From assembly GCF_000027165.1 (NCBI RefSeq), contig NC_013853.1, positions 620,001 to 684,000 of the forward strand: a DNA stretch of 64,000 nt. Direction: 5' to 3'. Positions 1 through 64,000 of the stretch are shown here, in pieces. Every line of letters starts with the position of its first letter. Position 1 is the stretch's first letter. The notes below the pieces were generated by a model. It had not been told where the DNA came from, did no database searches, and saw only the letters and a program-made list of their open reading frames with translations. Position numbers and translations under genes: made by a program. Source of the DNA: Streptococcus mitis B6. GTDB taxonomy: Bacteria; Bacillota; Bacilli; Lactobacillales; Streptococcaceae.

Positions 1-41
1 GAAATGTGCTAAACTAGAGGGAGTGGATTATCGCCATTGAT

Positions 42-248
42 TTAGGCTTCCTGATTTCCAATCAGGGCGCGAGTTGGGCAATTTTTAACAGCCTCTAAGA
101 CGTCCTGACTAGGAGCAATTTCTTTTTCCAGTTGATCAGGATTATCGTAAAAACGCACGATTCCATTATCGTGGTAATCAAATAAATCAGAATAAGTTTG
201 GCAAAGCCCACAGGCGATACATCGTTCAGGTATAAGTGTGATTTTCAT
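42..248 (-). CDS. ferredoxin, single 4Fe-4S cluster
   Basis: Small acidic electron carrier of 68 residues. Three clustered cysteines (CIACGLC) near residues 10-16 and a distal Cys-Pro (KNCPTRAL) are the usual ligands for one [4Fe-4S] cluster in soluble bacterial ferredoxins. The reading frame extends 29 codons further upstream, but that extension is hydrophobic and runs into the neighbouring promoter, so the start MKITLIPERC is chosen. No SD is visible; a -10 hexamer ends 6 nt before the ATG, implying a leaderless mRNA. It is divergent from the LysM gene. The redox partner is unknown. Confidence 0.92.
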   Translation of the reverse strand: MKITLIPERCIACGLCQTYSDLFDYHDNGIVRFYDNPDQLEKEIAPSQDVLEAVKNCPTRALIGNQEA

Positions 249-254
249 ATTTAT

Positions 255-283
255 ATTGTAATAAGAAAAGTAAAAAAAAACAA
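255..283 (-). promoter_or_regulatory. promoter of ferredoxin gene, leaderless type
   Basis: On the minus strand TTGTTT is followed after 17 bp by TACAAT, and only 6 nt separate the hexamer from the ATG. The -35 overlaps the SD region of the divergent LysM gene. Confidence 0.5.
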
Positions 284-293
284 GGAGTAAGGT

Positions 294-776
294 ATGGCAA
301 AAGAACCGTGGCAAGAAGATATTTATGAAAATCAAGAAGAAACAAGATCAGAACGTCGTAAGAGAACTCAAGGTAGAGATGTAGTGGCCAATCGTGTCTT
401 GACGATCCTAGCCAGTATTTTCTTTGTAATTGTGGTGGTGATGATTATTGTTCTGATCTATCTATCATCGGGTGGGAGTAATCGCACAGTAGCCTTGAAA
501 GATTTTCATGATTCTGATGCAAATGTAGTACAGATTTCATCTTCTAGTAGTTCAGAGCAGGCATCTTCTAGTTCAGAGGATAAGGAAGAATCATCCAGTA
601 ACTCAGAACATTCAACAGATCCAGAAGGGACGACAAAAGTCCTAGCTGGAGAAGGAGAAGCGGCCATTGCAGCTCGTGCTGGAATCTCCATTGCACAGTT
701 AGAAGCCTTAAATCCTGGACACATGGCTACAGGGTCTTGGTTTGCTAATCCAGGTGATGTTGTCAAAATAAAATAG
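294..776 (+). CDS. single-pass membrane protein with C-terminal LysM domain
   Basis: 160 residues. A charged cytoplasmic N-terminus (1-34) is followed by one membrane helix (about 35-57), a long serine/glutamate-rich linker (about 80-108) and a C-terminal LysM-like domain (about 114-160, with AALAxRAGIS-like and NPG elements). LysM domains bind N-acetylglucosamine in peptidoglycan, so a cell-wall-facing role is likely. SD AAGGAG precedes the start. It lies 8 bp before cmk and is probably co-transcribed. The biological role is not known to me. Confidence 0.9.
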
Positions 777-784
777 GAGTTGAT

Positions 785-1462
785 ATGAAAACAATTCAAA
801 TTGCTATTGACGGCCCTGCTTCAAGTGGTAAGAGTACGGTCGCAAAGATTATTGCTAAAGACTTTGGATACACCTACCTAGATACAGGTGCTATGTATCG
901 TGCAGCGACTTATATGGCTCTTAAGAACCAATTAGGAGTTGAACAAGTCGAAGCACTTCTAGCCTTGTTGGACCAGCATCCAATCAGTTTTGGACGCTCA
1001 GAAACTGGAGACCAGCTTGTCTTTGTAGGAGATGTGGATATTACCCATCCTATCCGTGAAAATGAAGTGACCAATCATGTTTCTGCTATTGCAGCAATTC
1101 CTGAAGTGCGTGAGAAACTAGTTTCCCTTCAACAAGAGATTGCCCAGCAAGGTGGGATTGTCATGGACGGTCGCGATATTGGGACTGTTGTATTGCCACA
1201 AGCAGAATTGAAAATTTTCCTAGTAGCTTCGGTAGATGAACGAGCAGAGCGCCGTTACAAGGAAAATATGCCCAAGGGAATTGAAGCAGACCTTGAAACC
1301 CTAAAAGAGGAAATTGCTGCGCGTGACTACAAGGATAGTCATCGTGAGACTTCGCCTCTCAAACAAGCAGAGGATGCTGTCTATCTTGATACAACTGGCT
1401 TGAACATTCAAGAAGTAGTTGAAAAAATCAAAGCAGAAGCTGAAAAAAGAATGCAGATGTAG
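785..1462 (+). CDS. cmk: cytidylate kinase
   Basis: Phosphorylates CMP and dCMP with ATP in the cytoplasm for nucleotide salvage and DNA/RNA precursor supply. 225 residues is normal for the bacterial enzyme. The P-loop GPASSGKST lies at residues 10-18, the DTGAMYR motif at about 37-43, and the family signature [10 protein letters not shown] is mid-protein. SD TAGGAG sits 5 nt before the ATG. It follows the LysM gene closely and is closed by a hairpin terminator, so the two form a short operon. Confidence 0.97.
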
Positions 1463-1492
1463 AAAAGCCGATAGATTGATATCGGTTTTTTT
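1463..1492 (+). terminator. terminator after cmk
   Basis: Inverted repeat CCGATA / TATCGG, extended by A:T pairs, followed directly by a run of seven T. Confidence 0.85.
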
Positions 1493-1498
1493 CTATAT

Positions 1499-1527
1499 TT
1501 GTCAAAATGCTGATTTTAGGGTATAAT
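1499..1527 (+). promoter_or_regulatory. promoter for YjdM/PhnA-type gene
   Basis: TTGTCA, 17-bp spacer, TATAAT. The ATG is about 60 nt downstream with its own SD, so this is a normally led mRNA. Confidence 0.7.
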
Positions 1528-1586
1528 AGTTGCTGTTCGAGAAATTTTGATTTTCAAAGAATAGTGAATGTTTATAAGGAGAAATC

Positions 1587-1925
1587 ATGAACAACTTACC
1601 AAATTGCCCAAAATGTAATTCAGAGTATGTCTACGAAGACGGTGCCCTACTGGTTTGCCCAGAGTGTGCTCATGAGTGGAATCCTGCTGAAGTTGCAGAT
1701 GTAGAAGAGGGCCTTGTTGCTATCGATGCCAACGGGAATAAATTGGCTGACGGTGATACTATAACCCTCATCAAGGATTTGAAAGTAAAAGGTGCGCCAA
1801 AAGATTTGAAACAAGGGACGCGCGTGAAAAATATCCGCATCGTAGAAGGCGACCACAATATCGACTGTAAAATTGATGGTTTTGGTGCCATGAAACTCAA
1901 ATCAGAGTTTGTGAAGAAAATTTAA
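1587..1925 (+). CDS. YjdM/PhnA-family zinc-ribbon protein
   Basis: 112 residues. The N-terminal zinc ribbon has C7-x2-C10 and C24-x2-C27 (CPKC, CPEC), followed by a small beta-rich domain ending in [11 protein letters not shown], as in PhnA/YjdM proteins. Despite the historical phosphonate name there are no phosphonate genes nearby, so that role should not be assumed. SD AGGAG sits upstream. The next gene starts 2 bp after the stop, suggesting translational coupling. Confidence 0.9.
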
Positions 1926-1927
1926 GC

Positions 1928-2557
1928 ATGTCAAAACACTATAAACTTGTATTTTATAGCCGTATCTTCTTGTTTCTAGCGGCTTTTACGGGAGTTTATC
2001 TTGAAATCGCCAAGCATGGTGGATTTGGGATGCTTCTCTATTACACGGTTCTGTCCAACCTCTTAGTAGCGATTTTTACGCTCTATCTCCTAAAGGTTAT
2101 GAGCCGTTTAGGTGAAAACTGGCAAAGGCCAAGTCTCTTGCGCTTAAAAGGTGGGGTCACCATGAGTATCATGATTACCTGTGTGATTTACCATTTCCTC
2201 TTAGCGCCTATTGCGACTAATTTCTATACTCTAGAAAATTTCCTTTGCCACTATATCGTTCCCCTCTGGTTTTTAGCGGATACCCTCTTTTTTGACAAAC
2301 AGGGTCAATACAAGATTTGGGATCCAATTGTGTGGACGATTTTACCCTTGCTTTATATGATTTTTGCTCTTTTTAATGGCTTGGTATTGAAACTTGATGT
2401 TCCTAATTCTAAGGTCAGTCCCTTCCCTTACTTCTTTTTGAATGTAAACAAGGGTTGGGATGTCGTGTTCAAGTGGTGTCTGATTATCTTTGTTGCCTAT
2501 ATGGTGGCAGGATTTATCTTCTATTTTATCAAGCAAATCAAGAGAAAGTCATCCTAA
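1928..2557 (+). CDS. Pr6Pr-type six-helix membrane protein
   Basis: 209 residues with about six hydrophobic segments spread over the whole length. The N-terminal FTxLSNLL-like stretch (YYTVLSNLLVAIF) and the general pattern match Pr6Pr-family integral membrane proteins, whose function is unknown. There is little SD; it is probably translated by coupling to the preceding zinc-ribbon gene 2 bp upstream. The stop codon TAA is also the first bases of a BOX repeat. Confidence 0.82.
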   Translation: MSKHYKLVFYSRIFLFLAAFTGVYLEIAKHGGFGMLLYYTVLSNLLVAIFTLYLLKVMSRLGENWQRPSLLRLKGGVTMSIMITCVIYHFLLAPIATNFYTLENFLCHYIVPLWFLADTLFFDKQGQYKIWDPIVWTILPLLYMIFALFNGLVLKLDVPNSKVSPFPYFFLNVNKGWDVVFKWCLIIFVAYMVAGFIFYFIKQIKRKSS

Positions 2558-2662
2558 TACTCTTCGAAAATCAAATTCAAACCACGTCAGTTTCGCCTTG
2601 CCGTACTCAAGTACAGCCTGCGGCTAGCTTCCTAGTTTGCTCTTTGATTTTCATTGAGTATA
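2557..2662 (-). repeat. BOX element, A-C form without boxB
   Basis: 106 bp. Read on the minus strand it starts with boxA (ATACTCAATGAAAATCAAAG) and ends with boxC (GATTTTCGAAGAGTAT), with no boxB between. It is almost the same copy as the element at 7637-7742. It abuts the preceding stop codon. Confidence 0.9.
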
Positions 2663-2791
2663 AGACACAAGGGATTCATTTTCGAGTTTAAGAAGGAGTC
2701 TATACACCAAAGAGGCTTCTTCTTTTCTTGCCTGCTTGTTTGATGACTATTAAAAAAGTAGAAGATTAAGAGAAATATAGAAAGAGATTTC

Positions 2792-3943
2792 ATGAAACAA
2801 TTTTTAGAACGGGCCAGTATTTTGGCTCTCTCCCTCGTTTTGATTACATCCTTTTCCATTTCGAGTGCCCTGCCAGCTATGTTTGACTATTATCAAGGCT
2901 ATCCTAAGGAACAAATTGAGCTCTTGGCGAGCTTGCCATCCTTTGGAATCATGATTATGTTATTATTAAATGGTTTCTTAGAAAAAATATTTCCTGAGCG
3001 CTTACAGATCAGTTTGGGATTGCTGATTTTATCACTAAGTGGAACGGCTCCCTTTTGGTATCAAGCCTATCCCTTTGTCTTTGGAACACGGATTCTCTTT
3101 GGTTTGGGTGTTGGGATGATCAATGCCAAGGCCATTTCTATTATCAGTGAACGTTATCAAGGAAAAACACGAATTCAGATGCTAGGGCTACGCGGTTCTG
3201 CAGAGGTCGTTGGGGCTTCTCTCATTACCTTGGCAGTCGGCCAATTGTTGGGCTTCGGTTGGACAGCTACCTTCCTAGCCTATAGTGCTGGATTTTTGGT
3301 ACTGACCCTTTATCTGCTCTTTGTCCCTTATGGAAAGGAAAAGAAAGAAGTCAAGAAAAAAGCGAAGGAAGTAAGTCGCTTAACTAGAGAAATGAAAGGC
3401 TTGATTTTTATCCTAGCTATCGAAGCGGCAGTTGTAGTTTGTACCAATACGGCTATTACCATTCGTATTCCAAGTTTGATGGTGGAAAGAGGACTGGGAG
3501 ATGCCCAGTTATCTAGTTTTGTTCTTAGTGTCATGCAGTTGATAGGGATTGTGGCTGGGGTGAGTTTCTCTTTCTTGATTTCTATCTTTAAAGAGAAACT
3601 GCTCCTATGGTCCGGTATTACCTTTGGCCTAGGGCAAATTGTGATTGCCTTGTCTCCATCCTTGTGGGTGGTAGTGGCAGGAAGTATTCTGGCTGGCTTT
3701 GCCTACAGTGTAGCCTTGACGACAGTTTTTCAACTTGTCTCTGAAAGAATTCCAGCTAAACTCCTCAATCAAGCAACTTCATTTGCTGTATTAGGCTGTA
3801 GTTTTGGAGCCTTTACGACCCCATTTGTTCTAGGTGCGATTGGCTTGATGACTCACAATGGGATGTTGGTATTTGCTATCTTAGGATCTTGGTTAATTGT
3901 AACCTCTATCTTTGTCATGTACCTACTTCAAAAGAGAGCTTAG
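2792..3943 (+). CDS. MFS transporter
   Basis: 383 residues with about 12 transmembrane helices in two halves separated by a lysine-rich cytoplasmic loop (around residues 185-200, KEKKEVKKKAKEV), the classic major-facilitator layout. It belongs to the compact, cyanate/NimT-like size class. The substrate cannot be told from sequence. The start is supported by a purine-rich AGAAAGAG at suitable spacing. It is preceded by a BOX element, a weak hairpin and no obvious strong promoter, and followed by a terminator overlapping its stop. Confidence 0.88.
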   Translation: MKQFLERASILALSLVLITSFSISSALPAMFDYYQGYPKEQIELLASLPSFGIMIMLLLNGFLEKIFPERLQISLGLLILSLSGTAPFWYQAYPFVFGTRILFGLGVGMINAKAISIISERYQGKTRIQMLGLRGSAEVVGASLITLAVGQLLGFGWTATFLAYSAGFLVLTLYLLFVPYGKEKKEVKKKAKEVSRLTREMKGLIFILAIEAAVVVCTNTAITIRIPSLMVERGLGDAQLSSFVLSVMQLIGIVAGVSFSFLISIFKEKLLLWSGITFGLGQIVIALSPSLWVVVAGSILAGFAYSVALTTVFQLVSERIPAKLLNQATSFAVLGCSFGAFTTPFVLGAIGLMTHNGMLVFAILGSWLIVTSIFVMYLLQKRA

Positions 3944-3969
3944 GATTGGTTTCCTAAGTTTTTCTTTTT
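3939..3969 (+). terminator. terminator overlapping the MFS stop codon
   Basis: Stem CTTAGGA / TCCTAAG followed by TTTTTCTTTTT. The left arm includes the TAG stop codon. Confidence 0.85.
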
Positions 3970-4007
3970 GTGAATTTTGTACCCAGACAATAGTTGTTTT
4001 AGAATCT

Positions 4008-4035
4008 TGTTTACAGACTATTTTCTTGATAAAAT
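4008..4035 (+). promoter_or_regulatory. truA promoter, leaderless type
   Basis: TTGTTT, 16-bp spacer, extended -10 TGATAAAAT. The ATG is 7 nt after the hexamer. Confidence 0.5.
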
Positions 4036-4042
4036 AGAAGTT

Positions 4043-4792
4043 ATGACGAGATATAAAGCAACTATTTCCTATGATGGTTACGCCTTTGCTGGTTTTCAGC
4101 GCCAGCCCCATGCGCGTAGTGTTCAGGAAGAAATTGAAAAAACCTTGACCAGGTTAAATAAAGAGCAAGCTATTACTGTTCACGGTGCTGGTAGGACAGA
4201 TAGTGGGGTTCATGCCCTGGGACAGGTTATTCATTTTGACCTGCCTTATCAAATGGATGAGGAGAAGCTCCGTTTTGCTCTAGACACTCAGTCCCCTGAA
4301 GATATTGATGTGATTTCGATTGAGCTTGTGGCGGATGATTTTCATTGCCGTTATACCAAGCACAGCAAGACCTATGAGTTTATCGTGGATAGAGGACGTC
4401 CCAAAAATCCTATGCGCCGTCACTATGCCACCCACTTTCCTTATCCGCTTGATGTGGAACGGATGCGGGAGGCTATCAAAAAATTAGAAGGCACTCATGA
4501 TTTCACCGGCTTTACAGCATCTGGGACTAGTGTAGAGGATAAGGTTCGCACCATCACAGAAGCTAGTTTAACAGTTGATGAGACAGGTCAGTTTTTGACC
4601 TTTACCTTTTCAGGAAATGGTTTCTTGTATAAGCAGATTCGCAATATGGTGGGGACACTACTCAAAATCGGCAATAACCGCATGCCAGTAGAGCAGATTG
4701 ACCTCATCTTGGAGAAGAAGGACAGGCAACTTGCAGGTCCCACTGCAGCACCAAATGGTTTATATTTAAAGGAGATTCGTTATGAAGAATAA
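4043..4792 (+). CDS. truA: tRNA pseudouridine(38-40) synthase
   Basis: Isomerises uridines 38-40 in tRNA anticodon stems to pseudouridine. 249 residues, normal length. The catalytic loop GRTDSGVHA lies at residues 50-58 with the active-site aspartate D53; further family motifs are [16 protein letters not shown] and [13 protein letters not shown]. The start [12 protein letters not shown] is preferred to an in-frame extension that spans the promoter. The 3' end overlaps thiD by 11 bp, so truA, thiD and the ECF gene form an operon. Confidence 0.97.
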
Positions 4793-5555
4793 TCGCATTT
4801 TAGCACTTTCTGGAAATGATATTTTTAGTGGTGGTGGTTTGTCCGCGGATTTGGCTACTTATACCTTGAACGGCTTGCATGGCTTTGTAGCAGTGACTTG
4901 TTTGACAGCTTTAACAGAAAAGGGCTTTGAAGTCTTTCCAACTGACGATACCATTTTTCAACATGAATTAGATAGCTTGCGTGATGTGGAGTTTGGGGGA
5001 ATTAAGATTGGTCTTCTCCCTACTGTCAGTGTGGCTGAGAAGGCATTGGACTTTATCAAGCAACGCCCAGGAGTGCCTGTGGTTCTGGATCCTGTCTTGG
5101 TCTGCAAGGAAACGCACGACGTAGCAGTTAGTGAACTCTGCCAAGAGTTGATTCGCTTTTTTCCTCATGTCAGTGTGATTACACCTAATCTTCCTGAAGC
5201 AGAATTATTGGCAGGTCAGGAAATTAAAACCTTGGAAGACATGAAAACTGCAGCTCAGAAATTACATGACTTAGGCGCGCCAGCAGTCATTATCAAGGGA
5301 GGCAATCGCCTTAGTCAGGACAAGGCTGTAGATGTCTTTTATGATGGACAAAACTTTACAGTCCTAGAAAATCCTGTTATCCAAGGGCAAAATGCTGGTG
5401 CAGGTTGTACCTTTGCCTCTAGCATTGCCAGTCACTTGGTTAAAGGTGATGAACTTTTACCAGCAGTAGAAAGCTCTAAGGCTTTCGTTTATCGTGCTAT
5501 TGCACAAGCAGATCAGTATGGAGTAAGACAATATGAAGCAAACCAAAACAACTAA
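4782..5555 (+). CDS. thiD: ThiD/PdxK-type hydroxymethylpyrimidine or pyridoxine kinase
   Basis: Ribokinase-fold kinase of 257 residues. The N-terminal [13 protein letters not shown] resembles the substrate-binding start of ThiD/PdxK proteins; [12 protein letters not shown] (about 132-143) and NAGAGCTF (204-211) form the phosphate-binding region. A cysteine replaces the usual catalytic aspartate there, as in HMP/pyridoxal kinases of this type. In streptococci such proteins may act on pyridoxine rather than HMP, and no thi genes are seen here. It overlaps both truA (11 bp) and the downstream ECF gene (23 bp). Confidence 0.88.
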
Positions 5556-5994
5556 AATCGCCCTTGTATCCCTATTAACCGCCCTCTCTGTGGTTCTAGG
5601 TTATTTCTTAAAAATTCCAACACCGACAGGCATTCTAACTCTTTTAGATGCGGGTGTCTTCTTCGCGGCCTTCTACTTTGGTAGTCGTGAAGGGGCTGTA
5701 GTCGGAGGACTAGCAGGTTTCTTGATTGACCTCTTATCAGGCTATCCTCAGTGGATGTTATTTAGCTTGGTCAACCATGGCTTGCAGGGATTTTTCGCAG
5801 GATTTAAAGGAAAAACTCAGTGGTTAGGCCTTATCTTAGCAACGATTGCCATGGTAGGGGGTTACGCCTTGGGTTCTACATTGATGAATGGCTGGGCTGC
5901 AGCCCTACCAGAAATCCTACCGAATTTCATGCAAAATATGGTAGGGATGATTGTAGGATTTATTCTTAGTCAAAGTATCAAGAAGATTAAGTAA
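5533..5994 (+). CDS. ECF transporter substrate-binding (S) component
   Basis: 153 residues and about five to six membrane helices, with the layout of energy-coupling-factor S components: basic N-terminus with helix ([19 protein letters not shown]), glycine-rich mid helices and a FxxGxxxGFxxGLxxDLL-like stretch. It would dock onto a shared EcfAAT module encoded elsewhere. Translational overlap with the vitamin kinase suggests the cargo is that kinase's substrate, either a pyrimidine (HMP) or vitamin B6. Which of the two cannot be decided here. Confidence 0.88.
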   Translation: MKQTKTTKIALVSLLTALSVVLGYFLKIPTPTGILTLLDAGVFFAAFYFGSREGAVVGGLAGFLIDLLSGYPQWMLFSLVNHGLQGFFAGFKGKTQWLGLILATIAMVGGYALGSTLMNGWAAALPEILPNFMQNMVGMIVGFILSQSIKKIK

Positions 5995-6134
5995 TACTCT
6001 TTGAAAATCTCTTCAAACCATGTCAGCTTCACCTTGCCGTAGATATGGTTACTGACTTCGTCAGTTCTATTCACAACCTCAAAACAGTGTTTTGAGCAAC
6101 CTGCGGCTAGCTTCCTAATTTGCACTAGTATAAA
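5993..6134 (-). repeat. BOX element, A-B-C form with clipped boxA
   Basis: On the minus strand boxC, one boxB and most of boxA are recognisable, but the outer end of boxA (the CAATGAAAATCAAAG part) is missing. It abuts the stop codon of the ECF gene. Confidence 0.85.
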
Positions 6135-6163
6135 GAGGCTGAGTCAAAAGTCTTTCAAATAAG

Positions 6164-6210
6164 AAAAACGCATAGTATCAGGTCTTGAAACCTTGATACT
6201 ATGCGTTTTA
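6164..6210. terminator. long hairpin, SPRITE-like terminator element
   Basis: AAAACGCATAGTATCA..GGT pairs with ACC..TTGATACTATGCGTTTT, with one bulged base and a 6-nt loop. Long self-complementary stems ending in A/T tracts fit the SPRITE class of pneumococcal repeats, though I recall that family only in outline. It can terminate both the ECF operon and leftward pepQ. Confidence 0.6.
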
Positions 6211-6224
6211 TTGTGGGAAGATTT

Positions 6225-6422
6225 TATACTCTTCGAAAATCTCTTCAAACCGCGTCAACGTCGCCTTGCCGTAGATATGGTTACTGACTTCGTCAGTTCT
6301 ATCCACAACCTCAAAACAGTGTTTTGAGCTGACTTCATCAGTCTTATCTACAACCTCAAAACATTGTTTTTAGCAACCTGCGGCTAGTTTCCTAGTTTGC
6401 TCTTTGATTTTCATTGAGTATT
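6225..6422 (-). repeat. BOX element with two boxB copies
   Basis: Minus-strand order A-B-B-C. The second boxB carries several substitutions (TTAAAAACAATG in place of the usual loop). It ends about 10 bp from the stop codon of pepQ. Confidence 0.9.
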
Positions 6423-6431
6423 AGATGAATA

Positions 6432-7514
6432 TTAATCAAAATAAAGCAAGTCTTTGCTGGTGCTTGTAAAGAGGTCAAAGCCATCCTTGGTAACAACACC
6501 GCAGTCTTCAATACGAACACCGACTTTACCAGGGATATAGATACCTGGTTCAACAGAGAAGCACATGCCTTCTTCGATGACCATGTCGTTTCCTTCCATG
6601 ATAGATGGGAATTCGTGAACATCCATACCGATACCGTGACCGAGACGGTGGTTGAAGTACTCACCGTAACCAGCTTTTTCGATGACCTCACGGGCAGCGC
6701 GATCCACTTCATGGGCAGTCACACCCGGCTTAATAAAGTCAAGAGCAGCTTGTTGGGCTTCAAGAGTCAAGTTGTAAATATCTTTCTTGAATTGGTCAGG
6801 TTTACCGACTGCGACTGTACGAGTCATATCTGAAGCATAGCCGTTGACCAGAACACCAAGGTCAAAGAGGAGAAGAGCATCATTTTCAACCTTATTCGCT
6901 GCTGGGATGCCGTGTGGATTTGCAGCATTATCACCAGTCAAGACCATGGTATCAAAGCTCATTTCATAACCTTCACGTTTCATGGCAAAGTCGATTTGAG
7001 CGATAATATCTGTCTCAGTCTTATCAAGAGAAATATTGTCAAAACCAACCTTAACAGCTTTGTCCGCATAGAGACCTGCAACCATCATTTTTTGCACTTC
7101 ATCAGCTGATTTGATGAGGCGCATGCGTTGGATACGAGGAGTGAGGTTGTCAAACTCAGCAGTTTCAAAAACGGTTTTCAAGCCATGGTATTTGGTCAAG
7201 ATGAGATTGTCAAACTCAACAGCAACACGTTTGAAGTCAAGTTGTGGAAGAGCATGTTTCATTTTTTGCCATGGATTTTCAGAATCCACATAGCCCACAA
7301 CTGGGAAGGAAACAGTGCTACTTGCACGTTCAACCTCAAGGGCTGGGACAAAGAGGAGGGGTTCCTGATCTGCTAGGACAAAAAGGAACATTTGGCGTTC
7401 ATGGGGATCACTGTAAAAGCCAGTGAGGTAATTGATTGTGACGGGGTCAGATACGACAGCGACGTCTAGTTTTTCTGATTCAAGATATGTTACGATTTGT
7501 TGTAATTTAGACAT
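6432..7514 (-). CDS. pepQ: Xaa-Pro dipeptidase, M24 family
   Basis: Cleaves X-Pro dipeptides in the cytoplasm, the last step of casein/peptide use. 360 residues. A creatinase N-terminal domain (about 1-130) precedes a pita-bread catalytic domain with all five expected dinuclear-metal ligands: D218, D229, H293, E322 and E336 in LFDLG, ASDMTRT, LGHGIGMD, SVEPGIY and RIEDC. SD AAGG precedes the ATG. It is monocistronic on the minus strand between two BOX elements. Confidence 0.97.
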   Translation of the reverse strand: MSKLQQIVTYLESEKLDVAVVSDPVTINYLTGFYSDPHERQMFLFVLADQEPLLFVPALEVERASSTVSFPVVGYVDSENPWQKMKHALPQLDFKRVAVEFDNLILTKYHGLKTVFETAEFDNLTPRIQRMRLIKSADEVQKMMVAGLYADKAVKVGFDNISLDKTETDIIAQIDFAMKREGYEMSFDTMVLTGDNAANPHGIPAANKVENDALLLFDLGVLVNGYASDMTRTVAVGKPDQFKKDIYNLTLEAQQAALDFIKPGVTAHEVDRAAREVIEKAGYGEYFNHRLGHGIGMDVHEFPSIMEGNDMVIEEGMCFSVEPGIYIPGKVGVRIEDCGVVTKDGFDLFTSTSKDLLYFD

Positions 7515-7590
7515 ATGCTACCTTCTTTCTACCCCTCTATTTTGGCAAAAAATGAGAGAAAATGCAAGGGAGAAGGGTAAAAGAATAGAT

Positions 7591-7622
7591 AAAAAGAACT
7601 CCGACAAGATGTGGAGTTCTTT
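7591..7622 (-). terminator. terminator of murT-gatD
   Basis: On the minus strand AAAGAACTCC / GGAGTTCTTT with a 10-nt loop, then TTATCTATT. A BOX element lies between it and gatD. Confidence 0.75.
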
Positions 7623-7636
7623 GATATAATTTTTCT

Positions 7637-7742
7637 TATACTCTTCGAAAATCAAATTCAAACCACGTCAGCGTCGCCTTACCGTACTCAAGTACAGCCT
7701 TCGGCTAGCTTCCTAGTTTGCTCTTTGATTTTCATTGAGTAT
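7637..7742 (-). repeat. BOX element, A-C form without boxB
   Basis: 106 bp, nearly identical to the element at 2557-2662, including the ACTCAAGTACAGCC junction that replaces boxB. Confidence 0.9.
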
Positions 7743-7746
7743 TAAT

Positions 7747-8529
7747 TTATGAAAAGTCTGCCTTGCTTTTCACATCGCTGTATTCCTCAGCGATTTCTTG
7801 GCTGAGAATGTCCTCATAAGCAGGGAGTTGAATGTCCTGACCATATTTCTTCTTAAGGGCAGTAGTGACTAGGCGATAAGCTAGATTGGCATTACGAGAG
7901 AGGATAGGGCCGTGGAAGTAAGAACCAAAGACATTCTTATAATGAACCCCTTCGCCGACTTTTTCTTCGTTGTTTCCATTTCCATAGACAACCTGTCCTA
8001 GTGGTTTTTGGTCATTTGAGAGGAAGGTACGGCCCTGATGATTTTCAAAACCATAGTAGGTTTCATCGAAATCTTCATTATGAATCTTGATGTCCCCGAT
8101 AAAACGGTTATTGGTCTGGTTGAGCGTGTAGTGGCCCATGACCCCTAGTCCTTCGATGCGTTTGCCTGAAGCTTCAACATAATATTGACCCAATAGTTGG
8201 AAACCACCACAGATAGCGAGAACTACACCGTCGTTTTGGATGTAGTTATCAATGCTTTCTTTTTTAGCAGGTAGATCGTCTGCAATAATACTTTGTTCAA
8301 AGTCTTGACCGCCACCGAAAAAGACAATGTCGTAGTAATTTTCATCAAAATCATCATGAAGTGAAACGATGTCAATGGTCACATGGGCTCCCAGTTTTTC
8401 AGCCACATACTTGAGCATGAGGATGTTTCCATTGTCCCCATAGGTATTCATGAGGTTACCGTAGAGGTGGGCAATGTTGAGCTGATAGGGGTAATTTCCA
8501 GCTTTTGAGGAAAGTGAAGTATAAACCAT
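7747..8529 (-). CDS. gatD: lipid II isoglutaminyl synthase, glutaminase subunit
   Basis: Class I glutamine amidotransferase subunit that supplies ammonia to MurT for amidating the D-glutamate of lipid II, needed for efficient cross-linking. 260 residues. The nucleophile elbow [10 protein letters not shown] contains C107 and the partner histidine is H206 in [10 protein letters not shown]. Its ATG shares one base with the murT stop (TAATG), giving tight translational coupling in the order murT-gatD. Confidence 0.96.
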
Positions 8530-9872
8530 TAGTTCATCTCCTTTCTAACAATCTGACGACTAGCCAGCAGTTCGCGGAATTCAAGCATAGCAGTATAGGT
8601 AGCCAAGATATAGGCATGCTTGCAGTCTTGGTTTTCAATGGTTTTAAGAACTTGTTCCAGATTACTTGTCTCAGTAATTTTATCAGCTGGATAGCCAGTT
8701 ACTCGTAGACGACGAGCGATTTCAGAATGGCGAACACCGCCAGCATTGATTTCAGGAATGTCCATGTCAGTAATTTGTTCAAAATCAGCATCCCAGATCC
8801 AGCTAGTATCAATTCCATCAGCATAGTTGGCATTAAGAAGAACAGATAGACTAAATGGATAAGGTGCTAGTTTAATCATCTCGATAGCTTGGGTCGCACC
8901 GACTGGATTTTTAATCAAGACGAGGGTACATTCCTTATTACCAATATGGAAGGTTTCTTGGCGTCCAAAGACAGCACGGCTCTTATCAAATCCCTGCTTG
9001 ATGAGTTGCGAATCTGCACCAAGGAAACGGGCGATAGCAACCGCAGCTAGGGCGTTGTAGATATTGTAGAGACCACCGATTTGAATACCGTATTCTTGTC
9101 CGTCAATGACAAAGCGAGAGCGATTGTTGGTTAACTCAACCAGTTCTGTCAAGCGATAGTCTAATTCAGGACGTTTACATTCGCAACCTTCACAGATATA
9201 GGCACCCAAGTTTGCATAGGTATTGTGCTCGTATTTGAGGATACCTTGACAGTCAGGACAGAGAATCCCTTCTGTATTGTAGTGAGCCAGTTGGGCGGGG
9301 CCTTTCTCCAAGTCAAAACCAAAATACTGTACGGGATTTGGGATAGCTGGCTTGTAGAAAAGCGGACTGTCTCCATTAAGAAGAACAGTGGCAGTAGGCA
9401 CCTTACGAATAGCATCCAAAATCATCTTGTAAGTTGTGTAAATCTCACCATAGCGGTCCATCTGGTCACGGAAGATATTGGTGATAACAAATAAGCTTGG
9501 CTGGATATAGTCACAGATACGAGATAGACTGGCTTCATCGATTTCTAGAACGGCAATATTTTTACCAGTTTTAGACGATTTGGCAGTTAAGAAGGTCGTT
9601 GCGATCCCTGTAATCATGTTGGCACCGCTTGGGTTGGTCAGAACTTGACCATAAACCTCTTTTAAAATGCCGACAGTGAGGGCAGTTGTCAAGGTTTTCC
9701 CGTTGGTTCCAGTGACCACGACAATCTCGTAGTTCTTAGCTAGGTGTTGTAAAATATCTTTATCAAATTGAAGGGCGAGTTTTCCTGGGAGCGTACTTCC
9801 ACGGCCAAGACGGCTTAAAACGAAGTGGGAAGAACGCCCAGCAAGAAGGCCCAAAGTAGTTTTTAATTTCAT
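8529..9872 (-). CDS. murT: lipid II isoglutaminyl synthase, Mur-ligase subunit
   Basis: ATP-dependent Mur-ligase-like partner of GatD, acting on lipid II at the cytoplasmic membrane. 447 residues. The P-loop GTNGKT is at 55-60, a family-typical zinc ribbon carries C205, C208, C227 and C230, and the C-terminal domain is the MurT type. No SD precedes the ATG; instead an extended -10 (TGATATAAT) ends 6 nt before it. Such a layout points to a leaderless mRNA for this cell-wall gene pair. Confidence 0.96.
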
Positions 9873-9878
9873 GTTTCT

Positions 9879-9887
9879 ATTATATCA
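9879..9887 (-). promoter_or_regulatory. murT extended -10, leaderless type
   Basis: TGATATAAT on the minus strand with no convincing -35. The ATG begins 7 nt after the last T, where the transcript is expected to start. Confidence 0.55.
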
Positions 9888-9926
9888 TAAAAGAAGGAAA
9901 AGACAGATTTGAGGTTCCGCAGAAGT

Positions 9927-9950
9927 AAAAACAGCCCCAAGAGGGCTGTT
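9927..9950 (-). terminator. terminator of the RclA-like gene
   Basis: On the minus strand ACAGCCC / GGGCTGT then TTTTTAC. It lies between the oxidoreductase stop and murT, which it insulates. Confidence 0.85.
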
Positions 9951-9969
9951 CGATACGATTAAACTCAAC

Positions 9970-11286
9970 TTAAATCGCAAACAAGTCATTCAAGTTCTCA
10001 GCCAAGGTTGGGTGAGTGAAGATTTGTTTTGTGAAGTAAGTGTAAGGAATCTTGTTGTCCATTGCAACAGTGATGATGTTGATGATTTCTTGAGAACCTT
10101 CTGAGAAGATGCTTGCTCCAAGAATTTCTTTTGTTTTAGTATTAACAACAGCTTTGAAAGCTCCTCGAAGGTCTCCGTTTACGTGACCACGAGGCATTGC
10201 TGCAACAGGAATTTCCTTAACAGCGTATGGAAGTTTCAAATCAGCTGCTTGGCTTTCAGTCAAACCGACTTGTGAAAGAGCAGGTGTGATGAACATAGTG
10301 TTTGGTACATTGAGACGGTCTTCAAGTGTGTAGCTGCCATCTCCAGCAAGGTAGCTGTATACAACACGGAAGTCATCAAGTGAAATGTAAGTAAATTGAA
10401 GGCCACCGTTGACATCTCCAACTGCAAAGACACCAGGAACGTTTGTTTGACAATGTTTGTCTACTTTAATAGCGCCACGTTCAGTTAGTTCAATATCTGT
10501 ATTTTCAAGTTGAAGTGGTTCTACATTTGGTTTGCGTCCTGTCGCGTAGAGAAGGGCATCAAAACGGTAAGTTTCATTTTCTGTTACGACAAGCACTTGG
10601 TCACCGTCATTTTTAATTTCAGTAGTACGGATGTTTTGAAGCAATTCAATACCGTCTTCTTCCATGTATTGCTTAGCAAGTGCTGCGATGGAAGGTTCCG
10701 CACGAGGTAGGAAAGTATCCAAAGCATCTAGGACTGTGACTTTGCTTCCAAGTTTGTTGTAAAGGCCAGCAAATTCAAGACCGATGTTTCCGCCACCAAG
10801 GACTCCAAGGTTTTCAGGCAATTTGTCCAAGTTTTGGATACCTGTTGAGTCAAAGACGTTCTTGCTTGTAGCAAGTCCAGGTATTGGCAAGACGTTTGAA
10901 ACAGCACCAGTGTTGATGACGATTGTTTCAGCGGTCAGTTCTTTCTTTTCATCACCAGCTTGGATTTCGATGACTTTATTTGAAAGGAAGTGAGCTTCCG
11001 CATCAAAAATATCGACACCTGTACCAGCAACAGTTGCATAGTTTTTACCGTTGAGGCGACCAGTGATAGTATTTTTTGTAGCAATCACTTCTTCAAAAGA
11101 CAAGCCTTTCTCAGCAGCAACTAGCAAAGTCTTAGTTGGGATACAACCGATGTTGATACAAGTTCCACCGTACATAGCTTTGCTACGTTCAACGAGGGCA
11201 ACTTTCTTGCCAGCTGAAGCCAATTTACCAGCTAGTGTTTTACCAGCTTTACCAAATCCGATAACGATTAAATCATAAGTTAACAT
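9970..11286 (-). CDS. RclA-like FAD-dependent pyridine nucleotide-disulfide oxidoreductase
   Basis: 438 residues. The N-terminal FAD site starts IGFGKAGKT, the redox-active pair C43/C48 sits in GGTCINIGCIPTK, an NAD(P)-binding motif GGGNIGLEFAG is central, and the C-terminal dimer domain ends FTHPTLAE with the catalytic His-Glu. As I recall it, the N-terminus is strikingly like E. coli RclA, a flavoenzyme linked to hypochlorous acid and copper stress. It is not linked to lipoyl-dehydrogenase complex genes, so a true Lpd role is unlikely. Monocistronic with its own terminator. Confidence 0.9.
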   Translation of the reverse strand: MLTYDLIVIGFGKAGKTLAGKLASAGKKVALVERSKAMYGGTCINIGCIPTKTLLVAAEKGLSFEEVIATKNTITGRLNGKNYATVAGTGVDIFDAEAHFLSNKVIEIQAGDEKKELTAETIVINTGAVSNVLPIPGLATSKNVFDSTGIQNLDKLPENLGVLGGGNIGLEFAGLYNKLGSKVTVLDALDTFLPRAEPSIAALAKQYMEEDGIELLQNIRTTEIKNDGDQVLVVTENETYRFDALLYATGRKPNVEPLQLENTDIELTERGAIKVDKHCQTNVPGVFAVGDVNGGLQFTYISLDDFRVVYSYLAGDGSYTLEDRLNVPNTMFITPALSQVGLTESQAADLKLPYAVKEIPVAAMPRGHVNGDLRGAFKAVVNTKTKEILGASIFSEGSQEIINIITVAMDNKIPYTYFTKQIFTHPTLAENLNDLFAI

Positions 11287-11450
11287 TTAGAGTTCCTCCT
11301 ATTTCGAATTTCATTCTAGCACAAGAAAAAAACTTTTGCACAATTCTGCTACGCTTTAAAAAAGTTAATGAAATAGTGGAAATTTTAGCTTCATTTTCTA
11401 AGGAAAGATGTCAGAAAATAGAGAATTATCAAAAAATTCCGTAAATACAC

Positions 11451-11487
11451 TTGTCTTTATCGTAATTTTATGTTATATTATCTAACA
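11451..11487 (+). promoter_or_regulatory. amt promoter with overlapping GlnR box
   Basis: TTGTCT, 17 bp, TATATT. The -10 is covered by TGTTA-N7-TAACA (11471-11487), an exact match to the GlnR/TnrA consensus TGTNA-N7-TNACA, so GlnR should repress when nitrogen is ample. Confidence 0.7.
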
Positions 11488-11516
11488 CAAAATAAATTAT
11501 GAATTGGAGTGGTTTC

Positions 11517-12752
11517 ATGGATACAGGTAGTAGTGCCTTTATATTGATTTGTTCAGCCATGGTTTGTTTGATGACACCGGCCTTGGCCTTCTTCTATGGT
11601 GGGCTCGGACGTCGTAAGAATGTTATCAATACCATGATGATGTCTGTTCTTCCCTTAGCTATAGCTTCTCTCTTGTGGATTGTTGCTGGCTACTCGCTTT
11701 CTTTTGGCGGTCATGGGAATTTCTTCGGTAATTTTAGTCACCTTTTTTTAAATGGTGTGTCTGAAACGGCCTCAAGCCGTGGTCTAACCATTCCTGATAT
11801 GCTGTTTGCTGCTTTCCAGATGATGTTTTCAATTATCTGTGTGGCGATTTTGACGGGTTCAGTGGTAGGAAGGATGCGCTTTACACCTTTAGCCATCTTT
11901 GTTGTCTTTTGGTTACTTCTTGTCTACTATCCATTTGCACATATGGTTTGGGACGAAGGGCTCCTTGCTAAATGGGGGACAATTGACTTCGCAGGTGGTG
12001 ATGTGGTTCATATTACCTCGGGTGTATCGGCATTGGTTCTGGCCATCGTTGTTGGTAAACGTCGTGATTTTGGCATTTTAGAACACCGTCCTCATAATGT
12101 TCCTTTTGTCCTATTGGGAGCGGGTCTCTTATGGTTTGGTTGGTTTGGTTTCAATGCAGGATCAGCCTTGGCTGCTAATGGCTTGGCAGTTCACGCGCTA
12201 GTAACCACCCATGTTTCAGCAGCTGCATCCATGTTTTCATGGCTAGCTCTTGAAAAATATGTGACAGGTCATCCCTCTTTGGTCGGTGGTTCGACTGGGT
12301 TAGTGGCCGGACTTGTTGCCATCACACCTGGAGCAGGTTTTGTTTCAATTTGGAGTGCCATTCTAATTGGTCTTATGGTTAGTCCGATTTGTTTCTATGC
12401 TATTTCAGTCTTGAAGAAGCATTTTGCCTATGATGATGCTTTGGATGCTTTTGGTTGCCATGGTGTCGGAGGCATCTTTGGTGGTTTGGCTACTGCGATT
12501 TTTACGACACCAGATTTAGCCCTAGATAAGGCCAATATTGGCTTAATTTATGGAAAGGCCCATCTGTTTATTGTGACCATCTTGGCTATTATCTTTACAG
12601 CTATTTGGTCGGCTCTTGTGACCTATGGTATTATTAAAGTAATTGCTCATTATATGCCTTTACGTGTTAGTGACCGTGATGAGGCTATTGGTCTTGATGA
12701 CTGTGAACACAAGGAAACAGCCTACCCAACCTTTATGGGTATGGATTCGTAG
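11517..12752 (+). CDS. amt: ammonium transporter, Amt family
   Basis: Membrane channel for ammonium/ammonia, 411 residues from [10 protein letters not shown] with 11 helices. The pore histidine pair is present in VVHITSG and FGCHGVGG. An ATG six codons upstream lacks an SD, whereas GGAG sits 7 nt before the chosen start. It lies 10 bp before glnK, the usual Amt-PII pairing in which PII plugs the channel. The promoter is overlaid by a GlnR box. Confidence 0.95.
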
Positions 12753-12762
12753 GAGGATACTG

Positions 12763-13104
12763 ATGAAAAAAATAGAAGCGATTATTCGTTCGGATAAATT
12801 GGAAGATTTGAAAAATGCCTTGACTGGTAGTGGTTTGGCCAAAGGGATGACTGTGATGCAAGTACTAGGATACGGTAATCAACGTGGCTTTGCAGAGTTT
12901 GTTCGTGGACAGCGCATTGTTCCCACCTTATTAGCTAAGGTTAAGGTTGAAATTGTAGTTAAGGATATGGCAGTTGACGAAGTTGTTGATGCCATTCGGA
13001 GCGCCGTGGCGACAGGAGAAGTTGGTGATGGGAAGATTTTTATTGTTCCTATTGATGATGTTGTCCGCATTCGTACTGGTGAACGTGGTGGAGACGCTAT
13101 TTAA
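12763..13104 (+). CDS. glnK: nitrogen regulatory PII protein
   Basis: 113-residue PII signal protein that binds ATP/ADP and 2-oxoglutarate and gates the adjacent Amt. The C-terminal signature [25 protein letters not shown] is intact (shown in part: [11 protein letters not shown] and VRIRTGE). The T-loop reads [11 protein letters not shown]; the position matching the uridylylated Tyr51 of E. coli GlnB is isoleucine, so control is by ligand and not uridylylation, as in other Firmicutes. A perfect AGGAGG SD precedes the ATG. Confidence 0.96.
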
Positions 13105-13113
13105 TATAATGAA

Positions 13114-13143
13114 GGCTTAAACCAGTTGGTTTGGGTCTTTTTT
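13114..13143 (+). terminator. terminator after amt-glnK
   Basis: GGCTTAAACC / GGTTTGGGTC with G:U pairs, followed by six T. Confidence 0.8.
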
Positions 13144-13174
13144 AGTGAATTTTGATATACTTAGAGGAGTTAGT

Positions 13175-13237
13175 ATGATTGAGGGGGTGACCGATTGGCG
13201 AAAGGAAAAAAGAAAAGCAAGTCGAAAGCTAGACTGA
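13175..13237 (+). CDS. possible 20-codon leader peptide upstream of cshA
   Basis: ATG-initiated, starting MIEGVTDWRKEK, preceded by AGAGGAG at 5-nt spacing, which is a good SD. It is highly basic and overlaps, in another frame, a second small frame with its own SD. It could be a leader peptide coupled to that frame, or spurious. No homologue is recognised. Confidence 0.25.
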   Translation: MIEGVTDWRKEKRKASRKLD

Positions 13238-13314
13238 AAGTTCTAAGGAAAATCGTTCACATGACTTTATCGACGGATTTAACTATCTTTTGCTCTGGTC
13301 TTGTGTTATACTAG
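13195..13314 (+). CDS. possible 39-residue small basic protein, TTG start
   Basis: Begins at TTG after GAGGGGGTGA (good SD, about 5 nt). The N-terminal half is lysine/arginine-rich (AKGKKKSKSKARLK) and the end is hydrophobic (about DLTIFCSGLVLY). It stops inside the next promoter. A short basic protein with a hydrophobic tail is plausible, but no family is recognised and codon evidence is thin. Confidence 0.35.
   Translation: MAKGKKKSKSKARLKVLRKIVHMTLSTDLTIFCSGLVLY
13304..13312 (+). promoter_or_regulatory. extended -10 of the cshA transcript
   Basis: TGTTATACT (TGn plus TATACT) with a weak -35. A start about 7 nt downstream gives a leader of roughly 140 nt before the GTG. Confidence 0.45.
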
Positions 13315-13319
13315 ATAGG

Positions 13320-13461
13320 TTGCAAAGAAAACAGTACTTTTCTTTTGTGGAAAAGAAGCAACACGATTTTGTATCCAGTATATGAAAGTACGTCATAAAA
13401 AGAAAAGTATAAACTAAGCCCTATAGGGTGGCTTCGCACCACCTTTAGAAAGAAGAATAAC
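13320..13461 (+). ncRNA. structured 5' leader of cshA
   Basis: About 140 nt of untranslated leader. AGTACTTTTCTTTT near its start is complementary to AAAAGAAAAGTA about 70 nt later, and GGTGGCTTCGCACCACC forms a compact hairpin near the end. Long leaders with self-complementary arms are usual for cold-responsive RNA helicase genes; a regulatory fold is inferred and no known family is recognised. Confidence 0.4.
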
Positions 13462-15027
13462 GTGAAATTTAATAAATTAAACTTGTCTGCTGATTTGCTA
13501 GCAGAGATTGAAAAAGCTGGTTTTGTAGAAGCTAGTCCAATCCAAGAACAAACTATTCCCTTGGCCCTTGAAGGCAAGGACGTGATCGGTCAAGCTCAGA
13601 CTGGTACAGGAAAAACTGCAGCCTTCGGCTTGCCTACCCTTGAAAAAATCCGTACAGAAGAAGCGACCATTCAAGCCTTGGTCATCGCTCCAACTCGTGA
13701 ACTCGCTGTCCAAAGTCAAGAAGAACTCTTCCGCTTTGGTCGCAGTAAGGGAGTCAAGGTTCGCTCAGTATATGGTGGATCAAGCATTGAAAAACAAATT
13801 AAGGCTCTTAAATCTGGTGCCCATATCGTGGTGGGAACACCTGGTCGCCTTTTGGACTTGATTAAACGCAAGGCCTTGAAATTACAAGATATTGGAACTC
13901 TTATCCTTGACGAAGCGGATGAAATGCTCAACATGGGCTTCCTTGAAGACATTGAAGCTATCATTTCTCGTGTTCCTGAAAGCCGTCAAACCTTACTTTT
14001 CTCAGCAACTATGCCAGATGCCATCAAACGTATTGGTGTTCAATTTATGAAAGAACCGGAGCATGTCAAGATTGCGGCTAAGGAATTGACAACAGAATTG
14101 GTTGACCAGTACTATATCCGAGTTAAGGAACAAGAAAAATTTGATACCATGACTCGTCTTATGGATGTGGAACAACCAGAACTTGCTATCGTATTTGGTC
14201 GTACAAAACGCCGTGTGGATGAATTGACTCGTGGTCTGAAAATCCGTGGCTTCCGTGCAGAAGGAATTCATGGAGACCTAGACCAAAACAAACGTCTTCG
14301 TGTCCTTCGTGACTTTAAAAATGGCAATCTTGATGTTTTGGTTGCGACAGATGTTGCAGCGCGTGGGTTGGATATTTCAGGTGTGACCCATGTCTATAAC
14401 TACGATATCCCACAAGATCCTGAAAGTTATGTTCACCGTATCGGTCGTACAGGTCGTGCTGGTAAGTCAGGTCAGTCGATTACTTTTGTATCACCAAATG
14501 AAATGGGCTACCTCCAAATTATTGAAAACTTGACTAAGAAACGCATGAAAGGTCTCAAACCTGCAAGTGCAGAAGAAGCCTTCCAAGCTAAAAAACAGGT
14601 AGCTCTTAAGAAAATTGAACGTGATTTTGCAGATGAGACTATCCGTAGTAACTTTGAGAAATTTGGCAAGGATGCTCGTAAGCTAGCTGCTGAATTTACT
14701 CCAGAAGAATTGGCCATGTATATCTTGAGTCTGACTGTTCAAGATCCGGATAGCCTTCCAGAAGTGGAGATTGCGCGTGAAAAACCACTGCCATTTAAAC
14801 CATCAGGTAATGGCTTCGGTGGTAAAGGTAAGGGAGGTCGTCGTGGAGATGACCGTCGTGATCGCGAACGACGTGGCAATGGTCGCCGAGATGATTTTAA
14901 AAAAGGCAGTCGTGGAAACGAACGTTTTGATAAGGAAAAACGTTACCGTAAGGATAATAAAAAACCACGCAATACTTCAAGCGAAAAGAAAACAGGCTTT
15001 GTTATTCGTAACAAGGGCGATAAATAA
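13462..15027 (+). CDS. cshA: DEAD-box RNA helicase, CshA type
   Basis: 521 residues, GTG start with AGAAAGAAG upstream. ATP-dependent RNA unwinding in mRNA decay, ribosome assembly and cold adaptation. In order: Q motif (SPIQEQTIP), Walker A AQTGTGKT at 45-52, PTRELAVQ, LDEADEML, SAT, ARGLDIS and HRIGRTGR, then a dimerisation-like region and a basic RG/RD-rich tail (about 445-500) typical of CshA-type proteins. It is alone between its structured leader and a terminator. The downstream gene is separated from it by an IS element. Confidence 0.95.
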   Translation: MKFNKLNLSADLLAEIEKAGFVEASPIQEQTIPLALEGKDVIGQAQTGTGKTAAFGLPTLEKIRTEEATIQALVIAPTRELAVQSQEELFRFGRSKGVKVRSVYGGSSIEKQIKALKSGAHIVVGTPGRLLDLIKRKALKLQDIGTLILDEADEMLNMGFLEDIEAIISRVPESRQTLLFSATMPDAIKRIGVQFMKEPEHVKIAAKELTTELVDQYYIRVKEQEKFDTMTRLMDVEQPELAIVFGRTKRRVDELTRGLKIRGFRAEGIHGDLDQNKRLRVLRDFKNGNLDVLVATDVAARGLDISGVTHVYNYDIPQDPESYVHRIGRTGRAGKSGQSITFVSPNEMGYLQIIENLTKKRMKGLKPASAEEAFQAKKQVALKKIERDFADETIRSNFEKFGKDARKLAAEFTPEELAMYILSLTVQDPDSLPEVEIAREKPLPFKPSGNGFGGKGKGGRRGDDRRDRERRGNGRRDDFKKGSRGNERFDKEKRYRKDNKKPRNTSSEKKTGFVIRNKGDK

Positions 15028-15030
15028 GAA

Positions 15031-15059
15031 AAAGCGGTTCAAAATGAATCGCTTTTTTT
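15031..15059 (+). terminator. terminator after cshA
   Basis: AAGCGGTTC / GAATCGCTT with a 5-nt loop, followed by seven T. Confidence 0.85.
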
Positions 15060-15198
15060 ATATAAGGAGACCGAATGGAAAAAGAAAGATAAATAAAATA
15101 TATATATTATCTTCTTGTAATATTATAATACACAAAAATAGGGAGCTTGTCAATAGAAAAGAAGTAATTTAATTAAAAATATTCTTGTTTTTTCAAAT
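15060..15198 (+). other. gene-poor spacer with a severed translation start
   Basis: AAGGAG followed by ATG opens a frame of only five codons (MEKER) before stop. This may be the leftover 5' end of a gene lost when this junction was rearranged. The rest is AT-rich without a frame. The last 13 bp are the left copy of the IS-flanking direct repeat. Confidence 0.3.
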
Positions 15199-16741
15199 GG
15201 TAACTTCTAAAACTAACTTCCAGTTTCCCACAACCTAGCTTTTAGTATGAGAAAAACGCGTGAAATCAGTGGAAATCCGTCTTAGACTAACTTCCACTGG
15301 TTTTCTTTTTCTTGATATATAAGGGTTCAAAAGCGAAAAGACTCAGAAAAAAGTGCACGACAAATAGCCCTAAAACAGAGTCGTCTTAGAGTAAATTCCA
15401 GTTGCTAGCGTTTAGTGTGAGACTTTTCGATGGTGATAAGATGTGTAGTTAGAGGGGAAAATTCCCTTTATTTCAATAAATCAGGTGATAGGTGTGTGTC
15501 TTCTGGTTTGACAAATTGGCAACCCAGAAGAGCAGCGATGTCCTCGCCAAAGGTGAAGGTGAAGATGTCGTAAGCAGATTTTCCTTGAAACTCTTCTCGT
15601 TTCAAGGAATTGACATGGGAAATGACTAGATTGACGTCTTTCTGAGTCAGCTGGTCAAAGGAAGTGCCCTTGGGAAGAATGGCTCGCAAAACCGTATGGT
15701 TCTTCTCAATCCGCCCCTTCTGGTCAGGACGGCTAGGGTCGCAGAAGTAGAGGTGAGACTTCCCATCAATGTCTCGCTCAAGCTCCTCCACATAGGCGAA
15801 CTCAGATCCGTTGTCTGTGAGAATGACAGGGAACAGCTGATGGAACGCACACCCTCCGTCCATGACTCTTTCTTTCAAAGCTGCGAATTTAGTGGCGACT
15901 TCCAGAGCAGTCTTGTTGTCCAAAAGCAAGGCGAAGAGGAAGTTGCAGAAGGAAACGTTGAAGGTGAGCAGTAGCTTTCCACCAGGTCTGCCGATGACCG
16001 TGTCCATTTCCAACCATTTGAAGAAATCATCTGTTTCTCGTAACTCTTGGAAATCTTGATAGGTCCGCCCAATTTTCAGCTCTTTAGGAATAGCTACTTT
16101 TCTGGATTTTCTGCGTTCCTTGAACGTGACCATCCGAGGGAAATCAATGGGCTTGGCTGTCAGATAGCCCAGCTTGGCATGCCGATACACCGTAGCTTTC
16201 GACACAGGTAGGTTATGTGTCTGAATGATATGGTAGATGCTTTGTTTCTTCTGGATGCCTTGGGTTAAGACCTTGTCCATCTGATAAAAACTTTCCTTGT
16301 TTAGGGGAATTCCCTGTCTGGATTCCCTCAACATAGTCTCGTACTGCTCCTGTGCCTTTTTCGCGTAGTAAAGATAGCGGTTAAACCCACAATCCGTCCT
16401 CTTTTTTGGACAGTTGTTACAGACATAAGGAGCTTTTTTGAGAAGAGGGCAATCCGTGCAATCAGATTTGACGGATGTTGGATGCATGATGCGATTGCGC
16501 TTGATTTCCTTTGAAATCGTTGACGGGTCTTTCCCCATCTTCTCAGCGATGGAACGGAAAGTCTCCTGTTGGCTGATTCCAGTTTGGATGTCAATACGGT
16601 CTTCTAGAGTGAGATGTTTTTGTTTTTTCGTCATGAGGTGCCTCCTCACGAAAAGTCTCAGACTTAATTCTAGCATAATTCATCGTCTGAGACTAACTTC
16701 CAGTTTTGGGAGAGAGATGGAAGTTACTTTGAGAAGTTACG
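15199..16741 (-). mobile_element. IS30-family insertion sequence
   Basis: 1543 bp between two 13-bp direct repeats TGTTTTTTCAAAT (15186-15198 and 16742-16754). The terminal inverted repeats are imperfect: left GTAACTTCTAAAACTAACTT... (15200-15222) against right GTAACTTCTCAAAGTAACTT... (16740-16718, minus). Copies of a subterminal motif like AGACTAACTTCCAGT recur inside both ends. One intact transposase is carried on the minus strand. About 270 bp at the left end is non-coding. It sits between cshA and codY. Confidence 0.85.
15468..16634 (-). CDS. IS30-family transposase
   Basis: 388 residues from MTKKQKHLTLED, chosen because GAGGAGG lies upstream on the minus strand. An N-terminal IS30-type HTH (IAEKMGKDPSTISKEIKRN) is followed by a cysteine-rich segment and an integrase-core domain. 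The DDE triad is visible: D in LEMDTVIG, D in ILTDNGSEF, E in GRIEKNHTVLR. Length and motifs are complete, so the enzyme may be active. It is transcribed away from codY. Confidence 0.93.
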   Translation of the reverse strand: MTKKQKHLTLEDRIDIQTGISQQETFRSIAEKMGKDPSTISKEIKRNRIMHPTSVKSDCTDCPLLKKAPYVCNNCPKKRTDCGFNRYLYYAKKAQEQYETMLRESRQGIPLNKESFYQMDKVLTQGIQKKQSIYHIIQTHNLPVSKATVYRHAKLGYLTAKPIDFPRMVTFKERRKSRKVAIPKELKIGRTYQDFQELRETDDFFKWLEMDTVIGRPGGKLLLTFNVSFCNFLFALLLDNKTALEVATKFAALKERVMDGGCAFHQLFPVILTDNGSEFAYVEELERDIDGKSHLYFCDPSRPDQKGRIEKNHTVLRAILPKGTSFDQLTQKDVNLVISHVNSLKREEFQGKSAYDIFTFTFGEDIAALLGCQFVKPEDTHLSPDLLK

Positions 16742-16769
16742 TGTTTTTTCAAATTGCAATTAAATAAGC

Positions 16770-16814
16770 AATTTTCAGATAATTATTGAAAATTCAAGCT
16801 GTTTATGTTATAAT
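16770..16814 (+). promoter_or_regulatory. codY promoter with adjoining CodY box
   Basis: AATTTTCAGATAATT (16770-16784) matches the CodY consensus AATTTTCWGAAAATT at 14 of 15 positions. TTGAAA follows 1 bp later, then a 17-bp spacer and TATAAT with TGT in front. The layout predicts autorepression. Confidence 0.75.
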
Positions 16815-16840
16815 GGTAGCGATTAAACTCGAGGTGAAAA

Positions 16841-17629
16841 ATGGCAAATTTATTAGAAAAAACTAGAAAAATTACTTCTATCTTGAAGCGCTCGGAGGAG
16901 CAGTTACAGGAAGAACTTCCCTACAATGCGATTACCCGTCAATTGGCGGATATTATTGACTGTAATGCTTGTATTGTTAACAGCAAGGGTCGTCTTCTTG
17001 GCTATTTTATGCGTTATAAAACCAATACAGATCGTGTAGAGCAATTCTTCCAAACTAAGATTTTCCCGGATGACTATGTACAGGGAGCGAACATGATTTA
17101 CGATACAGAAGCCAATCTGACAGTTGATCATGATTTGAGTATTTTTCCTGTAGAGAGTCGTGCCGACTTTCCAGACGGTTTGACGACTATTGCACCGATT
17201 CATGTATCAGGGATTCGCCTTGGTTCTTTGATTATTTGGCGCAATGATAAAAAATTCGAAGACGAGGATTTGATTCTTGTTGAGATTGCCAGTACCGTTG
17301 TTGGGATTCAACTCCTTAATTTCCAACGTGAAGAAGATGAGAAAAATATTCGCCGCCGTACTGCTGTTACCATGGCGGTTAATACCCTTTCTTACTCCGA
17401 ACTTCGTGCTGTTTCAGCCATTTTAGGGGAATTAAATGGAAATGAAGGGCAGTTGACTGCGTCAGTGATTGCAGATCGTATCGGAATCACTCGCTCTGTG
17501 ATTGTCAATGCCCTACGTAAACTTGAGTCTGCAGGGATTATTGAAAGTCGCTCACTTGGAATGAAGGGAACCTATCTTAAGGTCTTGATTTCAGATATTT
17601 TTGAAGAAGTGAAGAAAAGAGATTACTAA
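16841..17629 (+). CDS. codY: GTP/branched-chain amino acid-sensing repressor CodY
   Basis: 262 residues. An N-terminal GAF domain (about 1-155) senses branched-chain amino acids and the C-terminal winged HTH (about 200-245, with [20 protein letters not shown]) binds DNA. It represses amino-acid uptake and nitrogen genes in rich conditions. SD GAGGTGA precedes the ATG. Its stop overlaps the pncA start (TAATG), so the two are translated together. An IS30 element ends about 100 bp upstream without touching the promoter. Confidence 0.97.
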
Positions 17630-18204
17630 TGACTAAGGCTTTGATTTCGATTGATTATACAGAAGATTTTGTTGCTGATAGTGGAAAATTGACAGCAGGT
17701 GCTCCAGCTCAGGCGATTTCGGATGCCATCAGCAAGGTAACTCGATTAGCTTTTGAACGAGGAGATTACATCTTCTTTACAATAGATGCTCATGAAGAAA
17801 ACGATTGTTTCCATCCAGAAAGCAAGCTGTTTCCTCCTCACAATTTGATTGGGACTAGTGGACGGAATTTATACCGAGATTTGGGAACCTTTTATCAAGA
17901 GCATGGTTCAGACAGTCGTGTCTTTTGGATGGATAAACGCCATTACTCAGCTTTTTCAGGGACTGACCTGGATATCCGTTTGAGAGAGCGGAGAGTGTCT
18001 ACTGTTATCTTAACAGGTGTCTTGACGGATATCTGTGTCTTGCATACAGCTATAGATGCCTATAATCTAGGATATGATATCGAGATTGTTAAACCAGCTG
18101 TTGCTTCCATCTGGCCTGAAAATCATCAATTTGCCCTAGATCATTTCAAAAATACACTCGGAGCTAAGTTAGTAGATGAAAATCTAAATGAAATTTCAGA
18201 GTAA
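17629..18204 (+). CDS. pncA: nicotinamidase, isochorismatase-like hydrolase
   Basis: 191-residue cysteine hydrolase that converts nicotinamide to nicotinate for NAD salvage. Catalytic residues D9, K103 (WMDKRHYSAF) and C136 (LTDICVLHTA) are in place, as are likely metal ligands D53, H55 and H71. Overlap with codY by one base suggests shared control by CodY. Isochorismatase activity itself is unlikely. Confidence 0.94.
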   Translation: MTKALISIDYTEDFVADSGKLTAGAPAQAISDAISKVTRLAFERGDYIFFTIDAHEENDCFHPESKLFPPHNLIGTSGRNLYRDLGTFYQEHGSDSRVFWMDKRHYSAFSGTDLDIRLRERRVSTVILTGVLTDICVLHTAIDAYNLGYDIEIVKPAVASIWPENHQFALDHFKNTLGAKLVDENLNEISE

Positions 18205-18240
18205 TTTGGTAGATGAAATGAAAAAAATTGAAAAAAAGTG

Positions 18241-18269
18241 TTGACAAGCATCCTAAAAGTTGATATACT
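18241..18269 (+). promoter_or_regulatory. tRNA-Leu promoter
   Basis: Consensus TTGACA, 17 bp, TATACT with TGA extension, 16 nt before the tRNA. Confidence 0.85.
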
Positions 18270-18284
18270 AGTAAAGTAATCGAC

Positions 18285-18370
18285 GCGGGGATGGCGGAAT
18301 TGGCAGACGCGCAGGACTAAGGATCCTGTGACAGCTTTAGGTCGTGAGGGTTCAAGTCCCTCTCTCCGCA
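18285..18370 (+). tRNA. tRNA-Leu (anticodon AAG)
   Basis: 86 nt. Acceptor GCGGGGA pairs with TCTCCGC (one G:U). The anticodon loop CTAAGGA in stem CAGGA/TCCTG reads AAG; the long variable arm is typical of leucine tRNA; GGTTCAAGTCC is the T arm. CCA is not encoded. Confidence 0.95.
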
Positions 18371-18378
18371 TAGGATAA

Positions 18379-18405
18379 GGGTTAGCTTAGGCTAGCTCTT
18401 TTTTT
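18379..18405 (+). terminator. terminator after tRNA-Leu
   Basis: GGGTTAGC / GCTAGCTC stem and seven T. Confidence 0.8.
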
Positions 18406-18420
18406 CATCTAATTCAAGTA

Positions 18421-18447
18421 GAGCAAAAAATTTTTGCTCTTTTTTTA
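18421..18447 (+). terminator. second terminator after tRNA-Leu
   Basis: GAGCAAAAA / TTTTTGCTC followed by seven T. It isolates the vex operon. Confidence 0.75.
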
Positions 18448-18507
18448 TATTTCATAAACATTTCATATTTGAATTTTATAATAGTCTTACAAATATGGAG
18501 GTGACAA

Positions 18508-19785
18508 ATGAATCCAATCCAAAGAGCTTGGGCTTATGTCAGCAGAAAACGACTGAGAAGTTTTATTTTATTTCTGATTTTATTGGTCCTATTGGCTGGA
18601 ATTTCGGCCTGTTTGACTCTGATGAAGTCCAACAAAACAGTTGAAACCAATCTTTACAAATCACTCAACACATCATTTTCTATTAAGAAGATAGAAAATG
18701 GTCAGACATTCAAGTTGTCAGACCTAGCATCTGTAAGCAAGATTAAGGGACTGGAAAATGTTTCTTCTGAACTCGAGACGATTGCAAAACTAAAAGACAA
18801 GGAAGCAGTGAGTGGCGAGCAGAGCGTGGAGCGTGATGATTTGTCAGCTGCGGATAAGAACATGGTTAGCTTAACGGCTCTTGAAGATTCATCTAAGGAT
18901 GTTACCTTTACCAGTTCGGCTTTCAATTTAAAAGAAGGGCGACACCTTCAAAAAGGGGATTCCAAGAAAATTCTCATCCACGAAGAGTTGGCTAAGAAGA
19001 ACGGTCTTTCGCTTCATGACAAGATTCATTTAGATGCTGGACAGTCAGAATCTGGCAAAGGACAAACAGTTGAGTTTGAAATTGTCGGCATCTTCTCTGG
19101 TAAAAAACAAGAGAAATTTACAGGCTTGTCTTCAGACTTCAGTGAAAACCAAGTCTTTACAGACTATGAAAGTAGCCAAAGCCTTTTGGGTAATGGTGAA
19201 TCTCTAGTCAGTGCAGCTCGCTTCTATGTAGAAAATCCTAAGGAAATGGACGAACTCATGAAGCAGGTAGAAAACTTGTCTTTGGAAAATAACGGTTATC
19301 AAGTTGAGAAAGAAAACAAGGCTTTTGAACAAATCAAAGACTCGGTTGCTACCTTCCAAACCTTCCTAACCATCTTCCTTTATGGGATGTTGATAGCAGG
19401 AGCTGGGGCCTTAATTCTTGTTTTGTCTCTCTGGTTGAGAGAAAGGGTCTACGAAGTGGGAATTTTACTGGCACTTGGAAAAGGCAAGAGCTCGATTTTC
19501 CTACAATTCTGTTTAGAGGTAGTTTTGGTATCTCTCGGTGCTTTGCTTCCAGCATTTGCTGCAGGAAACGCCATCACAACTTACCCACTCCAAACTCTAC
19601 TAGCAAGTGGAGATCAGACAAGCTTACAAGATACACTAGCCAAAGCAAGCAGTCTATCAACCAGCATCCTATCTTTTGCAGAATCCTATGTTTTTCTAGT
19701 TCTGCTTAGTTGCTTATCTGTAGCCCTTTGTTTCCTATTCTTATTTAGAAAATCGCCGAAAGAAATTTTATCATCTATTAGTTAA
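18508..19785 (+). CDS. vex1: Vex1, ABC transporter permease (FtsX/MacB type)
   Basis: 425 residues. The N-terminal helix (about 16-38) is followed by a large extracytoplasmic domain (about 40-280) and three C-terminal helices, the topology of MacB/FtsX permeases. It has SD GGAGGTGA and lies 12 bp before vex2. Vex123 was linked in S. pneumoniae to peptide export and vancomycin tolerance together with VncRS; that phenotype has been debated. The cargo here is not evident. Confidence 0.93.
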   Translation: MNPIQRAWAYVSRKRLRSFILFLILLVLLAGISACLTLMKSNKTVETNLYKSLNTSFSIKKIENGQTFKLSDLASVSKIKGLENVSSELETIAKLKDKEAVSGEQSVERDDLSAADKNMVSLTALEDSSKDVTFTSSAFNLKEGRHLQKGDSKKILIHEELAKKNGLSLHDKIHLDAGQSESGKGQTVEFEIVGIFSGKKQEKFTGLSSDFSENQVFTDYESSQSLLGNGESLVSAARFYVENPKEMDELMKQVENLSLENNGYQVEKENKAFEQIKDSVATFQTFLTIFLYGMLIAGAGALILVLSLWLRERVYEVGILLALGKGKSSIFLQFCLEVVLVSLGALLPAFAAGNAITTYPLQTLLASGDQTSLQDTLAKASSLSTSILSFAESYVFLVLLSCLSVALCFLFLFRKSPKEILSSIS

Positions 19786-19797
19786 GAAGGAGAAATC

Positions 19798-20430
19798 ATG
19801 ACTTTATTACAATTACAAGATGTTACCTACCGTTATAAGAACACTGCTGAAGCAGTCCTATATCAGATCAATTATAATTTTGAACCCGGGAAATTTTACA
19901 GTATTATTGGTGAGTCAGGAGCAGGAAAATCCACTCTCTTGTCCTTACTTGCTGGTCTAGATAGTCCTGTTGAAGGTTCTATTCTTTTCCAAGGAGAGGA
20001 TATTCGTAAGAAGGGCTATTCTTACCATCGCATGCACCATATTTCCCTAGTCTTTCAAAATTATAACTTGATAGATTATCTTTCTCCACTGGAAAATATC
20101 CGCTTGGTGAATAAAAAGGCAAGCAAGGATACACTTCTTGAGCTTGGTTTGGATGAAAGTCAGATCAAGCGGAATGTTCTCCAGTTATCAGGTGGTCAAC
20201 AACAACGTGTTGCCATTGCTCGCAGTCTGGTATCGGAAGCTCCTGTAATTCTTGCTGATGAGCCAACGGGAAATCTGGACCCTAAAACTGCTGGAGATAT
20301 TGTCGAACTGCTCAAATCACTTGCCCAGAAAACAGGTAAATGTGTCATCGTCGTAACCCACAGCAAAGAAGTGGCTCAAGCGTCAGATATTATACTTGAG
20401 TTGAAGGATAAGAAACTGACTGAAATATAG
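19798..20430 (+). CDS. vex2: Vex2, ABC transporter ATP-binding protein
   Basis: 210 residues, complete nucleotide-binding domain: Walker A GESGAGKST near 39-47, Q-loop VFQNYNL, signature LSGGQQQR, Walker B VILADEPTGNLDP, H-loop VTHS. This is the MacB/LolD class, matching the flanking permeases Vex1 and Vex3. SD AAGGAG. It is followed by an unusual 285-bp gap holding a folded element before vex3. Confidence 0.95.
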   Translation: MTLLQLQDVTYRYKNTAEAVLYQINYNFEPGKFYSIIGESGAGKSTLLSLLAGLDSPVEGSILFQGEDIRKKGYSYHRMHHISLVFQNYNLIDYLSPLENIRLVNKKASKDTLLELGLDESQIKRNVLQLSGGQQQRVAIARSLVSEAPVILADEPTGNLDPKTAGDIVELLKSLAQKTGKCVIVVTHSKEVAQASDIILELKDKKLTEI

Positions 20431-20514
20431 AATCTAGTTATTAAACTTTAAACTAGTATTAGTTGGTAACCAGATACGTGTAAAGTAATAATAAATGAAG
20501 TGAGTCTTTAACAA

Positions 20515-20652
20515 CTATTTCCCGCAGTAGTGATAGCCTAGATAATAACAAAGTTATTATCTAGGCCGGAATTTTTGAGACATATGGCTCAAAAATTAGG
20601 GATGAAATTCCTACAGGAAGTTGCTCCCGTCCGCACAATCTAAGGGAAATAG
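20515..20652 (+). ncRNA. candidate structured RNA between vex2 and vex3
   Basis: A 9-bp outer stem CTATTTCCC (20515-20523) / GGGAAATAG (20644-20652) encloses two perfect hairpins: a 14-bp stem at 20536-20566 with an AAA loop, and AATTTTTGAG / CTCAAAAATT at 20570-20597. A third arm GGGA...TCCC (20599-20630) holds TTCC-TACA-GGAA. The strand is assumed from the operon. No riboswitch, T-box or known ncRNA signature was recognised. Confidence 0.5.
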
Positions 20653-20715
20653 TAAAAAAATAATTTATATAAGTTATAAGACATTGAAATAGAACAGCAT
20701 CTAGAAAGGGAATCT

Positions 20716-22095
20716 ATGTTACACAACGCATTTGCCTATGTTACAAGGAAGTTTTTCAAATCGATTGTCATCTTCCTGATTATTCTCATCATGGCGAGCT
20801 TGAGTTTGGTTGGTTTGTCAATCAAGGGAGCTACTGCCAAGGCTTCTCAGGAGACCTTTAAAAATATCACCAATAGCTTCTCCATGCAAATCAATCGTCG
20901 CGTTAATCAAGGAACGCCACGTGGTGCTGGGAATATAAAGGGTGAAGATATCAAAAAAATCACCGAAAACAAGGCCATTGAGTCTTATGTGAAACGCATC
21001 AACGCTATCGGAGATTTGACTGGCTATGAACTCATCGAAACGCCAGAAACCAAGAAAAATCTGACTCCTGATCGTGCCAAACATTTTGGAAGTAGCTTAA
21101 TGATTACAGGTGTCAATGACTCCTCTAAAGAAGACAAGTTTGTCTCGGGCTCTTATAAACTAGTTGAAGGAGAGCACTTAACAAACGACGACAAGGACAA
21201 GATCCTCCTGCACAAGGACTTGGCAGCCAAACACGGCTGGAAAGTAGGGGACAAGGTCAAACTAGACTCTAATATCTACGATGCAGACAATGAAAAAGGT
21301 GCCAAGGAAACAGTTGAAGTGACAATCAAGGGACTCTTTGATGGTCATAATAAGTCAGCAGTAACCTACTCACAAGAACTCTATGAAAATACAGCTATCA
21401 CTGACATTCACACTGCTGCAAAACTTTATGGATACACAGAAGACACAGCTATTTATGGGGACGCAACCTTCTTTGTAACAGCGGACAAGAACTTGGATGA
21501 TGTTATGAAAGAGTTGAATGGCATCAGTGGTATCAACTGGAAGAGCTATACACTAGTGAAGAGCTCCTCTAACTACCCAGCTCTTGAGCAATCCATCTCT
21601 GGTATGTACAAGACGGCCAATCTCCTCTTCTGGGGTAGCTTGAGTTTCTCAGTTCTTCTCCTTGCCCTCTTGCTCAGCCTTTGGATCAATGCCCGTCGCA
21701 AGGAAGTGGGTATTCTCCTCTCTATTGGTCTCAAGCAGGCAAGTATCTTGGGTCAATTCATTACTGAATCCATCTTGATTGCCATCCCTGCTCTTGTGTC
21801 TGCTTACTTCTTAGCTACTTACACAGCGCGTGCAATCGGAAATACTGTTCTTGCCAATGTCACTTCAGGTGTTGCCAAGCAAGCTAGCAAGGCTGCTCAA
21901 GCCTCTAACCTTGGTGGTGGTGCAGAAGTAGACGGCTTTAGCAAGACCTTGTCGAGCCTAGATATTTCCATTCAGACATCAGACTTTATCATCATCTTTG
22001 TCCTTGCCTTGGTTCTAGTGGTTCTCGTTATGGCGCTTGCTTCAAGCAATCTCCTTAGAAAACAACCAAAAGAACTCTTGCTGGATAGCGAATAA
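20716..22095 (+). CDS. vex3: Vex3, ABC transporter permease (FtsX/MacB type)
   Basis: 459 residues, paralogous to Vex1 in layout: one N-terminal helix (about 14-36), a large external domain, then three helices in the last 170 residues ending RKQPKELLLD. SD AAAGGGA lies 6 nt before the ATG. It is separated from vex2 by the folded element, so its expression relative to Vex1/Vex2 may be tuned independently. Heterodimerisation with Vex1 around Vex2 is expected from the family. Confidence 0.93.
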   Translation: MLHNAFAYVTRKFFKSIVIFLIILIMASLSLVGLSIKGATAKASQETFKNITNSFSMQINRRVNQGTPRGAGNIKGEDIKKITENKAIESYVKRINAIGDLTGYELIETPETKKNLTPDRAKHFGSSLMITGVNDSSKEDKFVSGSYKLVEGEHLTNDDKDKILLHKDLAAKHGWKVGDKVKLDSNIYDADNEKGAKETVEVTIKGLFDGHNKSAVTYSQELYENTAITDIHTAAKLYGYTEDTAIYGDATFFVTADKNLDDVMKELNGISGINWKSYTLVKSSSNYPALEQSISGMYKTANLLFWGSLSFSVLLLALLLSLWINARRKEVGILLSIGLKQASILGQFITESILIAIPALVSAYFLATYTARAIGNTVLANVTSGVAKQASKAAQASNLGGGAEVDGFSKTLSSLDISIQTSDFIIIFVLALVLVVLVMALASSNLLRKQPKELLLDSE

Positions 22096-22102
22096 CAAAC
22101 TT

Positions 22103-22147
22103 GCTACCTATTCTCTCCTAAATGGGGTATAATATAGGTAGCATTTT
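22103..22147 (+). terminator. terminator after vex3
   Basis: GCTACCTAT / ATAGGTAGC with a 22-nt loop, followed by ATTTTTAT. It separates vex from vncRS. Confidence 0.75.
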
Positions 22148-22165
22148 TATCTGTTTTATCTTGAT

Positions 22166-22358
22166 AATACTCTTCGAAAATCTCTTCAAACCACGTTAGC
22201 TTCACCTTGCCGTAGGTATATGTTACTGACTTCGTCAGCTTCCATCTGCAACCTCAAAACAGTATTTTGAGCTGACTTCGTCAGTTCTATCTACAACTTC
22301 AAAGCAGTGCTTTGAGCAACCTGCGGCTAGCTTCCTAGTTTGTTCTTTGATTTTCATT
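22166..22358 (-). repeat. BOX element with two boxB copies, clipped end
   Basis: Minus-strand A-B-B-C. The outer edge of boxA stops at TTTTCATT and lacks GAGTAT. It lies between vex3 and vncR, upstream of the regulator start. Confidence 0.88.
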
Positions 22359-22415
22359 TCAGGATGAAACAGAGATGAATTACAAGAAATTTAAAGGAAT
22401 GTGAAAGATTTTTCT

Positions 22416-23072
22416 ATGAAAATTTTAATTGTAGAAGATGAAGAGATGATCCGTGAGGGGGTCAGTGATTATTTGACGGATTGTGGCTATGAAACCATTG
22501 AGGCTGCAGATGGGCAAGAAGCTTTAGAAAAATTTTCTAGCTATGAGGTGGCCTTAGTTTTATTAGATATCCAGATGCCTAAGCTCAATGGCCTGGAAGT
22601 GCTAGCTGAGATTCGCAAAACCAGCCAAGTTCCTGTCCTGATGTTGACCGCCTTTCAGGATGAGGAATACAAGATGAGTGCCTTTGCTTCTCTGGCAGAT
22701 GGCTATCTGGAAAAGCCCTTCTCCCTCTCCCTCTTAAAAGTGAGGGTGGACGCGATTTTCAAGCGCTACTACGATACAGGACGCGTCTTTTCTTACAAGG
22801 ATACCAAGGTGGATTTTGAGAGCTACAGTGCAAGCCTCTCAGGTGAGGAAGTAGCTATCAATGCCAAAGAGTTAGAAATTCTGGACTATCTGGTAAAAAA
22901 TGAAGGACGAGCCTTGACTCGATCTCAGATAATCGATGCCGTATGGAAAGCGACAGATGAGGTTCCCTTTGACCGAGTCATTGATGTTTATATCAAGGAA
23001 TTGCGGAAAAAGCTAGACTTGGATTGTATCCTCACTGTGCGCAATGTTGGTTATAAATTGGAGCGAAAATGA
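22416..23072 (+). CDS. vncR: response regulator VncR, OmpR family
   Basis: 218 residues. A receiver domain with acidic pocket E7/D8 and phospho-acceptor D51 (LLDIQMP), conserved lysine in LEKPFSL, and a C-terminal winged HTH (about 125-218) of OmpR/PhoB type. An in-frame GTG lies five codons upstream with AAAGGA only 3 nt away; the ATG is chosen because receiver domains normally begin MKILIVEDE. It overlaps vncS by 4 bp. Confidence 0.95.
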   Translation: MKILIVEDEEMIREGVSDYLTDCGYETIEAADGQEALEKFSSYEVALVLLDIQMPKLNGLEVLAEIRKTSQVPVLMLTAFQDEEYKMSAFASLADGYLEKPFSLSLLKVRVDAIFKRYYDTGRVFSYKDTKVDFESYSASLSGEEVAINAKELEILDYLVKNEGRALTRSQIIDAVWKATDEVPFDRVIDVYIKELRKKLDLDCILTVRNVGYKLERK

Positions 23073-24391
23073 AACGAACAGGTTTATTTAAAAAGATATT
23101 TATCTATACCTTCTCGATTTTTAGTGCTCTGGTAATTTGCCTTCACTTAGCCATTTATTTTCTCTTTCCTTCGACTTATCTGAGTCATCGTCAGGAAACC
23201 ATTGGCCAGAAAGCGACAGCCATTGCCCAGTCCCTAGAAGGGAAAGATAGGCAAAGTATCGAGCAAGTCTTAAACTTGTATTCCCAGACTAGTGATATCA
23301 AGGGGGCCGTTAAGGGCGAGATGACCGAGGACAAGTTAGAAGTCAAGGACAGTCTTCCTTTTGATACAGACCGCCAGACAACCTCTCTCTTTATTGAGGA
23401 GCGCGAGGTGAAAACGCAAGACGGTGGCACTATGACTCTCCAGTTCCTAGCTTCCATGGATTTGCAAAAGGAAGCAGAGCAGATTAGTCTTCAGTTTCTA
23501 CCCTATACCCTGCTGGCATCCTTTCTGATTTCCCTTTTGGTGGCCTACATTTATGCTCGGACCATTGTTGCACCGATTTTGGAAATCAAGCGAGTAACCC
23601 GTCGGATGATGGAACTAGATACCCAAGTGCGATTGCGCGTGGATTCTAGGGATGAGATTGGTGATCTCAAGGAACAAATCAATAGCCTTTACCAGCATCT
23701 TTTAACTGTCATTGCGGACTTGCATGACAAGAATGAAGCGATTCTCCAGCTTGAAAAGATGAAGGTCGAATTCTTACGAGGTGCTTCTCATGAATTGAAA
23801 ACACCTCTGGCTAGTTTGAAAATCCTGATCGAAAACATGAAAGAAAACGTTGGGCGTTATAAGGATAGAGACCGCTATCTGGGAGTAGCCTTAGGAATTG
23901 TGGATGAGCTCAATTACCACATTCTCCAGATACTTTCTCTCTCGTCTGTGCAGGAGTTGCGAGATGATAGGGAAGAAATTGATTTGCTCCAGATGACGCA
24001 AAGTCTGGTTAAGGATTATACCTTACTAGCCAAGAAAAGAGAGCTCCAGATTGACAATAGTTTGACCTATCAGCAGGCTTATCTAAACCCATCTGTCATG
24101 AAGTTGATTCTGTCTAACCTTATCAGTAATGCTATTAAGCACTCTGTTCTAGGTGGCTTAGTTCGCATTGGAGAAAGAGAAGGGGAACTTTTTATAGAAA
24201 ATAGCTGCAGTCCAGAAGAACAAGAAAAACTGGCCCAATCTTTTTCTAATAATGCTAGTCGCAAGGCCAAGGGGTCTGGTATGGGGCTCTTTGTGGTCAA
24301 GAGTCTATTGGAACATGAAAAATTACCTTATCGTTTTGAGATGGAGGATAATCGTTTAACCTTCTTCATAGCTTTTCCAAAAGTCGCCTAA
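23069..24391 (+). CDS. vncS: sensor histidine kinase VncS
   Basis: 440 residues. Two membrane helices (about 10-32 and 145-168) flank an extracytoplasmic sensor, followed by HAMP, the phospho-acceptor H241 in GASHELKTPLASL and an HATPase domain with N-box ISNAIKHS and GMGLFVVKSL. It is the partner of VncR (ATGA overlap). The ligand is unknown, and the proposed peptide signal is not visible nearby. Confidence 0.95.
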   Translation: MKRTGLFKKIFIYTFSIFSALVICLHLAIYFLFPSTYLSHRQETIGQKATAIAQSLEGKDRQSIEQVLNLYSQTSDIKGAVKGEMTEDKLEVKDSLPFDTDRQTTSLFIEEREVKTQDGGTMTLQFLASMDLQKEAEQISLQFLPYTLLASFLISLLVAYIYARTIVAPILEIKRVTRRMMELDTQVRLRVDSRDEIGDLKEQINSLYQHLLTVIADLHDKNEAILQLEKMKVEFLRGASHELKTPLASLKILIENMKENVGRYKDRDRYLGVALGIVDELNYHILQILSLSSVQELRDDREEIDLLQMTQSLVKDYTLLAKKRELQIDNSLTYQQAYLNPSVMKLILSNLISNAIKHSVLGGLVRIGEREGELFIENSCSPEEQEKLAQSFSNNASRKAKGSGMGLFVVKSLLEHEKLPYRFEMEDNRLTFFIAFPKVA

Positions 24392-24537
24392 GACTAGGGA
24401 TAGAAAGGGTTTACATAGATGAAGCTAGAAGAAATTCAATCGAAACTGCGGGAAAAACTAGATTTTTTTGTCAAAAAGTGATAAAATGAACAATGTAAAT
24501 GGGATGACCCATAAAAATATACAGGAGGCCTGATAAA

Positions 24538-25419
24538 ATGGCAATCGTTTCAGCAGAAAAATTTGTCCAAGCAGCTCGTGACAACGGTTATGCAGTTGGT
24601 GGATTTAACACAAACAACCTTGAGTGGACTCAAGCTATCTTGCGCGCAGCAGAAGCTAAAAAAGCTCCAGTTTTGATCCAAACTTCAATGGGTGCTGCTA
24701 AATACATGGGTGGTTACAAAGTTGCTCGCAACTTGATCGCTAACCTTGTTGAATCAATGGGTATCACTGTACCAGTAGCTATCCACCTTGACCACGGTCA
24801 CTACGAAGATGCACTTGAGTGTATCGAAGTTGGATATACTTCAGTTATGTTTGATGGTTCACATCTTCCAGTTGAAGAAAACCTTAAATTGGCTAAAGAA
24901 GTTGTTGAAAAAGCACACGCAAAAGGTGTATCAGTAGAAGCTGAAGTTGGTACTATCGGTGGTGAAGAAGACGGAATCATCGGTGATGGCGAATTGGCTC
25001 CAATCGAAGATGCTCAAGCAATGGTTGCAACTGGTATTGACTTCTTGGCAGCTGGTATTGGTAACATCCATGGTCCTTACCCAGCAAACTGGAAAGGTCT
25101 TCACCTTGATCACTTGCAAAAATTGACAGAAGCAGTACCTGGATTCCCAATCGTATTGCACGGTGGTTCAGGTATTCCTGATGAGCAAATCCAAGCAGCT
25201 ATCAAACTTGGTGTTGCTAAAGTTAACGTTAATACTGAATGTCAAATCGCATTCGCTAACGCAACTCGTAAATTTGCTCGTGACTACGAAGCAAACGAAG
25301 CAGAATACGACAAGAAAAAACTCTTCGACCCACGTAAATTCTTGGCTGATGGTGTAAAAGCTATCCAAGCATCAGTTGAAGAACGTATCGACGTATTCGG
25401 TTCAGAAGGTAAAGCTTAA
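24538..25419 (+). CDS. fba: fructose-1,6-bisphosphate aldolase, class II
   Basis: Zinc-dependent glycolytic aldolase, 293 residues. Zinc and substrate motifs are clear: HLDHGHYED, EAEVGTIGGEEDG, GIGNIHGPY and LHGGSGIPDE. Codon use is strongly biased (ACT/GCT/GAA), as expected of a highly expressed gene. AGGAGG lies 9 nt before the ATG and TGATAAAAT upstream may be its -10. It is followed by a perfect terminator that has relatives further downstream. Confidence 0.98.
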   Translation: MAIVSAEKFVQAARDNGYAVGGFNTNNLEWTQAILRAAEAKKAPVLIQTSMGAAKYMGGYKVARNLIANLVESMGITVPVAIHLDHGHYEDALECIEVGYTSVMFDGSHLPVEENLKLAKEVVEKAHAKGVSVEAEVGTIGGEEDGIIGDGELAPIEDAQAMVATGIDFLAAGIGNIHGPYPANWKGLHLDHLQKLTEAVPGFPIVLHGGSGIPDEQIQAAIKLGVAKVNVNTECQIAFANATRKFARDYEANEAEYDKKKLFDPRKFLADGVKAIQASVEERIDVFGSEGKA

Positions 25420-25441
25420 TCAAGCTAAACAATACAGAAAG

Positions 25442-25467
25442 AACCTACCCATTGGGTAGGTTTTTTG
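25442..25467 (+). terminator. fba terminator (copy 1 of 3)
   Basis: AACCTACCC-ATT-GGGTAGGTT with a T run. Near-copies recur at about 27.8 and 29.5 kb. Confidence 0.92.
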
Positions 25468-25533
25468 TTTACACATCTAATTGAGTGTAACAAATAAAAG
25501 CGTTACTTAAATAGGAGGATAAAAGGAGATGGT

Positions 25534-26376
25534 ATGTTGCAAAATAAGAGTAATATAGAACAAACGAATAAACATTTAATGTATATGGTTGGAATTTTTT
25601 TCGTGTTCTTAATATTAGGTATATGGTTATCAACTTGTCTGTGGTATCAAATAATTATGACAGTATATTTTTTGATTATATTTATTTTTATAATTATAAT
25701 TGGAATTTCAAATATGAAGAAATTGAAAGATAAGGCACCATTTGAATTTTTTAGTAATTTACTGGCTATAGCTTTAACTATTTTCCCGTTATCTTTGGTT
25801 GTTTTTGGAAAAAACGATAATTTATCTGATTCAGTTAAAACCTTCTACGCTATTGCGGTCGGAATCGGAGTAAATTATGTAATTGATAGTATTTTTAAAT
25901 TTGTAGAATCAGAAGTAGTAGGTGATAAAAAGAAATTACTTACTAAAAAAGCAGCATTTAATAAAATTCTATTTAATATAATTTATATTTCAGAATATAT
26001 TTCATTTATTCTAATTGAATATCTTCCAGTTTGGTTTGATAATGTTAAACAATATCATATTGGATTTATCAATACAATTATTGAATTATTTTGTCAATTA
26101 GATTATTGGTTGAAACTGCTTATTGTGACGGTTATTATACTAGTAACTTTAATGGCGATTGTAATTATTGTTATGGAATCAATTAAAAAAGAAGTGAATA
26201 ACGAGATGGAGAATGATATGGATACTCTTAGGGAAAAACTATCAAATGAATTAAATAGGGTATCTGAAATACGTACATTATTAAAAAATATGAATACTGA
26301 TATAGATGTACATTTAGAAAAAATCGAGCATAAACTGAATGTTGGAATTAATAAATTGAATAAAATTGATAAATAA
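25534..26376 (+). CDS. orphan multi-pass membrane protein with C-terminal coiled coil
   Basis: 280 residues, not recognised. Two helices near the N-terminus (about 16-58) precede a second pair (about 70-110); two more follow (about 150-170 and 195-220). A long charged heptad-like tail (about 225-280, EVNNEMENDMDTLREKLSNE...) is probably cytoplasmic coiled coil. It is much richer in AT than fba and the following ABC genes, suggesting transfer. SD AGGAGG/AAGGAG is strong. No partner gene overlaps. A membrane-effector or defence-type role is only a guess. Confidence 0.75.
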   Translation: MLQNKSNIEQTNKHLMYMVGIFFVFLILGIWLSTCLWYQIIMTVYFLIIFIFIIIIGISNMKKLKDKAPFEFFSNLLAIALTIFPLSLVVFGKNDNLSDSVKTFYAIAVGIGVNYVIDSIFKFVESEVVGDKKKLLTKKAAFNKILFNIIYISEYISFILIEYLPVWFDNVKQYHIGFINTIIELFCQLDYWLKLLIVTVIILVTLMAIVIIVMESIKKEVNNEMENDMDTLREKLSNELNRVSEIRTLLKNMNTDIDVHLEKIEHKLNVGINKLNKIDK

Positions 26377-26835
26377 TAGATAATTTGATCTTGTTAATAA
26401 AGCAATTAGTTTATCGCATTTTACAAGAACCAGTTGTTTCCTTTGTATCAGATTTCATTATAGGTATAGCAGAAAAAATTTGATAACTTTTTATAATGTA
26501 TATCCATGAACTTTCAAATAAAAGTTTAAAAGATTTTCATGCTTTGTGAATGAATTAATTAAAAAGATGTAATGAATTATAAAAATCAATAAATGATAAA
26601 TGTCTCCCAGAATCCATGTTTTTGGGTTAAATATACAAATGAGACTTTTCTTATAATTTTGGTTTCTATATTCACAACATTCAATAAACCAGTAGGTTCT
26701 TGAAACCTCTAGGGGTTAGGATTACGAGAGCGTTTCATGGTCAATAGTTTTCTGTGTTACTGCTTTTTTATCGGATAGGTTAATCTAATCTTTCAATAGT
26801 GTAATAGTGGTATTTCGTTTTCAGAAAGCATTTAA
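26377..26835 (+). other. AT-rich non-coding stretch
   Basis: No open frame with SD is seen. It holds short palindromes (AGGTTCTTGAAACCT; CCCAGAATCCATGTTTTTGGG) and looks like degenerate accessory DNA between the orphan membrane gene and the toxin-antitoxin promoter. Confidence 0.5.
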
Positions 26836-26873
26836 TTGACAAGTAATGCAAATTGATGTACAATTACAGTACA
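26836..26873 (+). promoter_or_regulatory. relBE-type promoter and autoregulatory operator
   Basis: TTGACA, 17 bp, TACAAT. The -10 lies within TGTAC-N7-GTACA (26857-26873), a dyad suited to repression by the antitoxin or toxin-antitoxin complex. Confidence 0.65.
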
Positions 26874-26895
26874 AATCGTAAGTGAGGTAATAAGA

Positions 26896-27201
26896 ATGGG
26901 AAAAACAGCTACAATTAGTGTTCGAGTTGATGAATTAGATAAACAATCAGCTGAACAAGTTTTGAAGCAGCTTGGGATGCCGATATCAACATTAGTTACA
27001 CTATTATTGAAACAAGTATCATTAACGAAGAAAATTCCCTTTGATATTGCATTGCCAGATGTACCTTCAACAGTGAATGTAGAGGAAATGACAGTTGAAC
27101 AATTTAGACAAATGATGGTTGAAGCATATCATGAAGCAGAAAACGGTCATGTTCGATCCGTCAATGAGTTCTTTAAAGAATTTAAGGAACGGAACGTCTG
27201 A
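26896..27201 (+). CDS. RelB/DinJ-family antitoxin
   Basis: 101 residues. An N-terminal ribbon-helix-helix type start (TATISVRVDELDKQSAEQVLKQLG) and the DinJ-like middle MPISTLVTLLLKQV identify the family. The C-terminal half (about 60-101) should wrap the toxin. It is preceded by SD GAGGT, and its promoter carries a dyad. It overlaps the toxin frame by 4 nt if the CTG start is used. Confidence 0.88.
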   Translation: MGKTATISVRVDELDKQSAEQVLKQLGMPISTLVTLLLKQVSLTKKIPFDIALPDVPSTVNVEEMTVEQFRQMMVEAYHEAENGHVRSVNEFFKEFKERNV

Positions 27202-27530
27202 CTAAAATAACCATTAATATTTTAAAAAGAGCTGAAGGAGATATGGAAGCCATTTATCATTATATCGCAGATGAGCTTCAATCGCCGGAAACTGCTATGA
27301 ATCACTTTGAAGCTATTGCAGAAGGGATTAAAACCTTAGAAATATTTCCTGAAAGATGTGCTATTGTAGAGGAATTGCTCAATTTAGATATTAAAGTTAG
27401 ACGACTACTAGTAAAAAATTATTCAGTGTTTTATCGTTTTGATAAGGATACAGTTACCATCTTGAGAGTGTTACATCAATCAAGTAGCTTGGACAGATTA
27501 CTGTTTGAAATCGGGAACAAATCCGATTGA
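27198..27530 (+). CDS. RelE/ParE-family toxin, probable CTG start
   Basis: 110 residues if begun at CTG 27198. The family core is DMEAIYHYIADELQSPETA, RRLLVKNYSVFYRF and VTILRVLHQ. The first ATG (27243) would delete the first beta strand and has an SD only 2 nt away, whereas AAGGA lies 9 nt before CTG. Homologues usually overlap the antitoxin as ATGA; here the four bases are CTGA, so initiation may be weakened. Target is ribosome-bound mRNA or gyrase depending on subclass, not resolvable here. Confidence 0.82.
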   Translation: MTKITINILKRAEGDMEAIYHYIADELQSPETAMNHFEAIAEGIKTLEIFPERCAIVEELLNLDIKVRRLLVKNYSVFYRFDKDTVTILRVLHQSSSLDRLLFEIGNKSD

Positions 27531-27576
27531 CATATACGTATTTAGTCAGATTATATTCTATTTCATGGCACGTATA

Positions 27577-27683
27577 TATAGTAGATTGAATCTAAAATAG
27601 TACAATATGACTTCTAAAAATATTTCTAGAAATTAGATTGACTTTCCTAATCGATTTGTTCCTACCTTATTCAATCTACTATA
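27577..27683. repeat. RUP element
   Basis: Exactly 107 bp with perfect 15-bp terminal inverted repeats TATAGTAGATTGAAT / ATTCAATCTACTATA and TA at both ends. This matches the RUP repeat of pneumococcus, thought to be mobilised by IS630-Spn1 transposase, which is not present in this window. Confidence 0.88.
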
Positions 27684-27744
27684 AAATCATAATTGAAGCT
27701 TTTTAAGAAACATGGAAAAAACTGTTCATTATGCTCCAGATGCT

Positions 27745-27802
27745 AAAGCTTAATTTAGCTGAATAATACAGATGAAACCTGCCCATTGGGTGGGTTTTTT
27801 GG
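27745..27802 (+). terminator. fba-like 3' end and terminator (copy 2)
   Basis: AAAGCTTAAT...AGCT.AA.AATACAGA...AACCTGCCCATTGGGTGGGTTTTTT parallels the fba stop codon and terminator (25411-25467), including the last codons (Lys-Ala-stop). The hairpin itself is at 27777-27800. Confidence 0.7.
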
Positions 27803-27834
27803 TGTGAATATATTGTAGAAGAACCAATATTAAG

Positions 27835-27863
27835 TTGCTTGAAGGTTCTATTTTTTGTACAAT
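27835..27863 (+). promoter_or_regulatory. promoter of alpha/beta hydrolase, leaderless type
   Basis: TTGCTT, 17 bp, TACAAT. The ATG is 6 nt downstream and there is no SD. Confidence 0.55.
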
Positions 27864-27869
27864 AATACT

Positions 27870-28802
27870 ATGAAAATACTGAAAAAATGGTTTCTTGGCT
27901 TTCTTAGTTTCATTCTTTTGTTTCTAGCGGCTACATTCATCTTTCACCGTATCAGTTTGGAAAAGGAAGAAGCCTCACTGAAACCTATGGGGCAACAAGT
28001 TTTCGTCGATGGACATCAAATGAATGTTTACGTTGAAGGGAATGGTCCTGAGACTATAGTAGTTCTCTCAGGTGCTGGTATTGCTTCCCCTATATTGGAC
28101 TTTAAAGAAGTATCGGAATCTTTATCGAAACGGTATAAGGTAGTCATCGTGGAGCGAGCAGGATATGGTTATAGTGATGATAGCAATCATTCAAGAGATG
28201 TGATGGAGGTTTTGTCTGAGACGCGTCAAGCTCTTTCACAAGCAAATGTCAAAGGTCCTTTTATCATTTTGTCTCATTCCATGGCTAGTCTTGAGAGTTT
28301 AGCTTGGCAGGAAAAGTATCCTGATGAAGTGAAAACCTTGGTTGGGTTAGATTGGGCACTGCCAGCTAGTTATGAAAATTTAAAGGACAATCAGGCCTTG
28401 CTTACTGTGGCCTATTGGAGCGGCAAGATTGGTTTATTACGCTACTTCCCTGAGTCTTTTTATATAAAAAATCAAACTCTGACCGAAAGTGAACGAAGAC
28501 AATATAAACTTCTAGTTTATAAGCAGTTGATGTCACAAGCCATGCTTCGTGAATCCCAAACGGTAAAGGAAAATGCCAAGAAAGTTCCTTCAAACATTAA
28601 TCCGAAAATTCCGGCCTTACTAATGATTTCTAATGGTGATGGTACTAGCTTTAGCCAATTTGAGTGGCAACGTTATGCAGAGAGATTTGCAAGCGACCAG
28701 TCTAATGTTCAAGTTGTCTATATGGATGCGCCTCATGACCTCTATCATTATCAAAGCGATGCTATTGTTTCTCGCATTAGAGAATTTTTAGAGAATAATT
28801 GA
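27870..28802 (+). CDS. membrane-anchored alpha/beta hydrolase
   Basis: 310 residues. An N-terminal anchor helix (about 7-26) is followed by an alpha/beta-hydrolase domain: strand and oxyanion region VVLSGAG (64-70), nucleophile elbow S135-H-S137-M-A, acid/His end near YMDAPHDLYHY. The elbow is small-x-Ser-x-small and not G-x-S-x-G. The substrate is unknown; esterase/peptidase-like activity at the outer membrane face is inferred. Chosen ATG lacks an SD and lies just after a -10. A TTG five codons upstream is within the promoter. Confidence 0.86.
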   Translation: MKILKKWFLGFLSFILLFLAATFIFHRISLEKEEASLKPMGQQVFVDGHQMNVYVEGNGPETIVVLSGAGIASPILDFKEVSESLSKRYKVVIVERAGYGYSDDSNHSRDVMEVLSETRQALSQANVKGPFIILSHSMASLESLAWQEKYPDEVKTLVGLDWALPASYENLKDNQALLTVAYWSGKIGLLRYFPESFYIKNQTLTESERRQYKLLVYKQLMSQAMLRESQTVKENAKKVPSNINPKIPALLMISNGDGTSFSQFEWQRYAERFASDQSNVQVVYMDAPHDLYHYQSDAIVSRIREFLENN

Positions 28803-28853
28803 GGGCTTAAAAATCCATTGAGACTGATGATAATAATTGAAAGGTAATGACTT

Positions 28854-29399
28854 ATGAATAATTCTTATATTTTACTTAGACATGCTCATTCAAAATTTTC
28901 AAGTGATGATTTTAATAGAACTTTGTCAGAAAAAGGATTTTCATCTCTTGACCAGTTAGAGTTTTTGAATTCTTTTAATATTGATCATTATTTTTCTAGT
29001 CCATATAAACGAGCATTTGAAACGATTAATAGCTCGCCAATTCAATTTGATAAAATAGTTCTTGATAATCGGTTACGAGAGCGAAAATTATCTTCAACCT
29101 TTATAAAAGATTCTGAGTTTGAAGACAGTATTAAATATTTATGGCAAAATCCCAGTGAATCTCTTTCAGAAGGGGAATCAAATCAAGGTGCACTAGCTAG
29201 AGTACTAAATTTTTTAATGGAATTGGAAGAGAGATACTCAGAAAAAACGATTTTACTTAGTTCACACGGGAATTTGATAGGAATACTACTACATCACTTT
29301 GATTCCAGTTTTGATTATGAAAAATGGGAGCAGATGACCTTTCCAGATTGTTTTCTAATTGATAGAAATGGGATTGTGAAAAGAATTATGAAAGATTAG
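28854..29399 (+). CDS. histidine phosphatase family protein
   Basis: 181 residues. Catalytic R9-H10 in LLRHAHS (alanine in place of the common glycine of RHG), acid residue region RLRERKLSS, second histidine in LSSHGNLIG. This is the branch-1 phosphoglycerate-mutase fold; it is small and the substrate is unknown. SD AAAGG lies before the ATG. AT-rich like its neighbours and ending just before terminator copy 3. Confidence 0.87.
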   Translation: MNNSYILLRHAHSKFSSDDFNRTLSEKGFSSLDQLEFLNSFNIDHYFSSPYKRAFETINSSPIQFDKIVLDNRLRERKLSSTFIKDSEFEDSIKYLWQNPSESLSEGESNQGALARVLNFLMELEERYSEKTILLSSHGNLIGILLHHFDSSFDYEKWEQMTFPDCFLIDRNGIVKRIMKD

Positions 29400-29456
29400 T
29401 TCTTTGATTAAATAGTGAATCATATAGGTCAAAATAGTTTGCTTTTTATAATTCGT

Positions 29457-29483
29457 AACCTGCCCATTGGGTGGGTTTTTTGG
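29457..29483 (+). terminator. fba-like terminator (copy 3)
   Basis: AACCTGCCCATTGGGTGGGTTTTTTGG, identical in its core to copy 2 at 27776-27802. It is downstream of the histidine phosphatase. Confidence 0.85.
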
Positions 29484-29573
29484 CGTTTTAAGGAGACTAT
29501 TAAGCCAGAATTTCTGAATAAAAGTATTATTTTAAGAGAAAAATTTTCAATTTCACAAACTTTAGGCAAATGC

Positions 29574-29602
29574 TTGCATTCTAGTTTTTATTGGATTATA
29601 AT
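29574..29602 (+). promoter_or_regulatory. promoter of ABC-2 exporter operon
   Basis: TTGCAT, 17 bp, TATAAT. It gives a leader of about 110 nt that holds no recognised structure apart from a 16-codon frame without SD. Confidence 0.65.
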
Positions 29603-29718
29603 AGGTTTGGTATAAAGCCTTCTGTAGCAATAAAATGTAGAATGCGTAGACAGTAAGGATTTAGAATGTTTGTAGTAAAAAATACAATGTTGCTATTCCT
29701 TACCATAGGGAGATAGAT

Positions 29719-30711
29719 ATGGCAATGATAGAAGTGGAACATCTTCAGAAAAATTTTGTGAAGACTGTTAAGGAACCGGGTTTGAAGGGTGCTTTGCGCT
29801 CCTTTATTCATCCTGAAAAGCAGACCTTTGAAGCGGTCAAGGATTTGACCTTTGAGGTACCAAAGGGGCAGATTTTAGGCTTTATCGGTGCAAATGGTGC
29901 TGGGAAGTCGACCACAATCAAAATGCTGACAGGGATTTTAAAACCGACATCTGGTTTTTGTCGGATTAACGGCAAGATTCCCCAGGACAATCGTCAAGAT
30001 TATGTCAAAGATATTGGCGTAGTTTTTGGACAACGCACCCAGCTATGGTGGGATTTGGCACTGCAAGAGACCTACACGGTCTTAAAAGAGATTTACGATG
30101 TGCCGGACTCGCTCTTTCATAAGCGCATGGATTTTTTGAATGAAGTCTTGGATTTGAAGGACTTTATCAAGGACCCCGTGCGGACTCTTTCACTGGGACA
30201 ACGGATGCGTGCGGATATTGCAGCTTCCTTGCTTCACAATCCCAAGGTTCTCTTTTTAGATGAGCCGACCATTGGTTTGGACGTTTCGGTCAAGGATAAC
30301 ATTCGTCGGGCTATCACCCAAATCAATCAGGAGGAAGAAACTACTATTCTACTGACCACTCATGATTTGAGTGATATTGAGCAACTTTGTGATCGGATTT
30401 TCATGATTGACAAGGGTCAGGAGATTTTTGATGGAACGGTTAGTCAGCTCAAGGAGACCTTTGGCAAGATGAAGACTCTCTCCTTTGAACTGGTGCCAGG
30501 TCAAAGTCATCTCGTCTCTCACTATGAAGGCCTGCCTGATATGACAATTGATAGACAAGGAAATAGCCTCAATATTGAATTTGATAGTTCACGCTACCAG
30601 TCAGCTGATATTATCAAGCAAACCCTGTCTGATTTTGAGATCCGCGATTTGAAGATGGTGGATACGGATATTGAGGATATTATCCGTCGCTTCTATCGAA
30701 AGGAGCTCTAA
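29719..30711 (+). CDS. ABC-2 type exporter, ATP-binding protein
   Basis: 330 residues. Walker A GANGAGKST at 57-65, an atypical signature LSLGQRMR, Walker B VLFLDEPTIGLD, H-loop TTHDLSD, then a C-terminal domain of about 90 residues. The N-terminus has an insertion (KTVKEPGLKGALRSFIHPEK) typical of the ABC-2/NatA-like class paired with DUF990 permeases. SD AGGGAG. First gene of a three-gene exporter operon; cargo unknown. Confidence 0.93.
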   Translation: MAMIEVEHLQKNFVKTVKEPGLKGALRSFIHPEKQTFEAVKDLTFEVPKGQILGFIGANGAGKSTTIKMLTGILKPTSGFCRINGKIPQDNRQDYVKDIGVVFGQRTQLWWDLALQETYTVLKEIYDVPDSLFHKRMDFLNEVLDLKDFIKDPVRTLSLGQRMRADIAASLLHNPKVLFLDEPTIGLDVSVKDNIRRAITQINQEEETTILLTTHDLSDIEQLCDRIFMIDKGQEIFDGTVSQLKETFGKMKTLSFELVPGQSHLVSHYEGLPDMTIDRQGNSLNIEFDSSRYQSADIIKQTLSDFEIRDLKMVDTDIEDIIRRFYRKEL

Positions 30712-30712
30712 G

Positions 30713-31531
30713 ATGGTCAAATTGTGGAGACGTTATAAACCCTTTATCAATGCAGGTGTTCAGGAGTTGATTACCTATCGAGTCAACTTTATTCTTTATC
30801 GGATAGGCGATGTTATGGGGGCTTTTGTGGCCTTTTATCTCTGGAAGGCTGTCTTTGATTCCTCTCGGGAGTCTTTAATTCAGGGCTTCAGTATGGCAGA
30901 TATCACCCTCTACATCATCATGAGTTTTGTGACCAATCTTCTGACTAGGTCAGATTCGTCCTTTATGATTGGGGAGGAGGTCAAGGATGGCTCGATTATC
31001 ATGCGCTTGCTGAGACCAGTGCACTTTGCGGCATCTTACCTTTTTACAGAGCTTGGCTCCAAGTGGTTGATTTTTATCTCTGTTGGCCTTCCATTTTTAA
31101 GTGTCATTGTTTTGATGAAAATCTTATCTGGGCAAGGCGTTGTAGAGGTGTTGGGTTTAACTGTACTTTATCTTTTTAGTCTAACGCTAGCTTATCTGAT
31201 TAACTTTTTCTTTAATATCTGCTTTGGATTTTCTGCCTTTGTGTTTAAAAATCTTTGGGGTTCCAACCTACTTAAGACTTCTATAGTGACTTTTATGTCT
31301 GGCAGTTTGATTCCCTTGGCTTTCTTTCCAAAGGTTGTTTCAGATATTCTGTCCTTCCTGCCTTTTTCATCCTTGATTTACACTCCGGTCATGATTATCG
31401 TTGGGAAATACGATGCCAATCAGATTCTTCAGGCGCTCGCTTTGCAGTTTTTCTGGCTCTTAGTGATGGTGGGCTTGTCTCAGTTGATTTGGAAACGAGT
31501 CCAGTCCTTTATCACCATTCAAGGAGGTTAG
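30713..31531 (+). CDS. ABC-2 family permease, first subunit
   Basis: 272 residues with about six helices. Starting MVKLWRRYKPF after SD AAAGGAG; an in-frame upstream ATG lies inside the ATPase gene and is rejected. It begins 1 bp after the ATPase stop and ends 1 bp before the second permease. It probably forms a heterodimer with that subunit. Confidence 0.92.
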   Translation: MVKLWRRYKPFINAGVQELITYRVNFILYRIGDVMGAFVAFYLWKAVFDSSRESLIQGFSMADITLYIIMSFVTNLLTRSDSSFMIGEEVKDGSIIMRLLRPVHFAASYLFTELGSKWLIFISVGLPFLSVIVLMKILSGQGVVEVLGLTVLYLFSLTLAYLINFFFNICFGFSAFVFKNLWGSNLLKTSIVTFMSGSLIPLAFFPKVVSDILSFLPFSSLIYTPVMIIVGKYDANQILQALALQFFWLLVMVGLSQLIWKRVQSFITIQGG

Positions 31532-31532
31532 T

Positions 31533-32318
31533 ATGAAAAAATATCAACGCATGCATCTGATTTTTATCAGACAATACATCAAGCAAATCATGGAATACAA
31601 GGTGGATTTTGTGGTTGGTGTGCTGGGAGTTTTTTTGACTCAAGGCTTGAATCTCTTGTTTCTCAATGTCATCTTTCAACACATCCCATCCCTAGAAGGT
31701 TGGACTTTTCAAGAAATTGCCTTTATATATGGTTTTTCCTTGATTCCTAAGGGATTGGACCATCTCTTTTTTGACAATCTTTGGGCTCTGGGACAGCGCT
31801 TGGTGAGAAAGGGGGAGTTTGACAAGTATCTGACTCGTCCAATCAATCCTCTCTTTCATATCCTAGTTGAGACTTTTCAGATTGATGCCTTGGGAGAACT
31901 CTTGGTCGGTGGAATCTTACTAGCGACAACGGTGACTAGCATTGCTTGGACTCTTCCAAAATTCCTGATTTTTCTAGTCTGCATACCATTTGCGACCTTG
32001 ATCTATACTTCCTTGAAAATCGCGACAGCTAGTATCGCTTTTTGGACCAAGCAGTCAGGAGCCATGATTTACATCTTCTATATGTTCAATGATTTTGCCA
32101 AGTACCCGATTTCGATTTACAATTCTCTTCTTCGTTGGTTGATTAGCTTTATCGTGCCTTTCGCCTTTACGGCCTATTACCCTGCCAGCTATTTCTTGCA
32201 GGACAAGGATGTAATCTTTAACATCGGAGGTTTGATGTTGATTTCCCTTGTTTTCTTTGTTATTTCCCTCAAACTTTGGGACAGGGGATTGGATGCCTAC
32301 GAAAGTGCAGGTTCCTAA
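31533..32318 (+). CDS. ABC-2 family permease, second subunit (DUF990-like)
   Basis: 261 residues, about six helices, N-terminus MKKYQRMHLIFIRQYIKQ with basic cytoplasmic start. Motifs such as LGQRLVRKGEFDKYLTRPINPLF match the DUF990 class of ABC-2 permeases. SD AGGAGG at 5 nt. Last gene of the operon; a terminator follows before tRNA-Thr. Confidence 0.92.
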   Translation: MKKYQRMHLIFIRQYIKQIMEYKVDFVVGVLGVFLTQGLNLLFLNVIFQHIPSLEGWTFQEIAFIYGFSLIPKGLDHLFFDNLWALGQRLVRKGEFDKYLTRPINPLFHILVETFQIDALGELLVGGILLATTVTSIAWTLPKFLIFLVCIPFATLIYTSLKIATASIAFWTKQSGAMIYIFYMFNDFAKYPISIYNSLLRWLISFIVPFAFTAYYPASYFLQDKDVIFNIGGLMLISLVFFVISLKLWDRGLDAYESAGS

Positions 32319-32331
32319 GATGAAGAAACTC

Positions 32332-32358
32332 AAAGCCTTGTCTTAGGACAGGCTTTTT
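32332..32358 (+). terminator. terminator after the ABC-2 operon
   Basis: AAAGCCTTGTC / GACAGGCTTT (one bulge) and five T. Confidence 0.8.
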
Positions 32359-32378
32359 CAAATAGAGATGAAAAATTC

Positions 32379-32406
32379 TTGACATCTATTCTCAGAGTGC
32401 TATACT
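32379..32406 (+). promoter_or_regulatory. tRNA-Thr promoter
   Basis: TTGACA, 16 bp, TATACT, 13 nt before the tRNA. Confidence 0.8.
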
Positions 32407-32418
32407 GTAAGTGTAATA

Positions 32419-32491
32419 GCCGATTTAGCTCAGTTGGTAGAGCAAGGCACTCGTAAAGCCTAGGTCACAGGTTCGATCCCTGCAATCGGCA
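32419..32491 (+). tRNA. tRNA-Thr (anticodon CGT)
   Basis: 73 nt. Acceptor GCCGATT / AATCGGC, D arm AGCTCAGTTGGTAGAGC, anticodon loop CTCGTAA, T arm GGTTCGATCC. The anticodon CGT reads ACG. A partial copy of its middle lies about 430 bp downstream. Confidence 0.95.
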
Positions 32492-32496
32492 AAGAG

Positions 32497-32527
32497 AAGA
32501 AGTCTCATCAGGCTTCTTTTTCTTTTT
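32497..32527 (+). terminator. terminator after tRNA-Thr
   Basis: AAGAAG / CTTCTT with a 10-nt loop and TTTCTTTTT. Confidence 0.65.
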
Positions 32528-32540
32528 AAAGAAAATCAGA

Positions 32541-32629
32541 CCACTTAGACCGATATAGAGACCAGATAGGCAAACGAACTTGTTCTTGAGAAACTCCTCT
32601 GCTATAATGATTTTTGTGAGGGACGTGAG
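32541..32629 (+). repeat. 89-bp direct repeat, copy 1 (left of prtA)
   Basis: Same as 40290-40378 at 84 of 89 positions. It contains TTGTTC, 17 bp, TATAAT. In this copy the promoter points into a BOX element and not into a gene. Confidence 0.9.
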
Positions 32630-32634
32630 TATTC

Positions 32635-32921
32635 ATACTCTTCGAAAATCTCTTCAAACAACGTCAGCTTCACTTTGCCGTAGGTATGGTTACTGACTTC
32701 GTCAGTTCTATCCACAACCTCAAAACAGTATTTTGAGCTGACTTCATCAGTTCTATCCACAACCTCAAAACAGTATTTTGAGCTGACTTCGTCAGTTCTA
32801 TCCACAACCTCAAAGCAGTGCTTTGAGCTGACTTCGTCAGTTCTATCCACAACTTCAAAGCAGTGTTTTGAGCAGCCTGCGGCTAGTTTCCTAGTTTGCT
32901 TTTTGATTTTCATTGAGTATT
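32635..32921 (-). repeat. BOX element with four boxB copies
   Basis: 287 bp, minus-strand A-B-B-B-B-C. The four boxB units differ at only a few positions and together form a spurious open frame repeating CFEVVDRTDEVSSK. It is the longest BOX in the window. Confidence 0.92.
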
Positions 32922-32962
32922 AGTTGCTAGAGCAAGGCACTCGTAAAGCCTAGGTTATAGGT
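32922..32962 (+). repeat. partial tRNA-Thr copy
   Basis: Matches the D-arm to variable-loop part of tRNA-Thr (32434-32474): a 27-base core TAGAGCAAGGCACTCGTAAA... through CTAGGT is identical, with one mismatch before it and three after. It lacks both acceptor arms, so it is no functional tRNA. It may be a recombination or attachment scar. Confidence 0.85.
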
Positions 32963-33223
32963 AGATAAACGACTGAGGATTTGAAAAAATAGATATGTAG
33001 AAGATAACCGTTAAGTCTTATTCTTAGCGGTTATTTATATTGTTTAATAGCGCTGATATTTCATCAATGATGTTTGATTTTGTGATGTTGCTAGTGCTTT
33101 AATTTTGATTGCTACTATTTTTGATGGTGTGAATGTGCTTATAATGTATCCCCGTTAAGTACGAAACTTTTGCATCATTTATTAACATGCGTTAAAAATA
33201 AAATTAACCAGCCTTAATTTTTC
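32963..33223 (+). other. spacer upstream of prtA
   Basis: No gene seen. One hairpin ATAACCGTTAAG / CTTAGCGGTTAT lies at about 33004-33036 without a T run; the rest is AT-rich. Confidence 0.4.
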
Positions 33224-33251
33224 TTGACTTAAATTTTTTAAATGATATACT
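33224..33251 (+). promoter_or_regulatory. prtA promoter
   Basis: TTGACT, 16 bp, TATACT with TGA extension. The leader is about 135 nt; AAGGAAT provides the SD at the ATG. Confidence 0.65.
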
Positions 33252-33393
33252 ATTTTTATGGAGAGCTAACAATTATATATAAATGTACTACTCTATTTCC
33301 TAGATAATACTTAGTAAAACTTTTTATAACAAAGGCTAGCAAAGTTAAAGTTTACTATCTATTGGAATTTAAATAAATATGTAAGGAATTAAA

Positions 33394-36300
33394 ATGAAAA
33401 AAAGTACAGTATTGTCATTAACCACAGCTGCAGTTATTTTAGCAGCATATGTCCCTAATGAGGTAGTTTTAGCAGACACATCTAGCTCTGAAGATGCTTT
33501 AAATATCTCTGATACAGAAAAAGTAGTAGTAGATAAGGAAGCAGAAAATAAAGAAAAACATGAAAATATTCATAATGCTATAGAAACTTCAAAGGATACT
33601 GAAGAAAAGAAAACAACAATTATTGAGGAAAAAGAAGTTGTTAGTAAAGAATCTGTGATAGATAACAAAACTAGCAATGAAGAAGAAAAAATCAAAGAAG
33701 ATTCCAATCAATCCAAAGAAGATAAAGCGGACTCGTCTGCAAGTAAAGACCCAGAAAGTCCCAAAAAAGAGGATAAACTTGTCTATATTGCTGAATTTAA
33801 AGATAAAGAATCTGGAGAAAAAGCAATCAAGGAATTATCCAATCTTAAGGATACAAACGTTTTATATACTTATAATACGATTTTTAATGGTGTTTCAATA
33901 GAAACAACTCCAGATAATCTGGATAAAATTAAACTAATAGAAGGTATTTCATCGGTTGAACGGTCACAAAAACTCCAACCCATGATGAATCATGCCCGAA
34001 AGGAAATTGGAGTTGAGGAGGCGATCGATTACCTAAAGGCCATTAATGCTCAATTTGGGAAAAATTTTGATGGTAGAGGTATGGTCATTTCAAATATCGA
34101 TACGGGGACAGATTATAGGCATAAGGCCATGAGGATTGATGATGATGCTAAAGGCTCAATGAGATTCAAAAAAGAAGACTTAAAAGGTACTGATAAAAAT
34201 TTCTGGTTGAGTGATAAAATCCCTCATGCTTTCAATTATTATAATGGTGGTAAAATCACTGTAGAAAAAGCTGATGACGGAAGTGATTATTTTGATCCAC
34301 ATGGAATGCATATTGCAGGGATTCTTGCGGGAAATGATACTGAAAAAGACATCAAGAACTTTAATGGAATAGATGGAATTGCTCCTAATGCACAGATCTT
34401 CTCTTATAAAATGTACTCTGACGCAGGATCTGGGTTCGCAGGGGATGAAACAATGTTTCATGCTATTGAAGATTCTATCAAACACAACGTTGATGTTGTT
34501 TCTGTATCATCTGGTTTTACAGGAACAGGTCTTGTAGGTGAGAAATATTGGCAAGCTATTCGGGCATTAAGAAAAGCAGGCATTCCAATGGTTGTCGCTA
34601 CGGGTAACTATGCGACTTCTGCTTCAAGTTCTTCATGGGATTTAGTAGCAAATAATCATCTGAAAATGACCGACACTGGAAATGTAACACGAACAGCAGC
34701 ACATGAAGATGCGATAGCGGTTGCATCTGCTAAAAATCAAACAGTTGAGTTTGATAAAGTTAAGATTGGAGGAAAAAGTTTTAAATACAGAAATATAGGA
34801 GCCTTTTTCGATAAGAATAAAATCACAACAAATGAAGATGGTTCAAAAGCTCCTGATAAATTGAAATTTGTATATATAGGCAAAGGCCAAGACCAAGAGT
34901 TGATAGGTTTGGATCTTAAGGGCAAAATTGCAGTAATGGATCGAATTTATACCAAGGATTTAAAAGATGCTTTTAAAAGAGCAACGAATAAGGGAGCACG
35001 CGCCATTATGGTTGTAAATACTGTCAATTACTACAATAGAGATAATTGGACAGAGCTTCCAGCAATGGGATATGAAGCGGATGAAGGGACTAAAAGTCAA
35101 GTATTTTCAATTTCAGGAGATGATGGTGTAAAGCTATGGAACATGATTAATCCTGATAAAAAAACGGAGGTTAAAAGAAATAGTAAGGAAGATTTCAAAG
35201 ATAAATTGGAGCAATACTATCCAATTGATATGGCCAGCTATAATTCTAATAAACCGAATGTAGGTGATGAAAAAGAGATTGACTTTAAGTTTGCACCTGA
35301 CACAGACAAAGAATTGTATAAAGAAGATGTCATCGTTCCAGCAGGATCCACATCTTGGGGGCCAAGAATAGATTTACTTTTAAAACCCGATGTTTCAGCA
35401 CCTGGTAAAAACATTAAATCTACTCTCAATGTCATTAATGGGAAATCAACTTATGGCTATATGTCAGGAACTAGTATGGCAACTCCAATCGTAGCAGCTT
35501 CTACTGTTTTGATTAGACCGAAGTTAAAGGAAATGCTTGAAAGACCTGTATTGAAAAATCTTGAGGGAGATGACAAAATAGATCTTACAAGTCTTACAAA
35601 AATTGCTCTACAAAATACTGCGCGACCGATGATGGATGCAACGTCTTGGAAAGAAAAAAGCCAATACTTTGCATCACCTAGACAACAGGGAGCAGGGCTA
35701 ATTAATGTGGCCAATGCTTTGAGAAATGAAGTTGTAGCGACTTTCAAAAACAAGGATTCTAAAGGTTTGGTAAACTCTTATGGTTCTATTTCTCTTAAAG
35801 AAATAAAAGGAGAAGAAAAATATTTTACAATTAAGCTTCACAATACATCAAACAGACCTTTGACTTTTAAAGTTTCAGCATCAGCGATAACTACAGATGC
35901 TCTAACTGACAGACTAAAACTGGATGAAACATACAAAGATGAAAAATCTCCAGATGGTAAGCAAATTGTTCCAGAAATCCACCCAGAAAAAATCAAAGGA
36001 GCAAATATCACATTTGAGCATGATACTTTCACTATAGGCGCAAATTCTAGCTTTGATTTGAATGCGGTTATAAATGTTGGAGAGGCTAAAGACAAAAATA
36101 AATTTGTAGAATCATTTATTCATTTTGAGTCAGTGGAAGAAATGGAAGCTCTAAACTCTAACGGGAAGAAAATAAACTTCCAACCTTCTTTATCAATGCC
36201 TCTAATGGGATTTGCTGGGAATTGGAACCACGAACCAATCCTTGATAAATGGGCTTGGGAAGAAGGATCAAAATCAAAAACAATGGGAGGTTATGATGAT

Positions 36301-39300
36301 GATGGTAAACCGAAAATTCCAGGAACCTTAAATAAGGGAATTGGTGGAGAACATGGTATAGATAAATTTAATCCAGCAGGAGTTATACAAAATAGAAAAG
36401 ATAAAAATAGAACATCCCTAGATCAAAATCCAGAATTATTTGCTTTCAATAACGAAGGGCTAAATGCATCATCAAGTGGTTCTAATATTGCTAACATTTA
36501 TCCTTTAGATTCAAATGGAAATCCTCAAAAGGCTCAACTTGAAAGAGGATTAACACCTTCTCCACTTGTATTAAGAAGTGCAGAAGAAGGATTGATTTCA
36601 ATAGTAAATACAAATAAAGAGGGAGAAAATCAAAGAGACTTAAAAGTCATTTCGAGAGAACACTTTATTAAAGGAATTTTAAACTCTAAAAGCAATGATG
36701 CAAAGGGAATCAAATCATCTAAACTAAAAGTTTGGGGTGACTTGAAGTGGGATGGACTCATCTATAATCCTAGAGGTAGAGAAGAAAATGCACCAGAAAG
36801 TAAGGATAATCAAGATCCTGCTACTAAGATAAGAGGTCAATTTGAACCGATTGCGGAAGGTCAATATTTCTATAAATTTAAATATAGATTAACTAAAGAT
36901 TATCCATGGCAGGTTTCCTATATTCCTGTAAAAATTGATAACACAGCCCCTAAGATTGTTTCGGTTGATTTTTCAGATCCTGAAAAAATTAAGCTGATCA
37001 CAAAGGATACTTATCACAAGGTAAAAGACCAATACAAGAATGAAACCCTATTTGCGAGAGATCAAAAAGAACATCCTGAAAAATTTGACGAGATTGCAAA
37101 CGAAGTTTGGTATGCTGGCGCCGCTCTGGTTAATGAAGATGGAGAGGTTGAGAAAAATCTTGAAGTAACTTATGCAGGTGAGGGTCAAGGAAGAAACAGA
37201 AAACTTGACAAAGACGGAAATACTATTTATGAAATTAATGGGGCAGGAGATTTAAGAGGAAAAATCATTGAAGTTATTGCATTAGATGGCTCTAGTAATT
37301 TCACAAAGATTCATAGAATTAAATTTGCTGATCATGCTGATGAAAAGGGGATGATTTCTTATTACCTAGTAGATCCTGACAAAGATGCTTCTAAATATGA
37401 AAAACTTGGTGAAATTTCTGAAGATAAACTCAAAAATGCAAAGAGCCCAGAGGAAAATACCAATAATAATCAAGCTAAGGATGAAGATTCAAAACCAGAT
37501 GAAGAAAGTTCAGTTGAGGGAGAAGCTAGCCTTGAAATAAATAAAAATATTTCAACAATTAGAAACTTTGAAAATAAAGACCTAAAGAAACTCATTAAAA
37601 AGAAATATAGGGAAGAAGAGGACTTTGTAAATGGTGGTACAAGAACAGTAGAACTTGATTATCGATATGACGATAAAGGAAATATAGCTGCCTATGACGA
37701 TGGTAGCGCCTTAGAATATGAAACTGAAAAACTTGACGAAATCAAATCAAAAATTTATGGTGTTCTAAGCCCGTCTAAAGATGGACACTTTGAAATTCTT
37801 GGAAAGATACGTAATGTGTCTAAAAATGCCAAGGTATATTATGGAAACACCTATAAATATATAGAAATCAAAGCGACCAAGTATGATTCCAATTCAAAAA
37901 CGATGACATTTGATTTATACGCTAATATTAATGATATTGTGGATGGATTAGCTTTTGCAGGAGATATGAGATTCTTTGTTACAGATGATGGTCAGAGAAA
38001 AGCTGAAACGAAGATTAGAATGCCTGAAAAAAATAGGGAAACTAAGACAGAATATCCCTATGCATCAAGTTATGGGAATATAATAGAATTAGGGGAAGGA
38101 GATCTTTCAAAGAACAAACCAAATAATTTAACTGAAATGGAATCTGGTAAAATCTATTCTGATTCAGAAAAACAACAATATCTATTAAAGGACAACATCA
38201 TTCTAAGAAAAGGCTATGCACTAAAAGTGACTACCTATAATCCTGGAAAAACGGATATGTTAGAAGGAAATGGAGTCTATAGTAAGGAAGATATAGCAAA
38301 AATACAAAATGCCAATCCTAATCTAAGAGCCCTTTCAGAAAAAATAATTTATTCTGACAGTAGAAATGTTGAAGATGGAAGGAGTACTCAAGCTGTATTA
38401 ATGTCAGCTTTGGACGGCTTTAACATTATAAGGTATCAAGTGTTTAGATTTAAAATGAACGATAAAGGGGAGGCAATCGATAAAGATGGAAATCTTGTAA
38501 CAGATCCTTCTAAACTGGTATTATTTGGAAAGGATGGTAAAGAGTACACTGGAGAGGATAAGTCCAATGTAGAAGCTATAAAAGAAGATGGCTCTACGTT
38601 ATTTATTGATGCAAAACCAGTAAACCTTTCAATGGACAAGAACTACTTTAATCCATCTAAATATAATAAAATTTATGTACGAAATTCAGAGTTTTATTTA
38701 AGAGGTAAGATTTCTGATAAGGGTGGTTTTAACTGGGAATTGAGAGTTAATGAATCTGTTGTAGATAATTATTTAATCTACGGAGATTTACACATTGATA
38801 ACACTAGAGATTTTAACGTTAAGCTTAATGTTAAAGACGGTGACATCATGGACTGGGGAATGAAAGACTATAAAGCAAACGGATTTCCAGATAAGGTAAC
38901 AGATATGGATGGAAATGTTTATCTTCAAACTGGCTATAGCGATTTGAATGCGAAAGCGGTTGGAGTACACTATCAATTTTTATATGATAATGTTAAACCA
39001 GAAGTAAACATTGATCCTGAGGGAAATACTAGTATTGAATATGCTGATGGAAAATCTGTAGTCTTTAACATCAATGATAAAAGAGATAATGGATTCAATG
39101 GTGAGATTCAAGACAAACATATTTATGTAAATGGAAAAGAATACAAATCATTTGATGATATTAAACAACTAACAGATAAGACACTAAATATTAAGATTCT
39201 TGTAAAAGATTTTGCAAGAAATACAACCGTAAAAGAATTCATTTTAAACAAAGATACGGGAGAGGTAAGCGAATTAAAACCTCATACGGTGACTGTGACC

Positions 39301-39945
39301 ATTCAAAATGGAAAAGAAATGAGTTCTAAGATAGTGTCGGAAGAAGATTTCATTTTACCTGTCTATGAGGGTGAATTAGAAAAAGGCTATCAATTTGATG
39401 GCTGGGAAATTTCTGGTTTCGAAGGGAAAAAAGATGCTGGTTATGTTATTAATGTGTCAAAAGATACCCTTATAAAACCTGTATTCAAGAAAATAGAGGA
39501 GAAAAAGGAGGAGGAAAATAAACCTACTTTTGATGTATCGAAAAAGAAAGATAAGGTGCAAGCAAATCATAGTCAATTAGATGAAAATTACAAAAAGGAG
39601 GATTTACAAAGAGAAAATCCTTCACACAAATCTGATTCAACTGAAGGTATCACAGCTACAGTTCCTGTACAAGTAAATTATAGTCAATTAGATGAAAGTC
39701 AAAGATCTGATTCAACTGAGGATGTCAAAGTTACAGTTCCTGATGAAAATAAGAAGGAAGTTTATCTTAATGAACCAGAGAACATAGCTAATAAACATAC
39801 TAACATTGATAGTAAATCGGATACTAACCATTCTGATAGGTTGCCAAAAACCGGAACAGTTAGCGAAGTCTTCACGTCATTGGTTGCTGGAATAATGTTT
39901 ACCTTAGGTGCATTTCTTGGATTAAAGAAAAAAGATCAAGATTAA
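33394..39945 (+). CDS. prtA: cell-wall-anchored subtilisin-like serine protease PrtA
   Basis: 2183 residues. A signal peptide (about 1-28) is followed by a charged linker, an I9-type propeptide (about 128-195) and a subtilase domain with catalytic D236 (NIDTGTD), H303 (DPHGMHIAG) and S694 (SGTSMATP). A PA-like insert (about 505-555) lies in between, followed by long Fn3-like and C5a-peptidase-like regions. The C-terminus has two short repeats, LPKTG at 2150-2154, a hydrophobic helix and a basic tail for sortase anchoring. It likely degrades host proteins. Flanking duplications suggest it entered as a unit. Confidence 0.95.
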   Translation: MKKSTVLSLTTAAVILAAYVPNEVVLADTSSSEDALNISDTEKVVVDKEAENKEKHENIHNAIETSKDTEEKKTTIIEEKEVVSKESVIDNKTSNEEEKIKEDSNQSKEDKADSSASKDPESPKKEDKLVYIAEFKDKESGEKAIKELSNLKDTNVLYTYNTIFNGVSIETTPDNLDKIKLIEGISSVERSQKLQPMMNHARKEIGVEEAIDYLKAINAQFGKNFDGRGMVISNIDTGTDYRHKAMRIDDDAKGSMRFKKEDLKGTDKNFWLSDKIPHAFNYYNGGKITVEKADDGSDYFDPHGMHIAGILAGNDTEKDIKNFNGIDGIAPNAQIFSYKMYSDAGSGFAGDETMFHAIEDSIKHNVDVVSVSSGFTGTGLVGEKYWQAIRALRKAGIPMVVATGNYATSASSSSWDLVANNHLKMTDTGNVTRTAAHEDAIAVASAKNQTVEFDKVKIGGKSFKYRNIGAFFDKNKITTNEDGSKAPDKLKFVYIGKGQDQELIGLDLKGKIAVMDRIYTKDLKDAFKRATNKGARAIMVVNTVNYYNRDNWTELPAMGYEADEGTKSQVFSISGDDGVKLWNMINPDKKTEVKRNSKEDFKDKLEQYYPIDMASYNSNKPNVGDEKEIDFKFAPDTDKELYKEDVIVPAGSTSWGPRIDLLLKPDVSAPGKNIKSTLNVINGKSTYGYMSGTSMATPIVAASTVLIRPKLKEMLERPVLKNLEGDDKIDLTSLTKIALQNTARPMMDATSWKEKSQYFASPRQQGAGLINVANALRNEVVATFKNKDSKGLVNSYGSISLKEIKGEEKYFTIKLHNTSNRPLTFKVSASAITTDALTDRLKLDETYKDEKSPDGKQIVPEIHPEKIKGANITFEHDTFTIGANSSFDLNAVINVGEAKDKNKFVESFIHFESVEEMEALNSNGKKINFQPSLSMPLMGFAGNWNHEPILDKWAWEEGSKSKTMGGYDDDGKPKIPGTLNKGIGGEHGIDKFNPAGVIQNRKDKNRTSLDQNPELFAFNNEGLNASSSGSNIANIYPLDSNGNPQKAQLERGLTPSPLVLRSAEEGLISIVNTNKEGENQRDLKVISREHFIKGILNSKSNDAKGIKSSKLKVWGDLKWDGLIYNPRGREENAPESKDNQDPATKIRGQFEPIAEGQYFYKFKYRLTKDYPWQVSYIPVKIDNTAPKIVSVDFSDPEKIKLITKDTYHKVKDQYKNETLFARDQKEHPEKFDEIANEVWYAGAALVNEDGEVEKNLEVTYAGEGQGRNRKLDKDGNTIYEINGAGDLRGKIIEVIALDGSSNFTKIHRIKFADHADEKGMISYYLVDPDKDASKYEKLGEISEDKLKNAKSPEENTNNNQAKDEDSKPDEESSVEGEASLEINKNISTIRNFENKDLKKLIKKKYREEEDFVNGGTRTVELDYRYDDKGNIAAYDDGSALEYETEKLDEIKSKIYGVLSPSKDGHFEILGKIRNVSKNAKVYYGNTYKYIEIKATKYDSNSKTMTFDLYANINDIVDGLAFAGDMRFFVTDDGQRKAETKIRMPEKNRETKTEYPYASSYGNIIELGEGDLSKNKPNNLTEMESGKIYSDSEKQQYLLKDNIILRKGYALKVTTYNPGKTDMLEGNGVYSKEDIAKIQNANPNLRALSEKIIYSDSRNVEDGRSTQAVLMSALDGFNIIRYQVFRFKMNDKGEAIDKDGNLVTDPSKLVLFGKDGKEYTGEDKSNVEAIKEDGSTLFIDAKPVNLSMDKNYFNPSKYNKIYVRNSEFYLRGKISDKGGFNWELRVNESVVDNYLIYGDLHIDNTRDFNVKLNVKDGDIMDWGMKDYKANGFPDKVTDMDGNVYLQTGYSDLNAKAVGVHYQFLYDNVKPEVNIDPEGNTSIEYADGKSVVFNINDKRDNGFNGEIQDKHIYVNGKEYKSFDDIKQLTDKTLNIKILVKDFARNTTVKEFILNKDTGEVSELKPHTVTVTIQNGKEMSSKIVSEEDFILPVYEGELEKGYQFDGWEISGFEGKKDAGYVINVSKDTLIKPVFKKIEEKKEEENKPTFDVSKKKDKVQANHSQLDENYKKEDLQRENPSHKSDSTEGITATVPVQVNYSQLDESQRSDSTEDVKVTVPDENKKEVYLNEPENIANKHTNIDSKSDTNHSDRLPKTGTVSEVFTSLVAGIMFTLGAFLGLKKKDQD

Positions 39946-40289
39946 GACAAAAGCTATAGATGAAAAATGGTTTATGTACTAAGATAGTGTGATGATGAGA
40001 CAGTTTTGTGAAAATAGCCATTTATAACTCAATTATTTAGTTTGCTTTGATAGTGATACTCTTTTAGAATGTATTAATGGACTTAGTTTAGATAACTAAT
40101 GAATTGATTGAAAGGGTTAGTATTGACAATATTGGTCATATTGATTAGATAATAAAATCTATCAAAATTTAAAGGCTAATAGAGGTGATGAGACAATTTC
40201 AAGGAATTAAGTAGCGTTTGGTTGCTTAATTCCTTTTTATTTGGAAGGAAGTTTTTCACCTGATTCCTTATTTTATGGCTATTATTGAG
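39946..40289 (+). other. spacer downstream of prtA
   Basis: AT-rich, no coding frame. The terminator is noted separately. Confidence 0.5.
40201..40238 (+). terminator. terminator downstream of prtA
   Basis: AAGGAATTAAG / CTTAATTCC with a 13-nt loop and TTTTT. Confidence 0.8.
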
Positions 40290-40378
40290 CCACTTAGACC
40301 GAGATATAGACCAGATAGGCAAAAGAACTTGTTCTTGAGAAACTCCTCTGCTATAATGATTTTTGTAAGGGATGTGAG
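40290..40378 (+). repeat. 89-bp direct repeat, copy 2, with active-looking promoter
   Basis: Pairs with 32541-32629. The promoter TTGTTC (40329-40334), 17 bp, TATAAT (40352-40357) drives the following membrane gene at 40430. Confidence 0.9.
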
Positions 40379-40429
40379 GCGTCGATACCAGATGGTTCAA
40401 GTTTCTAAAAAGAAATTGGAGATTAACAA

Positions 40430-40738
40430 ATGAAAAAATTATTGGGGATTGTATTTTTAGTAGCAGCAGCGACAGTAGTGTATTTTGGTTCTGTTGGCTG
40501 GCCAAGTTTAGATGTCAACCTCTGGTCCCTGATTCCGGTAGGATTGTTCCTCTTTTTCACACTAGAGAATCTTTTGAAAAAGGATTACAAGGCTAGTCTG
40601 ATGTGCTTCATTATTGCCTTTATCATCGTAAATGCGATTTTGGATTTTTTGCCAATTTCAAGTGGCTTGGTGATTGGAGCAGGTGTGCTGGCTTGTGTAG
40701 GTATTGGTTATCTATTTCCGGATAAAGAAGGAAAATAG
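40430..40738 (+). CDS. small four-helix membrane protein
   Basis: 102 residues, about four hydrophobic helices with short loops, ending FPDKEGK. The arrangement resembles LiaF-type transmembrane domains but no cytoplasmic domain follows, so the function is unknown. SD GGAG lies 8 nt before the ATG. It is expressed from the promoter in repeat copy 2 and closed by a bidirectional terminator. Confidence 0.8.
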   Translation: MKKLLGIVFLVAAATVVYFGSVGWPSLDVNLWSLIPVGLFLFFTLENLLKKDYKASLMCFIIAFIIVNAILDFLPISSGLVIGAGVLACVGIGYLFPDKEGK

Positions 40739-40763
40739 GAATTGATGAAAAAATAGATAAAGA

Positions 40764-40810
40764 AAAAAACACTTCAATCACTGTATTTCAGCTTGATTGA
40801 GGTGTTTTCA
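40764..40810. terminator. bidirectional terminator
   Basis: AAAACACTTCAATCA / TGATTGAGGTGTTTT between convergent genes, with A and T tracts at either side. Confidence 0.85.
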
Positions 40811-40817
40811 ATTTTTT

Positions 40818-41177
40818 TTATTTCTGAGCCATCAATTCAACAATCATCTCGATATACATAACAAGGGTCAATAAGAATCCTGCACGCCAGAAGAATTTGA
40901 TGAACTTAGGATAGTAAAAGCTGCGTTTTTTCAAAAGAAAGAAAAAAACGAGAATAATGGCTAGGAGTGAGAGGGCTAGTCCCAGTCTAGGGAGAAAATT
41001 ATGGGTAAAGGTTTTAGCTGTGATTAGGTAGTACTCAAATACCAAGACTGGAAAAGCCAAATCCGCAAAGTTTCGTCCTAGTTTTTTTAATCTAAAAAGT
41101 TTGGTTATGATAATGCAGACAACTAAGGTCAGTATCAATAATAAAATAGATGCTAATTTCATTAAAATCATATCCAT
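40818..41177 (-). CDS. DUF3397-like small membrane protein
   Basis: 119 residues from the first ATG, four hydrophobic helices, pattern of the DUF3397 streptococcal family (function unknown). The start is uncertain: TGATACAAT on the minus strand ends directly before the first ATG, so transcription should begin near the third codon, which is also ATG (41171). A leaderless 117-residue product is therefore more likely. Divergent from the radical SAM gene. Confidence 0.78.
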   Translation of the reverse strand: MDMILMKLASILLLILTLVVCIIITKLFRLKKLGRNFADLAFPVLVFEYYLITAKTFTHNFLPRLGLALSLLAIILVFFFLLKKRSFYYPKFIKFFWRAGFLLTLVMYIEMIVELMAQK

Positions 41178-41186
41178 ATTGTATCA
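41178..41186 (-). promoter_or_regulatory. extended -10 of DUF3397 gene, leaderless type
   Basis: TGATACAAT on the minus strand; 6 nt later lies ATG 41171. The -35 TTTCCA at 17 bp is weak. Confidence 0.4.
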
Positions 41187-41241
41187 TAAAAAATGGCTAA
41201 TGGAAACGAGAAACAGAGGAATTTATAGGAAAGTCAGGCTT

Positions 41242-41270
41242 TTGAGATTGTGGGTGATTTTTGTTATAAT
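41242..41270 (+). promoter_or_regulatory. promoter of radical SAM gene, leaderless type
   Basis: TTGAGA, 17 bp, TATAAT with TGT extension; the ATG follows after 7 nt. Confidence 0.6.
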
Positions 41271-41277
41271 GAAAGTT

Positions 41278-42225
41278 ATGAAATCTTATAACACCTTGAA
41301 TGATTATTATCGAAAACTCTTTGGAGAAAAGACCTTTAAAGTCCCTATTGATGCGGGATTTGACTGTCCCAATCGTGATGGGACTGTGGCTCATGGAGGT
41401 TGTACTTTTTGTACGGTTTCAGGTTCTGGAGATGCTATTGTAGCACCAGATGCGCCTATCCGTGAGCAATTTTATAAGGAAATTGACTTTATGCATCGTA
41501 AGTGGCCAGATGTTCAGAAGTATCTGGTTTATTTTCAAAATTTTACCAACACCCATGAAAAGGTGGAAGTTATTCGAGAGCGCTATGAACAGGCTATCAA
41601 CGAGCCAGGTGTGGTAGGAATCAATATCGGAACGCGCCCAGACTGTTTACCAGACGAAACCATTGAATATTTGGCTGAGTTATCGGAGCGCATGCATGTG
41701 ACGGTAGAATTGGGCTTGCAGACCACTTATGAAGCAACCTCTGACCTGATTAACCGTGCCCATTCCTATGAGTTGTACGTGGAAACGGTCAAGCGTTTGA
41801 GAAAGTATCCCAAGATTGAGATTGTTTCCCATCTGATCAATGGACTTCCTGGTGAAACCCATGAGATGATGATTGAAAATGTCCGCCGCTGTGTCACGGA
41901 TAACGATATTCAAGGGATTAAACTGCATTTGCTTCACCTGATGACCAATACACGTATGCAACGAGATTACCACGAAGGACGCTTGCAGTTGATGAGCCAG
42001 GACGAATATGTTAAAGTCATCTGTGATCAACTGGAAATCATTCCCAAGCATATCGTCATCCATCGAATTACAGGAGATGCACCTAGAGATATGCTGATTG
42101 GGCCTATGTGGAGCCTCAATAAATGGGAAGTCCTTAATAGTATTGAGATAGAGATGCGACGTCGCGGAAGTGTTCAGGGATGCAAGGCTGTAAAACAGGA
42201 GTTTGAAAATGAAAAGACCACTTGA
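41278..42225 (+). CDS. YtqA-type (TIGR01212) radical SAM protein
   Basis: 315 residues. The cluster ligands C30, C42 and C45 lie in DCPNRDGTVAHGGCTFC, the family-specific spaced motif, with GIGTRPDCLPDE and LGLQT further on. In B. subtilis the ytqA-ytqB pair has been tied to late steps of the tRNA wobble modification mnm5s2U; I recall this from recent work and mark it as likely. The start MKSYNTLNDYY lies directly after a promoter. It overlaps the next gene by 17 bp. Confidence 0.92.
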   Translation: MKSYNTLNDYYRKLFGEKTFKVPIDAGFDCPNRDGTVAHGGCTFCTVSGSGDAIVAPDAPIREQFYKEIDFMHRKWPDVQKYLVYFQNFTNTHEKVEVIRERYEQAINEPGVVGINIGTRPDCLPDETIEYLAELSERMHVTVELGLQTTYEATSDLINRAHSYELYVETVKRLRKYPKIEIVSHLINGLPGETHEMMIENVRRCVTDNDIQGIKLHLLHLMTNTRMQRDYHEGRLQLMSQDEYVKVICDQLEIIPKHIVIHRITGDAPRDMLIGPMWSLNKWEVLNSIEIEMRRRGSVQGCKAVKQEFENEKTT

Positions 42226-42712
42226 AATGGCACATGATTTTTTGGCTGAGGTTGTAACTCAGGATGATATCGTAGTGGATGCGACCATGGGAAATGGTCA
42301 TGACACGCTTTTTTTAGCTAAGCTAGCAAAGCAAGTCTATGCCTTTGATATTCAGGAGCAAGCCTTAGAAAAGACCCAAGAGCGTTTGAACCAAGCTGGA
42401 ATGACAAATGCCCAGTTAATCTTGCAAGGTCATGAGACACTGGACCAGTTTGTGACAGAAGCCAAGGCAGGGATTTTCAATCTGGGCTATTTGCCGTCAG
42501 CTGATAAGTCAGTCATTACCCAACCTCAGACAACGATTGAAGCATTAGAAAAGCTGTGTGGCTTACTTGTCAAAGGGGGACGGATTGCTATCATGATTTA
42601 CTATGGTCATGAAGGAGGCGACCTCGAGAGGGATGCTGTCTTGGATTTTGTTAGCCAGTTGAATCAACAAGAGTATACAGCTGCCATTTACCGAACCCTG
42701 AATCAAGATTAA
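42209..42712 (+). CDS. YtqB-type SAM-dependent methyltransferase
   Basis: 167 residues, Rossmann methyltransferase with SAM loop DATMGNGHDT at 24-33 and NLGYLPSADKS as the substrate-side motif of the rRNA_methylase/YtqB family. YtqB of B. subtilis has been described as MnmM, methylating nm5s2U34 in tRNA. SD AGGAG 8 nt before the ATG lies inside the radical SAM gene, so the two are coupled. Confidence 0.9.
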   Translation: MKRPLEMAHDFLAEVVTQDDIVVDATMGNGHDTLFLAKLAKQVYAFDIQEQALEKTQERLNQAGMTNAQLILQGHETLDQFVTEAKAGIFNLGYLPSADKSVITQPQTTIEALEKLCGLLVKGGRIAIMIYYGHEGGDLERDAVLDFVSQLNQQEYTAAIYRTLNQD

Positions 42713-42759
42713 CAACCCACCATTTTTAGTGATGATTGAAAAATTAGAGAGATATAGAC

Positions 42760-43014
42760 ATGGATAAACAATACCTACGTGAAAAGCTGGATGCCATGCG
42801 CCAGAATTTTGTTGAGTCAACCCACCACGAACGAGCGGTGGGAGTACTAGACCAAGCTCGTATGAGCAAAAAAATGCTTAAAATCAAGAAAAAATTAGTT
42901 GCTCTTGAAATGGAACGGTGCCAGAGAAAAATTGAGCACAAGGATTGTTCCAAGATTGACCAAAAAATCAAAGAGCAGAAGGAGATATTTGAATCCTGTT
43001 GTAAAAAAGATTAA
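42760..43014 (+). CDS. small charged hypothetical protein
   Basis: 84 residues, almost entirely helical and very rich in Lys/Glu/Gln, with four cysteines in the C-terminal part (CQRK, KDC, SCC). No family is recognised. A GAGAG SD precedes the ATG. It lies 47 bp after the methyltransferase and 11 bp before the antiporter, thus probably in the same operon. Confidence 0.72.
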   Translation: MDKQYLREKLDAMRQNFVESTHHERAVGVLDQARMSKKMLKIKKKLVALEMERCQRKIEHKDCSKIDQKIKEQKEIFESCCKKD

Positions 43015-43025
43015 GGAGGACGTGC

Positions 43026-45080
43026 GTGGAATTACTGATTTACCTCATCCTATTTTTACTGGTCTTGATTGTCTCGAGTACAACCAATAAGCTCCTGCCC
43101 TTTTTGCCTCTCCCTTTGGTGCAGATTCTTTTGGGAATTGTAATTGGTCTCTTTTTACCCAATACTGACTTTCACCTCAATACGGAGTTGTTTTTGGCAC
43201 TGGTTATTGGGCCCTTGCTTTTCCGAGAGTCGGAGGAAGCAGATATTACGGCTATTTTAAAACACTGGCGAATCATTATTTATCTCATATTTCCAGTGAT
43301 TTTTATCTCGACCCTGAGTTTGGGTGGCTTGGCTCACCTTCTTTGGCTCAGCCTTCCCTTGGCAGCTTGTTTGTCTGTTGGGGCAGCCCTTGGGGCTACG
43401 GATTTGGTAGCTTTTGCCTCTCTTTCGGAGCGCTTTAGTTTTCCTAAGCGCGTGTCCAATATCCTTAAGGGTGAAGGACTCTTGAATGATGCATCTGGTT
43501 TGGTTGCCTTTCAGGTAGCTTTGACAGCTTGGACAACGGGAGCCTTTTCCCTTGGGCAAGCTAGTAGTTCGCTCATCTTTTCAATCCTAGGCGGTTTTTT
43601 GATTGGATTTTTAACAGCCATGACCAACCGTTTCCTCCATAGCTTCTTGCTAAGTGTGAGAGCAACGGATATTGCCAGCGAGCTTTTATTAGAATTGAGT
43701 TTGCCTCTGGTGACCTTCTTCCTGGCAGAAGAAGTCCACGTTTCAGGAATTATTGCCGTTGTGGTTGCTGGGATTTTAAAGGCAAGCCGTTTTAAGAAAA
43801 TTACGCTCCTCGAAGCCCAAGTGGATACGGTGACCGATACGGTCTGGCATACAGTGAACTTTATGCTCAACGGTTCTGTCTTTGTGATTTTAGGGATGGA
43901 GCTGGAAATGATAGTAGAGCCTATCTTGACCAATCCAATCTATAATCCCTTACTTTTATTGCTATCTCTTATAGCCCTTACCTTTGTCCTCTTTGCTATT
44001 CGTTTTGTCATGATTTATGGCTATTATGCCTATAGGACTAGACGTCTCAAGAAGAAGCTAAATAAGTATATGAAGGACATGCTTCTCTTGACCTTCTCAG
44101 GTGTCAAGGGAACCGTGTCGATTGCTACGATCCTTCTGATACCAAGTAATCTAGAGCAGGAGTATCCTCTCTTACTTTTCCTCGTTGCAGGTGTGACGCT
44201 TGTAAGCTTTTTAACAGGTCTCTTGATTCTGCCTCATCTTTCGGATGAACAGGAAGAAAGCAAGGATTATCTCATGCATATCGCCATTTTGAATGAGGTT
44301 ACTTCGGAGTTAGAAAAAGAACTTGAAACTCATAAGAATAAGCTTCCTCTCTATGCAGCTATTGACAATTACCATGGACGAATAGAGAACCTTATCTTGA
44401 GCCAAGAAAATAAGGGGGCTCAAGAAGACTGGGAGACCTTGAAACTTCTTATCCTCAGTATTGAGAGTGATGGTCTGGAACAGGCTTACGAAGAGGGCAA
44501 GATGAGTGAGCGTGCCTATCGAGTTTACCAGCGTTATTTGAAAAACATGGAACAAAGTATCAATCGCAAGTTTGCTTCACGATTGACCTATTATTTCCTT
44601 GTTTCCTTGCGGATTTTACGTTTTCTCCTTCATGAAGTCTTTACCTTAGGCAAGACCTTCCGTAGTTGGAAAAATGAAGAATCACAGAAACTCAGAGCCC
44701 TTGACTATGACCAAATTGCAGAGCTCTATCTAGAAAATACAGAGATGATTATCGAAAGTCTGGAGAATCTTAAAGGGGTTTATAAGAGTTCTTTAATCAG
44801 CTTCATGCAAGATTCTCGTCTCCGTGAAACAGCTATTATCACCAGTGGTGCCTTTGTCGAACGGGTTATCAATCGCGTTAAGCCCAACAATATCGATGAA
44901 ATGCTGAGAGGTTATTATCTGGAGCGCAAGTTGATTTTCGAATATGAAGAAAAACGATTGATTACGACCAAGTATGCCAAGAAGTTACGACAAAATGTGA
45001 ATAATTTGGAGAACTATTCCTTGAAGGAAGCTGCCAATACCCTCCCTTATGATATGATGGAATTGGTAAGAAGAAATTAA
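43026..45080 (+). CDS. CPA1-family Na+/H+ antiporter
   Basis: 684 residues, GTG start with AAGGAGG six nt upstream. About 12 helices fill residues 1-420, including the ion-binding stretch GEGLLNDASGLVAF and FSGVKGTVSIAT typical of NhaP/CPA1 exchangers. A long hydrophilic cytoplasmic tail (about 425-684) is mostly helical and probably regulatory. It exports sodium or potassium in exchange for protons for pH and salt balance. Confidence 0.92.
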   Translation: MELLIYLILFLLVLIVSSTTNKLLPFLPLPLVQILLGIVIGLFLPNTDFHLNTELFLALVIGPLLFRESEEADITAILKHWRIIIYLIFPVIFISTLSLGGLAHLLWLSLPLAACLSVGAALGATDLVAFASLSERFSFPKRVSNILKGEGLLNDASGLVAFQVALTAWTTGAFSLGQASSSLIFSILGGFLIGFLTAMTNRFLHSFLLSVRATDIASELLLELSLPLVTFFLAEEVHVSGIIAVVVAGILKASRFKKITLLEAQVDTVTDTVWHTVNFMLNGSVFVILGMELEMIVEPILTNPIYNPLLLLLSLIALTFVLFAIRFVMIYGYYAYRTRRLKKKLNKYMKDMLLLTFSGVKGTVSIATILLIPSNLEQEYPLLLFLVAGVTLVSFLTGLLILPHLSDEQEESKDYLMHIAILNEVTSELEKELETHKNKLPLYAAIDNYHGRIENLILSQENKGAQEDWETLKLLILSIESDGLEQAYEEGKMSERAYRVYQRYLKNMEQSINRKFASRLTYYFLVSLRILRFLLHEVFTLGKTFRSWKNEESQKLRALDYDQIAELYLENTEMIIESLENLKGVYKSSLISFMQDSRLRETAIITSGAFVERVINRVKPNNIDEMLRGYYLERKLIFEYEEKRLITTKYAKKLRQNVNNLENYSLKEAANTLPYDMMELVRRN

Positions 45081-45107
45081 TCAAGATTATAAGTGAAGGA
45101 GAGTAAC

Positions 45108-45968
45108 ATGAGAAAGTGGTGGAAAGAGCTGATTGATAGCCCCTTTTTAAAAGCTTTTTTACATTATTATCAAAAATCAGATAGTGAATTGACGAGTGTT
45201 GCAGTGGCCTATTATTGGTTGATTTCTATCTTCCCCTTGTTATTAGTTTTGATCAACATTTTGCCTTATTTTCATATTTCTGTTTCAAATTTTTTAAACG
45301 TGACTAATGGGTTTTTACCTGATACGGTTTATGATGTTGTTGCAAAAATTGTAATGGAAGTTCTGACCCAGCCATCAACAGGTTTACTGAGTTTTGCGGT
45401 ATTATCAGCTTTATGGACTTTTTCAAAGTCCATGAACTATCTGCAAAAAGCGTTTAATAAGGCCTATGGGGTAGCTAAGAGTAGAGGTTTAATTTACCAG
45501 CAATTGATGAGTTTACTAGTCAGTTTTGGCTTGCAAATCCTTTTTGCTTGTGCCTTGTTTTTGAGCGTATTTGGCCGTATTTTACTAGATTTTCTCAAAA
45601 AGTATTGGCAATCTGATAATCCAATATTCCTTTATCTAGAAGACTTTACAGGGCCTTTAGTTTTCACCTTAATTTTTGCGATTTCAGTGATGATTTATTA
45701 TTTGCTTCCTAATGTTAAAGTACCACGAATACGTTATGTTTTACCTGGAAGCTTCTTTGTTTTGTTGACACTGGTTTTGATCTTAAATATCTTTTCAGCT
45801 TCTGTGAATAATTACATCAATAATCTCGTAGATGTCCGTTTTGTAAGTTCTATTATTTTTGTAGTGACCATGTTTTGGTTTATTTTACTGGCTAAGATAT
45901 TGATTATCGGTGCAGTAATCAATGCTAGTTTTCAAAGTTTAAAAGATCCAAATTTTAATATAGATTAA
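45108..45968 (+). CDS. YihY/UPF0761-family membrane protein
   Basis: 286 residues from MRKWWKELIDS after SD GAAGGAGAG; the in-frame GTG further upstream is rejected. About six helices; the N-terminal SVAVAYYWLISIFPLLLVL and mid WTFSKSMNYLQKAFNKAYGV motifs are diagnostic of YihY (formerly annotated RNase BN in error). Function unknown. It is the last gene before a convergent terminator shared with queA. Confidence 0.92.
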   Translation: MRKWWKELIDSPFLKAFLHYYQKSDSELTSVAVAYYWLISIFPLLLVLINILPYFHISVSNFLNVTNGFLPDTVYDVVAKIVMEVLTQPSTGLLSFAVLSALWTFSKSMNYLQKAFNKAYGVAKSRGLIYQQLMSLLVSFGLQILFACALFLSVFGRILLDFLKKYWQSDNPIFLYLEDFTGPLVFTLIFAISVMIYYLLPNVKVPRIRYVLPGSFFVLLTLVLILNIFSASVNNYINNLVDVRFVSSIIFVVTMFWFILLAKILIIGAVINASFQSLKDPNFNID

Positions 45969-45997
45969 TTGTTTGAGCTAGGAAATAACCATAAAAT

Positions 45998-46036
45998 AAA
46001 AATAGAGATTCACACAAAAGGTGAATCTCTATTTTT
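45998..46036. terminator. bidirectional terminator between yihY and queA
   Basis: Perfect AAAAATAGAGATTCAC / GTGAATCTCTATTTTT with a 7-nt loop. Confidence 0.9.
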
Positions 46037-46063
46037 ATTGGAAATCTTTAGTCCAGCTCCCAT

Positions 46064-47092
46064 CTAGTAAATAAACATGGCATCACCAAAACTAAAGAAG
46101 CGGTAGTGTTCTTGGATGGCATGGTGGTAGGCATCTAAGACTAATTCACGACCTGCAAAGGAAGAAACCAGCATGACCAGAGTTGATTTTGGCAGGTGGA
46201 AGTTGGTTGAGAAGGCATCCACGACCTTCCATTCATAGCCAGGTTTGATAAAGATATTGGTCCAGCCAGAATCTGCTTGGATTTGCCCTTCAAACTTGGA
46301 ACCAATAGTCTCCAAGGTGCGGATAGAAGTGGTTCCGACAGCAATAACACGACCACCATTTTCCTTGACAGAGCGAAGGGTGGCAGCAGCCTCCTCAGAA
46401 AGTTGGTAGAATTCTGAGTGCATTTCATGTTCGTCCAGATTGTCCACAGAGACAGGTCTAAAGGTTCCGAGCCCGACATGAAGAGTCAGATAGACCAGAT
46501 GAACTCCTTTAGCTTGGATTTCTGCCAGCAGTTCTTTGGTGAAGTGAAGACCAGCAGTCGGTGCCGCAGCAGAGCCACTTTCCTTAGCGTAAACGGTTTG
46601 ATAGCGTTCGCGGTCATCCAATTTTTCGTGAATATAAGGTGGCAGCGGCATTTCACCTAGACTTTCCAAAACTTCTAGGAAAATTCCTTGGTATTCAAAG
46701 CGGACAATACGGCCCCCGTGGGTCAATTCTTCCGTAACGATAGCGCTGAGACGGCCATCACCAAAGCTGACACGAGTACCGACCTTGAGGCGTTTGGCAG
46801 GTTTAGCCAGAACTTCCCACTCATCTCCAGCAGTATTTTTGAGTAGGAGAAGTTCCACATGACCTCCAGTTTCTTCCTTTTGACCATAGAGTCGGGCAGG
46901 GAGAACTCGGGTGTCGTTCATGACAAGGGCATCACCAGGTTCCAGCATGTCAATAATAGAGTGGAAGTGTTTATCCTGCATTTCTCCCGTCTCACGGTTG
47001 ACGATGAGGAGTTTAGAGGCATCTCGTTTTTCAAGGGGTGTTTGGGCAATCAATTCCTCAGGTAAGTGGAAATCAAAATCAGCTGTATTCAT
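46064..47092 (-). CDS. queA: S-adenosylmethionine:tRNA ribosyltransferase-isomerase
   Basis: 342 residues. Adds the cyclopentene ring to preQ1 at tRNA position 34 in queuosine synthesis. Family motifs are [38 protein letters not shown] and [10 protein letters not shown]. The start [14 protein letters not shown] is preferred to an in-frame ATG four codons upstream, which has only 1-nt SD spacing. No preQ1 riboswitch was recognised, in line with its placement away from queuosine precursor genes. Confidence 0.96.
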
Positions 47093-47184
47093 ATATCTGT
47101 TCATTCTTTCTAAGTTCTAATCTTATCCATTATAACATGTTTCAAGTGTGGACGCTCTTTTTTTAGAAATTAAATCGTTTTCAC

Positions 47185-47213
47185 TTGACAAAAATTGGTC
47201 TATACCATATAAT
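47185..47213 (+). promoter_or_regulatory. nagB promoter with NagR-like operator
   Basis: Consensus TTGACA, 17 bp, TATAAT. The spacer holds TGGTCTATACCA (47196-47207), matching GntR/NagR-type sites, so amino-sugar-responsive repression is expected. Confidence 0.7.
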
Positions 47214-47242
47214 AAATATAGATAGAAATGGAGGATGAAAAG

Positions 47243-47950
47243 ATGAAAGTTATTAAAGTTGAAAACCAAGTTGAAGGTGGAAAAGTTGCTTTTGAGATTT
47301 TGAAGGAAAAATTGGCTAATGGTGCTCAAACATTGGGACTTGCGACAGGAAGCAGCCCGCTTGAATTTTACAAGGAAATTGTTGAAAGTGACCTTGATTT
47401 TTCAAATCTAACCAGTGTCAACCTTGATGAATATGTAGGTCTTGATGGCGACAATCCTCAGTCTTACCGCCACTTCATGCAAGAAAACTTGTTCAACCAA
47501 AAACCATTTAAAGAAAGTTTCTTGCCTCGTGGGGTTAAGGATCATGCTGGAGCTGAAGTTGAACGCTACAATCAAATTTTGGCTGACCATCCAGTTGATC
47601 TGCAAATCTTGGGAATCGGTCGTAATGGACATATCGGATTTAATGAGCCTGGTACTCCATTTGACAGTCAAACGCATCTAGTTGAACTTGATCAGTCTAC
47701 TATCGAAGCCAATGCTCGCTTCTTTGACAAGATTGAAGATGTTCCAACCCAAGCCATTTCAATGGGAATTAAAAACATCTTGGATGCCAAGTCAATTATT
47801 CTCTTTGCTTACGGCGAATCAAAAGCAGAAGCCATTGCCGGCACCGTGTCTGGTCCAGTGACCGAGAACCTACCAGCAAGTAGCCTCCAAAATCACCCTG
47901 ATGTGACGATTATTGCGGATGCTGAGGCGCTTAGCTTACTTGAAAAATAA
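47243..47950 (+). CDS. nagB: glucosamine-6-phosphate deaminase
   Basis: 235 residues. Converts glucosamine-6-phosphate to fructose-6-phosphate and ammonia, feeding amino sugars into glycolysis. [13 protein letters not shown] binds phosphate, [10 protein letters not shown] holds the catalytic acid D62, and [14 protein letters not shown] carries the His-Glu pair. GGAGG lies 8 nt before the chosen ATG; the ATG five codons upstream overlaps that SD and is rejected. Confidence 0.97.
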
Positions 47951-48025
47951 AAAGCAATATTCTATTGAACGCTTTCAACTCTTGTATAAATGGAAGAAAA
48001 AATCAAAATTAAACCGCATTTTTTC

Positions 48026-48054
48026 TTGACAATTATTCCCTTTACGTGTAAAAT
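48026..48054 (+). promoter_or_regulatory. rpsU promoter
   Basis: Consensus TTGACA, 17 bp, TAAAAT. Confidence 0.75.
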
Positions 48055-48088
48055 AGAATAGATCTTGAACTTGAAGGGAGTGAAAAAA

Positions 48089-48265
48089 ATGTCTAAAACA
48101 GTAGTACGTAAGAATGAATCTCTTGACGACGCACTTCGTCGTTTCAAACGTGCGGTTACTAAAGCTGGTACTCTTCAAGAAACACGCAAACGTGAATTCT
48201 ATGAAAAACCTTCTGTAAAACGTAAACGTAAATCAGAAGCAGCTCGTAAACGTAAAAAATTCTAA
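48089..48265 (+). CDS. rpsU: 30S ribosomal protein S21
   Basis: 58 residues, very basic; [20 protein letters not shown] start and [15 protein letters not shown] end are diagnostic. AGGGAG SD. It has its own promoter and terminator, so is monocistronic. The S21 protein aids start-codon selection on the 30S platform. Confidence 0.98.
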
Positions 48266-48274
48266 CTAGAAATG

Positions 48275-48302
48275 AAAGGCTAGAGAAATCTAGTCTTTTT
48301 CT
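48275..48302 (+). terminator. terminator after rpsU
   Basis: AAAGGCTAGA / TCTAGTCTTT with a 4-nt loop and T run. Confidence 0.85.
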
Positions 48303-48357
48303 TTTAAATAAATACTTCAAAGCCTGCAAAAATCTCAAATATCCTCCTACAATTTGA

Positions 48358-48363
48358 TATAAT
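48358..48363 (+). promoter_or_regulatory. -10 of the hprK-lgt operon
   Basis: TATAAT preceded by TTGA, so TGA extends it. No clear -35. The ATG is about 30 nt on with AAGGAGG. Confidence 0.5.
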
Positions 48364-48394
48364 AGAGAGAAGAACTCATTTGAAGGAGGAAATG

Positions 48395-49327
48395 ATGTCG
48401 GTTTTAGTAAAAGAAGTGATTGAAAAGCTTAGACTAGACATTGTCTATGGCGAACCAGAATTACTTGAAAAGGAAATTAATACCGCGGACATTACGCGAC
48501 CTGGTCTTGAAATGACAGGTTATTTTGATTACTATACTCCAGAGCGGATTCAGCTCTTGGGAATGAAGGAGTGGTCTTATCTCGTTTCGATGTCCTCTCA
48601 CAACCGTTACCAAGTCTTGAAAAAAATGTTTCTACCTGAAACACCTGCGGTTATTGTTGCCCGTGGTTTGGTGGTTCCAGAGGAAATGTTAAAGGCAGCC
48701 AGAGAATGTAAGATTGCCATTTTAACTAGCCGTACGGCGACCAGTCGTTTATCTGGAGAATTATCTAGTTATCTGGATTCTCGTTTAGCAGAACGGACCA
48801 GTGTGCACGGTGTCTTGATGGATATCTATGGAATGGGTGTCTTGATTCAAGGCGATAGTGGAATCGGTAAGAGTGAGACAGGTCTTGAGCTTGTCAAACG
48901 TGGTCACCGCTTGGTAGCTGATGACCGTGTCGATATCTTTGCCAAGGATGAGATTACTCTTTGGGGTGAACCTGCTGAAATCTTGAAACACTTGATTGAA
49001 ATTCGTGGGGTTGGAATTATCGATGTTATGAGTCTCTACGGTGCCAGTGCTGTCAAGGATTCTTCACAGGTTCAGCTGGCTGTCTACTTGGAAAATTATG
49101 ATACGCATAAGACTTTTGATCGTCTTGGAAACAATGCAGAGGAAATAGAAATTTCTGGCGTAGCCATTCCTCGTATCCGCATTCCAGTGAAAACAGGTCG
49201 TAATATCTCTGTCGTGATTGAGGCTGCTGCCATGAATTATCGTGCCAAGGAAATGGGCTTTGATGCGACGCGCTTTGTTCGAAGAACGCTTGACCAATCT
49301 CATTGCTCAAAACGAGGAGGTGCCTAA
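48395..49327 (+). CDS. hprK: HPr kinase/phosphorylase
   Basis: 310 residues. Phosphorylates HPr on Ser46 in response to glycolytic metabolites and so drives carbon catabolite repression via CcpA. The P-loop GDSGIGKSE is at about 153-161, and the family signature [10 protein letters not shown] follows. AAGGAGG lies 5 nt before the chosen ATG. Its stop overlaps the lgt start (TAATG), the normal Firmicute order hprK-lgt. Confidence 0.97.
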
Positions 49328-50115
49328 TGCTTGATCCAATTGCTATTCATCTAGGCCCTCTAGCCATTCGTTGGTATGCCTTGTGTATTGTGACAGGCTT
49401 GATTCTTGCGGTTTATTTGACCATGAAAGAAGCACCTAGAAAGAAGATCATACCAGACGATATTTTAGATTTCATCTTGATAGCCTTTCCTCTGGCTATT
49501 TTAGGAGCTCGTCTCTACTATGTTATTTTCCGTTTTGATTATTATAGTCAGAACTTGGGAGAAATTTTTGCCATTTGGAATGGTGGTTTGGCCATCTATG
49601 GTGGTTTAATAACTGGGGCTATTGTTCTGTACATTTTTGCTGATCGTAAACTCATCAATACTTGGGATTTTCTAGATATTGCGGCGCCTAGCGTCATGAT
49701 AGCCCAAAGTTTGGGTCGCTGGGGCAATTTCTTTAACCAAGAAGCTTATGGTGCAGCAGTGGATAATCTGGATTATCTACCTGGCTTTATCCGTGACCAG
49801 ATGTATATAGAGGGGAGCTACCGTCAACCGACCTTCCTTTATGAGTCTCTATGGAATCTGCTTGGTTTTGCCTTGATTTTGATATTCAGACGAAAATGGA
49901 AGAGCCTCAGACGAGGTCATATTACTGCTTTCTACTTGATTTGGTATGGTTTCGGTCGTATGGTTATCGAAGGCATGCGGACAGATAGCCTCATGTTCTT
50001 CGGTCTTCGAGTGTCTCAATGGCTATCAGTTGTCCTTATCGGTCTCGGTATTTTTATCATTCTATATCAAAATCGAAAGAAGGCCCCGTACTATATTTCA
50101 GAGGAGGAAAACTAA
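49327..50115 (+). CDS. lgt: prolipoprotein diacylglyceryl transferase
   Basis: 262 residues, seven helices. Transfers diacylglycerol from phosphatidylglycerol to the lipobox cysteine of lipoproteins such as PstS and the SH3 lipoprotein in this window. [17 protein letters not shown] and the signature [13 protein letters not shown] are present. The start [16 protein letters not shown] shares one base with the hprK stop; GAGGAGG precedes it. Confidence 0.97.
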
Positions 50116-50499
50116 ATGTTAGAAGTTGCATATATTCTTGTAGCCCTTGCTTTGATTGTCTTTTTAGTCTATCTAATCATTACTGTACAAAAGCTTGGCC
50201 GTGTTATCGATGAAACAGAAAAGACGATTAAAACCTTAACTTCAGATGTGGATGTGACCTTGCATCATACCAATGAATTGCTGGCTAAGGTCAATGTCTT
50301 GGCAGATGATATTAATGTCAAGGTAGCAACGATTGATCCACTATTTAGTGCAGTTGCAGATTTATCTCTATCTGTTTCCGACCTCAATGACCATGCGCGT
50401 GTCTTGAGTAAGAAAGCTTCATCGGCTGGTTCAAAAACTATTAAGACTGGTGCAAGTTTGTCAGCTCTTCGTCTTGCAAGTAAATTTTTCAAAAAATAA
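50116..50499 (+). CDS. DUF948-family membrane-associated protein
   Basis: 127 residues, one N-terminal helix (about 5-25) followed by a long amphipathic heptad region (TLTSDVDVTLHHTNELLAKV), typical of DUF948 proteins. GAGGAGG within the lgt end is its SD. It pairs with the next YtxH protein as in many Gram-positive genomes. Both resemble general-stress membrane proteins; the role is unknown. Confidence 0.9.
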   Translation: MLEVAYILVALALIVFLVYLIITVQKLGRVIDETEKTIKTLTSDVDVTLHHTNELLAKVNVLADDINVKVATIDPLFSAVADLSLSVSDLNDHARVLSKKASSAGSKTIKTGASLSALRLASKFFKK

Positions 50500-50514
50500 A
50501 AAAGGAGAATTCTT

Positions 50515-50904
50515 ATGGGTAAACTATCCTCAATCCTTTTAGGAACCGTTTCAGGTGCAGCTCTTGCCTTGTTTTTAACAAGCGACAAGGGCAAACAAGT
50601 TTGCAGTCAGGCTCAAGATTTTCTAGATGATTTGAGAGAAGATCCTGAGTATGCCAAGGAGCAGGTCTGTGAAAAACTGACAGAAGTCAAGGAACAGGCT
50701 ACAGATTTTGTTCTTAAAACCAAAGAACAGGTTGAGTCAGGTGAAATCACTGTGGACAGTGTACTTGCTCAAGCCAAATCATGTGCCCGTCAAGCGACAG
50801 AAGCATCAAAAGATCGATTCAATAATCTCAAGGAGCAATGGCAAGAAAAGGCCGAAACTCTTGATGAATCAGAAGAGATTGTTATTGACATAACAGAAGA
50901 ATAA
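50515..50904 (+). CDS. YtxH-domain protein
   Basis: 129 residues. A glycine-rich N-terminal helix (MGKLSSILLGTVSGAALALFL) is followed by a highly charged helical tail with repeated KEQ segments, the YtxH/general-stress layout. AAAGGAG SD. It is the last gene of the hprK-lgt-DUF948-ytxH operon and ends before a strong terminator. Confidence 0.88.
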   Translation: MGKLSSILLGTVSGAALALFLTSDKGKQVCSQAQDFLDDLREDPEYAKEQVCEKLTEVKEQATDFVLKTKEQVESGEITVDSVLAQAKSCARQATEASKDRFNNLKEQWQEKAETLDESEEIVIDITEE

Positions 50905-50905
50905 A

Positions 50906-50953
50906 CCATCACCATCTCTGGACGGACTATGTATCTGGGGATGGTGATTTTTT
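50906..50953 (+). terminator. terminator after the hprK operon
   Basis: ATCACCATC / GATGGTGAT with a 23-nt loop and six T. Confidence 0.85.
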
Positions 50954-50970
50954 CTCCTAGCGTGTCTTTG

Positions 50971-50979
50971 TGGTATAAT
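50971..50979 (+). promoter_or_regulatory. extended -10 of hemW, leaderless type
   Basis: TGGTATAAT, with the ATG 7 nt downstream and no SD. Confidence 0.5.
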
Positions 50980-50986
50980 AAGTACT

Positions 50987-52117
50987 ATGCAGAAAAAACC
51001 AACGTCAGCCTATGTGCACATCCCATTTTGTACCCAGATTTGTTATTATTGTGACTTCTCAAAGGTTTTTATCAAAAATCAGCCAGTTGATAGCTATTTG
51101 GAGCATCTGCTGGAAGAGTTTCGTTCTTATGACATTCAAAAGTTACGAACCCTTTACATCGGTGGTGGAACGCCGACAGCTTTGTCAGCTTCGCAACTGG
51201 AGGTGTTATTGAAGGGCTTGACTAAAAACTTGGACTTGTCTGTCTTGGAGGAGTTGACCATTGAGGCCAATCCAGGTGACTTGGATGCGGATAAGATAGC
51301 TGTGTTGAAGAACTCGGCTGTCAATCGTGTTTCCTTAGGCGTGCAGACCTTTGACGACAAGATGCTGAAAAAGATTGGGCGCAGTCATTTGGAGAAGGAT
51401 ATTTATGAAAATATCGACCGCCTGAAACTGGCTGGTTTTGACAATATCTCTATCGACTTGATTTATGCACTGCCTGGTCAGACCATGGAGCAGGTCAAGG
51501 AAAATGTGGCTAAGGCCATTGGGCTGGATATTCCTCATATGAGTTTGTATAGCTTGATTTTAGAAAACCATACGGTCTTTATGAACCGCATGCGGCGAGG
51601 AAAATTACCTCTGCCTAAGGAGGAACTAGAAGCTGAGATGTTTGAGTATATTATCGCAGAGCTGGAGCGAGCTGGTTTTGAGCATTATGAGATTTCCAAT
51701 TTCTCCAAGCCTGGTTTTGAAAGTCGCCACAATCTCATGTACTGGGACAATGCTGAATACTATGGCATCGGTGCTGGGGCATCTGGTTATGTCAATGGTG
51801 TCCGCTATAAAAATCATGGTCCGATTCGTCATTATCTGAGTGCTGTTGAGGAAGGTAATGCTCGCATCACAGAAGAGCACCTGAGTCAAAAGGAGCAGAT
51901 GGAAGAAGAAATGTTCTTGGGCCTCCGCAAGAAATCAGGAGTCTCCATGGCGCGATTTGAGGAAAAATTTGGACGGCCCTTCGATGGACTTTATGGAGAA
52001 ATTGTCAAGGACTTGGTTCAACAAGGTCTCATGCAAATAGACGGTGATCGCGTGCGCATGACAAAAAGAGGTCTCTTTTTAGGAGACACCGTAGCAGAAC
52101 GATTTATTTTGGAGTAG
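50987..52117 (+). CDS. hemW: HemW-type radical SAM heme chaperone
   Basis: 376 residues. Cluster motif HIPFCTQICYYCDF gives C15, C19 and C22; YIGGGTPTALS and NRVSLGVQTF follow. Once called coproporphyrinogen III oxidase, HemW-type proteins bind and deliver heme instead; heme synthesis is generally absent in streptococci, so the chaperone reading is favoured. It starts the four-gene run hemW-thioesterase-HAD-membrane protein from a leaderless promoter. Confidence 0.94.
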   Translation: MQKKPTSAYVHIPFCTQICYYCDFSKVFIKNQPVDSYLEHLLEEFRSYDIQKLRTLYIGGGTPTALSASQLEVLLKGLTKNLDLSVLEELTIEANPGDLDADKIAVLKNSAVNRVSLGVQTFDDKMLKKIGRSHLEKDIYENIDRLKLAGFDNISIDLIYALPGQTMEQVKENVAKAIGLDIPHMSLYSLILENHTVFMNRMRRGKLPLPKEELEAEMFEYIIAELERAGFEHYEISNFSKPGFESRHNLMYWDNAEYYGIGAGASGYVNGVRYKNHGPIRHYLSAVEEGNARITEEHLSQKEQMEEEMFLGLRKKSGVSMARFEEKFGRPFDGLYGEIVKDLVQQGLMQIDGDRVRMTKRGLFLGDTVAERFILE

Positions 52118-52121
52118 GATG

Positions 52122-52859
52122 ATGGGCTTAACTTATCAAATGAAAATGAAAATTCCTTTTGACATGGCTGACATGAACGGTCATATCAAGATTCCAGATG
52201 TGATTTTACTATCCCTGCAAGTTTCAGGGATGCAGTCGATTGAGTTGGGTGTTAGTGATAAGGCCATTTTGGAAAACTATAATCTGGTCTGGATTATCAC
52301 AGATTATGAGATTGAGGTGCCTCGTTTGCCTCGTTTTGCGGAAGAAATCACTATCGAAACGGAAGCCCTGAGCTACAATCGACTCTTTTGCTACCGTCGC
52401 TTTACCATTTATGATGAAGCGGGGCAGGAGCTCATTCACATGATGGCGACCTTTGTTCTCATGGACCGAGACAGTCGAAAAGTCCATGCAGTAGAACCTG
52501 AGATTGTGGCTCCTTACCAGTCTGATTTTGATAAAAAACTTATCCGTGGACCGAAGTATGAGTCCTTGGAAGAGTCAGTCAGTAAGGATTACCATGTCCG
52601 TTTTTATGATTTAGATATGAATGGCCATGTCAATAACAGTAAATACTTGGACTGGATTTTTGAGGTCATGGGAGCAGATTTTTTGACCCAGTATATTCCC
52701 AAGAAAATCAATCTCAAGTATGTCAAGGAAGTTCGACCAGGTGGGGTGATTACATCGGCTGTTGAACGGACTGGACTGGAAAGTAAGCATGAGATTACAA
52801 GCGACGGTGCTACCAATGCACAAGCTATCATCACTTGGCAAGAAATAAAAAAGGATTAG
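52122..52859 (+). CDS. acyl-ACP thioesterase
   Basis: 245 residues, tandem hot-dog fold. N-terminal [15 protein letters not shown] and the second-domain repeat [19 protein letters not shown] are characteristic; the second carries the catalytic residues. It hydrolyses acyl-ACP to free fatty acid. GGAG is 7 nt from this ATG and only 4 nt from the ATG just before it, so this one is chosen. It follows hemW by a few bases. Confidence 0.92.
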
Positions 52860-52867
52860 AGAAAAAT

Positions 52868-53641
52868 ATGAAATATAAAGGCTATTTAATTGATTTAGAC
52901 GGAACGATTTATAAGGGGAAAGATCGAATTCCAGCAGGAGAGGCTTTTGTCCATGAATTGCAAAAGCGGGATATTCCCTATCTCTTTGTGACCAACAATA
53001 CAACCCGCACTCCAGAGAGTGTTCAGGAGATGTTGGCTCAGAATTTTAATATCGATACGCCCCTATCGACTGTCTACACAGCGACTTTGGCGACTATCGA
53101 CTATATGAACGACTTGGGTCTTGAAAAGACGGTCTATGTCATCGGAGAAGCAGGTCTCAAGGAAGCCATCAAGGCGGCTGGTTATGTGGAAGACAAGGAT
53201 AATCCTGCCTATGTGGTAGTAGGCCTGGACTGGCAAGTTGATTATGAAAAATTTGCGACAGCAACTCTAGCTATCCAAAAGGGTGCCCACTTTATCGGAA
53301 CCAACCCTGACCTCAACATCCCGACAGAGCGCGGTCTTTTGCCAGGTGCTGGTTCACTGATTACCCTTCTTGAAGTGGCAACACGAGTAAAGCCTGTTTA
53401 TATCGGAAAACCAAATGCCATCATTATGGACAAGGCGGTTGAGCACTTAGGTTTGCAACGTGAAGAGTTGATTATGGTTGGGGATAACTATTTAACAGAT
53501 ATCCGAGCAGGGATTGACAACGGTATTCCAACGCTCTTGGTGACGACAGGTTTTACCAAGGCAGAAGAAGTAGCAGACCTACCAATCGCACCGACTCATG
53601 TGGTTTCTAGCCTTGCGGAGTGGGATTTTGATGAAAACTAA
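52868..53641 (+). CDS. HAD-IIA family sugar-phosphatase-like hydrolase
   Basis: 257 residues. HAD motif [10 protein letters not shown] has D9 and D11, motif [11 protein letters not shown], motif [13 protein letters not shown] and motif [16 protein letters not shown]01457/NagD-like subclass with a C2 cap. It dephosphorylates small phosphoesters; the substrate is unknown. The SD is weak, and translation probably couples to the thioesterase 8 bp before. It overlaps the next gene by 11 bp. Confidence 0.93.
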
Positions 53642-54248
53642 ACTGACCTTTTGGAGCTCTATGCTCTTTCTCCTCTCCCTCTCAATCCTTTTGACCATTT
53701 ATTTGGCTTGGATTTTTTATCCGCTGGAAATTCAGTGGCTGAACTTGACGGATCGAGTTTATCTAAAACCCGAAACCATTCAATATAACTTTCATATCTT
53801 GATGAATTATCTGACCAATCCTTTTAGTCAGGTCTTGCAGATGCCGGATTTTCGTTCGTCAGCATCTGGTCTGCACCACTTTGCGGTTGTGAAGAATCTC
53901 TTTCATCTAGTTCAGCTAGTTGCCCTAGTGACACTGCCAAGTTTTTACGTCTTTGTCAAAGGGATTGTGAAAAAAGACTTCTTATCTCTATTTAGTAAAG
54001 GGCTTTTGGCTCTAGTGGTCTTGCCTTTGCTGATTGGACTGGTAGGAGTTTTGATTGGGTTTGACCAATTCTTTACTCTTTTCCATCAAATTCTCTTTGT
54101 GGGAGATGATACCTGGCTTTTTGATCCAGCCAAGGATCCAGTGATTCTGATTTTGCCAGAGACCTTCTTCCTGCATGCCTTCCTCCTCTTTTTTGCCCTC
54201 TATGAAAGCTTCTTTGGTTATCTTTATCTGAAAAGTCGTGGGAAGTGA
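53631..54248 (+). CDS. TIGR01906-family membrane protein
   Basis: 205 residues, about five helices with a long external loop after the first (about 33-90, [18 protein letters not shown]). Matches the TIGR01906 integral membrane family, function unknown, commonly found after the HAD gene in streptococci. Begins within the end of the HAD gene (11-bp overlap). It is the final gene of the operon before a large hairpin. Confidence 0.88.
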
Positions 54249-54273
54249 GATTTTAGATGTAGATTCATCATAA

Positions 54274-54329
54274 AAAACAGCCGATATAGTCACAGTTGGT
54301 TCCTAACTGCAGCTATATCGGCTGTTTTT
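54274..54329. terminator. bidirectional terminator
   Basis: AAAACAGCCGATATAG / CTATATCGGCTGTTTT, with a nested CAGTT / AACTG stem in the loop. It separates the hemW operon from the leftward rgg remnant. Confidence 0.88.
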
Positions 54330-54390
54330 CTAACTTATTCCCTGTTTATCGAATCTGCCTCTACCTGCCAGTAGCAACTCAGCCCAGAGT

Positions 54391-54720
54391 TTATGGCCAA
54401 TCAATTCCAGTTTTATTGAGCATTTTGACTTGTTGATAGAAGAGGTCTCTCAATTGAGAAATAGTTTGGTCCAGGAAAAGACCATTCAGACTGTCCAGAT
54501 AGGCTAAAATCTGAGTTGCCAGTTCTATTCCCTCCTTCTTATCTTGTCTGAGCAAATTATAACATTCTTGCATTTTAATGAAAAGAAATGCTTCTTGCAA
54601 TACTACTTTTAGGGGATGTAATTCCTTAATTCTATATACATCAATTTTGTCCACTAAATTTTGGGCAAGTTGGTAATGCCCATTTCGAGAATAGGTTCGG
54701 ATGATGTCTGAGAGTGTCAA
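54391..54720 (-). pseudogene. Rgg-like regulator, C-terminal fragment
   Basis: 109 codons if begun at TTG. All-helical repeat-type sequence (TYSRNGHYQLAQNLVDKID) as in the TPR-like C-terminal domain of Rgg/MutR/GadR regulators. It continues, in another frame, the N-terminal part directly upstream. Together they would make an Rgg of about 300 residues. There is no SD or promoter of its own. Treated as the out-of-frame end of a broken gene. Confidence 0.75.
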
Positions 54721-55289
54721 TATAAGCCCTCGTTTTTGTTTGAATCAAGAAATGGTTCTTCTAGCAAAGCAAGAGCTGTTTTTGCAATTTGTTGAAGTGT
54801 TTCTGTAGGAAAGTCAAAATATTCAACTAAAAGTGCAAATAAGGTGTAATCATTTGGAAGCCAGTAGTTTAGATGAAATAAGGCAGTCTTAGCCCGATTG
54901 AGGATAGTCCAATCTTCTTTCAACAAATTCTCCCTATTTCTAAACATGCCTAAAGATTGGATATAGGCATGATCAGTGCAATAGGTATCAGATTCTAATA
55001 TTTGAATCAATTCTAGAATCTTAGTTTGTGTTGTGAGCCCAGTTTTTATAGCTTCGGAAAGTGAAGGATCCTGACACTGATAACGCATAAGCAACATTAT
55101 AACATCATGGGCATCATGGATTTTGAGATTTTCTAGGATTTTGAAGTAGGTGTCAACCTTGACGGTTGTGATGCCTTTTTCAAATTTACTGAGGTTGTTG
55201 GGACTAATAGCAGTACCAGCGGCTTCTTTTAGAGTAAAGCCTCTCTCCTCTCGGATTTGTTTGATAACTGAACCAAAGTTTATTTCCAT
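54717..55289 (-). pseudogene. Rgg-like XRE regulator, N-terminal part, frameshifted
   Basis: 190 codons. HTH_3 domain (about 1-60: IKQIREERGFTLKEAA..ISPNNLSKFEKG) followed by helical repeats. Usual Rgg proteins have 280-300 residues; this one stops at 190, just after an A5 tract (T5 at 54733-54737 on plus). One extra A would restore the frame into the C-terminal fragment. SD AAGGAG and a minus-strand TATAAT are intact. Either a pseudogene, a phase-variable gene or a sequencing error. Confidence 0.75.
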
Positions 55290-55391
55290 TTTACTAATCT
55301 CCTTGTGATTTTACTTTATTATACACTATTTCAACTAGATAAGAAAAAAACAACAAAAAGATACGATATTGAGAAGTTTTGTAAGGGATTT

Positions 55392-55421
55392 CGGCGAAAA
55401 ACTATTTTTTTCGTCGTTTTT
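55392..55421 (+). terminator. hairpin upstream of the choline-binding genes
   Basis: CGGCGAAAAA / TTTTTCGTCG and a T tract, terminator-like. It lies just before the -35 of the next promoter, so it could block read-through or serve as a regulator site. Confidence 0.5.
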
Positions 55422-55422
55422 C

Positions 55423-55450
55423 TTTACTAGTAGGAAAAGTATGCTATAGT
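55423..55450 (+). promoter_or_regulatory. promoter of choline-binding protein genes
   Basis: TTTACT, 16 bp, TATAGT with TGC extension. Confidence 0.55.
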
Positions 55451-55481
55451 ATAGGGGAATAATATTTAAAGGAGTTTGTCT

Positions 55482-56540
55482 ATGAAATTCAAACCAGTTT
55501 TGTTTGCTAGTTTAGCAGTAGTAGCACTAGGAGCTACTACAGTTCTTGATACAGAAGGAAACCTGCCCTTCTCATCACAAATTGTTCATGCAGATTCGAG
55601 TGATATCGTGGGGATTAAAAAACATGATGTGAAAATTACACTAAAACAGCATCCTACATTAGAGAAATTAGATATCACGGCTACGATTGATAGTTTACCT
55701 AGAGGAGTATACAGTAATTCTATTAGTAGTGTTTTTGGTTTTTTTAAAAATGTTAACACTGGTGAACTTCATCAATATATTCTACCAAATATGTCGTTCA
55801 CTTCTTATGAATTGTCAGTTTCAAGAGAGTTTTATTGGAATAATGATAATTTGATATCTTTAGCAGATGGAGATTATTGGATTGTGTATTCTGATACATT
55901 AGAGGATACAGAAGGTGCTCCTCGCTATGAACACCGTTACTACGGACAGTCTGAAATTGTGACAATTAAAGATCATAAAATTATCAGCATCGGTGGACGA
56001 AGACAAGCTACAGCCCAGTCTCAAAGCTCTCAAGCTCAAACACATTCTACTACTAGCAGCACAGCTTCTGGAAAAAATGGCTGGTCAGGCAGCTCTTACT
56101 ACCAAAATGGCAACAAGGTCTATAGCAAGTGGATCTATGATTACCAATATAAGTCTTACTTCTATATCGATGCTGCGGGTAACTATGTTCAAAATGCTTG
56201 GGTGGGCAATTACTACCTCAAATCTGGCGGTTACATGGCACAAAATGAGTGGGTATATGATAAAAACTATGGAGCCTATTACTATTTGACTGGTGAAGGT
56301 AGCTATGCTCGTAGTTCTTGGGTCGGTAACTATTACCTCAAAGCAAATGGTAAAATGGCCAAGAGCGAATGGATTTATGACAGAAATTATAGAGCATACT
56401 ATTACCTAACAGGTGAAGGTAGTTATGCACGTAATGCTTGGATTGGTGATTATTACCTTAAATCTAATGGTAAGATGGCCGTTAGTGAACGAACTCCAGA
56501 TGGCTATCGAGTAGATGGTTCAGGTAAATGGATTCGTTAG
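55482..56540 (+). CDS. choline-binding surface protein
   Basis: 352 residues. A signal peptide (about 1-38, ending VHADSS) is followed by an all-beta N-terminal domain (about 48-175, with DVKITLKQHPTLEKLDITAT) and a Ser/Thr/Gln-rich linker. Next come about seven aromatic-rich choline-binding repeats (e.g. NGWSGSSYYQNG, NAWVGNYYLKSGGYMAQNEW) ending GYRVDGSGKWIR. The repeats attach it to phosphocholine teichoic acid. AAAGGAG lies 7 nt before the ATG. The N-terminal domain matches no enzyme known to me and is shared with the next gene. Confidence 0.92.
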   Translation: MKFKPVLFASLAVVALGATTVLDTEGNLPFSSQIVHADSSDIVGIKKHDVKITLKQHPTLEKLDITATIDSLPRGVYSNSISSVFGFFKNVNTGELHQYILPNMSFTSYELSVSREFYWNNDNLISLADGDYWIVYSDTLEDTEGAPRYEHRYYGQSEIVTIKDHKIISIGGRRQATAQSQSSQAQTHSTTSSTASGKNGWSGSSYYQNGNKVYSKWIYDYQYKSYFYIDAAGNYVQNAWVGNYYLKSGGYMAQNEWVYDKNYGAYYYLTGEGSYARSSWVGNYYLKANGKMAKSEWIYDRNYRAYYYLTGEGSYARNAWIGDYYLKSNGKMAVSERTPDGYRVDGSGKWIR

Positions 56541-56559
56541 TAGGAGATGATGGTAATTT

Positions 56560-57660
56560 ATGATGAAAATGAAAACAGTATTAGTCTCGGCCTTGTCTAT
56601 TTTAGTCGTAGGCTCTACAGCTCTCGTTAACGTTCAGGAAGTAATGGCTGACACTCCTAACATTGCTAAATCCGACTATGATCCTTCTAAAGTTAAGAAT
56701 TTAAAAGTACAGATGAATTTGAGTCAAGATACAAGTTCGGGAAAATTAAAGATTACAGCTAGTATTGATACCTTCCCGGAAGGAATGAATGAGGTTTCTA
56801 TTCCCTTCTTCTTATTTAATGTTAAAACTCAAGTGACTGAAAAGTTCCCTGGATTAGCTGATGCTATTTTTACACCTAGTCAACCAAGCGTGACAAGGGA
56901 ATATGATATGAATCAGGCTAATTTGAATGCTTTTGCGGATGGCGAGTATCGAATTGTTTTGAGAGATTGGAAACAGCCTCCGTATGGTTACTATCGTTAT
57001 TATGGTCACACTGAGATTGTTACCATCCAAGACCATAAAATGGTTGGAACAGGTACTCATATCGATCAGGCAAAAAATGGCTGGTTCGGTAATTCATACT
57101 ATAAAAATGGAGTTAAAGCAAGAAACGAATATATTCGCAGTTCTGATAGAAGAGGAGTATATTATGTAGATTCGGATGGTAACTTGGTTGAAAATAAATG
57201 GTTTGGGAATTTCTACTTTAAACCTGGTGGTTTAATGGCACAGCAAGAGTGGATTTACGATAAAAATTATGGGGCCTGGTACTATATATTAGCTCAATCA
57301 GGATATGTAAAAAACGCTTGGATTGGGAATTACTACCTCAAATCTGATGGTAAAATGGCTCAGAGTGAGTGGATTTATGATAATTACTATAAATCATATT
57401 ACTATTTAACATCAAATGGAAGCTACGCTCGAAACGCTTGGATTGGAAATTACTATCTCAAATCGAATGGTAAAATGGCCAAGAGTGAGTGGATTTATGA
57501 CAGAAATTATGGAGCTTATTATTACTTAACTAGTGAAGGTAGCTATGCCCGCAATACTTGGGTAGGCGATTACTATCTTAAAGCTAACGGTAAGATGGCT
57601 GTTAATGAACGTACACCAGATGGTTACCGTGTAGATGGCTCAGGTAAATGGATTCGCTAG
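56560..57660 (+). CDS. choline-binding surface protein, paralogue
   Basis: 366 residues. Signal peptide (about 1-31, to VMADTP), N-terminal domain about 45-165 related to that of the upstream protein (LKITASIDTFPEGMNEVS, YYRYYGHTEIVTIQDHKM), then choline-binding repeats with the same final ERTPDGYRVDGSGKWIR. It starts 20 bp after its neighbour. Exact ATG among three nearby is uncertain. Tandem duplication followed by divergence is inferred. Confidence 0.92.
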   Translation: MMKMKTVLVSALSILVVGSTALVNVQEVMADTPNIAKSDYDPSKVKNLKVQMNLSQDTSSGKLKITASIDTFPEGMNEVSIPFFLFNVKTQVTEKFPGLADAIFTPSQPSVTREYDMNQANLNAFADGEYRIVLRDWKQPPYGYYRYYGHTEIVTIQDHKMVGTGTHIDQAKNGWFGNSYYKNGVKARNEYIRSSDRRGVYYVDSDGNLVENKWFGNFYFKPGGLMAQQEWIYDKNYGAWYYILAQSGYVKNAWIGNYYLKSDGKMAQSEWIYDNYYKSYYYLTSNGSYARNAWIGNYYLKSNGKMAKSEWIYDRNYGAYYYLTSEGSYARNTWVGDYYLKANGKMAVNERTPDGYRVDGSGKWIR

Positions 57661-58005
57661 TAAGATATTGGTTGAAATAAAAACGAGAGAGCCTAATCTG
57701 TATGAGAAAAGGAATCCTTTTAGGAAAGTATCTTAAAAGGATTTCTCTGTGTTTGAAATAAAACTATGAGTACCAATTTCTGTTATAACCATGCCACTAT
57801 CATCATTCTTGTATTTTTGTAATTTACTTGCTACAATGGATAAAGCAGTGTCTTCAATTACCAACTATGCTATGTTGACTTTCAACATGGTCGTCCTGGT
57901 TTAGGTTATATTGTTTACATTTTTGGATGGGTCTTATTTGGCTATTATTTGGTAGATAAAAAATGGATACAATCAGAAAGGAATCATTGAGAAGATTTGA
58001 AAAAG
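57661..58005 (+). other. spacer with decayed membrane-protein remnant
   Basis: An imperfect hairpin (AATCCTTTTA / TAAAAGGATT, about 57713-57742) may terminate the choline-binding genes. Further on, a frame ending GYIVYIFGWVLFGYYLVDKK... stops at about 57990 with no start, and a second short frame (MDKAVSSITNYAML) lies just upstream in another phase. Together they look like the frameshifted end of a lost membrane gene. Confidence 0.4.
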
Positions 58006-59544
58006 ATGAAAAAGTATTTACGATATAGTATCGTTTTCCTAGTTGCCTTGCTTTTTTTAGGGGCTTGTGGAAAGAAGGAAGAATCCTCTTCAGAGGTAAT
58101 GGATCAGATTGATATTGCGAATTCTCTTGAAACAGACAATTTTGATGAGTGGTATCGTTCTTTTGGAACGATTGAACATTTATCAGGTGAGATGCCCTTA
58201 TTTGGAACCATTGATCTTGGTTATAATGGTCAGGCCATTATTGTAAGAGATGGAAAAGAGATGTTGCATGGCCGTGATCGTGGTGGAATAATGAAAGGTC
58301 AATTTACGATTAAAAAGTATGCAGGGGACACCAAGGTCACGACCATTGATTACGAGCTCGATAAGACCTATGTCGTTGGAAAGTCATACTCTAAAACAAC
58401 AGTCCTACCAGAAGTTGAGGCATCGCTTTCAATATCTCAGGAAGAGATTGACCGCATCGAAACAGACTTTAAAAATCAGTCCTATACTTTCTATGGCTAC
58501 AAGGATCCTAACGGCTATCTCATCTTGACAGATGGTAAAGAAGACAAACCAACAGTCTATCTTTACAAGCTGGAGCAACCCATGGAATTGAAAGTTACTG
58601 CTGAAAAGGCTGCAGTTCGTAAGGAACCTCTCTATGATTCAGAAGTGATTACTGAACTCAGCAAGGATCAAAGAATAACCGCTTCTAATTCAATCGCTGG
58701 GGAGAGAAAAGATCGAGGCCATATTTGGTACCAAATTGATGTAGAAGGTAAAACTGGTTTTATACTGCAAGCGGATATTATCGATCCTAAAACAAATCAT
58801 TACCCTACCAATATGATTGCTACGAGACGTTCATTTAAGGTACCGGAAATCTTGAATGGAAATTTGCATCTAATAGCAGATACCTGGGTTAATGCTGCGG
58901 GTGAAGAAATCACTATCAAACCAGATGGCAGTATGAGTAACGGAGATCGCTTGCAAATAGGATCAGAGAAAGTAGATATAGCTGCACTGATTGTTGGAAG
59001 AACAGAAGAAGGTGTCCTTGTTTATCCAGCTAATACACCAAGTCATTCTCAAGGTGGCCGGTCAGATAGTAGTAAGGATCGGATAGCCTTCTCAAATAGT
59101 CCATTTATTCCAACAGATAAGTTTTTCTACAGAAAATCAGATGGCATAACAACTTTTGATAATACAAGCTCTCAGAATGGTACTAATCAGGAGACGTCTC
59201 AGAGTTCGAGTCGTGAACCTGTAGTTGGTAATCCTTCTGTTCGAAATCCTCAAAAGGATGAAATATCACTAGTAGCAGGTAGTTGGTCAAGGACTGGTTC
59301 AGAACCTAAAAACTGGATTATTCATGATTCTGGCTTAGTCAATAAATATGAACGAATCTTTTTGTCCAAGAACCAAGAAGGAGCAGTTGGAAAGAGATTT
59401 GAGATTGGAAGACGAGCAACAACACCTGTACTCTTTATACCGGCAGGAACGCCTCACGGTGCGTCAGATTCATCCAAAGACCGTCTATTCTTTGAGGAAT
59501 TTGGAAAATCAGATAGAGCTGAAGATTATTACTATCGAGATTAG
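58006..59544 (+). CDS. lipoprotein with SH3 domain and duplicated C-terminal domain
   Basis: 512 residues. Lipobox LFLGAC near residues 18-23 after a basic start. A large N-terminal region (about 40-190) is followed by a bacterial SH3-like domain (about 198-262, TAEKAAVRKEPLYDSEVITEL). Two copies of a roughly 85-residue domain complete it (about 280-370 and 425-512), each with a TW/SW start and SDSSKDR near the end, separated by a Ser/Asn/Gln-rich linker. The repeats may be DUF6287-like. Function unknown. An in-frame TTG upstream is rejected. Confidence 0.88.
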   Translation: MKKYLRYSIVFLVALLFLGACGKKEESSSEVMDQIDIANSLETDNFDEWYRSFGTIEHLSGEMPLFGTIDLGYNGQAIIVRDGKEMLHGRDRGGIMKGQFTIKKYAGDTKVTTIDYELDKTYVVGKSYSKTTVLPEVEASLSISQEEIDRIETDFKNQSYTFYGYKDPNGYLILTDGKEDKPTVYLYKLEQPMELKVTAEKAAVRKEPLYDSEVITELSKDQRITASNSIAGERKDRGHIWYQIDVEGKTGFILQADIIDPKTNHYPTNMIATRRSFKVPEILNGNLHLIADTWVNAAGEEITIKPDGSMSNGDRLQIGSEKVDIAALIVGRTEEGVLVYPANTPSHSQGGRSDSSKDRIAFSNSPFIPTDKFFYRKSDGITTFDNTSSQNGTNQETSQSSSREPVVGNPSVRNPQKDEISLVAGSWSRTGSEPKNWIIHDSGLVNKYERIFLSKNQEGAVGKRFEIGRRATTPVLFIPAGTPHGASDSSKDRLFFEEFGKSDRAEDYYYRD

Positions 59545-59564
59545 AAGATACGTTTAAAAGTAAA

Positions 59565-59597
59565 AGAATGTCGCAAGATTGTGGCGTTCCTTTTTGT
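59565..59597 (+). terminator. terminator after the SH3 lipoprotein
   Basis: GAATGTCGC / GTGGCGTTC with G:U pairs and CTTTTTG. Confidence 0.65.
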
Positions 59598-59671
59598 TTG
59601 TCCAATACTTCACTATATAGCTCTAAAAGAATGAATTAACTAAATCCAAAATCTATCAAACGTTCGCTAAC

Positions 59672-59704
59672 AGTCTATTTTTCAAGAAAAATAGGCTTTT
59701 TTTC
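59672..59704 (+). terminator. second terminator upstream of spxA2
   Basis: AGTCTATTTTTC / GAAAAATAGGCT and a run of seven T or more. Confidence 0.75.
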
Positions 59705-59714
59705 TAAAAATCCC

Positions 59715-59743
59715 TAGTCAAGCGCTTTATTTTTTTGTATAAT
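59715..59743 (+). promoter_or_regulatory. spxA2 operon promoter
   Basis: TAGTCA, 17 bp, TATAAT. Confidence 0.55.
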
Positions 59744-59777
59744 AGAACTAGCAAAGTATAGATAAGAAGAGAAAAGC

Positions 59778-60179
59778 ATGATTACACTATTTCTATCACC
59801 GAGCTGTACATCATGTCGTAAGGCGAAGGCCTGGTTAGAGACACATAAGGTTCCCTTTGTGGAACACAATATTATGACCAGTCCTTTAACAAGAAAAGAA
59901 TTGCAACACATCCTTTCCTTGACCGAAAATGGTACTGATGACATCATTTCAACTCGTTCAAAAATTTTTCAAAAATTGAATATTGATGTAGAGAGTATTT
60001 CGGTATCGGAATTGCTTCATTTGATTGAGCAGTATCCTAGTCTTTTGCGTCGCCCAATTATTATCGATGCTAAACGCATGCAAATCGGTTTTAATGAAGA
60101 TGAGATTCGTGCTTTTCTCCCTCGTAGTTATCGTAAGCAAGAACTAAAAGAAGCAAGAATGAGAGCTGGTATTAGTTAA
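59778..60179 (+). CDS. spxA2: Spx-family transcriptional regulator, SpxA2 type
   Basis: 133 residues, ArsC-like fold. The redox CxxC is C10-T-S-C13, and the [24 protein letters not shown] segment that contacts RNA polymerase alpha is intact. It is closer to streptococcal SpxA2 than SpxA1 by recalled sequence (start [16 protein letters not shown], tail RKQELKEA). It governs oxidative and envelope stress. Stop overlaps the next start (TAATG). Confidence 0.93.
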
Positions 60180-60457
60180 TGAACAAACAGTATAGTTACC
60201 CACTAGATTTGTCGTGGAGCACTGAAGAACTTGCTTCAGTGCTTTCTTTTTTTAATGATGTTGAAGCTGCCTATGAAGGCAAGGTAGAGGCTCAAAAGTT
60301 ACTGGATTCCTATAAGGGATTCAAGGCGGTCGTGCCAAGCAAGAGTGAAGAGAAACGTTTGGGACGAGAATTTGAAGCAGTTAGTGGCTATTCGCTTTAC
60401 CGAGCAGTTCAGGCTGCCAAGGAAAAAGGGGAAGGAAAGATTTCTCTTGGAAAGTAA
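60179..60457 (+). CDS. UPF0223 family protein
   Basis: 92 residues matching UPF0223 (YktA-like): [21 protein letters not shown] start and [22 protein letters not shown]. Function unknown. It is translationally coupled to spxA2 on one side and overlaps the phosphatase gene by 11 bp on the other. Confidence 0.92.
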
Positions 60458-61220
60458 ATTTGAATTTGCCAAAGAGCTTGTTAAGAAGGCTGGGCAGTAC
60501 ATCCGTGACCACATGCAGGAAGATTTGTGTGTTGAGACCAAGTCCTCTCCAACAGATTTGGTGACCAGACTGGACAAGGAAGTTCAGGAACTCTTGGTTG
60601 GTGAGATTTTGTCCCGTTATCCTGGTGATAAGATTTGTGCTGAAGAAGGTTGTCTGAGAGCTTCGGTTCAAGAGGGCAATGTTTGGGTCATTGATCCGAT
60701 TGATGGTACCAATAATTTTGTCGCCCAGCAGGAAGACTTTGCTGTTATGGTGGCTTATTTTGAAAATGGTCAAGGCCAGTTTGGTCTGATTTATGATGTG
60801 GTCAAGGGGGATTGTTATCACGGTGGTGGAGCCTTTCCAGTTTGTCTAAATGATAAACCCCTAGCTCCCTTTAAAGCAAAACCACTTAGAGCTTTTCTCA
60901 TTGCAGGGAATAGTGGTATGCTGGAAACCAATGAATGGGGTTTGGCTGATTTGAGTCGAGCTGTACTTGGTGTTCGAGTCTATGGGAGTGCGGCCATTAG
61001 TTTTGCCAAGATTTTGTCAGGACGTTTGTTGACCTATGTCACCTATCTGCAACCATGGGATTATGCTGCGGCTAGTATTTTAGGGGAAAGTCTGGGCTAT
61101 CGGGTTGTGACCCTTTCTGGTCAACCGCTTGATTTTCAAACCAGACAACCGGTCATGATGGTGCCTCTTGAGATGCAGGAGGAAATTCAGTCCTATATTT
61201 ACGAAAGGAAAAGAACTTAG
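60447..61220 (+). CDS. suhB: inositol monophosphatase family protein
   Basis: 257 residues, Mg-dependent phosphatase. Metal motifs are AEEG (E66/E67) and DPIDGTNNF (83-91), with QPWDYAAA at the C-terminal side. TTG start [16 protein letters not shown] is selected, since the longer frame runs through UPF0223 and homologues begin here; GGAAGGAAAG lies upstream. The natural substrate in streptococci is unsettled (inositol phosphate, NADP or PAP-like). Confidence 0.92.
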
Positions 61221-62525
61221 ATGCAATTTCCAGAAGGATTTGTTGAAAAATATGAAGAGATACTAGGAGATGAGGCAAGAGATTTTCTTGCCTCTTTTGA
61301 GGAGGAAGCGGTTTCGGCCTTTCGGGTTAATCCTTTAAAAGAAGCGCCAGGTTCCTTTCCTGATGCCATTCCTCAAACCCCTTGGGGCTACTATGGGAAG
61401 GTTTCAGGAAAATCGCCTGAACATGCTACTGGTTTGGTTTATTCGCAAGAGCCTGCTGCTCAGATGGTGGCTCAGGTAGCCCAGCCCAGTCCTGGTATGA
61501 AAGTCTTGGACTTGGCAGCTGCACCGGGTGGAAAATCAACTCAGCTGGCAGCCTATCTAGCAGGGGAGGGTTTTCTTGTTTCCAATGAAATTTCAAGCAA
61601 ACGGGCTAAGATTTTAGTAGAAAACATGGAGCGATTTGGAGCGACAAATGTCGTGGTGACCAATGAATCTGCTGACCGTTTGGCCAAGGTCTTTAAAGGC
61701 TATTTTGACCTGATTGTCCTTGATGCCCCTTGCTCTGGTGAAGGGATGTTTCGTAAGCAACCAGATGCTATGGACTATTGGAGCTTAGATTATCCAAATC
61801 AATGTGCTAGCTTGCAAAGAGAAATTCTGGAAGATGCAGTAACCATGCTAGCTGAAGGTGGTCGCTTGGTTTATTCAACCTGTACCTGGGCACATGAGGA
61901 AAACGAAGAGATTGTCAAGTGGTTGCTGGAAGAGTATGATTTTGACTTGTTGCCAGTAGAGCATATCAATGGAATGGTAGCTGGTATTGACTTGCCAGAA
62001 ACGGCTCGGATGTACCCTCATCAGTTTAAGGGAGAGGGGCAGTTTGTCGCTCATTTACAATTTAAAGGTGAAAATCCAGCCCCAAAATGTAAGGCAAGCA
62101 AGAGCAATCTCAGCCGAGAACAAGTTACTTTGTGGCAGGAATTTGCCCAAAAACACTTGAAGGTCAATCTAAGGGGAATCTTGCAGACTTTTGGTGACCA
62201 ACTTTATCTCTTGCCCGAACTCTTGCCAGATTTAGGAAAACTCAAGATTGCTCGCAATGGACTGCATTTGGGTACTTTTAAGAAGAAACGTTTTGAACCC
62301 AGTTTTGCTCTTGGTCTAGCCTTGAAACCGAGTCAGGTCAAGCAATCGGTTGAAATTGACCAAGAAGGATTTGTGAAGTATGTAGCTGGAGAAACCGTTC
62401 AGCTGGCGGAAAGTCTGCCAAATGGTTGGTACCAAGTTTTGGTTCAAGGCAACGGTTTGGGCTTTGCTAAAGTGACTGGAAATGTTTTGAAAAATTATTT
62501 TCCAAAAGGCCTCAGATTCAAGTGA
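61221..62525 (+). CDS. RsmF/NOL1-type rRNA m5C methyltransferase
   Basis: 434 residues. A SAM-binding core VLDLAAAPGGKSTQLAAYL (about 94-112), catalytic cysteines in DAPCSGEGMF and STCTWAHEENE, and a C-terminal PUA-like region resemble YebU/RsmF. It methylates cytosine C5 in rRNA; the exact position is inferred. ATG follows the suhB stop without gap, and AAAGGA upstream serves as SD. Confidence 0.93.
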   Translation: MQFPEGFVEKYEEILGDEARDFLASFEEEAVSAFRVNPLKEAPGSFPDAIPQTPWGYYGKVSGKSPEHATGLVYSQEPAAQMVAQVAQPSPGMKVLDLAAAPGGKSTQLAAYLAGEGFLVSNEISSKRAKILVENMERFGATNVVVTNESADRLAKVFKGYFDLIVLDAPCSGEGMFRKQPDAMDYWSLDYPNQCASLQREILEDAVTMLAEGGRLVYSTCTWAHEENEEIVKWLLEEYDFDLLPVEHINGMVAGIDLPETARMYPHQFKGEGQFVAHLQFKGENPAPKCKASKSNLSREQVTLWQEFAQKHLKVNLRGILQTFGDQLYLLPELLPDLGKLKIARNGLHLGTFKKKRFEPSFALGLALKPSQVKQSVEIDQEGFVKYVAGETVQLAESLPNGWYQVLVQGNGLGFAKVTGNVLKNYFPKGLRFK

Positions 62526-62531
62526 AAATGC

Positions 62532-62560
62532 TAGTCAAAGTAGCTTGTCTATGTTATAGT
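62532..62560 (+). promoter_or_regulatory. promoter for a 24-codon frame, leaderless type
   Basis: TAGTCA, 17 bp, TATAGT with TGT extension. ATG is 6 nt downstream. Confidence 0.4.
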
Positions 62561-62566
62561 GGAAGT

Positions 62567-62641
62567 ATGGATTTTTTTCAAATTGTCTTTCATTTTAAGT
62601 CAAAATTGGTGGAGATGGGAACTAAGCAAATTTCTAGTTAA
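62567..62641 (+). CDS. possible leaderless 24-residue peptide
   Basis: Starts MDFFQIVFHFKSKLVEMG and ends before a BOX element. It lacks an SD but sits 6 nt behind a -10, the same layout as seven better-supported genes in the window. It could also be the remaining 5' end of a gene cut by the BOX. No homologue recognised. Confidence 0.3.
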   Translation: MDFFQIVFHFKSKLVEMGTKQISS

Positions 62642-62649
62642 ACCAAGCT

Positions 62650-62801
62650 AATACTCTTCGAAAATCTCTTCAAACCGCGTCAACGTCGCCTTGCCGTATA
62701 TATGTGACTGACTTTGTCAGTCTTATCTACAACCTCAAAGCGGTGCTTTGAGCAACCTGCGGCTAGTTTCCTAGTTTGCTCTTTGATTTTCATTGAGTAT
62801 A
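62650..62801 (-). repeat. BOX element with one boxB
   Basis: 152 bp, minus-strand A-B-C. Only this copy has TGTGACTGACTTTGTCAG at the B-C junction. Confidence 0.9.
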
Positions 62802-62896
62802 AGAACTTTAGTTGGCTCCTAATTTTCAAAAGAAAAACATAAATAAATAGTTGAAAAAATTCACAGCATTCACCATTATTTTCAAGGAGAAAAACA

Positions 62897-63775
62897 GTGA
62901 AAAAAAGGAAAAAACTCGCTCTATCCCTTGCAGCTCTTTTGCTGGCAGGTTCTTTGGCGGGATGTGCTAGCTGGATTGACCGTGGAGAATCCATGACAGC
63001 TGTTGGCTCAACGGCTCTTCAGCCCTTGGTCGAAGCAGCAGCAGATGAATTTGGCTCTATGCACGTTGGAAAAACAGTTAATGTCCAAGGTGGTGGATCT
63101 GGTACAGGTCTGTCTCAGGTTCAGTCTGGAGCCGTTGATGTAGGAAATTCAGATGTATTTGCCGAGGAAAAAGACGGTATCAACGCATCCGCTCTAGTGG
63201 ACCATAAGGTAGCCGTAGCGGGCTTGGCAGTGATTGTGAACAAGGAAGTTGATGTTGAAAATCTGACAACTGAACAACTCCGTAGTATCTTCACAGGTCA
63301 AGTGACCAACTGGAAAGAAGTCGGTGGGAAGGATTTAGCCATCTCTATTATCAACCGTGCAGCAAGTTCTGGTTCGCGTGCAACCTTTGATAGTGTTATC
63401 ATGGATGGTCAATCTGCCGTGCAGAGTCAAGAACAGGATTCAAATGGAATGGTCAAAAACATTGTTTCCCAGACACCAGGAGCCATTTCTTACCTAGCCT
63501 TTGCCTATGTGGATGACTCAGTTAAGCGCATGAAGTTGAATGGCTATGAGCCGATTGCAGAAAATGTTACGACCAATAACTGGCCTTTGTGGTCTTATGA
63601 ACACATGTACACCCTAGGCCAACCAAATGAATTGGTGGCAGAATTCCTCAACTTTGTCCTCTCAGATGAAGCGCAAAGTGGAATCGTTAAGGGAATGGGC
63701 TATATTTCTATCAAGGAAATGAAGGTTGAAAAAGATGCTGTTGGAACGGTGACAGCACTAGAAGGGAGTCACTAA
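62897..63775 (+). CDS. pstS: phosphate ABC transporter substrate-binding lipoprotein
   Basis: 292 residues, GTG start with AAGGAG 7 nt upstream. Lipobox LAGCASW places the lipidated cysteine at residue 23. Phosphate-contact loops are visible: [19 protein letters not shown] and [11 protein letters not shown]. It captures inorganic phosphate outside the membrane and passes it to PstCAB. Its stop overlaps pstC (TAATG). Repeated TTCAC upstream (62861-62875) could be a Pho-type site. Confidence 0.96.
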
Positions 63776-64000
63776 TGAATCAAGAAGAATTAGCTAAAAA
63801 ATTACTTTCTCCCTCAAAGAACTCTCGTTTAGAGAAACTTGGAAAAGGCTTGACCTTTGCCTGTCTGTCTTTGATTGTCATCATTGTGGCTATGATTTTG
63901 ATTTTCGTAGCTCAAAAAGGTTTGTCGACCTTCTTTGTAAATGGGGTCAATATCTTTGATTTCCTTTTTGGTCAAACTTGGAATCCTTCAGGTAAACAAT
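63775..64000 (+). CDS. pstC: phosphate ABC transporter permease PstC (partial)
   Basis: Only the first 75 codons are in the window. Start [20 protein letters not shown], then a first membrane helix (about 27-47, FACLSLIVIIVAMILIFVA) and LSTFFVNGVNIFDFL, as in PstC. Runs off the right edge. Overlaps the pstS stop by one base. Confidence 0.9.
   Translation, partial: MNQEELAKKLLSPSKNSRLEKLGKGLTFACLSLIVIIVAMILIFVAQKGLSTFFVNGVNIFDFLFGQTWNPSGKQ

Follow-up and report, generated by a model that had tools for sequence, protein, structure and literature searches.

A covarying branched fold between vex2 and vex3 of Streptococcus mitis B6, very probably a copy of a short interspersed streptococcal repeat

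The window analyzed in this study comprises 64,000 nt of Streptococcus mitis B6 (NC_013853.1, positions 620,001 to 684,000, forward strand), and feature coordinates are given as window positions. Two of its genes, for which the names vex2 and vex3 were taken over from a preliminary description of this DNA, are separated by a gap of 285 bp (20431–20715), exactly as had been described. A further repeat between vex3 and a response-regulator gene (22165–22360) is presumably of the BOX type. The preliminary description proposed that the middle of the vex2-vex3 gap be folded. The minimum free energy of 20500–20700 (201 nt) was −59.0 kcal/mol, compared to a mean of −32.5 (sd 3.6) for 200 dinucleotide shuffles (z −7.3), and none of these 200 shuffles folded as stably as the native sequence. 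The folded structure at 20515–20652 is real and goes beyond chance. Its parts and both flanking genes are listed in Table 1.

Table 1. Genes and structural elements at the vex2-vex3 locus (window positions; pairing statistics refer to 102 aligned copies where indicated).
Feature	Position	Strand	Basis or remark
vex2, ABC transporter ATPase, 210 aa	19798..20430	+	upstream gene
GAAGTGAG motif 5′ of the fold	20497..20504	+	by eye, unscored
Structured core of the repeat, branched fold	20515..20652	+	folding and covariance model; match 20513-20655, 151.3 bits
P1, closing stem, 9 bp	20515..20523 with 20644..20652	+	9/9 pairs changed on both sides; 98.5% of cells paired (102 copies)
P2	20527..20532 with 20634..20639	+	6/6 pairs changed on both sides; 95.0% paired (102 copies)
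Hairpin A (P3), 14 bp, loop AAA	20536..20566 (20536-20549/20553-20566)	+	12/12 modelled pairs changed on both sides; 98.5% paired
P4, CGGA/TCCG	20567..20570 with 20630..20633	+	99.5% paired (102 copies)
Hairpin B (P5), conserved loop GAGAC-NNNN-GGCUC	20571..20596 (20571-20579/20588-20596)	+	8/9 pairs changed on both sides; 99.7% paired
Arm C (P6 and P7), conserved AUGAA and UUGCU between them	20599..20628	+	P6 99.0%, P7 88.4% of cells paired
P6, GGGA/TCCC	20599-20602/20625-20628	+	inside arm C
P7, AAATTCC/GGAAGTT	20605-20611/20616-20622	+	inside arm C; A.G mismatch
CUAA, conserved unpaired strand ahead of the P1 3′ strand	20640..20643	+	consensus nntaAG
vex3, FtsX-like permease	20716..22095	+	downstream gene

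The layout is that of a junction, with P1 outermost, P2 within P1, hairpin A as a side branch and P4 around hairpin B and arm C. The closing stem of 9 bp and the third GGGA/TCCC arm, which had both been noticed before, are present, the latter with an additional inner helix (AAATTCC/GGAAGTT), and P2 and P4 are helices beyond those previously described. Of the two perfect hairpins reported earlier, the one of 14 bp (hairpin A) stands, whereas hairpin B comprises 9 bp and reaches the reported 10 bp only if 20570 pairs with 20597, as it does in the minimum-energy fold. In P1 a tenth pair (20514:20653) is possible. P2 of the vex2-vex3 copy includes one A.A mismatch at a position which is fully paired in several of the other copies described below, and one position of P7 is an A.G-type mismatch in most copies. 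The letters of hairpin A differ from copy to copy with the pairing being kept, while unpaired letters around the junction are conserved (the GAGAC/GGCUC loop, AUGAA/UUGCU, CGUCCgcac and UAAG). Motifs similar to GAAGTGAG (e.g., GCGAACGAAGTGAGC and GCGAGCGAAGCGAGC) were seen 5′ of the core in many, yet not all, of the copies displayed (by eye, unscored). The 13-codon frame from ATG 20602 that had been pointed out does exist, but is not common to other copies: in an alignment of 14 copies (A1) an extra base in arm C occurs only in the two vex3 copies, and a small ORF in this arm was rejected as a candidate.

Directly 3′ of hairpin A follows CGGAATTTTT, and together they form the one terminator-like site returned by a terminator scan (expected 0.2, sd 0.5). 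Its T-run lies five bases from the stem and is identical with the 5′ strand of hairpin B. A promoter scan gave 4 matches in 501 bp compared to 1.8 expected (sd 1.4), one of which is in sense and inside the gap (20463–20492). Neither the terminator-like nor the sense promoter-like site is evidence of function.

The stretch is not confined to this locus. With covariance model R1 at least nine distinct copies were found in the S. mitis B6 genome (2,146,611 bases), four of the 13 matches being the reverse strand of counted copies, and further matches in this genome were also found by DNA similarity. Besides the copy between vex2 and vex3, the nine comprise single copies before tpx, dnaK and glyS, a tandem pair before purE, a copy which follows a T-box leader and precedes trpE, one in antisense between infB and rbfA, and one at genome position 1,661,589 with a duplicated hairpin; the names of infB and rbfA and of the upstream partners (grpE, psaA, glyQ) are our reading of the sequence. 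Using the covariance model built in this analysis, 131 of 147 Streptococcus genomes matched at E ≤ 0.001, with copy numbers in the genus being lower bounds which include reverse-strand matches (up to 21 candidates were scored per genome). In a sample of the order, matches were obtained for 28 of 198 genomes and 3 of 54 genera, and 26 of these 28 genomes belong to Streptococcus. Outside this genus, genome G299 of the order sample had a single weak match. Genome G268, from another family of the order, had at least 16 matches (strands pooled), which suggests transfer or an older origin. The 139 copies examined further were taken from the best-scoring matches listed and are therefore not a random sample, and reverse-strand matches were not counted as copies; one unit of genome G082 (locus L178), which has no model match, stands outside the 139. 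We consider it very probable that the stretch in the vex2-vex3 gap belongs to a family of short interspersed repeats of streptococci with a core of about 140 nt and no conserved reading frame.

Within the 102 aligned copies, 97.0% of 4894 pair cells were standard pairs compared to 72.7% after shuffling, 44 of 51 pairs were changed on both sides, and both-side changes were found in 1174 cells compared to 311 in shuffled data, whereby the alignment was fitted to the structure by the model and leans towards it, unlike the MAFFT alignment A2. The covariation score was 0.640, with 0.171 for shuffled and at most 0.095 for all slid versions; in the covariation counts identical rows were collapsed, leaving 97 distinct copies. 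In a set of 11 copies 92.5% of 558 cells were paired, and 16 pairs varied on both sides compared to a shuffled mean of 8.8. Covariation is thus above both the shuffled and the slid controls, which is the behavior of a structured RNA family, and the core is under strong selection for pairing. Among the non-Watson-Crick cells, which are not independent of each other, G.U (87) exceeded A.C (26). This excess points to the given strand as the folding strand; it concerns the strand only and applies to RNA and single-stranded DNA alike. The four copies of the S. mitis B6 genome with a reverse-strand match reached 28.9–33.7 bits there, compared to 99–158.5 bits on the given strand.

Dispersed copies, like an absence of covariation, had been named in advance as grounds for giving up a structured RNA at this site. 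Covariation is present, and so are the dispersed copies. The element is a covarying fold and a dispersed repeat at once, two properties which had been treated as exclusive. In the wider sense it is a mobile interspersed repeat, with dispersed copies and with empty sites in relatives, and the earlier idea of a MITE-like element is borne out by the copy number of at least nine in one genome, by the occupation of only part of the vex2-vex3 gaps (10 of 68) and by duplications around sister copies.

Some copies depart from the common form. In L113 and in L097/L099 arms B and C are enlarged. The inserts in arms B and C of L113 (1501–1714) are complementary, with a duplex energy of −33.4 compared to a shuffled mean of −19.1 and none of 300 shuffles as low; the insert duplex of L099 is weaker (−23.2, a value that stands without a control). 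As unconstrained folds differ between the enlarged copies, no alternative structure is claimed for them. At the vex site short and long forms occur in different strains, with arm B being enlarged in L069 and both arms B and C in L097/L099, which looks like an exchange of arms between copies. In L026 and L035, both from genome G010, a hairpin GAAATAGTTCGGGGAACTATTTC replaces the 3′ part of arm C.

Among the 68 named vex3 loci the element was present in ten, always in sense. These are two S. pneumoniae loci, Streptococcus sp. M334, Streptococcus sp. 2342 and six members of a group resembling S. infantis (S. infantis DD18, PA11599CN2, D6t1_180914_B1, SK970, UC921A and Streptococcus sp. HMSC074B11). 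In 53 of the 68 loci the gap between vex2 and vex3 is only 9–55 bp long, and hence vex3 has no need of the element. One locus is ambiguous owing to a broken frame, and in four (L039, L053, L056 and L057) the gap is filled by a BOX-like repeat of the type found at 22165–22360. The open frame of vex2 is about five codons shorter in occupied loci (214 vs. 219), and in the infantis group it has 241 codons compared to mostly 246–248, some 268. As the intergenic sequence has undergone rearrangement in occupied loci, clean insertion borders are unreadable there.

The 139 copies fall into 78 clusters of locus and orientation, defined by the downstream gene and the orientation; they are based on longest-ORF gene calls and take the commonest orientation of each cluster, and one locus may be split. 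Clusters without a duplicated hairpin comprise 29 in sense and 9 in antisense to co-directional genes, 9 between convergent and 2 between divergent genes and 1 without a downstream gene. The corresponding numbers for clusters with a duplication are 4, 7, 11 and 4, with 2 clusters lacking an upstream gene. Between co-directional neighbors, copies without duplication are therefore in sense in 29 of 38 clusters (binomial p 0.0017), compared to 4 of 11 clusters with duplication (Fisher p 0.025), p values which overstate independence as the copies are related and the clusters rough. In the 73 sense copies without duplication the core ends at a median of 44 nt from the downstream start, and at 60 nt or less in 49 of them. 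The nine antisense co-directional clusters without duplication include L110 as well as a recurrent locus represented by nine copies. L110 (positions 371,231–371,369 of the S. mitis B6 genome) lies in antisense between the genes read as infB and rbfA and runs counter to the sense trend.

The downstream genes do not belong to one gene family or pathway, as would be the case for a riboswitch or a gene-specific leader. Profile searches identified dnaK, groEL, purE, dnaA, smpB, glyS, asnS, tpx, metE, trpE, a gene with a YhbY domain and a DUF386 gene, and dnaJ, clpP, folD, dapA, pth, rfbB, nrdF and others were read by us from protein starts. In L113 two T-box leaders in series (748–973 and 1155–1379) stand ahead of the element and trpE, the first of which, with a score of 92.9, falls just short of the cut-off of 93. 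A cis-regulator of the Vex3 level, which had been one of the earlier suggestions, is possible for the vex copy, but with 78 clusters the element is not tied to vex3, and a vex3-specific regulator finds no support in its distribution.

The gap before dnaK is a site shared by many species. It is occupied in sense in 16 of 30 species and has no model match in 14 of 30 (30 of 31 genomes are counted here, G015 being without the locus). L308 has its match beyond dnaK and not before it, and L293 carries a reduced form missed by the model. By eye two clearly different forms can be told apart in this gap. The element is not universal even before dnaK and may have arrived there repeatedly. From 12 copies of the dnaK gap, RNAalifold recovered P1, P2, P4, P5 and arm C unprompted. 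In this dnaK-only alignment 4 of 43 pairs were compensated and the covariation term of RNAalifold was slightly unfavorable (+0.45), so that the 12 copies are too uniform to prove covariation at a single site. L302, L308 and L309 contain another palindromic insert (GAACGTT...AACGTTC) upstream of dnaK. At some loci, such as grpE-dnaK, the fold has probably been adopted by the host.

How such a repeat may spread is suggested by the flanks of its sister copies. When about 250 nt upstream were compared with 155 nt downstream, and direct repeats scoring at least 15 were taken as duplications, 29 of the 139 copies were flanked by a duplicated hairpin of 16–32 bp, compared to 0 of 139 in mismatched control pairings (maximum score 14). 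Six copies with flank repeats of 11–14 (L186, L203, L207, L247, L251 and L275) were counted as lacking a duplication, although some of them may carry a decayed one. All 29 flank repeats fold as hairpins and 27 of them surpass at least 98% of their shuffles in stability, the exceptions being L148 and L161. Many of the duplicated hairpins look terminator-like by eye, with an A-run, a stem-loop and a T-run, and the unit begins immediately 3′ of the duplicated hairpin. The S. mitis B6 copy at 1,661,589 (L109) shows a perfect duplication of 31 bp. Duplication-bearing copies match the model as well (L160, L199, L109 and L182, 86–123 bits). In genome G082 each unit end gave 21 matches, mostly 95–100% identical, which pair into units of mostly about 293 bp. 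The vex copy (L107) has no duplicated hairpin, its best flank repeat of 8 equaling the control median of 8, and no terminal inverted repeats like those of IS1182 were seen when its ends were searched by eye. With neither a target-site duplication nor such visible ends, any route of arrival proposed for this copy is putative.

A candidate for the mobilizing enzyme was found in genome G065, which encodes a transposase of the IS1182 family (NF033551, 431 bits, cut-off 270; also PF05598). The ends of this transposon (L219) are CAGACTGAAGACAAAG and its inverted partner, set within a duplicated hairpin. The units of G065 end in CAGACTGAAGAAAAAG at the 3′ side, in the same direction and with 15 of 16 positions shared with CAGACTGAAGACAAAG; the likeness of unit ends to those of an IS1182 transposon was seen by eye, for units of G065 and of G082. 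From the ends and from the target we infer that an IS1182-type transposase moves the duplication-bearing units. None of 20 IS1182-like loci contained the unit-end motifs in exact form. In G082 the two hairpins flanking the IS1182 copy (L220) differ from each other, and an autonomous partner with the ends of the G082 units was dismissed as both end searches in this genome led to short units only. L109 differs in its ends from the G065 transposon, and no partner for it was found. A brief look at the four IS1182-like copies of the S. mitis B6 genome linked none of them to the element.

At the curated thresholds of Rfam the window contains two tRNAs and no riboswitch, and 12 other loci yielded T-box and SSRC8_2 matches only (E ≤ 0.01). 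The earlier statement that no known family matches was nearly right. RF02616 (SSRC8_2) matches the 3′ part of the vex copy (20562–20662, model positions 138–242 of 281) with 40.3 bits, which is below the cut-off of 72. The sister copy L163 of genome G066 matches RF02616 in full length and above the cut-off (76 bits). RF02616 and the repeat have hairpin B (GAGAC..GGCUC), arm C (GGAAGU) and letters at the 3′ end in common, whereas the RF02616 consensus structure is without P1, P2 and hairpin A of the present model and has a repeated hairpin as its outer pairs. IMES-4 and three other Rfam matches (E 1.5–3.7) were taken as chance. When viral contigs were searched with a single exact pattern for hairpin B, two stretches matched.

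SSRC8 of S. pyogenes was detected by Northern blot, and circular RACE was used to map its ends; for about nt 142–250 BLAST homologs in many streptococci are given (Table 4 of PMC3675131). In the passages concerned it is treated as a putative trans-acting sRNA and a mobile repeat goes unmentioned (PMC3675131). According to the literature, a gene for a cell envelope proteinase precedes SSRC8 in S. pyogenes. The same hairpin (AUACUGA..UCAGUAU) stands at both the beginning and the end of the RF02616 consensus, and UUUU follows its second copy. An insertion that duplicates its target would leave such a doubled hairpin behind if it hit a terminator, and SSRC8 would then be the transcribed 3′ end of the upstream gene. 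This suggests that SSRC8 may be a MITE lodged in a terminator and transcribed from the gene in front of it.

Taken as a whole, a mobile folded repeat which serves as a cis-acting mRNA module at vex appears to be the best explanation and a moderately probable one. Members bearing a duplication would move as non-autonomous elements of the IS1182 type, land beside terminator-like hairpins and duplicate them. The vex2-vex3 copy would derive from this family, its recognizable ends and its duplication having been lost, and it would be transcribed within a vex1-vex2-vex3 mRNA. RNA structures between cistrons can stop exonucleases or may themselves be cleaved. Placed between the stop codon of vex2 and the ribosome-binding site of vex3, the vex copy would most likely serve in cis as a structural module of a passive kind, slowing exonucleases or offering a cleavage site, whereby decay and translation of vex3 would be modestly uncoupled from vex1-vex2; the proposal leaves the direction of the effect on vex3 unspecified. 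This cis role, read from the sequence, is put forward tentatively as a substantial possibility which falls somewhat short of being probable. The sense bias of copies without duplication, the closeness of their cores to the next start codon and the occupied dnaK gaps argue in its favor. That the fold is kept across the family would most likely be due to retained copies being those whose transcripts fold in this way. Alternatively, the vex copy might be a decaying MITE relic without effect, the fold being needed only for movement (as RNA or as single-stranded DNA) and this copy being too young to have lost it. The near-identical multi-copy units of G082, the model matches of duplication-bearing copies and the patchy presence at vex2-vex3 fit such a relic. 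The occupation of the dnaK gap in 16 of 30 species, with the junction and four compensated pairs recovered there by RNAalifold, and the sense bias of copies without duplication speak against it, and a folded interior is not known to be required by a DDE transposase. We regard the relic as possible but on balance doubtful.

An sRNA gene or a processed sRNA similar to SSRC8 of S. pyogenes, the latter also among the earlier suggestions, is considerably less likely. The partial match to RF02616, the match of L163 above the cut-off and the experimental detection of SSRC8 (PMC3675131) argue for it; yet SSRC8 itself looks like the transcribed 3′ end of an upstream gene, judged by its doubled hairpin, and this doubled hairpin is absent at vex2-vex3, even if the promoter-like site in the gap could allow a start. 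A dedicated cis-regulator of vex3, i.e., a riboswitch-like or protein-binding leader which senses a signal, is very unlikely. It would account for a strongly covarying fold in sense 60 nt upstream of vex3, and with hairpin A and CGGAATTTTT a terminator within the fold is conceivable. The same fold, however, adjoins many unrelated genes, 58 of the 68 vex3 loci do without it, the window has no Rfam riboswitch at curated thresholds, and the T-run is displaced from its stem and belongs to hairpin B. Even less can be said for a self-cleaving ribozyme that separates upstream and downstream mRNAs, which we consider highly improbable: the conserved unpaired letters around a multi-helix junction would suit it, but no Rfam ribozyme is among the matches and conserved loops alone do not imply catalysis. 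A bolder extension of the favored mobile module would be a mobile regulatory RNA, a genus-wide module carried to hairpins by IS1182-type transposition and adopted repeatedly between operon genes (before dnaK, groEL, glyS, tpx, trpE and vex3), in which a specific host factor or a catalytic activity acting on the conserved loops (GAGAC/GGCUC, AUGAA/UUGCU and UAAG) might set the ratio of upstream to downstream product. We offer it as a speculation with a limited chance of being correct.

MITEs of bacteria are commonly viewed as DNA debris whose ends can fold. In the present case the multi-helix core of a repeat that lacks a conserved reading frame has persisted despite a near-complete sequence turnover in several stems, which raises the testable question whether the fold is needed for movement, for tolerance or for regulation by the host. 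The dnaK gap is a place to test function. For the published sRNA SSRC8 the data suggest a new reading, namely a transposon copy in a terminator, and the flanks of sister copies provide natural examples of whole-hairpin duplication beside an IS1182-type element.

Elements of this kind are known in principle, both as MITE-like structured repeats and as hairpin targeting by IS1182 relatives. In the literature surveyed, which consisted of open papers (subscription papers and preprints lay outside its scope), no recognized account of the repeat family or of a mobile SSRC8 was found; as far as the passages covered go, neither the family as a whole and its covarying junction nor the duplication of whole hairpins in streptococci nor a connection with SSRC8 was recognized there. 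In the relevant passages of PMC2267715 the repeats of S. pneumoniae are BOX, RUP and one genic family, and S. pyogenes has no cluster; the main text of the D39 annotation contains neither 'vex' nor 'SSRC' (PMC6212727). BOX, RUP and SPRITE are short interspersed pneumococcal repeats predicted to fold when transcribed, and apart from BOX relatives in S. suis they are nearly absent from streptococci beyond S. pneumoniae and S. mitis (PMC3049150). The new family shares the species group with them but differs in sequence and occurs in most genomes of the genus sample. A search of the S. mitis B6 genome with 20450–20720 gave no match at the BOX-like repeat (~22165–22360). By its published description SPRITE consists of an 18-bp duplex and a U-rich tract (PMC3049150), compared to the branched fold found here.

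Correia elements and ERIC are examples of folded MITE RNA within mRNAs, and transcripts bearing Correia elements are cleaved by RNase III at the terminal repeats (PMC10969869). This cleavage is a model for the proposed effect in cis, but it centers on terminal inverted repeats, whereas the streptococcal repeat, unlike Correia elements and ERIC, has kept a core of several covarying helices. IS1272 and TnSha1 target hairpins without a sequence consensus, several of them terminators, and replace or partly delete the target hairpin (PMC5678879; PMC4923244). The duplication-bearing sister copies of the repeat, which are without a transposase gene, likewise lie at hairpins, many of them terminator-like. 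In contrast to IS1272 and TnSha1, the whole hairpin is duplicated at these copies, which corresponds to pathway b in Figure 13 of PMC5678879.
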